DNA of 37,198 nucleotides from Candidatus Poribacteria bacterium (GTDB lineage: Bacteria > Poribacteria > WGA-4E > WGA-3G), in the NCBI GenBank assembly GCA_022825665.1, contig JAJDWI010000169.1, positions 1-37,198 on the forward strand. Direction: 5' to 3'. Position 1 is the stretch's first letter. Each line of letters starts with the position of its first letter. Below the pieces are notes generated by a model. That model made no database searches. It saw only the letters and a list, made by a program, of their open reading frames with translations, and was not told where the DNA came from. Below are positions 1-37,198 of the stretch, piece by piece. Made by a program: the position numbers and the translations under genes.

Positions 1-108
1 ATAGTGAAGCCATCAGAAGTCTATATAGAGAGATTGCCACAGATTTCAGCAAAAGTCAAGGACTTTTTCAACAATGGAGACGTTAGCCGTTGGACATCCC
101 AAAGCTAA
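1..108 (+). CDS. C-terminal tail of an unidentified protein (partial)
   Basis: The reading frame is open from base 1 to a TAA at 106-108 and encodes 35 residues ending NNGDVSRWTSQS. The start lies outside the window. I do not recognise the family. The tail is charged, with no membrane segment or known motif. It overlaps the left half of a hairpin region that resembles the right edge of the window, so it may be the end of a mobile-element protein or an accidental open frame. Confidence 0.25.
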   Translation: MVKPSEVYIERLPQISAKVKDFFNNGDVSRWTSQS

Positions 109-150
109 AGCATTGGGTTTTGAACAGAACGTTTGATAAGAAAGACTAAT
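46..150 (+). repeat. Transposon-end-like hairpin, relative of the right-edge hairpin
   Basis: CCCAA at 98-102 can pair with TTGGG at 113-117, and an outer CGTT (88-91) can pair with AACG (128-131). The loop contains TAAAGCA. The sequence aligns with the reverse complement of 37000-37080: both share AAAAGTCAAGGA, then CATCCCAAA and TAAAGCATTGGG, then AACGTTTG. In the other copy the outer stem is a different perfect pair (GCGGTGT/ACACCGC), so the fold is kept while sequence changes. A hairpin with a CTTTA-type loop is typical of IS200/IS605-family ends. No transposase is adjacent, so this would be a solitary or decayed end. Confidence 0.45.
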
Positions 151-345
151 AATAGTAACTTATTCATGAAAGGCACGTTTTTAACTAAGGTATTATCTTT
201 TCTGAATGTAGTCTGGATATTACACAATGGATAATTTTAATGTAAACAATTTTTCGTGTAATTTTAATTTCATAATCCAAAGTAGTATAAGGAGAAACAT
301 AGTTTCAGAAGTATAATCATGTTTCCGATACTTGTTATATAGAAT

Positions 346-1191
346 ATGGTCCTTGGTGCACACGTTTCCACTGCTGGTGGAATACATAACTCCATAAAAA
401 ACGGTGATGGTCTTGAATGTGATGCCATACAGATTTTTCTTGCTAACCCGAATCGATGGGAATCAAAACCACCAACAAAAGAAGTAATAGAAGAATTTAG
501 TGAAGCGTGGGAAGGCTCTCCTATTATTGATGTTATTGTTCACGATATACATCTTAGTAACCTTGCATCACCGAAGCAGGAGGTATTAGAAAAGTCACGG
601 GTCCAGTTCAAGAAGCAGATGACACTATCCCAAGAAATTGGCGTGCGTCACATTGTTACACACCTTGGATCTCATCTCGGAGAAGGTGAAGAATTTGGAT
701 TGAAACAGTTAAGCGATAGTTTTGATTACTTATTTGAACAGACAGAAGCACCGGATGTAATAGTTCTCCTTGAAACCACAGCTGGTCAGGGAACAAATCT
801 CGGTTACTGTTTTGAACATATCCGTGATGTAATTGGAATGTCAAAATACCCAGAGCGTTTTGGAGTATGTCTTGATACATGCCATGTATTTGCTGCAGGA
901 TATGACATACGGACAGAATCAGATTGTGATGCTACCTTTGATAAGTTTGATGACATAATAGGATTGGGGAGATTAAAAGCCTTCCATATCAATGACGCTA
1001 AATCTGAATATCAGAGCCGCGTAGACAGACATGAACATATAGCGGAAGGTAATATCGGGGTAACAGCATTTTCCTATATACTGAATGATTCACGGTTTGT
1101 AAAAATACCACTTATCATTGAAACACCAGATATGAATACAATGCATGGAAAAAATCTTACAACTTTGCGAGGTTTAATAAACAAAAACTGA
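346..1191 (+). CDS. nfo: Endonuclease IV (deoxyribonuclease IV)
   Basis: This is an apurinic/apyrimidinic endonuclease of base excision repair. It cleaves DNA 5' to abasic sites using three zinc ions, in the cytoplasm. The 281-residue length and TIM-barrel order match the Nfo family. All nine expected metal ligands are visible: H66, H106 (THLGSH), E143 (LLETTAGQG), D177 and H180 (LDTCH), H214 (FHIND), D227 and H229 (VDRH) and E259 (IIETP), with spacing matching the E. coli enzyme. The ATG at 346 is the first in-frame start. An AAGGAG at about 290 is too far upstream to serve it, so the ribosome site is weak. It stands alone, 55 bp before the zinc-ribbon genes. Confidence 0.97.
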   Translation: MVLGAHVSTAGGIHNSIKNGDGLECDAIQIFLANPNRWESKPPTKEVIEEFSEAWEGSPIIDVIVHDIHLSNLASPKQEVLEKSRVQFKKQMTLSQEIGVRHIVTHLGSHLGEGEEFGLKQLSDSFDYLFEQTEAPDVIVLLETTAGQGTNLGYCFEHIRDVIGMSKYPERFGVCLDTCHVFAAGYDIRTESDCDATFDKFDDIIGLGRLKAFHINDAKSEYQSRVDRHEHIAEGNIGVTAFSYILNDSRFVKIPLIIETPDMNTMHGKNLTTLRGLINKN

Positions 1192-1246
1192 TGATATATT
1201 AAGATGTTTCTAAACTACAATACCATGATCTGAAGAGGTTACAACA

Positions 1247-1438
1247 ATGCAAATTGGTTTATGGGAGGTGATATTTCTTATCTTCCTGTTATTGGCAATT
1301 ATATTGGTAACCCGACTAACAACACAGATACAGATCAAACGTATCTGTCCTGATTGCGGATTAGTTGTGCGTACAAAAGTGTTGATTTGTCCTTCATGTG
1401 AACGAAGTTTGGCAACAAAACAACAGAGGAAAACCTAA
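1247..1438 (+). CDS. Small membrane-anchored zinc-ribbon protein (first copy)
   Basis: The 63-residue protein has one N-terminal membrane segment (residues about 5-25, rich in I, L and F) and a C-terminal zinc ribbon with two CxxC knuckles, CPDCG and CPSCE. The knuckles probably bind one zinc ion. With a single transmembrane helix followed by basic residues, the ribbon should face the cytoplasm by the positive-inside rule. The stop codon overlaps the next gene's ATG (TAATG at 1436-1440), which indicates translational coupling with a close paralogue. The function is unknown. Such minimal helix-plus-ribbon proteins often accompany membrane complexes, but no partner is proven here. Confidence 0.75.
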   Translation: MQIGLWEVIFLIFLLLAIILVTRLTTQIQIKRICPDCGLVVRTKVLICPSCERSLATKQQRKT

Positions 1439-1632
1439 TGGGATTTGTTAATCCACTTGAGTTAATATTATTATTGATAGTTTACGGTGTAATTGGAATA
1501 GTAATTTTTGGATTTATTTTATTAGTGAACCGATATATATCAATTAAGCGTATCTGTCCAGACTGTGGTTATGCATTACGAAAATTGGAACCCAGTTGTC
1601 CTTCGTGTGGACGGGTTTTTTCTAACAAATAG
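1438..1632 (+). CDS. Small membrane-anchored zinc-ribbon protein (second copy)
   Basis: The 64-residue protein has the same plan as its upstream neighbour: one hydrophobic helix at about residues 7-33, then KRICPDCGYALRKL and a second knuckle CPSCGRVF. Both begin the ribbon with the identical string KRICPDCG, so they arose by tandem duplication. Its ATG shares one base with the upstream stop, so the two are almost certainly translated together. The two proteins could form a heterodimer. No enzyme domain is present and the role is unknown. Confidence 0.75.
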   Translation: MGFVNPLELILLLIVYGVIGIVIFGFILLVNRYISIKRICPDCGYALRKLEPSCPSCGRVFSNK

Positions 1633-1650
1633 TTGAGGTAAGTACCTAAT

Positions 1651-1806
1651 GTGAAGTTCATAACGTTATTTGGAGAATTTGGAAATTTCGAATACATGCT
1701 CTTGATTATCCTCATAATTTGTTCTTGGGTGGGTAAAGGTAAATTGTTTGCTATTCAAATTGGAAAGCAAGTGTACCTTGACTGTGAATTAGAACTTTAC
1801 TCATAA
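1651..1806 (+). CDS. TatA-like single-helix mini-protein (tentative)
   Basis: A GTG-initiated frame of 51 residues follows the zinc-ribbon pair by 18 bp. A GAGGTAAG ribosome-site-like stretch lies at about 1635-1642. The protein reads FGNFEYMLLIILIICSWVGK, then GKLFAIQIGKQV. This parallels the twin-arginine translocase subunit TatA: an FG turn, a polar residue, a short helix, a glycine hinge, then KL and an amphipathic start with GK. Unlike real TatA, the conserved FG after the helix is replaced by VG and the acidic tail is very short. It may be a degenerate tatA, a Tat-like component working with the zinc-ribbon proteins, or chance. Confidence 0.35.
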   Translation: MKFITLFGEFGNFEYMLLIILIICSWVGKGKLFAIQIGKQVYLDCELELYS

Positions 1807-1854
1807 CAAACAATAAATCATGTTGACGAATTTATCAAATATAAGGATAACATT

Positions 1855-1965
1855 ATGGCAAAGTCAAATTTGAAAATTGAGGGGTGTTCTGTCAGCATAA
1901 TATTTGCACCGAGTCAAAAACTCAGACGGAATTTGAGGGAGAAAAAAGTGAGAAAACAAAAATGA
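1855..1965 (+). CDS. Possible 36-residue leader ORF upstream of lipoprotein 1
   Basis: An ATG at 1855 follows AAGGAT with six-base spacing and opens a 36-codon frame rich in K and R near its end. Its stop TGA (1963-1965) overlaps the ATG at 1962 as ATGA, the usual signature of translational coupling. It could be a leader that couples translation to the lipoprotein, or an accidental frame in the 5' region. No family is recognisable. Confidence 0.3.
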   Translation: MAKSNLKIEGCSVSIIFAPSQKLRRNLREKKVRKQK

Positions 1966-2795
1966 AAAATAATGAAAGAATGGGAAAATTATTTAAATCA
2001 AGAATTACGAACTCATATCTAACGAATGCAACAGTTGGATTGAAATTTGGGACATTAAAAAGAATCACAACTTCTCTGTGTCAATCTCTAACTCTATTTT
2101 TAATCCTGTTTGTAGGTATTATCGGTTGCTCTGATGTTCCTTATACAGGACCGGTGTTGACCGTTGACAACGTTGATCGGTTTTTAGAATCAACAGGAGA
2201 GGATACTGTTTGTCTACAAGATGGGTTTGATACCATTTGTCTAAGAGTGCTGGAACAAGAGGAAGGTGAGGAGGAACCACCAACCGTCCATATTTATCCT
2301 TCGAGCATTACTTTTGTGTTTCATTATGAAGATCGTCCTCTTTTGCAAGCGGAAAGGGTGATGGATACGACAGAGGTTGTCCAGGAATTAATTGATACTG
2401 GGAAAGTTCAGTTGCCACCAGATGCAGTCGGTGACCCAGACATTAATATTGATACTGGACTGTGGTATATTGAGATTTACTATCCAGAATCATTCCCAGA
2501 AGCAAATCGTGGAACAACACCAGAGACAAGTGGACTTGACATAAGGGTTCGTGCAGGATCTGTGTTAGATGCTAATGTGAGAAATGATCTTAGAATATTA
2601 AACTTTGAACAGATTGATAAGCCAAATGGTATCAGTGGTGTTAGATTCTCAGTTGATACGAAAGAAGCGGATTTAACAATTCAAGTTAACGGTGTAGTTC
2701 CTGAATTCACTGCAAAATTCTACATGAAAGCAGATGGTGTGGCATCTGAAGATAACGTCTATTCCTTCGAATTACAACCCAATGATAATCCATAG
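1962..2795 (+). CDS. Lipoprotein of a tandem paralogous pair (copy 1)
   Basis: The protein has a basic N-terminal stretch, one hydrophobic segment (LFLILFVGIIGC) ending in a lipobox-type cysteine, then the mature start SDVPYTGP. The mature part resembles the downstream protein: both have IIGCSD, PYTGP, a VCL/C pair, and a HI-PS...VFxYE-AERV segment. The C-terminal region (WYIEIYYPESFPEANRG onward) looks beta-rich and has no known catalytic motif. The cell-surface or periplasmic role is unknown. I chose the ATG at 1962 for its ATGA overlap with the leader ORF. A GTG at 1884 or an ATG at 1980 is also possible. The long stretch before the hydrophobic segment is unusual for a signal peptide. Confidence 0.65.
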   Translation: MKNNERMGKLFKSRITNSYLTNATVGLKFGTLKRITTSLCQSLTLFLILFVGIIGCSDVPYTGPVLTVDNVDRFLESTGEDTVCLQDGFDTICLRVLEQEEGEEEPPTVHIYPSSITFVFHYEDRPLLQAERVMDTTEVVQELIDTGKVQLPPDAVGDPDINIDTGLWYIEIYYPESFPEANRGTTPETSGLDIRVRAGSVLDANVRNDLRILNFEQIDKPNGISGVRFSVDTKEADLTIQVNGVVPEFTAKFYMKADGVASEDNVYSFELQPNDNP

Positions 2796-2806
2796 AGAGG
2801 AATGAC

Positions 2807-4885
2807 ATGATATGTAGAAACATAAATCGTTTCTTTAGTATGCCTTATCAGATATGTTATAAAACCTTGAAAGATATTTTATCTGGAAATAAAAACATCG
2901 AATATAAACAAGCATACATACGAAACGCAAAACCAGATACCAAATTTGATACGTCAAGATACCTTCAACACAAACTATCAGGTGAACGAAGGAAATCAGG
3001 TTTTGCTATGGCTACGAAGTTTATTGCAATTTCTTTTGGATCGATCATTTGTATTCTTATTATATTATTGAACATCATAGGTTGTTCAGATCTGCCGTAT
3101 ACAGGTCCACTGTTACAGCCTGGAGATGTGGATCAATATTTTCAAGACCATAGTAATGGATTGGTCTGTCTACACAATGGAACGGAATCCGCCTGCGTTA
3201 CTCTCGTGCCAAAACCGAAAGAAAGCTCTTTACCTGTCATTCATATTCATCCATCAAGAACTATTTATGTCTTCTATTATAAAGGTGAAGTCATTTTGGA
3301 GGCTGAGAGGGTTTCCGATAACAGTGACTTGATAGATGAATTAATAGATGGTAAAACTGAAACTATCACCTTACCTGAAACTAACACTGTTCCTCGTGAT
3401 GACGTTGTTGGTGGTCAAACGTCTCTTGAAAACAATGGTGGGAATAATAATACTGCCCCGGAATTTTTAGAAGGCGATTATACAAGTCGTGATGTTTTAG
3501 AAAATAGGGCAATAGGTGAACTAATTGGAGCACCTATATCAGCAACTGATAACGACAATGATAATTTGACATACATACTCAGTGGTACGGATCAAACATC
3601 CTTTAGTATTGATCAAACAACTGGACAGCTAAAGGTTAACACCGATTTGGATTATGAATCAAAAAGTATGTATTCAGTTATAATTACTGTTTTTGATGAT
3701 AATCTATCAGATAGTATTGATGTTACTATTTACGTATTAGATATTGACGAGACACCTCCTGATATAAACAATGGTGGAAATGAGAACAACGGAAATAACG
3801 GGAATAACGGGAATAACGGCAATGGGAACAATGGAAATGGAAACAATGGGAACAACGGAAACAATGGGAATAATGGGAATGGGAATAATGGAAACAACGG
3901 AAACAATGGGAATGGGAATAATGGAAACAATGGGAACAATGGCAATAACGGAAATAATGGAAACAATGGCAATAACGGGAATAACGGCAATGGGAACAAT
4001 GGAAATGGAAACAATGGGAACAACGGAAACAATGGGAATAATGGAAACAACGGAAACAATGGGAATAATGGAAACAACGGAAACAATGGGAATAATGGAA
4101 ACAACGGAAATAATGGGAATGGGAATAATGGAAACAACGGAAACAATGGGAACAATGGAAACAACGGAAATAATGGAAACAATGAAAACAACGGAAATAA
4201 TGGAAACAATGGGAACAATGGGAACAATGGCAATAACGGAAATAATGGAAACAATGGGAATAATGGGAATAATGGGAATAACGGAAACAATGGGAATAAC
4301 GGAAACAATGGGAATAATGGCAATGAGAATAACGGGAACAATGGCAATAACGGAAACAATGAGAATGAGAATGAAAATGATGACACTACTACAACATCTC
4401 CAACTCCAACTTCAACTCCAACTACCACAACTACCACAACTACCATCCCTGTAGGGGAAACCGAAATAGGTTCACACTACTACTATGATAGTCTCGATCC
4501 TGTTTCAGGAGATGGATGGGCAGTGCATATATACTATCCGGCAAACTACAATGGACCGCGTAAATTACAGGAAGATCCTGAAGGATATGGATTTAGTATT
4601 ACCTTGAGCGATGGTGATATAATAGAATTTGTGCAAACTGCTGTTGACTGTTTCGACTACGACGTTGATGGAGAATATGACAAACCCTGCAACGAAACTG
4701 ATAATGCCACGTACAGTGTTCAGATATACGTTCAAACTGGTGAACCAATAATTCAAATAACTGTAACTTGGCAACCACCATATTCTGGTCGCACCCAAAC
4801 ATATACTCTTGATAGAAGCATTAACTTGGCAAGGTATGGTGATCCTAAATACAGTGAAGATCATAGCAATCAAGAAATAAGGTAA
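2807..4885 (+). CDS. Lipoprotein with cadherin-like domain and Gly-Asn-Asn repeat (copy 2)
   Basis: The 692-residue secreted protein starts 11 bp after copy 1, with GAGAGGA well placed before the ATG. The order is: an unusual basic 67-residue leader; a hydrophobic segment (about 70-92) ending in the lipobox IIGC; a domain shared with copy 1 (LPYTGP to AERVSD); a cadherin-like domain at about 222-318 with ATDNDND, the calcium-binding style of this fold, and TGQLKV; about 204 residues of Gly-Asn-Asn repeat (321-524); a Thr/Pro stalk; and a C-terminal beta-rich domain of 130 residues beginning SHYYYD. The layout suggests an adhesin or matrix protein that displays its last domain at a distance from the membrane. 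Its partner is unknown. An internal ATG at 3008 would give a conventional signal peptide. Confidence 0.7.
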   Translation: MICRNINRFFSMPYQICYKTLKDILSGNKNIEYKQAYIRNAKPDTKFDTSRYLQHKLSGERRKSGFAMATKFIAISFGSIICILIILLNIIGCSDLPYTGPLLQPGDVDQYFQDHSNGLVCLHNGTESACVTLVPKPKESSLPVIHIHPSRTIYVFYYKGEVILEAERVSDNSDLIDELIDGKTETITLPETNTVPRDDVVGGQTSLENNGGNNNTAPEFLEGDYTSRDVLENRAIGELIGAPISATDNDNDNLTYILSGTDQTSFSIDQTTGQLKVNTDLDYESKSMYSVIITVFDDNLSDSIDVTIYVLDIDETPPDINNGGNENNGNNGNNGNNGNGNNGNGNNGNNGNNGNNGNGNNGNNGNNGNGNNGNNGNNGNNGNNGNNGNNGNNGNGNNGNGNNGNNGNNGNNGNNGNNGNNGNNGNNGNNGNNGNNGNGNNGNNGNNGNNGNNGNNGNNENNGNNGNNGNNGNNGNNGNNGNNGNNGNNGNNGNNGNNGNNGNNGNENNGNNGNNGNNENENENDDTTTTSPTPTSTPTTTTTTTTIPVGETEIGSHYYYDSLDPVSGDGWAVHIYYPANYNGPRKLQEDPEGYGFSITLSDGDIIEFVQTAVDCFDYDVDGEYDKPCNETDNATYSVQIYVQTGEPIIQITVTWQPPYSGRTQTYTLDRSINLARYGDPKYSEDHSNQEIR
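3770..4380 (+). repeat. 9-bp coding microsatellite (Gly-Asn-Asn repeat)
   Basis: About 610 bp consist of near-perfect copies of GGNAAYAAY, with interruptions of GGNAAY that give Gly-Asn-Gly. The third codon positions vary (GGG/GGA/GGC and AAT/AAC) in blocks, so longer units have themselves been duplicated. Because the period is a multiple of three, gain or loss of units keeps the frame and changes only linker length. The same composition leaves other frames open on both strands; these are by-products, not genes. Confidence 0.95.
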
Positions 4886-4937
4886 TCTGTCGTTATAAAT
4901 TAGAAATAAACCTGTGAATTGTGCTTACTGAAGTGTG

Positions 4938-6227
4938 GTGTATATGGACACAGCAAGAATTCAGGTCAAAGCGGGAAATGGTGGTAACGGTTGTATAAGT
5001 TTTCGCAGGGAAAAATATGTGCCTCGCGGTGGTCCTGATGGTGGTGATGGTGGTGATGGTGGAAATGTCATCCTTGTCGCTACACTCGGAATGAGTACCT
5101 TGATTGATTTGCGGCATAATCCTCGTCAGGTTGCTGAAAACGGAGGACACGGTGCTGGGAAACAACGGGATGGTGCGGATGGTGCGGATCGTATCATTAA
5201 AGTACCTGTCGGTACGATTGTAAGGGAATGTGAGTCGGAGAAAATGCTTGCCGATTTTACTGAAGCTGGACAAACAGTTGTGGCTGCACGCGGCGGAATA
5301 GGCGGTAAAGGCAATTCTCACTTTAAGAGTAGTATATTTCAAACCCCACGTGTTGCTGAAAAAGGCGAACCGGGTGAAGAACGCGAGATTAGTCTCGAAG
5401 TCAAACTCATAGCGGATATTGGCTTAGTTGGCTATCCGAATGCTGGAAAATCAACGCTTTTAGCACGAACATCTGCAGCAACCCCAAAAATTGCTTCCTA
5501 CCCTTTCACAACCCTCATCCCTAACTTAGGTGTTGTACGTATTGACCAAGAACAGAATTTTGTGCTTGCAGATATACCTGGATTGATTGAAGGTGCGCAT
5601 AAGGGTGCCGGGTTAGGACATCAGTTTTTGCGACATATCGAACGTACAAAGATGCTAATTCATGTAATTGACCTTAGTGCTACAGATGGTCGGGACCCAA
5701 TAGAAGACTATGAGCAGCTAAACCTTGAGCTTGGTCACTATAATGATAATTTGACAGAGTTACCTCAGATCATTGCACTAAATAAGGTAGATATGCCCGA
5801 TGCGGAAGCGAATTTAGCACGGGTCCAGGACTATTTCGGTAAACGTAAAGTTTTCCCTATCTCAGCAATAACGGGTGAGGGTGTTGATGCTTTGATGCAA
5901 CAAGCCTACCGTTCTTTACAGTATCTGGAAACTAAGGCACGCAAGGAAGCAGAAACAACGATTACATTTGAAGACGAATTATCGCCTGAACCGCGAGCAC
6001 GTTTTGAACTAAATCAAACTGAGAGTGGATTTGTTGTCAGTGGTACAGAACCAAAACGTGCTGTAGTTATGACCGATATGGCAAATGAACAAGCTTTGAT
6101 TTTACTATTCCGTAAATTAAAAAAGATGGGTGTCATAAACGCTCTGACCCGTGCAGGCGTCAAAGAGGGAGATACAATTCAGATTGATGAATATGAGTTT
6201 ACCTATAATCCAAGAACAATGAAATGA
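4938..6227 (+). CDS. obg: GTPase Obg (CgtA)
   Basis: Obg is an essential GTPase that associates with the large ribosomal subunit and couples ribosome assembly to stress. The glycine-rich Obg fold occupies residues 1-155 (KAGNGGNG, GGPDGGDGGDGG). The G domain follows with G1 GYPNAGKST, G3 DIPGL, G4 NKVD and G5 SAITG, and the protein ends with an OCT domain (about 345-430). The length is normal. The GTG at 4938 aligns best with family N-termini (VYMDTARI against MFVDEAKI). A GTG three bases upstream and an ATG at 4944 are alternatives, and no strong ribosome site separates them. proB begins 12 bp downstream, so the two are probably cotranscribed. Confidence 0.96.
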   Translation: MYMDTARIQVKAGNGGNGCISFRREKYVPRGGPDGGDGGDGGNVILVATLGMSTLIDLRHNPRQVAENGGHGAGKQRDGADGADRIIKVPVGTIVRECESEKMLADFTEAGQTVVAARGGIGGKGNSHFKSSIFQTPRVAEKGEPGEEREISLEVKLIADIGLVGYPNAGKSTLLARTSAATPKIASYPFTTLIPNLGVVRIDQEQNFVLADIPGLIEGAHKGAGLGHQFLRHIERTKMLIHVIDLSATDGRDPIEDYEQLNLELGHYNDNLTELPQIIALNKVDMPDAEANLARVQDYFGKRKVFPISAITGEGVDALMQQAYRSLQYLETKARKEAETTITFEDELSPEPRARFELNQTESGFVVSGTEPKRAVVMTDMANEQALILLFRKLKKMGVINALTRAGVKEGDTIQIDEYEFTYNPRTMK

Positions 6228-6239
6228 AATAACGTAAGC

Positions 6240-7436
6240 ATGGAACCCTCCGACTTTATATTTTCTCAGAAACAACCTAACCGAAAAGTCAAAAACAGTA
6301 TTCATAATATGCAGATTCATGGTCGTGAATGTATATCCAATGTTAAACGTATCGTGGTAAAGATTGGTAGCAGCACGATTTCAGACGATTTGCGTATCAA
6401 TGACGCAGCACTTGATGGCTTAGTCCACGATTTAGCGACAGTCAAACAGCAGGGAATAGAGTTGATTCTTGTTACTTCAGGTGCGATTGCTGCAGGTCTA
6501 CCGCACCTTGGACTAAACACTCGTCCCAAAACCCTGCCCGGTCTGCAAGCCGCTGCTGCTGTAGGACAAATACGATTAATGGCAGCTTATGCAGAACGTT
6601 TTCAACATTATGGACTGTGTCCTTCTCAGTTATTACTTACACAAGACGACTTTTCTGATAGGAAACGTTATACCCGCATGAATGATGCCCTGCATACGCT
6701 GCTTCAGCTCGGAACGATTCCTATCATCAATGAGAATGATAGTGTATCAGTAGAGGAAATAAAGGTTGGTGACAATGATACTCTTTCGGCTTATGTGACC
6801 AATCTTGCTCAAGCAGATCTCCTCATCATCCTATCAGACCAGCAAGGATTTTTCACTGCTGATCCGAGGCACAATCCTGACGTGGAACTTATTCACACTG
6901 TTAAAGAAATCTCTAACGAGATTTGGCAGGCAGCAGGAAAAGCAGGTACAGCAAGCGGAACTGGTGGAATGATCACGAAGTTGCGTGCTGCAGAGATTGT
7001 AACTGCATCCGGTGAGATGATGATTATTGCTTATGGAAGAGAGCCTCTGGTCGTTACTCGTCTACTTAAAGGTGAACTTCTTGGAACACTATTCCTTCCG
7101 AATACCCGTATTTCTGGACGCAAAAGATGGATTGCATATTCACGTCCACCTAAAGGCTATCTCGTTATTGATAATGGCGCGCGGAATGCACTCATCCAAG
7201 GTGGAAAAAGTCTACTTCCGGCAGGTATCCAAAGCGTTGAAGGACATTTTAATTACAGTGATACAGTATCATGTTTCGCAGAAAACGGTGTTGAAATTGC
7301 ACGAGGTTTGATAAACTACAATTCAACTGAGACTTCAAAACTCGCAGGTAAACAGACACAAGATATTGAAAGTATTCTCGGTTATCATGATTATGATGAA
7401 ATCATTCATCGTGATAACCTTGTATTGCTGACTTGA
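6240..7436 (+). CDS. proB: Glutamate 5-kinase with PUA domain
   Basis: This enzyme phosphorylates glutamate with ATP to glutamyl 5-phosphate, the first step of proline synthesis, in the cytoplasm. The amino-acid-kinase domain shows KIGSSTI, TSGAIAAG, PIINENDSV, DNDTLSAYVTNLAQADLLI, and GTGGMITKLRAAEI. A PUA domain fills the C-terminus from about residue 285. The length is close to the usual 370, with about 23 extra residues at the N-terminus. An ATG at 6309 would match typical family starts better, and neither start has a clear ribosome site. It directly follows obg, a common bacterial pairing. No proA is visible in the window. Confidence 0.95.
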   Translation: MEPSDFIFSQKQPNRKVKNSIHNMQIHGRECISNVKRIVVKIGSSTISDDLRINDAALDGLVHDLATVKQQGIELILVTSGAIAAGLPHLGLNTRPKTLPGLQAAAAVGQIRLMAAYAERFQHYGLCPSQLLLTQDDFSDRKRYTRMNDALHTLLQLGTIPIINENDSVSVEEIKVGDNDTLSAYVTNLAQADLLIILSDQQGFFTADPRHNPDVELIHTVKEISNEIWQAAGKAGTASGTGGMITKLRAAEIVTASGEMMIIAYGREPLVVTRLLKGELLGTLFLPNTRISGRKRWIAYSRPPKGYLVIDNGARNALIQGGKSLLPAGIQSVEGHFNYSDTVSCFAENGVEIARGLINYNSTETSKLAGKQTQDIESILGYHDYDEIIHRDNLVLLT

Positions 7437-7460
7437 GATAAATATTTAGGTTGCCTATCA

Positions 7461-8531
7461 TCATTCGGTTTGGTAGACTTTTTCGCGTGTGTGGAATCCA
7501 TCTTTAATTACGACTTCATCAAGGTTGTCTTTATCAACTTGAATTGGTGTGAGTAAAATTGAAGGAACATCAGTTACCCCGTTGTTGACAGTCTGATTTG
7601 CTTTTTGGACAGATTCCCCTTTTGCAAGAGCAACAGCAGCATGTGCAGCCTCTTTTGCTAATTGCTTTATCGACTTGTATACTGTCATTGTTTGTGTGCC
7701 TTTAACAATACGTTGACATGCTGCGATGTCAGCATCTTGTCCAGAGACTAGGACCTTCCCATCCAGATTTTGCCCCTCAAGTGCTTGGATAACACCTCCC
7801 GCAGTGCCATCATTGGAAGCAACGACAGCATCAATTTGGTTGTTGGTCTGTGTTAAGACTTGTTCAGTTTTGTTGAGTGCGTCAAGAGGATCCCAGTCAA
7901 CTGCCCAGTGTTTTTGTTCTGCGACGAATTGTATGTCCCCATTGTCAATTGCTTGTTGCAGTGCGCGCAATTGTCCTTTCCGTAATAGCTGTGCGTTATT
8001 GTCACCCGGGTCTCCACCCAATAAGAAATAGTTACCTTTTGGCTTATGTCGGATTAGGTATTCTGCTTGCAAATATCCGACCCGTTCGTTATCAAATGAG
8101 ATATATAGGTCGGGTTCACTTTCACGAATAAGTCTATCATAAGCGATAACCTTTATCCCTTCAGCATGTGCTGCTTTTACGATTTGCGCTGCGGCAACAC
8201 TGTCTTGCGGTATCACCACGAGAATATCTACACCTTGCGTAATCATATTTTCGGCTTGTTCGTTCTGTTTCCGGGCATCATTATCCGCAGACTGAACGAT
8301 AACTTCTGCCCCCAGTTTTTCAGCCTCTTCGACGAAAATGTCTCTGTCCTTAGGCCAACGTTCAACACGTAACGAACTAATGGACAGTCCTATTTTTATC
8401 TTTTTCTCCGATGTATCAGCACAACCTAACAACATTACAAAACAACATATCATTGTTATAAAAATAGAAAACATAACATATACTGACAAATTACTATAGT
8501 TATACAAACATTGACTGATTTTGCTCTTCAT
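7461..8531 (-). CDS. xylF: XylF-like sugar ABC transporter substrate-binding lipoprotein
   Basis: The protein is a periplasmic binding protein of ABC sugar importers, closest to D-xylose-binding XylF. Family signatures run along its length: RVERWPKDRDIF, NMITQGVDILVVIP, IKVIAYDRLI, YISFDNERVG, GNYFLLGGDPGDNNA, AVVASNDGTAGG, VSGQDAD and QTMTVYK. A hydrophobic signal ends in a lipobox (VMLLGC), so it is a lipid-anchored version. The ATG at 8531 follows GGAGG at good distance and is preferred to the GTG at 8546. No XylG ATPase or XylH permease lies nearby, so it must use transporter parts encoded elsewhere or act as a sensor. It is convergent with proB, with 24 bp between. Confidence 0.92.
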   Translation of the reverse strand: MKSKISQCLYNYSNLSVYVMFSIFITMICCFVMLLGCADTSEKKIKIGLSISSLRVERWPKDRDIFVEEAEKLGAEVIVQSADNDARKQNEQAENMITQGVDILVVIPQDSVAAAQIVKAAHAEGIKVIAYDRLIRESEPDLYISFDNERVGYLQAEYLIRHKPKGNYFLLGGDPGDNNAQLLRKGQLRALQQAIDNGDIQFVAEQKHWAVDWDPLDALNKTEQVLTQTNNQIDAVVASNDGTAGGVIQALEGQNLDGKVLVSGQDADIAACQRIVKGTQTMTVYKSIKQLAKEAAHAAVALAKGESVQKANQTVNNGVTDVPSILLTPIQVDKDNLDEVVIKDGFHTREKVYQTE

Positions 8532-8587
8532 TGTATATTCCTCCACATAATCGTTACATAGTCTGAATTGTTTTAGGAATTAAGAGT

Positions 8588-9856
8588 TTACTGCGTGGTT
8601 TCATCTGAAGACATTGCCTTTAGCAAATCCCCTCTTTTCAGGTCACCAATTTTTTCTACGATTTTTACCATTGAGAGTCTATCATTGCGTATCTCTGTGA
8701 CAGCGACTGTTGCTATTTTCTTTAGTTTGTAGTCAAGTATTTCACCGGTGTCAACATCGCGAATTGGTTCACCATCAGTATAAACAGAAAACTGTTGACC
8801 TATTGCTAAACCGCGAGCAGAACCGGCATTTATGTAGATAATATCTGGACTTTCACTATCGACATAGGTGACTTTAATTGGACGTTTCGCTGCTTCTTCT
8901 ATAACTTTTTTCTGCTTTTCTTCGTCAGTCTCAACGGGTGTTTCCCAAGGTGTAAGAAAATTCGGACCGTAGTTATCTCTAAGTGCAACTACTGTCTTTT
9001 TAAGTGCTTCATTTGTTGCCATACCAAGTAGTGTTCTGTCATACTCAGGTGTTGCGAACTTTATTTTATTGAGTTCCGTAGGTTTCGTAATTGGTCGTTC
9101 ATATTTACCGTGTTGTTCACTTAATTGACCAAAACGTAGTTGAGAACCCGATTCTGTGATGGATGCTTCTACACCAGCGATTTGTGTTCCAGCCAGACTG
9201 TGAACAAGGGAAGCATCAATAGGGACAGTGGCAATTTCACTGCCAGATGTTTCGTAGAATTTCATTTTCAGTTTTACGGTGGCTTTATTTCGATACCCAA
9301 CTGCTGAAATTCCTCCCATGTAACTTGTTGTTAAAGGGACTGATTGTGTTTCTCGGTTGCTTTCTGTCAAGGAACGTGATGCTGTGCCCTTCATGCGTGG
9401 CATACCAAATTTCTGTATCTCCCCCATAACAAGTACATCCGCCTTGAGCAGTTTAGCAAGTTGTGCAATTTGTTCCTTGTTGAGTTTCTTGAAACTGTGT
9501 TGCGAGATATTCATTTCTGCCATTGCATCCAGTAACTCGTCGCGAGACACTGGTTGATACACAGTGGTTTCAGCGAGTTTACGTTCAAGCATAGTTGTAA
9601 ATCCTGCTTCCAAATCCCAATGTTTCTTTGTACTGAATATATATCCGATAAAGTTTGGCACACAACCGCATCCGGTTGGGGAATCAAAATTACTTTTGTC
9701 TTCAAAATGTAGGACTGCTACACGTTTCGTGGATGGTTGAGAATTGTTTTTTGCAGTAGGAGTAGTAGCTGTCGTTGTATTTCCATAAGCAACGATATCA
9801 AGAACAAGATATACGCCAAATACCATTATCAAAAACAAAGAAATAGTGCGTTTCAT
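8588..9856 (-). CDS. CsgG/FlgT-like secreted protein
   Basis: A signal peptide (MKRTISLFLIMVFGVYL) leads into a CsgG-type fold: RVAVLHFEDKSNF near the start, a LERKLAET helix, then VSRDELLDAM and LAKLLKADVLVMGEI. CsgG relatives make curli secretion pores or outer-membrane lipoproteins. The C-terminal part (IIYINAGSARGLAIGQQFSV, then a TGEIL turn) resembles the FlgT C-terminal domain. There is no lipobox cysteine, but a GCGC motif lies soon after the first strand. The ATG at 9856 follows AGAAGG and is preferred to one 12 codons upstream. The role is probably periplasmic or outer-membrane. It precedes the XylF-like gene by 56 bp on the same strand. Confidence 0.72.
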   Translation of the reverse strand: MKRTISLFLIMVFGVYLVLDIVAYGNTTTATTPTAKNNSQPSTKRVAVLHFEDKSNFDSPTGCGCVPNFIGYIFSTKKHWDLEAGFTTMLERKLAETTVYQPVSRDELLDAMAEMNISQHSFKKLNKEQIAQLAKLLKADVLVMGEIQKFGMPRMKGTASRSLTESNRETQSVPLTTSYMGGISAVGYRNKATVKLKMKFYETSGSEIATVPIDASLVHSLAGTQIAGVEASITESGSQLRFGQLSEQHGKYERPITKPTELNKIKFATPEYDRTLLGMATNEALKKTVVALRDNYGPNFLTPWETPVETDEEKQKKVIEEAAKRPIKVTYVDSESPDIIYINAGSARGLAIGQQFSVYTDGEPIRDVDTGEILDYKLKKIATVAVTEIRNDRLSMVKIVEKIGDLKRGDLLKAMSSDETTQ

Positions 9857-9994
9857 TTTTGCATACCTTCTTATATGTTCGTTATTTATCATTGTAGTTT
9901 ACCAACATTCAGGACATATAGCAAGTTAAATTGGGAGTAGATCATAGGCATTCAATTGTCGTCTTTTTTCCTGAATCGCTGAAAGCGTGGAAAT

Positions 9995-10041
9995 ACACAG
10001 AAGACACTGAAAAAGACCTCTTTCTTCTGCGTCTTCTGTGT
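9995..10041. repeat. 11-bp perfect inverted repeat
   Basis: ACACAGAAGAC at 9995-10005 is exactly complementary to GTCTTCTGTGT at 10031-10041, with a 25-base loop. It lies just upstream of the CsgG-like gene in a stretch with no gene. It may be a dispersed intergenic repeat. It has no T-run, so a terminator is unlikely. Confidence 0.6.
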
Positions 10042-10330
10042 TATTTGTGATTCTATAATCAAACTCTTGTTAACATAATTGTGTAGCTGGCAAAGAATAT
10101 GTGATATGTATAATCACATTAGAAAACCACGTAAGAAGATATGCATGGAATACTTGAATTGTCCTGAACAATAGTCAATTTACTTGAAATAACACTTTAA
10201 GTTTGGTAATATCTTGTGTAGTTATACCATTTCTAATAAATAAAGTGCCATTTTCGGGAATACTTATAGGATCTACCTCGAATCGATGCCAATTGCGCTT
10301 ATTGCATTGTCTGGGCTTTAGTGTTTTTAT

Positions 10331-10358
10331 GTCGGAGGTCGCTTCCGCTCGCTCCGAC
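10331..10358. repeat. Short palindromic intergenic repeat
   Basis: GTCGGAG at 10331-10337 pairs exactly with CTCCGAC at 10352-10358 around the loop GTCGCTTCCGCTCG. It is much richer in GC than its surroundings and resembles REP-type palindromes dispersed in some genomes. It lies in the left arm of element A. A smaller GAGG/CCTC hairpin follows near 10388-10398. Confidence 0.55.
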
Positions 10359-10623
10359 CTACCAGACTTTATGTGAGCATGCGGGCGAGGAGACCTCGTC
10401 TCTACGATAAGGTAAAAGCAACCGAATCAAATGAAAATTGGAATTACCGATTTAATTTAATAACTTATTCTTTATTTAGTTGTTTTTAGTTGTTTTTTAG
10501 TTGTTTTTTTTAAAATTTTGCTTAGGTGTCCTAAATCCTGTAGTAGTAAGGGTTTAAGTCGTTTTTTTTGTTAACGGAAATTTAAAAAAAACAACTAAAA
10601 GTAAGTTTTTTTTAGTTGTTTTT

Positions 10624-10713
10624 TCAGTTTTTGTGTGATATGTTGTCATCGCATTGCATAAGTTTTGTGTGATTTATTTGAAGATTTCGTTTTTGGATTT
10701 GGTATATTGTCAT
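10624..10713 (-). pseudogene. Captured gene head inside element A (29 codons)
   Basis: The frame starts after AAGGAACACCG and reads MTIYQIQKRNLQINHTKLMQ then CDDNISHKN before a TGA. Element B carries the same beginning, with several changes silent at the protein level (for example ATC/ATT, TGC/TGT). That points to descent from a real gene start. The KLMQCDDN string is reminiscent of the LxxGDN motif near the N-terminus of DNA methyltransferases, but it is too short for a family call. It is probably the head of an ORF from the parent element. Confidence 0.4.
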
Positions 10714-10973
10714 CGGTGTTCCTTTATTTTGTAAGTTGTGTGTTGGATGTTGGGTTATATTATACTTGATGGTCGTTTGGTTTTGTAGTGTTATTGATTT
10801 TGATAACAATATATATCCAATATGTTTGATGTCTGTTTTAGTTTTTTGGTTCAGTTTTCAGTATTGACTAAACCGGGATTTTCAGGATAATAGGTTGCTC
10901 CTACAGAAGAAAGATTGCCAATCAACAACTAATGGGATAAGAATTATTAGAATTGGTATCATTCATTCTTGTA

Positions 10974-10991
10974 GGGCGGGTCTTCCCGCCC
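10974..10991. repeat. GGGCGGG/CCCGCCC hairpin
   Basis: A perfect seven-base stem (10974-10980 with 10985-10991) surrounds a TCTT loop, just downstream of the gamma-carbonic-anhydrase gene on the minus strand. It could slow transcription, but there is no T-run. It more resembles a dispersed palindrome, and it sits 14 bp outside the right end of element A. Confidence 0.55.
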
Positions 10992-11018
10992 GAATTGTCA
11001 AACTTTAGTATTAAAATA

Positions 11019-11534
11019 TTATGTATTCAAACTTTCTTTCATTATTTTGCCGCGTAACACGTAGTCATCTTTACCGTGTCTGACGCGTTGAAATTCAGCT
11101 TCAGTCGCTTCTCTGCGTACTTGTGCAGGTACCCCCATTGCAATTGTACCAGGGGGAATTTCCTGCCCTTCACGAACAAGTGTTCCTGCAGCAACAATCG
11201 CCCGTTCACCAATTTTGCAACCAGTTAATAAAATTGCTCCCATTCCAATTAATGCTTCATTATCAATTGCGCAGCTATGAAGAATCGCTCCGTGTCCAAC
11301 AGTAACATCATCACCGATGAGACAAGGTATTTCTTTATCCATGTGTATTACCGATCCGTCTTGGATATTTGTGCGACACCCAATATGTATCGGTTCAAGG
11401 TCACCTCGGAGTACGCAGTTGAACCAAACAGTGGATTCTTCACCGATTTTCACATCCCCAATAATCATTGCCCCCGGAGCGACAAAGACAGAGGAATGTA
11501 TATTTGGTGTTATTCCTTCGTATTCTATAATCAT
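11019..11534 (-). CDS. Gamma-class carbonic anhydrase-like hexapeptide protein
   Basis: The protein is a left-handed beta-helix of hexapeptide repeats of the YrdA/PaaY/CaiE type. The signature stretch is present: VWFNCVLRGDLEPIHIG, then QDGSVIHMD, then VGHGAILHSC, giving the three zinc-ligand histidines. It ends with the usual helix. Members are trimeric; some hydrate CO2 and others have unknown substrates, so activity is not certain. The ATG at 11534 has AAGGA eight bases upstream and is preferred to the ATG at 11549, although that one overlaps the upstream permease stop as ATGA. It is the last gene of the minus-strand ABC/PspA group, 11 bp after the permease. Confidence 0.88.
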   Translation of the reverse strand: MIIEYEGITPNIHSSVFVAPGAMIIGDVKIGEESTVWFNCVLRGDLEPIHIGCRTNIQDGSVIHMDKEIPCLIGDDVTVGHGAILHSCAIDNEALIGMGAILLTGCKIGERAIVAAGTLVREGQEIPPGTIAMGVPAQVRREATEAEFQRVRHGKDDYVLRGKIMKESLNT

Positions 11535-11545
11535 ATATCCTTCTT

Positions 11546-13186
11546 TCATGTCGCTTGTGCGACTAAAAACTTATTTAGATTACCGATTCCAAACCTATAT
11601 GACATCAGGAACACGCCAATAAATAGGATTGTCATCATCAAGAAAATCAATATATTTTGCGAATGCCATACAATTATAGGCATCATTACGAATGCTAAAT
11701 CAAGAATGAGCGTAACTTTAAAAGTTAATACTCTAAAGAAAGGTCTTGGATTATCGGTAAGTTCTGCCATCCAAGGTAATGTTCCTATCGTTGTATTCAA
11801 GGCACAAACTACTGGAAGTAGAATAATCGGAGTTATCAAGATAAGTGTCCAATTATCTACTGGAATACGCAACAAGAAAACGGCTATTATAGACCAGAAT
11901 ACTGCATAAAATACAGCACATAATAAGGTTGTCAGATACTTACTCATGAATACTAATTTAGCAGAAACAGGAGAAGATTGCATCATCCACCACGTTTTTG
12001 ATTCATCACGAAGTCCATTACAACTGATTCCAAAGGTAATTAATATGCTATATAGTAACAATTGAATAGTGAGAATTATAACTGAACTTTCGTCCATATT
12101 ACTTCCATCAGCAACCAGTACACCAATGTGAATAACTAAAAATAACGTCAACATTATGATTGCAATTACTCGTCCAGTATGGTGTATGAAAATAAGAAAG
12201 TCTTTTAACATCATGGATTGTAACTTGCCACGTCCAAGGGTAACAACCAATCCGTTCAAATTAGATGCTTCAACATTACCATTGTTCCGTGAGGGTTTGC
12301 GTTTGGTTTTGATTTGTCGGATATTTTCCCATCCGCGCTGATAAAACAGTTGTGCAGTGAGAAATGCTAATCCAACAGATACGATTCCAACCGTAAATCC
12401 ACCAAGTCCCCATTTTACCCGTTCCCAAATCGTCGATTCTGTTCCCCAACTCAACAACATATTTCCTATCCATTCGTGTGGAAACCAAGCAGTGCTTGTC
12501 TCTGTAGTCCTTGCAGATACCCAATCAAGAAAAATCCTTTTTACTGGAAGTAATCCAGAACCTGAAAACAAAGAAAAGGACAGCAAGAAACCTATCGACA
12601 CTCCGATAATAGTTCCTATTATCTTCAACGTTGTGAGAAGAGCAGCGGATGAAAAAAATCGCGCGATTACCAACATACTGATGGTGACATAACTTGCCAT
12701 TATTACGAGCAGGCACACAGACAAAGGAATAAGCACTACATAAAAATGCCATGGCAATTCATATAATACTCCAAAAACAACCCACGGAGGTCCCAAAAAA
12801 CAGAACATATTCAATAAACGTGACACCATAATTTGGACGAATTTATATCCAAATATAGACACTGGACGTATAGGCGCAGCATGGAGCAATTGCGAATCAG
12901 GTGCTTCATATAGTATCTTCAAAGAACTTTCCATCAACTCCTTTACTATAATGATGATTCCGAACACCATGAAACCGTTAATGACACTTAGAGTAGTCTG
13001 TGATGGTGCATCTGTTGTCCGCAAAAACGAAAACAGCGTATAACCTAACACCGACAAAGCAACGATGAAAAATAGGTATCCAATAACTTTTAAAACACCT
13101 TTTCTCCATGCTTGTCTATCGTATTTAATACTATTCAACCATGCATGGTAATCTGCTATTAATAGTACTCTTATATTCTTAAACAT
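11546..13186 (-). CDS. ABC-2-type exporter permease
   Basis: The 546-residue membrane protein has about 12 hydrophobic segments in two sets of six, separated by a basic hydrophilic region near residue 300 (QIKTKRKPSRNNGN). The segment reading ILYEAPDSQLLHAAPIRPVS is typical of ABC-2 exporter permeases fused as a double-length protein. The substrate is unknown. The ATPase at 13543-14301 lies upstream on the same strand, but a 356-bp gap with a large inverted repeat separates them. The carbonic-anhydrase-like gene follows immediately. Confidence 0.75.
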   Translation of the reverse strand: MFKNIRVLLIADYHAWLNSIKYDRQAWRKGVLKVIGYLFFIVALSVLGYTLFSFLRTTDAPSQTTLSVINGFMVFGIIIIVKELMESSLKILYEAPDSQLLHAAPIRPVSIFGYKFVQIMVSRLLNMFCFLGPPWVVFGVLYELPWHFYVVLIPLSVCLLVIMASYVTISMLVIARFFSSAALLTTLKIIGTIIGVSIGFLLSFSLFSGSGLLPVKRIFLDWVSARTTETSTAWFPHEWIGNMLLSWGTESTIWERVKWGLGGFTVGIVSVGLAFLTAQLFYQRGWENIRQIKTKRKPSRNNGNVEASNLNGLVVTLGRGKLQSMMLKDFLIFIHHTGRVIAIIMLTLFLVIHIGVLVADGSNMDESSVIILTIQLLLYSILITFGISCNGLRDESKTWWMMQSSPVSAKLVFMSKYLTTLLCAVFYAVFWSIIAVFLLRIPVDNWTLILITPIILLPVVCALNTTIGTLPWMAELTDNPRPFFRVLTFKVTLILDLAFVMMPIIVWHSQNILIFLMMTILFIGVFLMSYRFGIGNLNKFLVAQAT

Positions 13187-13207
13187 AGGTTTATTGCAGT
13201 TTAATGT

Positions 13208-13394
13208 CTGAATTGCTTGTTGTCTGAACCAGGATTTTCAGGATTATAGGATTTTCAGGATAAGAGATTTGTACGCCAATGTTCCTTGGCAAAAGGTAGT
13301 CCTTCATTCTTACAACGGAATATATACTTACCAACTCCTAATCCTGTCCATCTTGTAATCCCGAAAATCCTGGTTCAGACAACAAGCAATTCAG
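13208..13394. repeat. Long inverted repeat between ATPase and permease
   Basis: The arm at 13208-13252 (starting CTGAATTGCTTGTTGTCTGA) is complementary to 13355-13394 with one mismatch over about 40 bases. The arms include the dispersed AACCAGGATTTTCAGGATTA unit that also appears near 10870 and 35122. The full structure is about 187 bp with a 100-base centre. It lies in the gene-free stretch 13187-13542 and would form a strong hairpin in a transcript running from the ATPase to the permease. The remainder of that stretch shows nothing else. Confidence 0.8.
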
Positions 13395-13542
13395 ATAGGC
13401 AAGAATCACTAAATTGACGCTAATGGTGCGGTCTCCTAACCGCACCGGACGTTACAAGAAACTAAAAATTGCCCGATTAAATTCTTAATCTTCATCAAAG
13501 CGCGCCTACCTTTTATGCGTAAGTCCTGCAATATTATACAAT

Positions 13543-14301
13543 CTAAACATCTGCAGTGAGATCAAGAAAAATATCCTCTAAGGTTTCTGTATGATCAGGT
13601 TTTATCTCTGATGGTTGTGTATGTAACTCACGTTTCTTCTGTTGAAGTTCAGCAATAGTGCCGACAGCAATAAGTTTCCCTTTACTGATGATACCAACCC
13701 GATCACAGATTCGTTCAGCAATTTCCAGTATATGTGTTGTCATAAAGACAGTACATCCATGTTCACACCGTTGTCGCAAAATCTCTCTAACGGTGCGAGC
13801 ACTTTTTGGATCTAATCCACTTGTGGGTTCATCAAGAAAAAGAATTTGAGGGTGGTGAATAAGGACAGAGATGAGCAGAATCTTCTTCTGCATACCGTAG
13901 GAATACCCTTTTATCTGATCATCAGCAGCATCAACGAGCTCCAATTGTTCAAGAAGCATATTCATTTCATTTTCAGCTTGTTGCGGAGGCACTTCATACA
14001 AATCTGCAATCATCCGTACAAACTGCCTACCATTTAATGCTTCATAAAGTTGAGGGGTATCTGGCATAAGACCGAGAATTGATTTTGCTTGTAAACTCTG
14101 TTCTTGTATATCAAACCCACCGAGTGTTGCTGTGCCAGATGTAGGTTGTAGTAACCCCGTGAGCATATTGATTGTTGTTGTCTTGCCCGCGCCGTTTGGT
14201 CCAAGAAATCCGAATATTTCACCAGAGTCTACCTGTAGCATGAGTGAATCGACAGCACACAATTTACCGAAATATTTGGTTAGGTTTTGGGTCTCAATCA
14301 T
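13543..14301 (-). CDS. ABC transporter ATP-binding protein
   Basis: This is a single nucleotide-binding domain of an ABC-2-type exporter. It shows Walker A GPNGAGKTT, a Q-loop region (LGLMPDTPQLYEAL), an ABC signature read as YSYGMQKK, Walker B ILFLDEPTSGLDP, and the switch histidine in TTHILE. The ATG at 14301 overlaps the end of the upstream PspA-like gene by 8 bp and matches the normal start of the family (MIETQNLTKYFG). A longer frame reaches 14379 but runs inside the PspA gene. It probably powers the permease at 11546-13186. Confidence 0.93.
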   Translation of the reverse strand: MIETQNLTKYFGKLCAVDSLMLQVDSGEIFGFLGPNGAGKTTTINMLTGLLQPTSGTATLGGFDIQEQSLQAKSILGLMPDTPQLYEALNGRQFVRMIADLYEVPPQQAENEMNMLLEQLELVDAADDQIKGYSYGMQKKILLISVLIHHPQILFLDEPTSGLDPKSARTVREILRQRCEHGCTVFMTTHILEIAERICDRVGIISKGKLIAVGTIAELQQKKRELHTQPSEIKPDHTETLEDIFLDLTADV

Positions 14302-14965
14302 TTTGACTATCGCCAAGAATATCGTTTTTGAGTGCTGCGAGAGCTTCGTCGAGTTTATTTTCTTTCTTAGGAGTTTCACGCTTCACAGTAGTTTTACGAC
14401 TTCTTTCTTCCCACCTTTTTGCTTCTTCTTCTGCAGCCTTCAACGCCTCTTCAGCTTGTTGAAAGGTGTTATTATCATCAGACAAATCAAATTCTGCCAA
14501 GACTTTATAGAATGCTGCACGGGTTTCTGCCTGTTTTTTGCGGTGAGATAACGACTCTACATGTTCTGATGAATTTTTTAATCTGAGATAAAATTCGAGA
14601 AGTTCCGTTTTCAGTTCAGTTACTATATTTTCCTGAGTCTGAATCCGTTGTTCTATATCTTGTGCGCGTCGTATAAGTTGTTCTTTATGTTGATTCGCCT
14701 CGCTTGCTCGTTCATGATCTCCATTCTCAATAGACGTTTTAGTGATTTCATCCCACATTCTTACTTTATCAACTACCATCTGATATGTGTGTTTGAGTGT
14801 CTGTACTCCCGCAATTGCAGTGGCAACATGTGCTTTCGCTGCATTAATCCTTTTTTTCATATCATAAATGGTATTATCAAGAGTTGACCCGTTTTTTTCT
14901 AAATCCTCTATAAACTTGTTGATTCTCTCTGTAATCTGTTCTGAGATGGCTCTTAGTCTTTTCAT
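14294..14965 (-). CDS. PspA/IM30-family membrane-stress protein
   Basis: The protein is almost all coiled-coil helix (residues 1-200) with the PspA/Vipp1 pattern: an N-terminal amphipathic helix, a central long hairpin, and many E, K and A residues. A charged tail follows (KKENKLDEALAALK). PspA-type proteins bind stressed membranes from the cytoplasm as ESCRT-III-like polymers. AGGAGGG sits five to six bases before the ATG at 14965, so this start is secure. It overlaps the ABC ATPase by 8 bp, so the two are translated together. No pspF or pspBC is visible. Confidence 0.8.
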   Translation of the reverse strand: MKRLRAISEQITERINKFIEDLEKNGSTLDNTIYDMKKRINAAKAHVATAIAGVQTLKHTYQMVVDKVRMWDEITKTSIENGDHERASEANQHKEQLIRRAQDIEQRIQTQENIVTELKTELLEFYLRLKNSSEHVESLSHRKKQAETRAAFYKVLAEFDLSDDNNTFQQAEEALKAAEEEAKRWEERSRKTTVKRETPKKENKLDEALAALKNDILGDSQND

Positions 14966-15108
14966 TGTTTCCCTCCTGATGTCTATATCTTCATAAATAC
15001 CGATAAGTGGCAATATAAGTCATATATATTTAGAGACATCTGGAACAGAGAAGATAGATATAAACACAAATTGATTTATCATAAGATATTTATCATTACC
15101 AGCATTAG

Positions 15109-15972
15109 TTACAATGTATCGTAATTTGCGTTGACGAGTTCAACTCCCCAAAGTGCCAACCTTGACATAATACTGTGTATAGCAGGTATATTGTTATCAA
15201 TGAGAATTGAGGAACGGTTGTGTAATGCTGCTGCTTCACCCAATGTACCACTACCTGCAAAAAAATCCAACAACATATCCCCTTGTGATGAATGTACCTT
15301 AACAATACGGTTCAGAACTCCAAGTGGTTTTTGTGTTGGATAGCCAGTTTTTTCTGTGCCATTTGTGCTTACAATTGTATGCCACCAAACATCAGTAGGT
15401 GTTTTACCTCGTGCTGCCTTTTCTTTTCCTACTAAACCCGGTGCCATATACGGTATCCTGTCCATTTCATCAAAATTGAATGTATAACGTTTTGGTGTTT
15501 TAGCATACCAAAGGATACTATCATGTTTAGTAGGCCAACGGGTTTTGGAACGACCACCAAAATCATACGCCCAAATTATTTCATTCATAAATGATGCACG
15601 TCCAAATATCTCATCCAAGAGAATCTTACAATAATGCACCTCTCTGTAATCTATGTGCAGGAAAAAACTTCCATACGGATGTAGGACACGGTAAGCTTCT
15701 TCAAAACGTGGACGTAAAAACTTCAAAAAGGCATTTGAACTCTCAAATTTGTCGGAATAATGTCTTGTTTCACCTTTATGAGTTTTGTATGTCTTGCCTT
15801 GAAAACCTACACGATCCCCATTATCATCCTGTTCAACCTGGATTTCAGTACGGAGTTGATATTTACCTGTGTTGAATGGCGGATCTATGTATATTAGGTG
15901 GATACTCTCATCAGAGACATGCTCCTGTAGAATTGTGAGATTATCTCCATAATAAAGGGAATGTGTGGACAT
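15109..15972 (-). CDS. Site-specific DNA methyltransferase, beta-type order, solitary
   Basis: The 287-residue protein carries the catalytic motif IV DPPF at residues 30-33 near the N-terminus, a YPTQKP segment at 211-216, and the AdoMet-binding motif DFFAGSGT at 236-243. That order is typical of beta-class amino-methyltransferases (adenine-N6 or cytosine-N4). It should transfer a methyl group from AdoMet to an exocyclic amine in DNA. The region between (about 45-200) would hold target recognition. No restriction endonuclease or specificity gene is adjacent, so it may be an orphan regulatory or defence-remnant enzyme. Its methylated sequence cannot be read from the gene. Confidence 0.88.
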   Translation of the reverse strand: MSTHSLYYGDNLTILQEHVSDESIHLIYIDPPFNTGKYQLRTEIQVEQDDNGDRVGFQGKTYKTHKGETRHYSDKFESSNAFLKFLRPRFEEAYRVLHPYGSFFLHIDYREVHYCKILLDEIFGRASFMNEIIWAYDFGGRSKTRWPTKHDSILWYAKTPKRYTFNFDEMDRIPYMAPGLVGKEKAARGKTPTDVWWHTIVSTNGTEKTGYPTQKPLGVLNRIVKVHSSQGDMLLDFFAGSGTLGEAAALHNRSSILIDNNIPAIHSIMSRLALWGVELVNANYDTL

Positions 15973-16172
15973 ACAGATCTTTTCAATTTGTGATTTTAAG
16001 TGATTATATTAGAATTACTCGTGATGACAATTTTGTGGAAATATTGTATCAGAGTCTGTATAATTTATCAACCTTATTGTCAAGAAGTTTCGTCGATAGT
16101 AGTTTACGTCAAGTTGGATTATCCTTAGTAATTTGTATAATAAAATGGAATATTGATGTGGAGATATTTATC

Positions 16173-16201
16173 TTGACGATACGGATTATATCGTGTAAAA
16201 T
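16173..16201 (+). promoter_or_regulatory. Candidate sigma-70 promoter for the ruvX run
   Basis: TTGACG (16173-16178) and TAAAAT (16196-16201) are separated by 17 bp, 54 bp upstream of ruvX. The spacing is ideal and one base differs from consensus in each box. It would drive ruvX and perhaps mltG, lpxC-fabZ and lpxA. Confidence 0.5.
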
Positions 16202-16254
16202 TTGAATCGTGTTATAGTTGGAAAGGAGAATAGGTTAAAACAAGAGGATTAGGT

Positions 16255-16674
16255 ATGGGAGTATTACTCGGTTTAGATGTTGGGGATGTAAGGATCGGTG
16301 TTGCAGTTAGTGATGTGCTTGGTAGCGGTGCACATCCTTTATGTACACTAACGCGTACAAATCGGCAGCGTGATATGATTGCAATAGGCGATCTTGTTTC
16401 TATCCACGAAGTAGAACGAATAATCATCGGATTACCAATCTCAATTGATGGAACTATCGGGACACAAGCAGAGAAAGTACAAAAATTTGGCTCGCGATTA
16501 TCAAAAGCACTTGATGTCCCTGTTGAGTTTATTGATGAAAGTTTTACGACATCGGATGCTGAAGATATATTAAATCAACTCGAAATAAATTCAAAGGATC
16601 GTCGTAAGGTTATTGACCAAATTTCAGCCGTGATAATCCTTGATGAGTATTTACGTGGTAACACAGATCAATAA
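16255..16674 (+). CDS. ruvX: RuvX/YqgF Holliday-junction resolvase-like nuclease
   Basis: The protein is a small RNase H-fold nuclease thought to act on pre-16S rRNA ends or recombination intermediates. The family motifs are present: GLDVGDVRIGVAVSD at the N-terminus with the first acidic residue, IIGLPISIDGTIG in the middle, the DESFTT element, and the final D in VIDQISAVIIL. At 139 residues it is the usual length. It stands first in a co-directional run with mltG, 72 bp ahead of that start. Confidence 0.93.
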   Translation: MGVLLGLDVGDVRIGVAVSDVLGSGAHPLCTLTRTNRQRDMIAIGDLVSIHEVERIIIGLPISIDGTIGTQAEKVQKFGSRLSKALDVPVEFIDESFTTSDAEDILNQLEINSKDRRKVIDQISAVIILDEYLRGNTDQ

Positions 16675-16746
16675 CAAGCGTAATATATTATAACAAAATA
16701 GTGTTATAGGTTTAATTACTTACCAAGTCTGATGTGGAGGAAACCC

Positions 16747-17793
16747 ATGTTCCTACGTGGTTTAGGAGCAGGACTGAATCGGAAACGTATATGGAAGTTC
16801 GGGGTATACGTACTCGGATGTCTCGTAATTTTATGTTTCAGTGTTGTTTTAGTGGGTTTACACTACTTTTCACCAACTGCTTCTTCAGAAGAAATTGTAT
16901 CCATAACCATCGAACCGGGCAGTAGCACTTCTAAAATTGCACAACAACTGGTAAATAATAAATTAATTCGAAGTCCACTCGCTTTCAAACTTGCTGTACG
17001 GTATCGTAGAATCGGGACAGAATTAAAAGCTGGAAATTACAAGCTCAGCCGAGATATGTCGCTTTCACGAATTCTTGGTGAACTTAAGACAGGACAAATT
17101 GAATATAAGACATTCACTGTTCCTGAAGGAATCACGGCAGCAGCAATTGCTGAACTCTGGGAGAAAGGTGGATACGGCACAGCAGAAGCATTTCAAGAAG
17201 CAATTAAGTTGCCTGAACTGCTTGAAAAACATGTACCTGAAGATGTAACAGTCGAAGGTTACCTTTTTCCTGATACCTATAAGTTCGCAAAAGGCACTAC
17301 GGCAAAAACCGTTGTAAAGATGATGTTGTCTGAATCCTCAAATAGATGGACCGAAAAATTAGCAAAAGAAGCGGAAGCATTAGATTTAACGCGTCATGAA
17401 GTCATCACACTTGCTTCCATTATACAGAGAGAGGCAGGTTCTACCTCAGAAATACCATTAATTTCTGGTGTTTTTCATAATCGACTTAGGGATAAATGGC
17501 GACTACAAGCAGACCCAACTGTACTATATGCTTTAGGAGACCCTGACCGTTTATTGACAAGAGCAGATTTGAAGGTTAAATCACCTTACAATACCTATTT
17601 AAATAAAGGGTTACCTCCAGGTCCGATAGGAAATCCAGGAATGGAGGCTATCTTGGGTGCATTAAGACCAGAGGAAACATCATTTTTTTATTTTGTCGCT
17701 GTTGAAAAAGGGAAACATCATTTTTCTCAAACACTTGCGGAACATAATAGAATGATCCGTCAAATAAAACGGAATAGAAAGATAACAAGATAA
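16747..17793 (+). CDS. mltG: Endolytic murein transglycosylase MltG
   Basis: MltG cuts nascent glycan strands in the periplasm and so sets peptidoglycan chain length. The protein has one N-terminal membrane segment (about residues 17-42), a LysM-like first domain (TIEPGSSTSKIAQQL), and the YceG domain with VPEGIT, SIIQREAG containing the catalytic glutamate, LQADPTVLYALG, SPYNTY and GLPPGPIGNPG. The ATG at 16747 has GGAGG seven bases upstream and is preferred to the ATG at 16732. Confidence 0.95.
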   Translation: MFLRGLGAGLNRKRIWKFGVYVLGCLVILCFSVVLVGLHYFSPTASSEEIVSITIEPGSSTSKIAQQLVNNKLIRSPLAFKLAVRYRRIGTELKAGNYKLSRDMSLSRILGELKTGQIEYKTFTVPEGITAAAIAELWEKGGYGTAEAFQEAIKLPELLEKHVPEDVTVEGYLFPDTYKFAKGTTAKTVVKMMLSESSNRWTEKLAKEAEALDLTRHEVITLASIIQREAGSTSEIPLISGVFHNRLRDKWRLQADPTVLYALGDPDRLLTRADLKVKSPYNTYLNKGLPPGPIGNPGMEAILGALRPEETSFFYFVAVEKGKHHFSQTLAEHNRMIRQIKRNRKITR

Positions 17794-17868
17794 TAGTAGA
17801 ATATAATAAAATACATCCATCAAAATCGAAAATAAACATATATACATGAATGGAGTCATATATATTAT

Positions 17869-19176
17869 ATGGGAAATGTTGAATCACAACAAACACTTCA
17901 GTCCGAAATCTCTATTTCAGGAATAGGATTGATGCTTGGTGAGTCTGTTGAACTGACTATAAAACCAGCACCTGCTGATTACGGGATTGTTTTTCATCGG
18001 ACTGATCAAACAGATTCATCGGAAGTGAATGTTTGTCCAGAGAACTGGAAGGATATATTACCACGTTGTACAAGTTTGCAAAAAGGTGATACAATAATCA
18101 GTAGTATTGAGCATTTACTGTCTGCACTTGCAGGAATGAGAATTGACAATGCTATAGTAGAACTCAATGCACAGGAACCCCCTGGACTTGATGGTAGCGC
18201 GTTACCATACATCAATAAAATCCAAGAAGTTGGATTGACACAATTAGATGTACCTCGTCGTTACATTGAAGTATCTGAACCATTCGTTATAAATGACGAT
18301 AACAAGCAACTTATCTTTCTTCCATCAGATAAATTTGAGGTTACATTCGCCTACGATCATCCCAATACTGCACCACAATTTGCTACTTGGGAGGTGACAC
18401 CAGAAACATATATACAAGATATTGCTCCGGCACGCAGTTTCTGTTTTGAGGCAGAAATTGAGGCACTGCAAGCGTTAGGTATTGGAAAAGGAGCCAGTTA
18501 TGATAATGTTTTGGTAGTTAAGTCAGATGGAGAGACAAGTTCTGAGTTGAGGTTTGACGATGAATTTGTCCGTCATAAAACACTTGACCTTATAGGAGAT
18601 CTATACCTTGCTGGATACCTGCCAAAAGCACAAGTCATCGCAATGCGTACTGGACATACATTTCATGCACAGTTTGTGAATGCTATGGCAGAAAAAGGTA
18701 TATTGGACTCAACACTCAAAGATGATAAGATAAATCAGACAGTTGAAGCAAAGGAAATTTACCGAATTCTACCACATAGACACCCTATGTGTCTGATTGA
18801 TCGCGTTATTGAATATGAAAATGGGAAACGAGCAGTTGGAATAAAAAACCTTACCTATAATGAACCTATATTTGAGGGACATTTTCCTGTAGAACCAGTG
18901 ATGCCGGGTGTTTTACAAGTTGAGGCACTCGCGCAACTTGGTGCGTGGTTACTCCTACAGGAAATTGAAAAAGAGGATCAATTAGGGTATTTTAGGTCTA
19001 TTAGTAAAGCCACTTTCCGAAAAACTGTAATTCCTGGAGATCAACTTCGTTTGGAAATAGAGATTGTTCAACGTCGCAGCACATTGGCGCGTATCGCAGG
19101 GGAGGTATATGTAGATGGTGCTCTCGCTACCGAAGCAGAATTGTCAATCGCACTCGCTCCAACTGAAAATGAGTAG
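17869..19176 (+). CDS. lpxC-fabZ: LpxC-FabZ fusion: deacetylase plus hydroxyacyl-ACP dehydratase
   Basis: Residues 1 to about 290 are LpxC, which removes the acetyl group from UDP-3-O-acyl-GlcNAc, the committed step of lipid A synthesis. Zinc ligands are H82 (SIEHLLSAL), H236 and D240 (RHKTLDL), and the catalytic H263 is in GHTFH. Residues about 295-435 are FabZ, the hotdog dehydratase of fatty acid synthesis, with H338 (FEGHFP) and E352 (LQVEALAQ). The 435-residue size and fused order are known from several Gram-negative phyla. The fusion couples consumption and supply of hydroxyacyl-ACP. The lpxA gene follows 66 bp later. Confidence 0.96.
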   Translation: MGNVESQQTLQSEISISGIGLMLGESVELTIKPAPADYGIVFHRTDQTDSSEVNVCPENWKDILPRCTSLQKGDTIISSIEHLLSALAGMRIDNAIVELNAQEPPGLDGSALPYINKIQEVGLTQLDVPRRYIEVSEPFVINDDNKQLIFLPSDKFEVTFAYDHPNTAPQFATWEVTPETYIQDIAPARSFCFEAEIEALQALGIGKGASYDNVLVVKSDGETSSELRFDDEFVRHKTLDLIGDLYLAGYLPKAQVIAMRTGHTFHAQFVNAMAEKGILDSTLKDDKINQTVEAKEIYRILPHRHPMCLIDRVIEYENGKRAVGIKNLTYNEPIFEGHFPVEPVMPGVLQVEALAQLGAWLLLQEIEKEDQLGYFRSISKATFRKTVIPGDQLRLEIEIVQRRSTLARIAGEVYVDGALATEAELSIALAPTENE

Positions 19177-19242
19177 ATTCAACAGCAAAAAATGCTTCAG
19201 AAGGAAAATTATAAGCCATAATAAGAAAGTAGAGGCAATCCT

Positions 19243-20073
19243 GTGACAGCGACAAACATTCATCCAACAGCAATTATTTCACCTGAGTCTGAATTGGGAG
19301 AAGGGGTTCGTATTGAACCCTATACCATTATAGAAGACCATGTAAAGATAGGTGCAAATACTGTCATTGGTCCCCATGTTCAGATTGGGAAATGGACAAC
19401 AATTGGTGATGATTGCCAAATCTTTTTCGGTGCCTCCATTGGAAACCCATCAAAAGACCTAAAATATAAAGGTGAACGGAGTTTTGTCCGTATTGGCAAC
19501 CGAAACATACTTCGTGAATATGTCTCAATATCTCGTTCAACATTTGAAGATGAAGAAACTGTAATCGGTGATGATAATCTGTTTATGAATTGGGTGAACA
19601 TTGCCCATGATTGTATCATTGGGAGTAGAGTCATCATGGCAAATTTTGCCACACTCGCCGGTCATGTCATTATTGAAGATGATGTACGTCTCGGTGCTTA
19701 TGCAGCACTTCATCAATTTGTTCGTGTAGGAAAAATGGCGATGGCAGGCGGTTGTTCAAAAATCGTTCAGGATATTCCACCCTTCATGCTTTCTGCTGGT
19801 CAACCTTCCCGTGTCCGTGATCTAAATCGTCTCGGTATTCGTACCTCCCAAATCAATCCTTTATCGAAGCTTTCTCCTGAAACATTTGCGATTCTAAAGA
19901 AAGCTTTCCGTATTTTGTTCCGTTCTGGAATACCCTTAAAGCATGCTGTTACCAGAACAAGAGAAGAATTACCAGCAAATCCAGAAGTTGAATATCTGTT
20001 ACAATTTATTGAAGCATCTAAACGTGGTATCGGCTTCAGCCAACCAAATCGTTCTGTAAAAAGCGACATGTAA
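19243..20073 (+). CDS. lpxA: UDP-GlcNAc acyltransferase LpxA
   Basis: LpxA transfers a 3-hydroxyacyl chain from ACP to UDP-GlcNAc, the first lipid A step, in the cytoplasm. The protein is a left-handed beta-helix of hexapeptide repeats (IIEDHVKIGANTVIG and similar) with the catalytic histidine H122 in NIAHDCIIG, then a helical C-terminus (LSKLSPETFAILKKAF). The start is a GTG with GAGG upstream. Together with the fusion gene it marks the organism as making lipid A. It ends the envelope run. Confidence 0.96.
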   Translation: MTATNIHPTAIISPESELGEGVRIEPYTIIEDHVKIGANTVIGPHVQIGKWTTIGDDCQIFFGASIGNPSKDLKYKGERSFVRIGNRNILREYVSISRSTFEDEETVIGDDNLFMNWVNIAHDCIIGSRVIMANFATLAGHVIIEDDVRLGAYAALHQFVRVGKMAMAGGCSKIVQDIPPFMLSAGQPSRVRDLNRLGIRTSQINPLSKLSPETFAILKKAFRILFRSGIPLKHAVTRTREELPANPEVEYLLQFIEASKRGIGFSQPNRSVKSDM

Positions 20074-20283
20074 TTTATTCCACTTCACAGCGAATGATAT
20101 TGAAATGCGAATCCTGTACGAGGGATGAAGTAACCTACTCACGATTCAACACCGCAGTCTAACAAATACTATAGTTTGGACAGTTATATTCTGATTTATG
20201 TTGGGTATTCAAGGATTCTCTACTATTTGCGAGTTTTCTTAGGGATCGTAACTCGTAGAAAAGGATGTTTTATACATATCTGA

Positions 20284-20349
20284 GCAGCCCCAGCGGGGCG
20301 GAATGTGTATAGAACAAGAAACTTTCCAGACAAACAGCCCCAGCGGGGC
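20284..20349 (+). repeat. Duplicated AGCCCCAGCGGGGCG palindrome
   Basis: AGCCCCAGCGGGGCG appears at 20285-20299 and 20336-20350, each able to form a CCCC/GGGG hairpin. The copies are direct repeats 51 bp apart, downstream of lpxA and before element B. They could slow transcription after lpxA but have no T-run. They are otherwise unassigned. Confidence 0.6.
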
Positions 20350-20447
20350 GACAGGTGGAAAACCAAAACTGGTTAGGATGCACAGTTCTTCATTAAACAA
20401 ATTTTAGATAATTATTAAAATTGTCCAAACTATAGTAACAAATAGTA

Positions 20448-21059
20448 ATACCAATTCTAATAATTATTATTCCATTACTGGATTCAACCATTGTTGTCTG
20501 ACCACTGAATACTGAAACATATATCAAATATATTGGATATATATTGTTATCAAAATCAATAACACTACAAAACCAAACGACCATCAAGTATAATATAACC
20601 CAACATCCAACACACAACTTACAAAATTGAGGAACAAAATGACTATCAACCAAATTCAAAAACGAAATCCTGAAATAAATCACACAAAACTTATGCAATG
20701 TGATGACAACATACCAAAACACAAAAACCGAAAAAAGGCTAAAAAAAACTTGCTTTTAGTTGTTTTTTTTAATTTCCGTCAACAAACAAAACCGACTTAA
20801 ACCCTTACTACTACAGGATCGAGAACACCTAAGCAAAATTTAAAAAAAAACAACTAAAAAACAACTAAAAACAACTAAATAAAGAATAATAGCGTTTCTA
20901 AATAATAACTTCTCATTAACAAAAAACGCGTTCGTAGTCGCGCAATTCATTGCCAAATCAACGCCAAATGCGCGTTTGGCATTTGTCGCCTCTTACATTT
21001 TTCACTTAATAGCGAATTCCAGACTTTTATAATGAGACTGTATTTATTAGAATTGGTAT
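20448..21059 (+). mobile_element. MITE-like element B
   Basis: Perfect 16-base terminal inverted repeats, ATACCAATTCTAATAA (20448-20463) and TTATTAGAATTGGTAT (21044-21059), bound 612 bp. The core at 20526-20889 is the inverted near-twin of element A. The section at 20890-20965 is nearly the same as 22883-22947 in a third element. It has no transposase. Its right end stops 30 bp before the epimerase start, so it may supply or alter that gene's promoter. The whole gene-free stretch 20074-21089 is this element plus short palindromes. Confidence 0.65.
20639..20800 (+). pseudogene. Captured gene head inside element B (53 codons)
   Basis: AGGAAC lies six bases before an ATG. The frame reads MTINQIQKRNPEINHTKLMQ then CDDNIPKHKN before running into low-complexity K/L/F sequence that is the arm of a stem-loop. 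The first 25 codons correspond to those in element A, with several synonymous third-base differences. It looks like the 5' end of a gene joined to the element's structured 3' part, not a functional protein. Confidence 0.4.
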
Positions 21060-21089
21060 AATAACAGAATCCCAAAGGATTAGAACGGT

Positions 21090-21881
21090 ATGAGAATTCT
21101 TCTAACAGGACATAAAGGTTTCCTCGGCAGACACATCATTAAGTTACTCATAGACAATGATGCGCATGATGTTACTGGCTTAGATTGCGAATCCAATTAT
21201 GATGTGTTTGTTGAAATGTATCAGAATTTGTTGTCCGAAGAAGATAAATATGATTTGGTAATCCACAACGGTGGTCTAAGCAATTCGCAAGTTACCGATA
21301 ACTTATTATGGCAACTCAATTACAAAGCAAGCACAAAAATAGCGGATTACTGCGAACAGACACATACAAAATTGATATATATTTCATCCGCTGCAGCGAT
21401 TGATCCAGACGTTCCTTATGGATGGAGTAAACACTGTGCTGAGTATTATATGTCTCAGGTAATTACCAGTAGAAATCTGTGTATCTTACGTCCTTTCAAT
21501 ATTTGGGACTATGATGAAGTTGGTAAGGAAAGTCCAAGCATAGTCTACAAAATATTAGCGGGAAAATTAGAGAGAGCATATAACGGTTGTCTACGTGATT
21601 TTGTGCATGTAACGAATGCAGCCAATGCCATTATTCGTGTAGTGAATGATTGGGAATATGGCATATTTGACATCGGAACAGCACAACCGACAAACATTGC
21701 AACATTAGTTGACCAGTTGTACCAAAACGGAAACAACTATAAACATCCGAAACCTGTAATAGTAAATGAGTGTCCCATTAAAGAAAGACTCGTTGCAAGA
21801 CCTGAAGAACTACTCCCAAACTGGAAGGCAACACCATTAGACGACTATTTTGCAGAATTACGTCAACATCTTAGAAAGTAA
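21090..21881 (+). CDS. NAD-dependent epimerase/dehydratase (extended SDR)
   Basis: This is a short-chain dehydrogenase/reductase of the nucleotide-sugar epimerase type. The N-terminal Rossmann motif is TGHKGFLGRH, and the active site shows SSAAA and YGWSK, the YxxxK pair. LRPFNIW and RDFVHV are typical of UDP-sugar epimerases. At 263 residues it is shorter than GalE (about 330), with a reduced substrate domain, so the substrate is uncertain. It probably modifies a nucleotide sugar for surface glycans. Element B abuts its upstream region. A PhyH gene follows after 103 bp. Confidence 0.85.
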   Translation: MRILLTGHKGFLGRHIIKLLIDNDAHDVTGLDCESNYDVFVEMYQNLLSEEDKYDLVIHNGGLSNSQVTDNLLWQLNYKASTKIADYCEQTHTKLIYISSAAAIDPDVPYGWSKHCAEYYMSQVITSRNLCILRPFNIWDYDEVGKESPSIVYKILAGKLERAYNGCLRDFVHVTNAANAIIRVVNDWEYGIFDIGTAQPTNIATLVDQLYQNGNNYKHPKPVIVNECPIKERLVARPEELLPNWKATPLDDYFAELRQHLRK

Positions 21882-21984
21882 TAAGCAATTGATCTTAACA
21901 AGGGTTTGTTGACGATTGTCAAGATAGAGTTATATATTTTATAGTGTAGAGAACCCATTATTGGATTCATACGGAGTGTCAATT

Positions 21985-22863
21985 ATGAACGGAGAATGTT
22001 TCAATCACTTACTAACAGAAGAAGAACGAAATCACTTTCAGGAACAAGGTTATCTATACGTCCCCAACGCACTTACTTCAGATATGGTGAATCGTCTATT
22101 AAATGCTGTAAATAAAATCCATAGTAACGCACTTTCCACTGGAAGAGCAAAACCAAACAATCATTGGGGTTTCTCCAATTTCTTAGGAGAAGATGACGCT
22201 TTTTTAGATCTTGTTGATATGCCGACGACATTGCCTAAAGTATGGGGTATTCTGGGATGGAATATTTATCTTTATCATGCACACATGCATGTCAAACCAC
22301 CAGCACCAGCAGAAGCACAAGATGGTGACGGATGGTTGGAATGGCATCAAGACAGTGGTCGTGTCAATATTGAGATGGAAACGCACCCACGTCCACGCCT
22401 ATCGTTGAAGGTAGCATATTTCCTCACAGATGTATCAGAACCCGGACGCGGTAACTTTTACATTCGTCCCGGTAGCCAATTATCCGACATGCCATTACCT
22501 GAAATGGAAATCAGTCGTGACCCGCGAGAAAAAATAGCGACAGGCATTCCCGATGATGCCATACCTGTATGTGTGGAACCAGGAACTGCTGTGCTCTTTG
22601 ATAGGCGACTTTGGCATTCACGTAGTCCAAATACATCACAAATGACACGGAAGGCTCTTTTTTACGGATACGGGTATCGTTGGATTCGTCCAAAAGACGA
22701 TATGGTCGTTGAACACCTATATGAACGTTGTGATCCGATCCGTCGGCAATTACTTGGGGATGCAGTTCGAAACAATGGTCGCTATGTCCCAACTGATGAG
22801 GACGTGCCGTTGCGTGGTTGGTTAATTGAGCAATTTGGTGAAAATTCTGTGTATTTACAGTAA
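21985..22863 (+). CDS. PhyH-family Fe(II)/2-oxoglutarate dioxygenase
   Basis: This is a phytanoyl-CoA dioxygenase-like oxygenase. The iron triad is visible: H121 and D123 in WHQDS, and H211 in LWHSRSPN, with R222 placed to bind 2-oxoglutarate. The double-stranded beta-helix core spans about 95-230. Bacterial members hydroxylate diverse lipids or natural products, so the substrate is not predictable. The start is the ATG at 21985, with CGGAG nine bases upstream; a TTG at 21961 is less likely. A second PhyH gene lies at 25306-26115. Confidence 0.87.
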   Translation: MNGECFNHLLTEEERNHFQEQGYLYVPNALTSDMVNRLLNAVNKIHSNALSTGRAKPNNHWGFSNFLGEDDAFLDLVDMPTTLPKVWGILGWNIYLYHAHMHVKPPAPAEAQDGDGWLEWHQDSGRVNIEMETHPRPRLSLKVAYFLTDVSEPGRGNFYIRPGSQLSDMPLPEMEISRDPREKIATGIPDDAIPVCVEPGTAVLFDRRLWHSRSPNTSQMTRKALFYGYGYRWIRPKDDMVVEHLYERCDPIRRQLLGDAVRNNGRYVPTDEDVPLRGWLIEQFGENSVYLQ

Positions 22864-22876
22864 CCTCTCGGTTCTT

Positions 22877-23048
22877 ATACCATTTCCAAATAATAACATC
22901 TCATTAACAAGAAACGCGTTTGTAGTCGCGCAATTCATTGCGTTTATTGCATTCACTGGGTAGGTGCACATAGAAAGCACACTACTCAATAGTGTTCAAA
23001 TAATTGTATTGCTACAAAACGAAGATGGCAGATACCAATAGAATTGGG
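22877..23048. mobile_element. Third, coreless MITE-like element
   Basis: The left end ATACCATTTCCAAA at 22877-22890 resembles the terminal repeats of elements A and B. The right side ends AATAGAATTGGGA, a decayed copy of the other end. The section at 22883-22947 matches 20890-20965 of element B closely (sharing TAATAAC, TCTCATTAACAA, CGCG, TAGTCGCGCAATTCATTGC). It lacks the 360-bp core. It lies between the PhyH and DUF2806 genes, which converge. Confidence 0.45.
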
Positions 23049-23072
23049 AAACACTAATTTGGTATGTTATAA

Positions 23073-24161
23073 TCAATGTATTTTGCGCCATCTAATATTC
23101 CCTTCTCTTCTTTCAATAGAAACTTCAACCATTTCCAATTGCTGTTTTTCAAAGTATTCCTTGAGATTCTTAGTATATTGCTGTGTTGGAATTTGCTCAA
23201 TGATATGATATAACTGAGAACCAACATGGGAAAGTGTAACTCCACTTAACATGAACTTATCTTTTTCTATTCGTTCTGAAGATGGTTCTAAAATCCAATG
23301 TCCTCCTTGATGCATGAAAGGGTTAGCAATATTTTTTCCCTTATCCACAATACAAATCTTGTAGTCATTTATAGTATCGTAGTTTGGTACAACCAATTCG
23401 TATTCAATTAAAATATTAATTTCACTAAAGCTTAAACCGTATTTCCGAAGATCATTTTGACCTGGGTTTCCATCTAACGAAGGAACTCTAATGTCAACGA
23501 TACTATTATCAACAAAACTCTCGAGTGCAACGGACATTGAACATACCCTTTGGAACAACTCAGCGATATCTTGATCCATTTCACCAAGGACTTTTACAGA
23601 CTTTATTGAATGCGAACCTGGTTTCTCAATCTCACCTGCTAATACTTTAGCAAAACGACGCTGCATATCCTCGACGCTTTTTTGACTTGCTTCTTTCTCA
23701 AAGATATTGAACCAATCCTCACTGATTGTTTTTCCTTCATGGACACTCGTTTGTTGATTTTCTGAACTGTCATATTTCTTATTCTTAAATATGTCTATAA
23801 CAAAGTTGAAAACTCTTTCAAGATTAAACCGCTCCCGAAGAACTCTATGTGTAAATGTTCTTGACGCTCTAAGTGCAAACTCAGGATCAGCTTCTATATG
23901 TTTGATATTTTTAGCATTAACTGCCCTTATGAATTTAATGCGTTCTTCTAATATTGCTCGCCTTTCGGCTGGTCCTTCCTCAAGCTTTTGTACCGGTATA
24001 TCAATTACAGCACACAAAATTCTGTCCAAAGCCTTAACAAAGTTCTTTTTTATAGGAACAGGGATAGCAAGATCAGATACAATATCATTGAAACAGTCAA
24101 CTGCTTCGCTTATTGTGTTACCAGACTCTATAGGTAGTTCATTTTTCTTTTCGTCAGACAT
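23073..24161 (-). CDS. DUF2806-family protein
   Basis: The 362-residue protein has a hydrophilic helical N-terminal half and then the signature of DUF2806: residues about 145-210 with EDWFNIF, SVEDMQRRFAKVLAGEI, then KPGS and the VLGEMDQD helix. There is no signal peptide or membrane segment, so it is cytoplasmic. The family function is not established. The mqxxxAKxLAGE-KPG pattern recalls Abi-alpha/DUF4393 proteins linked to phage resistance, so a defence role is possible but unproven. It is followed by no toxin-like partner. A GGAG lies upstream of the ATG at longer than usual spacing. Confidence 0.75.
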   Translation of the reverse strand: MSDEKKNELPIESGNTISEAVDCFNDIVSDLAIPVPIKKNFVKALDRILCAVIDIPVQKLEEGPAERRAILEERIKFIRAVNAKNIKHIEADPEFALRASRTFTHRVLRERFNLERVFNFVIDIFKNKKYDSSENQQTSVHEGKTISEDWFNIFEKEASQKSVEDMQRRFAKVLAGEIEKPGSHSIKSVKVLGEMDQDIAELFQRVCSMSVALESFVDNSIVDIRVPSLDGNPGQNDLRKYGLSFSEINILIEYELVVPNYDTINDYKICIVDKGKNIANPFMHQGGHWILEPSSERIEKDKFMLSGVTLSHVGSQLYHIIEQIPTQQYTKNLKEYFEKQQLEMVEVSIERREGNIRWRKIH

Positions 24162-24224
24162 ATTGAAATTCTTTCTCCTAATATTTTCAATGTTTTGTTA
24201 AAATTAGTTTACCATTACCTAACT

Positions 24225-25268
24225 TTAGGGAAGAAGACATACCTTCCCAAAGTTCTTACGCGCTTCCAATAATTGATGTGCTTCAGCTGCATCTTGTAAA
24301 GGTAATGTCCGATCAATGATGGGAACTAACCGTCGCTGTTCTGCAAGTCGCACAAGTGTTCGGAGTTCTGTAACTGTTCCCAACGCCGAACCCATGATTG
24401 TAAGCTGCTTCTGATACATTTTGCGGATATTGATCTCTCCGATGTTTCCCGTCGTAACCCCGCACGAAACAAGTCTACCGTTTTTTGCGAGACTGTTGAT
24501 ACTTTGATCCCAAGTCGCAGCACCAACATGTTCCAAGACAACATCAACCCCACGACTATTTGTCTCTTCAAGTATCGCCTCAGAGAAATCAACATCGGTG
24601 TAGTTTATAGTAACGTCTGCGCCGTAATGTTCGGCACGTGCTAATTTTTCATCAGTGCTTGCGGTAGCAAAGATACGTGCCCCAACAAGTTTAGCAATTT
24701 GTAGACCCGCGCTCCCAACACTCCCTCCCGCGCCAAGTATTAAGATATCTTCACCCGCTTGGAGTTGTGCGCGCGTGATAAGCATATGCCATGCTGTAAG
24801 GTAAGCAATAGGAAGGGCTGCCGCTTCAACAAATGGTAACCCATCAGCTATCTGAATAGCATTCTTTGCAGGTGCTTTGACGAACTCCGCATAACCTCCA
24901 TCAGTCTGGAATCCGAGCAGCTCTTGTGTATCACATAGATTTTCATATCCGTTAATGCAGTCACTACATACACCGCAAGGAATACACGGGGCAAGTAGCA
25001 CACGGTCACCGATATTGAGTTGGGGGTGGTTTTCGTTAATGGCTGCGATTTCACCTGCGATATCAGAACCTAAAATATGGGGTGCTCCTGTTTTTTCAAG
25101 TTTCTGTTTTATCTCAGGTCGGTCGCGCCGCGCGTGGATGTCAAGGTAGTTCACAGCACATGCTTTTACCTTCACAAGGATTTCATCATGTTCAAGGGTA
25201 GGTTTTGGCACATCTTGATATTGTAAAACGTTAACCTCACCCTGTTCAGAAAACGCAATTGCTTTCAT
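24225..25268 (-). CDS. Zinc-type alcohol dehydrogenase/quinone oxidoreductase (MDR)
   Basis: This is a medium-chain dehydrogenase/reductase. The GroES-like domain (1-140) holds the structural zinc site CIPCGVCSDCINGYENLC, and the Rossmann domain has LGAGGSVG for NAD(P)H. The catalytic-zinc region keeps GSDIAGE and GDRV, so it may be a zinc alcohol dehydrogenase or a quinone reductase-like enzyme; the substrate is unknown. The 347-residue length is normal. It precedes the PhyH gene's stop by 37 bp on the same strand, suggesting shared transcription. Confidence 0.9.
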   Translation of the reverse strand: MKAIAFSEQGEVNVLQYQDVPKPTLEHDEILVKVKACAVNYLDIHARRDRPEIKQKLEKTGAPHILGSDIAGEIAAINENHPQLNIGDRVLLAPCIPCGVCSDCINGYENLCDTQELLGFQTDGGYAEFVKAPAKNAIQIADGLPFVEAAALPIAYLTAWHMLITRAQLQAGEDILILGAGGSVGSAGLQIAKLVGARIFATASTDEKLARAEHYGADVTINYTDVDFSEAILEETNSRGVDVVLEHVGAATWDQSINSLAKNGRLVSCGVTTGNIGEINIRKMYQKQLTIMGSALGTVTELRTLVRLAEQRRLVPIIDRTLPLQDAAEAHQLLEARKNFGKVCLLP

Positions 25269-25305
25269 ACCATATCCAATTTATTCCAGAGGTGAGTCTA
25301 AGTAT

Positions 25306-26115
25306 CTATCCATAAGCACCATGATTCAAAAACCCAAGCAATCGCCGTAGCCGCGGACTTGCATCCTGATAGACCGATTCTGGCATATTGTAATTCATAA
25401 ATGGATAAAACTTATGACCAACCAGTCTGCGCGCGTAAGTCACTTGTGTAATGTAGCGAGTGCGTTGACTTTGATTCGGACCACCCCGATGCCATACCTG
25501 ATTGTTAAACATTATTACGCTTCCTGCTTGACCTAAGTTGTATTGCACCTTATCCTCCCACGCTGTGCCGTCTATTGGATTAGGAGGAGATGCACCAAAA
25601 AGATGTGAACCTGGAACCACTTCCGTTCCACCATGTTCAATCTCGGTAACATCAGTGAGGTAATAATTTGCGGTAAAAAGCAATACAGGAAGCTTTATGT
25701 TTTTGGGTGGTTCTCCATCTGTCACGAGAAAGTGTGGAGCATCATCTTGATGCCACGAAGTGATTCCTCCACCAGGACGCGTTTGAAAGGAATTGTTGTG
25801 GATAACATGACAGTTTCCAGAGACAAGAGCTTCAGCAAAGGAGACAATAGGTTCGAGGTCAAATAACCGTAGGTTTGCCTTACTGTGTTCAAACATGCGA
25901 TGACACAAGTGCATGGTTGATTCGTAATTACCACTGTTCAAACCGTTCGGATTGTTTTCAAGTGACCACTCTAAATCCTGCCGAAGTTCCGCACAGTGAT
26001 CAGGAGTCAACACATTTTGAAGGAATAGACATCCATCTCGGTGGAATGTTTCAACCCATTCTTGGATCTGTTCTGCACTGACATCCTGCTCCGACCAATA
26101 ACGTATTTCAGACAT
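25306..26115 (-). CDS. PhyH-family Fe(II)/2-oxoglutarate dioxygenase
   Basis: This is a second phytanoyl-CoA-dioxygenase-like protein, unlike the first in detail. The iron ligands H122 and D124 are in SWHQDDAPHF and H209 is in VWHRGGPN, with an arginine soon after (QRTRY) for the 2-oxoglutarate carboxylate. The ATG at 26115 follows GAGG by seven bases and is preferred to 26178. It is upstream of the oxidoreductase on the same strand. The pair could oxidise a substrate in sequence, but this is inferred only from adjacency. Confidence 0.88.
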   Translation of the reverse strand: MSEIRYWSEQDVSAEQIQEWVETFHRDGCLFLQNVLTPDHCAELRQDLEWSLENNPNGLNSGNYESTMHLCHRMFEHSKANLRLFDLEPIVSFAEALVSGNCHVIHNNSFQTRPGGGITSWHQDDAPHFLVTDGEPPKNIKLPVLLFTANYYLTDVTEIEHGGTEVVPGSHLFGASPPNPIDGTAWEDKVQYNLGQAGSVIMFNNQVWHRGGPNQSQRTRYITQVTYARRLVGHKFYPFMNYNMPESVYQDASPRLRRLLGFLNHGAYG

Positions 26116-26220
26116 GTGAAACCTCTTTATAATCCAAAATAGGCGGAGATGAACCCCGCCTAACATGATGTTATACAAAACTATATGTGTGAAGTCATCC
26201 TATGTAAGATATTGGATAGA

Positions 26221-26565
26221 TTACCCCATAGCAGCGGCAACGATTATACCGAGTGAGACAAGCACACCCGCAACTGCAATACCAGCTGCGACGTTGTTAT
26301 CCTCCGCAATTTGTCGGTTGAGATCATACGGGGTTGCCATATCAAAAACCTTATAACCAATCATCAAAATAATTAATCCAACAATACTAAAGACTGCAAC
26401 TAAGATAATGTCTCGGGCAATAACTTTCCACGGAAACAGTGAGGGTTCTTCTGATGCTGCAGCATCATCTTGTGCATACGCAACTGTGACAAATACTGTA
26501 AAGACACAGAGTGCTATCATAACTAAGCAAAATGTTGTTGATACGATTCTTTTGGCTTTCATTGT
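26221..26565 (-). CDS. DUF350-family membrane protein
   Basis: The 114-residue protein begins with a signal or first helix (IVSTTFCLVMIALCVFTVFV, then AYA), then has two membrane helices: DIILVAVFSIVGLIILMIGY and NVAAGIAVAGVLVSLGII. The stretch GYKVFDMATPYDLNRQI, followed by NNVAAGI, is the DUF350 (YjfL) signature. The AGGAGGAAC before the ATG at 26565 makes the start secure. Function is unknown; the family is sometimes found with envelope-stress genes. It lies 105 bp upstream of the PhyH start and 117 bp after the large protein's stop. Confidence 0.82.
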   Translation of the reverse strand, partial: TMKAKRIVSTTFCLVMIALCVFTVFVTVAYAQDDAAASEEPSLFPWKVIARDIILVAVFSIVGLIILMIGYKVFDMATPYDLNRQIAEDNNVAAGIAVAGVLVSLGIIVAAAMG

Positions 26566-26682
26566 TCCTCCTATTGAGACATAAATGTGCATATACCTTA
26601 TGTAATATGCGTTCAAGAGTATGTATTATCGTAACAAAGTTTATCTTATACAACTAAAGACACTTTACAGAAAATAGTTAAT

Positions 26683-29600
26683 TTATTCAACAGATTTAAT
26701 CAGTTGAAATTGCATCTCATTTGTAATGTGTTGCTGTTTTATCAAGATAGCATCTTTTTCTCGGATATAACGCCATCCGGATGTAACTCCGTCAAAGGAT
26801 TCTACTTGAGGAATGTCATTAGTAGAATTATCATTGTTATCATCAGTCTGTGCTTTTTTGGCACGGATAAGTGATGGTGCTTGTCCATAACCGGTAATCA
26901 ACGTATGACTTGTTTCGTTTTCCACATAATTAAGACTCCATTTTAACTCACCTGAACGAGATGATGTAAAACCTTCTGGTTTTGCTCCAGAACTTAAATG
27001 AACTGAGCCTGTAATCGCAGTTTTTACATCAGGGTCAAGTCCGCGGAGCGTGTAGACATTCACCATGATATCTTCAGGATTGAGATGTGGTCCTTTGCCT
27101 TCTGTACAGAAACCGTAGAATCCATCTGGGTATGTACCTTTCAACTCACCATCGTCCCACTGCTGATACATAGCACTAACGGTAATTCCCTCTGCGATCT
27201 GTCGCCATCTTTCATCACGTGTGTGTTGATTTAGACGTTGAAGGTAATATGCATACACCAGACCGTTCCACTGAACCGGCACACCAAACCAAGGATGTGT
27301 ATAAAACGTTGTTCCGAATACAGGTATAGAAGCAAACTGCATGCCGGGACGGTCAGGAAGATGCCAATGATAAAGGAATGGCAACCCTGTTTCTGCCCAA
27401 TATTCTGCCCGTTTCAAATACGTCTTATTACCGATGACTTCATAAGCTTCAATATAGGCACCGATCGCATGCGCAGCAGCGAGAATATCAGGTTCGTAAA
27501 GTGGACATTCCCATGCTTGGGCACCACGTGGCACAACAAAGCGATCCATATAAGAGAGGGCTTTTTTACCCGCCTCAAGTGATTCCTTGTCCCCTGTTAT
27601 ACGCGCATGTTTTAGGAGCTTGAGTGCCTTTGCAGCACACGTTCCAAGAACTATATCTCCCTCTTTACCAAGGTTTTGTGTTTTCTCGGATGTCGGATGA
27701 AAACCCCAACTACCATCATCAGACTGAGAATCAATAATAGGTTGGACATCTGACTTATATACTTCTAATGCATCTTCCAAATGACCAAAATAGAATGGAA
27801 ATTCACCACTTAGAATATGACACGATCCACGTGATGCCAAACTTCCAGCACCCGCATCTGCAATCGTTTTCTCTGCAATTTCTATTACACGGGCTTTTAC
27901 ATCCTCAGCTTTCGTAATTAGGTAATCATACCAAAGTAAAGTCGCAAATCCTGGTTCATTATGTGATACCCAATCAACACAATGTCTGGATTGTCTTGCC
28001 TCAGCATCCCAAACAGTATGCATAAACCCGTGTCGTGAGAGGAGGACCTGCTCTGTATCCTTGCGGGGAGGTCTTAACGGTTTTGGTATTCCATAAGCAG
28101 ATGTCCAATGGTTTATTGCTGCTAAGATTGAAGCATTCCCATCAGCTATTATTTCACATTCCAAATTAATTGATTGTTCTGTGCTTAGTTGATAAGGTTT
28201 TTCAGCAACCAAGGCATTTTCTTTGACAAAATCTGGCACAGTCGGTAGAAAAAGTCCCATTAAGTGATTTCTCTCTCGGTTATGCCAATTGGGTGATGCA
28301 AATGCTGCGGATACATTCTGCATCTGACCATCCCAACTCTTCAACGGATTCCAAGCAATGCCAACAACCGACTTCTGTATCTCAACTGCCATCACAGGGA
28401 TAGTAATCTTATATGGATGGGGCACTAACCGATTATTGAGCGGTGGGGCTGCATCCCGTGTATTTGAAGAGGGTTCATCACTTTCAAGATATTCTAAGCC
28501 CGGAAACAGGGCTGCAGTTTTCTTTTCCCGCGTACTCTTGTGTCCTGCATAAATCTCTGTACCACGAAAAGCAAGAAGTTCTCGTTCCTTATCAACCGAC
28601 AAACTATATGAGGACTTAATACGTTTAGTATCTTCAGTGAGAATCAACTGTAACTGTAGAGTCCATGTTACTCCATCAGTATCTTTGTGTTCACCAGATA
28701 AGCGGACAATGGATTCTCCAAGACTGTTTCCAGCTAACTGCACATCGTTTGGAATGAAATTTATGGTATGGGCAGTATCATTTGAAATATAGGTTGCTTC
28801 AGCAATCATCTTAGAGGTAGCAACCTGTTGATATGTACTCCCTTTCGCGACAAATATAGCATAATACTCATATCCCTGCGGGGATTTCTCTTGTGTTTTT
28901 GCTTTGGACTTCCCTATATTTTGGGTAGGTGAACTGTTGTGAACGAAAATTAAGCGAAGATGCTTATTTCCTAATACCAAATGTTTACCTTCCATGTAGG
29001 TATGAAGTTCAGGTATAACATTCGTCTCAAGTTTCGGCAATGCCGGTCGGATGATAACATTACCCTTCCTCTGACTATCACCTTTAATATGACGGGACTT
29101 TAATGTCACTTTGAAATTAATTTCAGATGGACGTGATACACCACGGGCATACCAAACGTATGTTAAAGTGTCACCTGGAGCGAGAGGCTTGACATTATGA
29201 GAGGTTCTTCCTCGTCGTAACTTTATGTCGCTTAAACTTATTCGCGTTTTACTGTCTTTTGGCAGAGGTCCTTCACCTACATTTCTGATAGTACATTGCA
29301 CCTCATACGCTTCACCAGTTCCAACGACCGCTGCAGTTGTACCAACACTCACAATTTCTAATTTCGGCTGTGATGCGAATAGCGTCAAGTCAATCGGTGT
29401 GGTTTCTAATTGACTATATATATCATTAACAATTTCTGTAGCAGGAGTAAAACCATCTCGATTAAACTCAAATAGCACATTACGGTTTTCAGCAACTTGC
29501 GCAATTGCTATCCCACATTGTATATCTATAGGTGGTAACTTTTCATCTGTAACAGGTTCACTATTCCGTGTGAGTTTGAGAAGTTTCGGTTGTCCCCATA

Positions 29601-30672
29601 ATGCCCATGCAAAACTACTATTTCCCTCAACATTACATTGTGTGATGAAAACAAGTTCTATCTTTTGTCCTGCATAACGGGTTAGATCCACACCATTTTG
29701 TGTCCAATGACATTCAGTTGAAACTGATTCAAAACACTGTTCACCTGAGATTTCAATAGAATATTTCACACCACCAGGCGGGCTTTGTGGATCATCAAAG
29801 ACGACACCATCACGGAGTCCAATACTGAAATTCAAGAATAGCATCTCTTTTTTATTTACAGAAGGTAATTCCAGATTGTAGGCAACTCGGGAAAGTTCAG
29901 TCGATGAAGGATGTTCAAAGATCGCAGGTTTTGATACGCCACCAGACGAAGCTGTCAAGTTTGCAGAGATATGTTCACCACCAGAACACTCACTCTCCTC
30001 AAAATTCACCACGAAATCATACAATTCCTCGCTCTCTCCAAGAGTATATGGTCTAACATTCTCATCAGATGCGGGAGTGTCTTCTACCTCAGCCTTCTCT
30101 TCATCAGGTGTATCTTCAGTTTCTGTAGGCTGATCTGTCACAGATGCTTCTTCAGTCTCAGAGACAATCTCAACTTCTGGTACAGTTGGCGTATCTTGAT
30201 GTTGAGGAGTTTGATCCGTATCAGATATATCCTGAGCCTCAGACATTACTGCAACTTCAGTTGGTTCTTCTTCTGGTGTATCTTCAGATTCAGGTGTTAC
30301 AGCCTCCACCTCAGTTGGTTCTTCAGAAACTTGGGTGTTTTCTTCCTCATCTGCTTTTTGTTCTTCTGACTCAGAGGTTTCATCTGTTTCAGATGCCACT
30401 ACTTCTTCTGAATCGTCTAATTGTGGTGTATGTTCTGATTGAGACTCTGCTTCAGAGTCGGTTGTTTCTGAGGAAGAGTCAGATTCGTTTTCAGGTTGAT
30501 CTTCATGTGGGGTTTCATCCTCCACGATTTCCTCAGTATCTGTAGAAGAATCGGTTTCAGATGTTTGGTCTTGATGTTCAGACTCCGGTTGTTCTTGATC
30601 AACTCCTTCCTCGTCATTAGGTGTTTCTTCTTCCATTTTCCCGATGAGAAAATGTTGGAAAAACGTAAGCAT
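26683..30672 (-). CDS. 1329-residue multidomain protein with CARDB and alpha/alpha-toroid domains
   Basis: The protein opens with about 200 residues of acidic low-complexity sequence (mostly E, D, S, T, P, Q). Next comes a beta-rich sandwich (YDFVVNFEESECSGGEH onward, with WALWGQP) of NPCBM/jelly-roll type. A CARDB-like immunoglobulin domain follows (EAYEVQCTIRNVGEGPLPKD, YVWYARG). A long middle beta region precedes a C-terminal alpha/alpha-toroid of six-hairpin glycosidase type, with SDDGSWGFHP and repeated helix pairs such as AHAIGAYIEAY. It may act on a polysaccharide. No cleavable signal peptide is evident, although a short hydrophobic TFFQHFLIG lies at the start. The ATG at 30672 has AGAGGAG seven bases before it. 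It directly follows the GH172 gene. Confidence 0.72.
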   Translation of the reverse strand: MLTFFQHFLIGKMEEETPNDEEGVDQEQPESEHQDQTSETDSSTDTEEIVEDETPHEDQPENESDSSSETTDSEAESQSEHTPQLDDSEEVVASETDETSESEEQKADEEENTQVSEEPTEVEAVTPESEDTPEEEPTEVAVMSEAQDISDTDQTPQHQDTPTVPEVEIVSETEEASVTDQPTETEDTPDEEKAEVEDTPASDENVRPYTLGESEELYDFVVNFEESECSGGEHISANLTASSGGVSKPAIFEHPSSTELSRVAYNLELPSVNKKEMLFLNFSIGLRDGVVFDDPQSPPGGVKYSIEISGEQCFESVSTECHWTQNGVDLTRYAGQKIELVFITQCNVEGNSSFAWALWGQPKLLKLTRNSEPVTDEKLPPIDIQCGIAIAQVAENRNVLFEFNRDGFTPATEIVNDIYSQLETTPIDLTLFASQPKLEIVSVGTTAAVVGTGEAYEVQCTIRNVGEGPLPKDSKTRISLSDIKLRRGRTSHNVKPLAPGDTLTYVWYARGVSRPSEINFKVTLKSRHIKGDSQRKGNVIIRPALPKLETNVIPELHTYMEGKHLVLGNKHLRLIFVHNSSPTQNIGKSKAKTQEKSPQGYEYYAIFVAKGSTYQQVATSKMIAEATYISNDTAHTINFIPNDVQLAGNSLGESIVRLSGEHKDTDGVTWTLQLQLILTEDTKRIKSSYSLSVDKERELLAFRGTEIYAGHKSTREKKTAALFPGLEYLESDEPSSNTRDAAPPLNNRLVPHPYKITIPVMAVEIQKSVVGIAWNPLKSWDGQMQNVSAAFASPNWHNRERNHLMGLFLPTVPDFVKENALVAEKPYQLSTEQSINLECEIIADGNASILAAINHWTSAYGIPKPLRPPRKDTEQVLLSRHGFMHTVWDAEARQSRHCVDWVSHNEPGFATLLWYDYLITKAEDVKARVIEIAEKTIADAGAGSLASRGSCHILSGEFPFYFGHLEDALEVYKSDVQPIIDSQSDDGSWGFHPTSEKTQNLGKEGDIVLGTCAAKALKLLKHARITGDKESLEAGKKALSYMDRFVVPRGAQAWECPLYEPDILAAAHAIGAYIEAYEVIGNKTYLKRAEYWAETGLPFLYHWHLPDRPGMQFASIPVFGTTFYTHPWFGVPVQWNGLVYAYYLQRLNQHTRDERWRQIAEGITVSAMYQQWDDGELKGTYPDGFYGFCTEGKGPHLNPEDIMVNVYTLRGLDPDVKTAITGSVHLSSGAKPEGFTSSRSGELKWSLNYVENETSHTLITGYGQAPSLIRAKKAQTDDNNDNSTNDIPQVESFDGVTSGWRYIREKDAILIKQQHITNEMQFQLIKSVE

Positions 30673-30715
30673 ATTACTTCTCCTCTGGTCATTACTCATA
30701 GCAAGACATCTGCAT

Positions 30716-31864
30716 CTATTGCTTTTCTTGCCACTGCTTTTTCTTTTGTTTCATTTCGTCATTAAGAACGATTTCGGATGATGGTGTTTGGTTCGACTTG
30801 TCAATAATCCAATTCCCATCTTCATCCTTCAGCACAGGTTTGCGTTGTTCAACGGGTAGCACACCAAAAGGTTTATGTGGTTCTATCTGATACCAATATG
30901 CGACAGAGGATGTCTCGTTGCTCAGATGGTTTCCATGTCCGTGTTCAATCGTCACCCGTATTTCCTTCTCAAAACGGATTGGGTTTTCAAGATGGTACAC
31001 ATACGAAGTTTGGTAACCGTTGGTGTTGTTCTCGTGAATAGATGAACCGTTATGTGCAAATGCATTTTGCTGCATTCCCCATGCTTGATTGAGATAATCT
31101 TCAGAACCTGTGCCGTGTAAATCTGGAGGCCATTTATATCCATCAATCCAAATCATATCATCACCTTCACCCCACCACGTGCCTTGGAAGTTGCTGACAG
31201 ATAGGTTACAACCTATATACTGTCCTCTGCCTTCTGCGGATAGGATTAGGTAGTTGTTGTCCCAAGCGAGACGTTCGGCATTGATAATGTTTGCTTCCGC
31301 GGTATTGACCTTAATTTCGTGTCCCCAACCATCACAAGGATTTTCACGATGGAATTGTGCGTGAAAGTATGCTACATCTTCACCGTGTTCTGTTGGATAT
31401 AACTCGTAATCAACATAAAAGTATTGACGGTGCGAAGTATCGCCTTCGTTGACAAGTTCCACACGGGCAGAGCGATTAAATGGCATTTGTAAATAGCAAT
31501 TGAGTGCACAACCTGAGTTGAACTGATTGTTGCTATGTGTAGACGCTGAAAACGGAATAGAATCGTAAGAGTTGACTATTTCGTTTCCAAGTCCAAAAAA
31601 ATCACCCAACGGACACAAAACACTCGGATGTTCCTCATCGTCCCAAAACATCCGAATCAGTACATTCCGATATCCATTCGGTTGTGTCATCCAGATATGA
31701 TTGATACATCCTGGTCCTTTAATATCCGCCAATACACGCGTTTCACCGGGGGCAATATCCCATGCATCGTTATTGCGTCCTGTCGTATCCCACGAGGAGA
31801 TACGAAGTGTCCGAGCATCTTTCACCCGCGTCAACGACGACAATAACCCATCAACATAATTCAT
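30716..31864 (-). CDS. GH172 (DUF2961) family protein
   Basis: The protein belongs to GH172, which includes difructose-anhydride and arabinofuranan enzymes. Family marks include SSWDTTGRNNDAWDIAPGE near the start, the GPGCINHIWMT strand, WWGEGDDMIWIDG and GTGSEDYL, whose acidic residues are the likely catalytic pair. No signal peptide is present, so it should act in the cytoplasm on an imported oligosaccharide, unless exported by another route. At 382 residues the length is typical. AAGGAA lies before the start. It is cotranscribed, judging by spacing, with the large protein downstream. Confidence 0.87.
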   Translation of the reverse strand: MNYVDGLLSSLTRVKDARTLRISSWDTTGRNNDAWDIAPGETRVLADIKGPGCINHIWMTQPNGYRNVLIRMFWDDEEHPSVLCPLGDFFGLGNEIVNSYDSIPFSASTHSNNQFNSGCALNCYLQMPFNRSARVELVNEGDTSHRQYFYVDYELYPTEHGEDVAYFHAQFHRENPCDGWGHEIKVNTAEANIINAERLAWDNNYLILSAEGRGQYIGCNLSVSNFQGTWWGEGDDMIWIDGYKWPPDLHGTGSEDYLNQAWGMQQNAFAHNGSSIHENNTNGYQTSYVYHLENPIRFEKEIRVTIEHGHGNHLSNETSSVAYWYQIEPHKPFGVLPVEQRKPVLKDEDGNWIIDKSNQTPSSEIVLNDEMKQKKKQWQEKQ

Positions 31865-31932
31865 TCACTGTTTCCTTTACTATAAACTAAATTTAAAATA
31901 TTATATCATTAGAATATAGGGTAAAATACGTT

Positions 31933-32745
31933 TTACAGTTCCACGATAGCACGCATCTTCTCCAACCCAATCTTTGCAACTTCCGCAGGATCTTCCTCCC
32001 AATAACTCGGATTGAACAACTCCAACGAAATAACACCAGAATAATCTGCATCTTCCAAAATAGAGATCATCCTTTTCAAGTCAAGGATACCATCCCCTGG
32101 ATAAACCCTATCGGCATCGGTTTGTTCAGCACGTGCAGGTTCCGCAGGGGCATCGTTGAAATGGAACACAGCGATTTTATCGCCAGGGATACCTTCCATA
32201 TCCTCTATTTCACCGCCACCACGAAAAATATGAAACGGATCAAGCACTATAGTACTATCAGGATGGTCAGCAATTTCTATCACTTCCCATGCATGCTTTA
32301 CCTGATTTACACCATCCACAAAACCGAGAAACTCCATTGCAGGTTTAACCCCAAATTCTCGTCCGAGTTCAAGCAGTTTCCTATAATTCTCTCCGCCTAA
32401 CTGCAAGTCAGCAACTTCACGTGGCGGACTTGAAATAATATAGGTTGCACCGACAGCAGCTGCTTGTGCCATCCGTTTCTTAGCATCTTCCATTGCATTT
32501 TGCAGATCTGTACCAGTTGCGTTCAGCCATCCGTGTAAAGCAATGACAGTCGGGACAGAAAGACCGTGATCACCAAGTGCCTTTTTTACATCAGCAAGTG
32601 AACCGCCTTGATCCTCATATTCGGATAGATCGTTATTCCACAACTCAATCGCTGTATATCCGGTTTCACCAGCAATCCGTATTTTCTCCATTAAATCGGC
32701 AGGACGAATAGTGCTTGTATTCAACCCTAACTGAAATTGTCCCAT
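31933..32745 (-). CDS. Sugar-phosphate isomerase/epimerase (AP endonuclease 2-type TIM barrel)
   Basis: This is a TIM-barrel metal enzyme of the xylose-isomerase-like/IolE-type superfamily. It has ALEP-type strands such as YTAIELWNNDLSEY, VKPAMEFLG with the metal-binding glutamate, STIVLDPFHIFRGGG, AVFHFNDAPAEP, and SGVISLELF. Members interconvert or dehydrate sugars and inositols. AAGGAG lies six bases before the ATG. It follows its paralogue by 9 bp, which indicates translation from one message. Confidence 0.85.
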   Translation of the reverse strand: MGQFQLGLNTSTIRPADLMEKIRIAGETGYTAIELWNNDLSEYEDQGGSLADVKKALGDHGLSVPTVIALHGWLNATGTDLQNAMEDAKKRMAQAAAVGATYIISSPPREVADLQLGGENYRKLLELGREFGVKPAMEFLGFVDGVNQVKHAWEVIEIADHPDSTIVLDPFHIFRGGGEIEDMEGIPGDKIAVFHFNDAPAEPARAEQTDADRVYPGDGILDLKRMISILEDADYSGVISLELFNPSYWEEDPAEVAKIGLEKMRAIVEL

Positions 32746-32754
32746 TGTATCTCC

Positions 32755-33555
32755 TTATTTATCCATCAAAGCGCGGATGAATCGCACATCTACGCGAGCC
32801 AAATCTACCACACTATCCACAGGTTCACCACCGTATTCACTATGAAAACTTACAGGTCCTGAATAGTCCAATGCCTTCAGTGTGTCAAGTGTTGTTTCCC
32901 AGTCAACAAAACCTTTACCCATACGAACAACCTTACCACCCTTCATACCGGGAGAACGCGCAAGGTCCTTAAAAGCAATCACAGCAAGATGCGATTTGAC
33001 TATATCAAGTGCCATATTGATAGGTTCTCCAACGATTGACAAATGACCAGTATCTGAAAACACACCAACGTGTTGTGGGTTAAACCCTTTCACAAGGTTC
33101 ATCACCGCGCATGAGTTTAGTCCCATAGATGTACCAGAGTGGTTGTGAATACATGTCCTGGGTCCGTATTTTTCTGACAGGTTTGCAAACCCATCAAGTT
33201 TCTTGCGAATAGAATCAACCTGAGACCAGTAACCACCATCATCCGCATGCCAATGCCAATAGCCAAGCTTAATATTCTCAACTCCTGCCTGACCAGCAGC
33301 GGCATAAACACGAACTGCATCCTCACTTGTCGGCTCTAAAAAATCTCCTGGAGTTGTAACAAGGGGTATTGATAGACCTGCTTCTGCAAATTGCTTCGCT
33401 GCAGCAGGTAACTCTTTCTCTGCATTTTCAGGATTTACAGGATAACCGGGACGAACACAAAGGTCTGCCCCTTCAACACCAACTGCCTGCAAGGCAGTGA
33501 TAATTTCTGGAATCTCTAAACCTTCCAGATGTTTTGTGAACATTATAAATTTCAT
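32755..33555 (-). CDS. Sugar-phosphate isomerase/epimerase, second TIM-barrel copy
   Basis: This has the same superfamily plan: VEGADLCVRPGYPVNPENAE, IKLGYWHWHADDGG, RTCIHNHSGTSM, VGVFSDTGHLSIVGE, VIAFKDLARSPG and GPVSFHSEYGG, giving the metal-ligand histidines and acids of the barrel. It is diverged from the adjacent protein, so the two probably act on different intermediates. The upstream ribosome site is weak. It follows the dehydratase by 140 bp. Confidence 0.85.
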   Translation of the reverse strand: MKFIMFTKHLEGLEIPEIITALQAVGVEGADLCVRPGYPVNPENAEKELPAAAKQFAEAGLSIPLVTTPGDFLEPTSEDAVRVYAAAGQAGVENIKLGYWHWHADDGGYWSQVDSIRKKLDGFANLSEKYGPRTCIHNHSGTSMGLNSCAVMNLVKGFNPQHVGVFSDTGHLSIVGEPINMALDIVKSHLAVIAFKDLARSPGMKGGKVVRMGKGFVDWETTLDTLKALDYSGPVSFHSEYGGEPVDSVVDLARVDVRFIRALMDK

Positions 33556-33659
33556 AATAATAATTGTCGTTTCTTTCCGTTTATCAGATGTTAGATGGAA
33601 TTGTTGTTAGTCACCAACTTTTAACAAAGACAGACGCGTTTATCTTAACATTCCTTGTA

Positions 33660-33690
33660 ACTGACGACTGATTACTGATGACTGAAAACT
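33660..33690. repeat. Degenerate GACTGA repeat stretch
   Basis: The 140 bp between the dehydratase and the TIM-barrel gene contain TGACGACTGATTACTGATGA followed by CTGAAAACT, a run of degenerate GACTGA units. It resembles a dispersed intergenic repeat. No terminator is evident. Confidence 0.4.
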
Positions 33691-33695
33691 AATCG

Positions 33696-34799
33696 TTACC
33701 AATCCACGACAGAACCATCATCGGGATGATAAGATTCAGGATTTCTCCAATCGTGGTCTATTTTATCCTCAAGTGCATCTTCGTCCAGTTCAATCCCTAA
33801 ACCAGGTCCAGTTGGCAATTCAACGAAACCGTCCTTGAACACAAAGGGATTCTTGAGATACCCTTCACCGAGTGTTGTATGTTCTTGCATCACAAAATTC
33901 GGAATTGAAGCATCTAATTGAATACATGCTGCCAACGAAATAGGACCCAAAGGGTTATGTGGCGCAATTCCGCCATAATATGCTTCTGCCATTCCTGCAA
34001 TAATACGCACTTCATTGATCCCACCAGCATGACATAGGTCCGGTTGTAGAATTGACGCTGCCTGTTTCTCCAATATCTCACGGAATCCCCATTTCGTGAA
34101 AATCCGTTCACCTGTTGCAATCGGTAAATGTGTGCTTCGCGCTATTTCCGCAAGCGTATCAACATTTTGACACTGTATCGGTTCCTCAACAAACATCGGT
34201 TGATAAGGTTCCAACGCCTTAATCAAAACCTTCGCTGTCTGTGGACTAACCGCACCGTGGAAGTCAATTGCCAAATCAACCTCTGTCCCTGCAGCTTCAC
34301 GCAGCGCAGCAAAGTGATCTACGGCTTTGTCAATGAAAGCCTTATTCTCAATAATACGAGCAGGTCTTCCACCAGCGACACCCGTTTTAAATGCAGTAAA
34401 CCCTTTGTCAATCCATTCCTTAATACCTTGTGGATCGCCACCACCCTTATACAACCTAATACGATCGCGAGTTGGTCCCCCAAAAAGCTGATAGACAGGT
34501 ACACCCAGTGATTTACCCGCTAAGTCCCAAAGTGCTTGCTCAACACCGCTGAGTGCACTCGTGAGAATGGGACCCCCTCGGTAAAACGCATGACGATACA
34601 TCGCTTGCCAATGATGTACAACACGTCTCGGGTCCTCACCGATGAGGTAAGGAGCAAGTTCGTCAACTGCCTGTGCACATGTTTTTGCGCGTCCCTCTAA
34701 AATCGGTTCGCCGAGACCGACTAATCCTTCATCTGTATGTATTTTTAGGAAAAGCCAGCGAGGCTGTACAAGAAAAGTTTCCAGCTTCGTTATTTTCAT
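33696..34799 (-). CDS. dgoD: D-galactonate dehydratase-like enzyme (enolase superfamily)
   Basis: The protein closely follows DgoD, which dehydrates D-galactonate to 2-keto-3-deoxygalactonate. It begins KITKLETFLVQPRWLFLKI and shows VGLGEPILEGRA, FYRGGPIL, and SALSGVEQALWDLAGK. The metal ligands D179 (IDFHG), E205 (FVEEP) and E231 (TGERIF) and the catalytic H181 and H281 (APHNPLGP) are all in place. The tail ends DWRNPESYHPDDGSVVDW, typical of the family. Related enzymes act on other sugar acids, so the exact substrate is not fixed. AAGGTG lies nine bases before the ATG. It leads the minus-strand sugar locus. Confidence 0.93.
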   Translation of the reverse strand: MKITKLETFLVQPRWLFLKIHTDEGLVGLGEPILEGRAKTCAQAVDELAPYLIGEDPRRVVHHWQAMYRHAFYRGGPILTSALSGVEQALWDLAGKSLGVPVYQLFGGPTRDRIRLYKGGGDPQGIKEWIDKGFTAFKTGVAGGRPARIIENKAFIDKAVDHFAALREAAGTEVDLAIDFHGAVSPQTAKVLIKALEPYQPMFVEEPIQCQNVDTLAEIARSTHLPIATGERIFTKWGFREILEKQAASILQPDLCHAGGINEVRIIAGMAEAYYGGIAPHNPLGPISLAACIQLDASIPNFVMQEHTTLGEGYLKNPFVFKDGFVELPTGPGLGIELDEDALEDKIDHDWRNPESYHPDDGSVVDW

Positions 34800-34854
34800 G
34801 AAGGGTTCACCTTATATAATTTATGCACATCAAAAGTGCTTTAATTTGTATTCT

Positions 34855-34883
34855 ATAGTACCACCTTGAATAGAAATTGTCAA
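34855..34883 (-). promoter_or_regulatory. Strong candidate promoter for the dgoD-GH172 locus
   Basis: On the minus strand TTGACA (34878-34883) and TACTAT (34855-34860) are exactly 17 bp apart, 55 bp before the dgoD start. The -35 box is perfect consensus. No operator palindrome is obvious around it. This would start transcription of the whole carbohydrate group. The gene-free stretch 34800-35136 otherwise holds a small ORF and a dispersed repeat. Confidence 0.65.
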
Positions 34884-34977
34884 TCTATTTTTCTCTACAC
34901 AGTGGCATTCAATTGTCGTGCATTAATCTTGTAGGAGAGTTTCTAACTCGATTACTTTCTATCTGAATCACGGATTA

Positions 34978-35106
34978 TTAAGTGTTGGATTTCACAACCG
35001 TTGCTGATGTCAATGTTGTCAATTTGGGAACAGAATCCGACACACCAGACTCAATAATCCACGTATCTACTGGATTGAAGATAACACCTATACTGAAAAA
35101 GCACAT
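34978..35106 (-). CDS. 42-residue ORF, possible gene fragment
   Basis: An ATG at 35106 opens a frame reading MCFFSIGVIFNPVDTWIIES then GVSDSVPKLTTLTSATVVKS before a TAA. The composition looks protein-like, but there is no ribosome site and no family I recognise. It lies between the sugar locus promoter and the IS remnant, so it may be debris of a broken gene. Confidence 0.22.
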   Translation of the reverse strand: MCFFSIGVIFNPVDTWIIESGVSDSVPKLTTLTSATVVKSNT

Positions 35107-35121
35107 TTATCTGAGCTAATA

Positions 35122-35170
35122 CTTATCCTGTCAATCCTATAATCCTGTCCATCCTGGTTCAGACAAACTG
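35122..35170 (-). repeat. Dispersed AACCAGGAT...AGGATTATAGGAT repeat
   Basis: Read on the minus strand this is CTGAACCAGGATGGACAGGA then TTATAGGATTGACAGGAT. The same unit forms the arms at 13225-13265 and 13340-13380, and part of it is near 10870. It is an 18-bp-type near-tandem of AGGAT units. Here it replaces the rest of an IS transposase gene. Confidence 0.65.
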
Positions 35171-35361
35171 AGTGCTTTTGCGAGTGCGGGTCGTGATCGT
35201 ACCCAAGTTACGATGGATGTCCAGCCTTTGTGTCCACACATCAAACCGATAACGAGAAATACGAGGATTGACTTCAATGGATGTCGTTTTCCTTTATTGT
35301 TGCGGGGGTCTGGCACTTCTGCTAACATATCTATCAAGTGGCAAGATGGTTTTCTTGTCAT
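35137..35361 (-). pseudogene. N-terminal remnant of an ISAs1-type transposase
   Basis: The frame encodes the N-terminal domain of ISAs1-family transposases: LIDMLAEVPDPRNNKGKRHP, LKSILVFLVIGLMCGHKGWT, then a WVRSRPALAKAL helix. Full-length members have about 370 residues; only about 66 survive. The catalytic DDE part is missing, because the frame runs into the AGGAT repeat and stops. Two hairpins lie just upstream at 35363-35436. It is a dead fragment. Confidence 0.82.
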
Positions 35362-35362
35362 T

Positions 35363-35436
35363 TTTCACCTCAAAATGGTGTAAGTTTTTAAGGTGAAATA
35401 TAGCAGATATAGCGCGAAAAATTACGCTATATCTGC
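35363..35436. repeat. Two inverted repeats, one with a perfect 12-bp stem
   Basis: GCAGATATAGCG at 35403-35414 is exactly complementary to CGCTATATCTGC at 35425-35436, with a 10-base loop. A second pair, TTTCACCT (35363-35370) and AGGTGAAA (35391-35398), lies beside it. They abut the IS remnant start and could be its 5' end, a terminator or a protein-binding site. No T-run follows. Confidence 0.65.
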
Positions 35437-35566
35437 GAATTCAAAAACATTAACGTTTGTGATAAAAAACAATCAAAATGCCTAAAACTAAATAAACATG
35501 GCTTCTACACCATTAACTATAACCTAATGTAAAGTGACATTATCCCTTCGTATACAAGGATTGCCT

Positions 35567-36952
35567 ATGCGTCGCTATAGTATACAAACCAAAATCGTAC
35601 TCCCATTTTTGCTTCTCTTTGCCCTTGTATCTATCTTTGTACCGCTAATCACAGTTGAACTTTTCGCTTGGAAATATAGTGAACAGTTTACTCGTGAAAC
35701 ACATGGATGGCTCAATGTCATCATGCAAACAGGAAATATTCATGAAGATATTGAAAAATTAAAACAGGCATACAGCGTTGAAATAATGGTATTTGGTAAG
35801 GACTACACCCTAAACGCGAGTACATTAACTACACTTTCTCAGACAGAACATAATCGAACCTATTTAGTCGAAAAATTACATCTGAATCATATAAAGCAAA
35901 AACTTGATTCTACCGGTGAAACTCCCATTACAAAAGATGTTACACTTGGTGGAAAACCTTACAAAGTGTTTTATCGCATGATACCGCTTGGACGACTGTA
36001 CTGTTTATTACGACCAATGGATGATATCGCTGAAGCGCGGAGAACTCTTACTTTATATATGTTAGGATTAGCAATCCTTGTAATCGCATTAGTAGCACTC
36101 ATCAGTCATCGCATTGGAAAAAACCTAACCGAACCTATAAAGGATTTAGTCGTTTTTACCGAACAAGTTGCTGAGGGTAACCTTGACGATTTATGTGAAA
36201 TTAGGGCACAAGATGAAATAGGTGATTTAACTATCGCCTTCAATCAGATGACACAGGAACTCAAGCAGTCAAGAGATAAATTAATTCAAGCTGAGCGACT
36301 CGCAACAGCAGGGAAAATGTCCGCATCTTTCGCACATGAGATCCGAAATCCATTGTCTTCTATGCGGATGTTATCACAAATGTTACTTCAGAAACCTGAA
36401 TTATCTGCGGAACAACTACAATCAATTCAATATATACTTGATGAAATCGAACGTATTGACAACATAGTAAAAGGTCTGATGGACTTCGCGCGACCTGTAC
36501 CCCTAAACCTTGAGATTCAACCGTTAGTACCAACATTGGAATCAGTTTTAGCACTTATGGAAGCAAACCTAACACATCATCAAATTGAGTTAGTTTTAGA
36601 TTTTTCACCTGATCTACCCGATTTTCAATTTGATTCAGACAAGTTGAAACAAGCATTTATGAACCTCGTATTAAATTCAATGGAAGCAACGCCCAATGGA
36701 GGCACAATAACGATATCTACATTTCAACAAGAAAACAAGGTTTGCATCATGCTCATAGATACTGGAATAGGTATATCTGAAGAAGATATTGAACATATAT
36801 TTGAACCTTTCTTTACACGGAAAAATAAGGGCACGGGACTTGGTTTAGCAAATGTCCAGCGAGTAATAGAGGAACACGGTGGTACAGTTAAGATTGAAAG
36901 CACCCTGGGCGAAGGAACTACTGTTTCAATGTTGTTACCACTGAGAATCTAA
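35567..36952 (+). CDS. NtrB-like membrane sensor histidine kinase
   Basis: The 461-residue protein has two membrane segments (near residues 10-35 and 165-185) with a periplasmic sensor region of about 130 residues between, then a HAMP linker, a dimerisation domain with the phosphorylated histidine in FAHEIRNPLSSM (about residue 250), and an ATP-binding domain with NLVLNSMEA, DTGIGISEEDIE and GTGLGLANVQRVIEEHGG. It autophosphorylates and passes phosphate to a response regulator. The ATG at 35567 has AAGGAT seven bases upstream. No response regulator gene lies within the window; it could be beyond the right edge or elsewhere. The signal is unknown. Confidence 0.95.
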   Translation: MRRYSIQTKIVLPFLLLFALVSIFVPLITVELFAWKYSEQFTRETHGWLNVIMQTGNIHEDIEKLKQAYSVEIMVFGKDYTLNASTLTTLSQTEHNRTYLVEKLHLNHIKQKLDSTGETPITKDVTLGGKPYKVFYRMIPLGRLYCLLRPMDDIAEARRTLTLYMLGLAILVIALVALISHRIGKNLTEPIKDLVVFTEQVAEGNLDDLCEIRAQDEIGDLTIAFNQMTQELKQSRDKLIQAERLATAGKMSASFAHEIRNPLSSMRMLSQMLLQKPELSAEQLQSIQYILDEIERIDNIVKGLMDFARPVPLNLEIQPLVPTLESVLALMEANLTHHQIELVLDFSPDLPDFQFDSDKLKQAFMNLVLNSMEATPNGGTITISTFQQENKVCIMLIDTGIGISEEDIEHIFEPFFTRKNKGTGLGLANVQRVIEEHGGTVKIESTLGEGTTVSMLLPLRI

Positions 36953-37014
36953 ACCCACCAAATCCAAGGTTACTTATGTTTGAGGTTTTTCTGATGTATT
37001 TTTTACCAAACGTT

Positions 37015-37058
37015 GCGGTGTGAAAGCCCAATGCTTTAATTTTGGGATGAAACACCGC
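37015..37058 (+). repeat. Transposon-end-like hairpin at right edge
   Basis: GCGGTGT at 37015-37021 pairs with ACACCGC at 37052-37058, and inside it CCCAA (37027-37031) pairs with TTGGG (37042-37046). The reverse complement matches the hairpin at 46-150 closely, but with a different outer stem. It precedes a strong promoter. Hairpins of this form are typical of IS200/IS605-family ends. Confidence 0.6.
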
Positions 37059-37067
37059 CAAAAATCC

Positions 37068-37096
37068 TTGACTTTTTCTATAAAATGCGGTATCAT
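37068..37096 (+). promoter_or_regulatory. Near-consensus sigma-70 promoter before a structured RNA
   Basis: TTGACT (37068-37073) and TATCAT (37091-37096) are separated by exactly 17 bp. Transcription should start near 37103, at the base of the structured RNA. No gene begins before the window ends, so the first ~95 bases of the transcript are non-coding. Confidence 0.75.
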
Positions 37097-37098
37097 GT

Positions 37099-37191
37099 AT
37101 TTAGTCCGTTGGATAGGAAAGCAATCGCCTACTCTCTGTAGGTGTCCTATCCAAATCAAATTGCTTTGATTGGAACGGATTGGGACTAAAT
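37099..37191 (+). ncRNA. Structured RNA with three-way junction and possible pseudoknot (partial)
   Basis: Outer stem: ATTTAGTCC (37099-37107) with GGACTAAAT (37183-37191). First arm: GGATAGGA (37111-37118) with TCCTATCC (37145-37152), topped by CCTAC/GTAGG. Second arm: AATCAAA (37154-37160) with TTTGATT (37165-37171). AAAGCAAT in the first arm's internal loop (37118-37125) is complementary to ATTGCTTT (37160-37167) in the second arm, which could form a pseudoknot or alternative fold. A GGGA/TCCC hairpin (37182-37194) competes with the outer stem. It may be an omega-RNA (HEARO-like) of an IscB-type element whose protein lies beyond the edge, or an mRNA leader. No known family is identified with certainty. 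Confidence 0.6.
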
Positions 37192-37198
37192 CCCTTAG

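What the first reader, a model, noticed from the sequence alone, without database searches (positions are those of the whole stretch)
37015..37198. Promoter-driven, folded RNA behind a transposon-end-like hairpin, running off the right edge
A perfect 7-bp outer hairpin, a 17-bp-spaced promoter and a three-way-junction RNA with two well-formed arms and an 8-base complementarity between their loop regions lie in order within 184 bp. IS200/IS605-group IscB elements have this layout: left-end hairpin, promoter, omega-RNA (HEARO), then the nuclease ORF. The family assignment is inference; hairpin pairing and promoter are seen directly. If right, an RNA-guided nuclease gene begins just past 37198.
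Basis: partly seen in the sequence, partly recalled or inferred. Interest (0 to 1): 0.72.

Follow-up and report, generated by a model that had tools for sequence, protein, structure and literature searches.

The report
Protein-less transposon with switch-like guide RNA
The window ends inside the left end of a small bacterial jumping element that encodes no protein but a large folded RNA, whose front half is a switch-like leader also found ahead of tnpB nuclease genes and whose back half is related to the guide RNA of those nucleases.

Summary
In detail: hairpin, promoter, three-way-junction RNA and the 8-base loop complementarity are all present. They form the left 196 bp of an IS200/IS605-type element in a Candidatus Poribacteria genome; the contig stops inside it. 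The IscB/HEARO reading fails: no Rfam HEARO hit, and a 99%-identical sister copy reads on 289 nt without a nuclease gene. Complete copies (545-556 bp, ten measured in one closed same-genus genome) encode no protein. Each is a left-end hairpin, a promoter, a pseudoknotted leader RNA, a structured middle, and a 3' domain homologous to the 3' end of tnpB, which in TnpB elements makes the guide (omega/re)RNA. The leader is absent from Rfam 15 and covaries strongly: 34 of 37 pairs, including all 6 pseudoknot pairs. It recurs about 125 times in 41 of 85 Poribacteria genomes: in protein-less elements, directly ahead of several kinds of tnpB, and ahead of some chromosomal genes. In tnpB leaders the 5' strand of the closing stem can pair with either of two tandem partners, one covering the start codon, and both pairings covary. 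Likely a two-state translation switch on tnpB, kept on orphan guide-RNA transposons that use TnpB in trans. Anatomy is shown; guide and switch functions are inferred.

The parts
37003..37006 (+). TTAC, target tetranucleotide at the left boundary of the element
   Evidence: TTAC or TTAT at this position in nearly all copies, unrelated sequence to its left
37015..37058 (+). Left-end subterminal hairpin (outer 7 bp GCGGTGT/ACACCGC, inner CCCAA/TTGGG)
   Evidence: same type of hairpin in other copies and in tnpB-bearing elements
37068..37096 (+). Sigma-70-type promoter TTGACT-17-TATCAT
   Evidence: the -35/-10 region is conserved among copies; a promoter pattern precedes 45 of 65 motif copies
37097..37198 (+). 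Leader RNA: pseudoknotted three-way junction, cut at its 3' side by the contig end
   Evidence: Fold z = -5.14; covariance-model match 81 bits, 3' truncated; covariation
37103..37110 (+). Closing stem P1, 5' strand AGTCCGTT; pairs with AACGGATT 37174-37181
37111..37152 (+). Arm 1: GGATAGGA 37111-37118 / TCCTATCC 37145-37152, inner stem CGCCTAC 37126-37132 / GTAGGTG 37138-37144
37118..37125 (+). Bulge strand of the pseudoknot, AAAGCAAT (first base shared with arm 1)
   Evidence: 6 of 6 pseudoknot pairs covary, 99.5% paired in 36 sequences; the pseudoknot was not part of the model used to align
37154..37171 (+). Arm 2 hairpin AATCAAATTGCTTTGATT; carries the other pseudoknot strand ATTGCTTT 37160-37167
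37182..37190 (+). Possible second P1 3' strand GGGACTAAA (tandem alternative partner of the P1 5' side)
   Evidence: Sequence complementarity; tandem second partner in about half of 65 copies and covarying in tnpB leaders
95..139 (-). Left end of a related IS200/IS605-type element, cut by the other contig end (separate insertion)

Best explanation
The feature is the left 196 bp of a non-autonomous, protein-less IS200/IS605 (TnpB-group) element of about 550 bp in a Candidatus Poribacteria; the rest was lost because the assembly breaks in repeats. Its left-end promoter should transcribe one structured RNA running to the right end. The 5' module is a pseudoknotted three-way-junction leader of the kind that also precedes tnpB, where the P1 5' strand can pair with a first 3' strand (start codon free) or a second 3' strand that covers the start codon, so it probably switches tnpB translation. 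The 3' module descends from the tnpB 3' end / right end and probably acts as a TnpB guide RNA whose guide comes from the flanking host DNA, used in trans by TnpB of autonomous relatives so that the element is retained at its site. Shown: anatomy, copies, homology, covariation. Inferred: transcription, the continuation of the window's own copy, guide activity in trans, the switch and whatever drives it.
For: Copies and breaks at contig ends. Complete protein-less copies: C81, ten in closed genome G009 (OY282386.1, Candidatus Poribacteria), 545-556 bp with unrelated flanks; sister copy C79, 2 mismatches in 196 nt, continues 289 nt. Left end and -35 box identical over 87 nt between a tnpB-bearing and a protein-less element of one genome. 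A profile made only from six tnpB 3' ends finds the 3' domain of protein-less elements, E 1e-10 to 1e-6, including C79 at 4.3e-7; that domain has 56 consensus pairs, 19 with compensatory changes. Leader: 96.5% of cells paired, 34 of 37 pairs change on both sides, 0/500 shuffles; pseudoknot 99.5%, 6/6; G-U 49 against A-C 8. tnpB leaders: pseudoknot 95.6%, P1 94%, alternative start-codon pairing 98.1% with 8 double changes, 0/500. Leader directly ahead of four Pfam-confirmed TnpB proteins. reRNA origin, boundary and TTAC target of IS608 from PMC8612924 and PMC10711439.
Against: The window's own continuation is not in the assembly and is inferred from the sister copy. No expression or TnpB-binding data. 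The protein-less 3' domain has an extra stem not present in the tnpB 3' ends, so TnpB may not accept it. The leader also occurs without transposon ends ahead of unrelated genes, which a purely TnpB-related role does not explain. Alignment A2 was fitted to a model of the stems, the A4 alternative pairing was noticed by eye before it was counted, and related copies are not independent.
Confidence: 0.66

Rival explanations
1. Plain MITE: a dead deletion derivative moved by TnpA in trans, whose RNA is a by-product without guide function.
For: Protein-less, multi-copy, shares ends with a tnpB-bearing element; Y1 transposase genes are elsewhere in the genome.
Against: Both halves show compensatory changes across genomes, which a passive remnant would not keep.
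Confidence: 0.2
2. The leader is primarily a host cis-regulatory RNA (riboswitch-like) that transposons have captured.
For: Single or few copies per genome ahead of ParB-like, TPR, DUF805 and GmrSD-type genes without a recognisable left-end hairpin.
Against: At least half of the 65 inspected copies (34) have a left-end hairpin and most strong hits are in elements; downstream genes differ and share no pathway; some loci keep the leader while the gene changes, as old insertions would.
Confidence: 0.2
3. IscB/IsrB element with a HEARO omega-RNA at the left end.
For: General layout: left end, promoter, structured RNA.
Against: No HEARO hit in window, genome or related loci; no nuclease ORF after the RNA in the sister copy or in complete copies; 3' domain matches tnpB ends. 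Caveat: the search rang in no control genome.
Confidence: 0.02
4. The conserved pairing acts as DNA (single-strand hairpins for the Y1 transposase), not RNA.
For: IS200/IS605 ends are recognised as single-strand hairpins (established for the family).
Against: The structure lies inside, downstream of the promoter; G-U outnumber A-C pairs 49 to 8, pointing to RNA of the + strand; it occurs ahead of genes without transposon ends.
Confidence: 0.05

Closest known systems
TnpB omegaRNA/reRNA of IS200/IS605 elements (e.g. ISDra2; PMC8612924)
   Same: 3' domain homologous to the tnpB 3' end plus right end, ending at the transposon boundary; TTAC/TTAT at the left end (IS608 uses TTAC)
   Different: No tnpB in the element; own promoter at the left end; an added 5' leader domain and an extra stem before the terminal hairpin; longer RNA by inference
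[quoted passage not shown]
   Same: Left end, promoter, then a structured leader that limits translation of the transposon gene
   Different: Here a pseudoknotted three-way junction with two alternative 3' strands, ahead of tnpB rather than tnpA, and also on protein-less elements; no sequence relation was tested
MITEs / palindrome-associated elements derived from IS200/IS605
   Same: Short, protein-less, share ends with autonomous copies, many copies
   Different: The interior is a conserved, covarying RNA rather than an unconstrained remnant
HEARO / IscB omega-RNA (RF02033; PMC9755519)
   Same: Structured RNA in an IS200/IS605-group element, linked to an RNA-guided nuclease family
   Different: No Rfam match, no HNH/RuvC ORF; the guide end is expected at the right end, not in the 5' UTR of a nuclease gene

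Membership tests
HEARO / IscB omega-RNA | Match to Rfam RF02033 | tested here: not met
   and on nine related loci. The search rang in no control genome
HEARO / IscB omega-RNA | IscB/IsrB ORF downstream | tested here: not met
   Sister copy C79 and complete copies show no ORF. The window's own copy is cut off and cannot be tested
IS200/IS605 transposon | Subterminal hairpins at both ends and a fixed short target at the left end | tested here: met
   TTAC/TTAT at the left, hairpin then GTCA at the right, unrelated flanks in other copies; the right end of the window's own copy is not in the assembly
IS200/IS605 transposon | Encodes Y1 TnpA and/or TnpB | tested here: not met
   Element is protein-less, hence filed only as a non-autonomous derivative. 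TnpA and TnpB genes are elsewhere in the genome
Non-autonomous IS200/IS605 derivative (MITE-like) | Shares ends with a protein-coding element of the same genome | tested here: met
   87 nt identical left end plus -35 box, L156 against L117; L016/L019 share the left-end hairpin in the own genome
TnpB omegaRNA/reRNA | Derived from the tnpB 3' end and right end, scaffold ending at the boundary | tested here: met
   (homology only; on sister and complete copies)
TnpB omegaRNA/reRNA | Binds TnpB and guides cleavage next to a TAM | not testable with these tools
   Needs expression and interference assays
Translational leader switch | Mutually exclusive pairings, one hiding the start codon or ribosome-binding site | tested here: met
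   In tnpB leaders only; protein-less elements have no start codon to hide
Riboswitch | Specific small-molecule ligand | not testable with these tools
   No ligand evidence; downstream genes share no pathway
Any Rfam 15 family | Score above the gathering threshold | tested here: not met
   no match above gathering

The most novel reading that the evidence does not exclude
A new class of pseudoknotted RNA switch, spread through Poribacteria, controls tnpB translation through two mutually exclusive pairings, and the same module heads orphan guide-RNA transposons: mobile elements that carry no protein but make switch-controlled guide RNAs for TnpB nucleases in trans.
Probability: 0.4. Interest if true: 0.82.

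Novelty: new variant of a known kind. Interest (0 to 1): 0.62.

Why it matters
It would show how expression of an RNA-guided transposon nuclease may be controlled by an RNA switch at its start codon, and that guide RNAs can spread as protein-less transposons that exploit TnpB in trans. It adds a strongly covarying leader RNA that Rfam 15 lacks, with about 125 examples, so both ideas are directly testable by standard reporter and interference assays.

Tried and rejected
HEARO/IscB: no Rfam match. Group I IStron for this element: suspected from a GACTATA stretch, no Rfam support in the related loci. A DUF805b hit in the window (E 0.66, other strand, below gathering) was taken as chance. Copies in plasmids, phages and IMG/VR: none (the last two are exact-pattern scans only). 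R1 had too little diversity for distant leaders; R2 replaced it. An inverted match between the -10 region (AATGTGGTATT) and a downstream AATACCACATT in many copies was noticed but is absent in the window's subfamily and stays unexplained. Literature searches found no description of protein-less elements carrying TnpB guide RNA or of a tnpB leader switch, but the library is partial.

Full report
Observation. The hairpin, promoter, three-way junction and 8-base loop complementarity are present as described. The RNA is far more stable than shuffles (z = -5.14); the promoter pattern and the DNA hairpin are unremarkable alone. Window = the whole contig C153 of a 170-contig genome; both of its ends are IS200/IS605-type left ends, and most copies sit at contig ends, so the right edge is an assembly break in a repeat.

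What the element is. The search of the own genome with the last 299 bases gives 36 matches, two of them nearly identical over the 196 nt from 37003. One of these, C79, has 2 mismatches and continues for 289 nt into right-end-type sequence without an ORF. A complete copy lies inside contig C81, and ten copies measured in the closed genome G009 are 545-556 bp. Flanks are unrelated; the left boundary is TTAC or TTAT, the right boundary GTCA after a hairpin. G009 is recorded as Candidatus Poribacteria, OY282386.1. In the complete copy C81 no stop-free frame exceeds 72 codons.

Relation to TnpB. Same-genus elements with the same left-end type carry tnpB. In G009 a tnpB-bearing element (L156) and a protein-less one (L117) share 87 identical nt including the -35 box. 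A DNA profile built only from six tnpB 3' ends finds the 3' domain of the protein-less elements over about 125-150 of 158 positions: E 1.2e-10 for L116, 4.3e-7 for C79. In TnpB elements this region is the reRNA: about 150 nt from the tnpB 3' end and right end plus some 16 nt of flanking DNA as guide (PMC8612924); in IS200/605 TnpBs the scaffold ends at the transposon boundary (PMC10711439). The protein-less 3' domain keeps 56 consensus pairs with compensatory changes in 19, and has an extra stem before the terminal hairpin. That it guides TnpB is inference.

The leader RNA. A model of the 5' domain found copies in 22 of 73 genomes of the order; a second model built from 36 of them found about 125 in 41 of 85 genomes of the phylum and none in the 12 genomes outside the order. 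On 36 sequences 34 of 37 pairs change on both sides, and the bulge-loop pseudoknot, which was not in the model used for alignment, is 99.5% paired with all 6 pairs covarying. G-U pairs exceed A-C 49 to 8, pointing to RNA of this strand. Rfam 15 gives no match above gathering. Of 65 copies inspected, 34 have a recognisable left-end hairpin. Four different TnpB proteins, confirmed by Pfam, start directly behind it; other copies precede ParB-like, TPR, DUF805 and GmrSD-type genes.

The switch. In nine same-genus tnpB leaders the same fold holds (95.6% of cells paired; pseudoknot 14 double changes). The P1 5' strand can also pair with a second strand that ends in the tnpB start codon: 98.1% paired, 8 double changes, 0 of 500 shuffles. 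The two pairings exclude each other, so tnpB translation is probably switched. In L242 the second strand instead contains the ribosome-binding-site-like AAAGGA (sequence). In protein-less elements a tandem second strand is also frequent: over 65 copies the mean longest second complementarity is 5.3, control 4.5 with sd 0.12. IS200 tnpA has a simpler ribosome-site-sequestering leader (PMC12594629). What turns the switch is unknown.

Limits. The window's own continuation is inferred from C79. Covariation counts use related sequences and partly structure-fitted alignments; the alternative pairing was seen by eye before it was counted. No expression, binding or cleavage data. The leader's presence ahead of unrelated host genes is not explained.

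Noticed in passing
window 95-139 (-): The left edge of the contig is also a left end of a related IS200/IS605 subfamily, so both contig ends are transposon ends.
   Followed up: partly
L242:2262-2508 (-): Partial group I intron (RF00028, E 0.14, below gathering, but typical GAAGAUAUAGUCC core) just upstream of a left end, leader and tnpB: IStron-like arrangement in a Poribacteria genome.
   Followed up: no
L197, L199, L201, L205, L210, L211, L250; L203: The leader RNA sits ahead of a ParB-like gene at what looks like a syntenic place in several genomes, but ahead of a PD-(D/E)XK-like gene in G020: the leader stays while the gene changes.
   Followed up: partly
L255: A leader copy lies 18 nt ahead of a DUF805 gene; L267 carries a related leader ahead of a different gene.
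   Followed up: no
L013:2427-2535 and similar copies: In many protein-less elements a stretch AATACCACATT in the RNA is complementary to the -10 region AATGTGGTATT; purpose unknown, absent in the window's subfamily.
   Followed up: no
L022 (C124): One left end inserted into or duplicated within another left end (nested hairpins).
   Followed up: no
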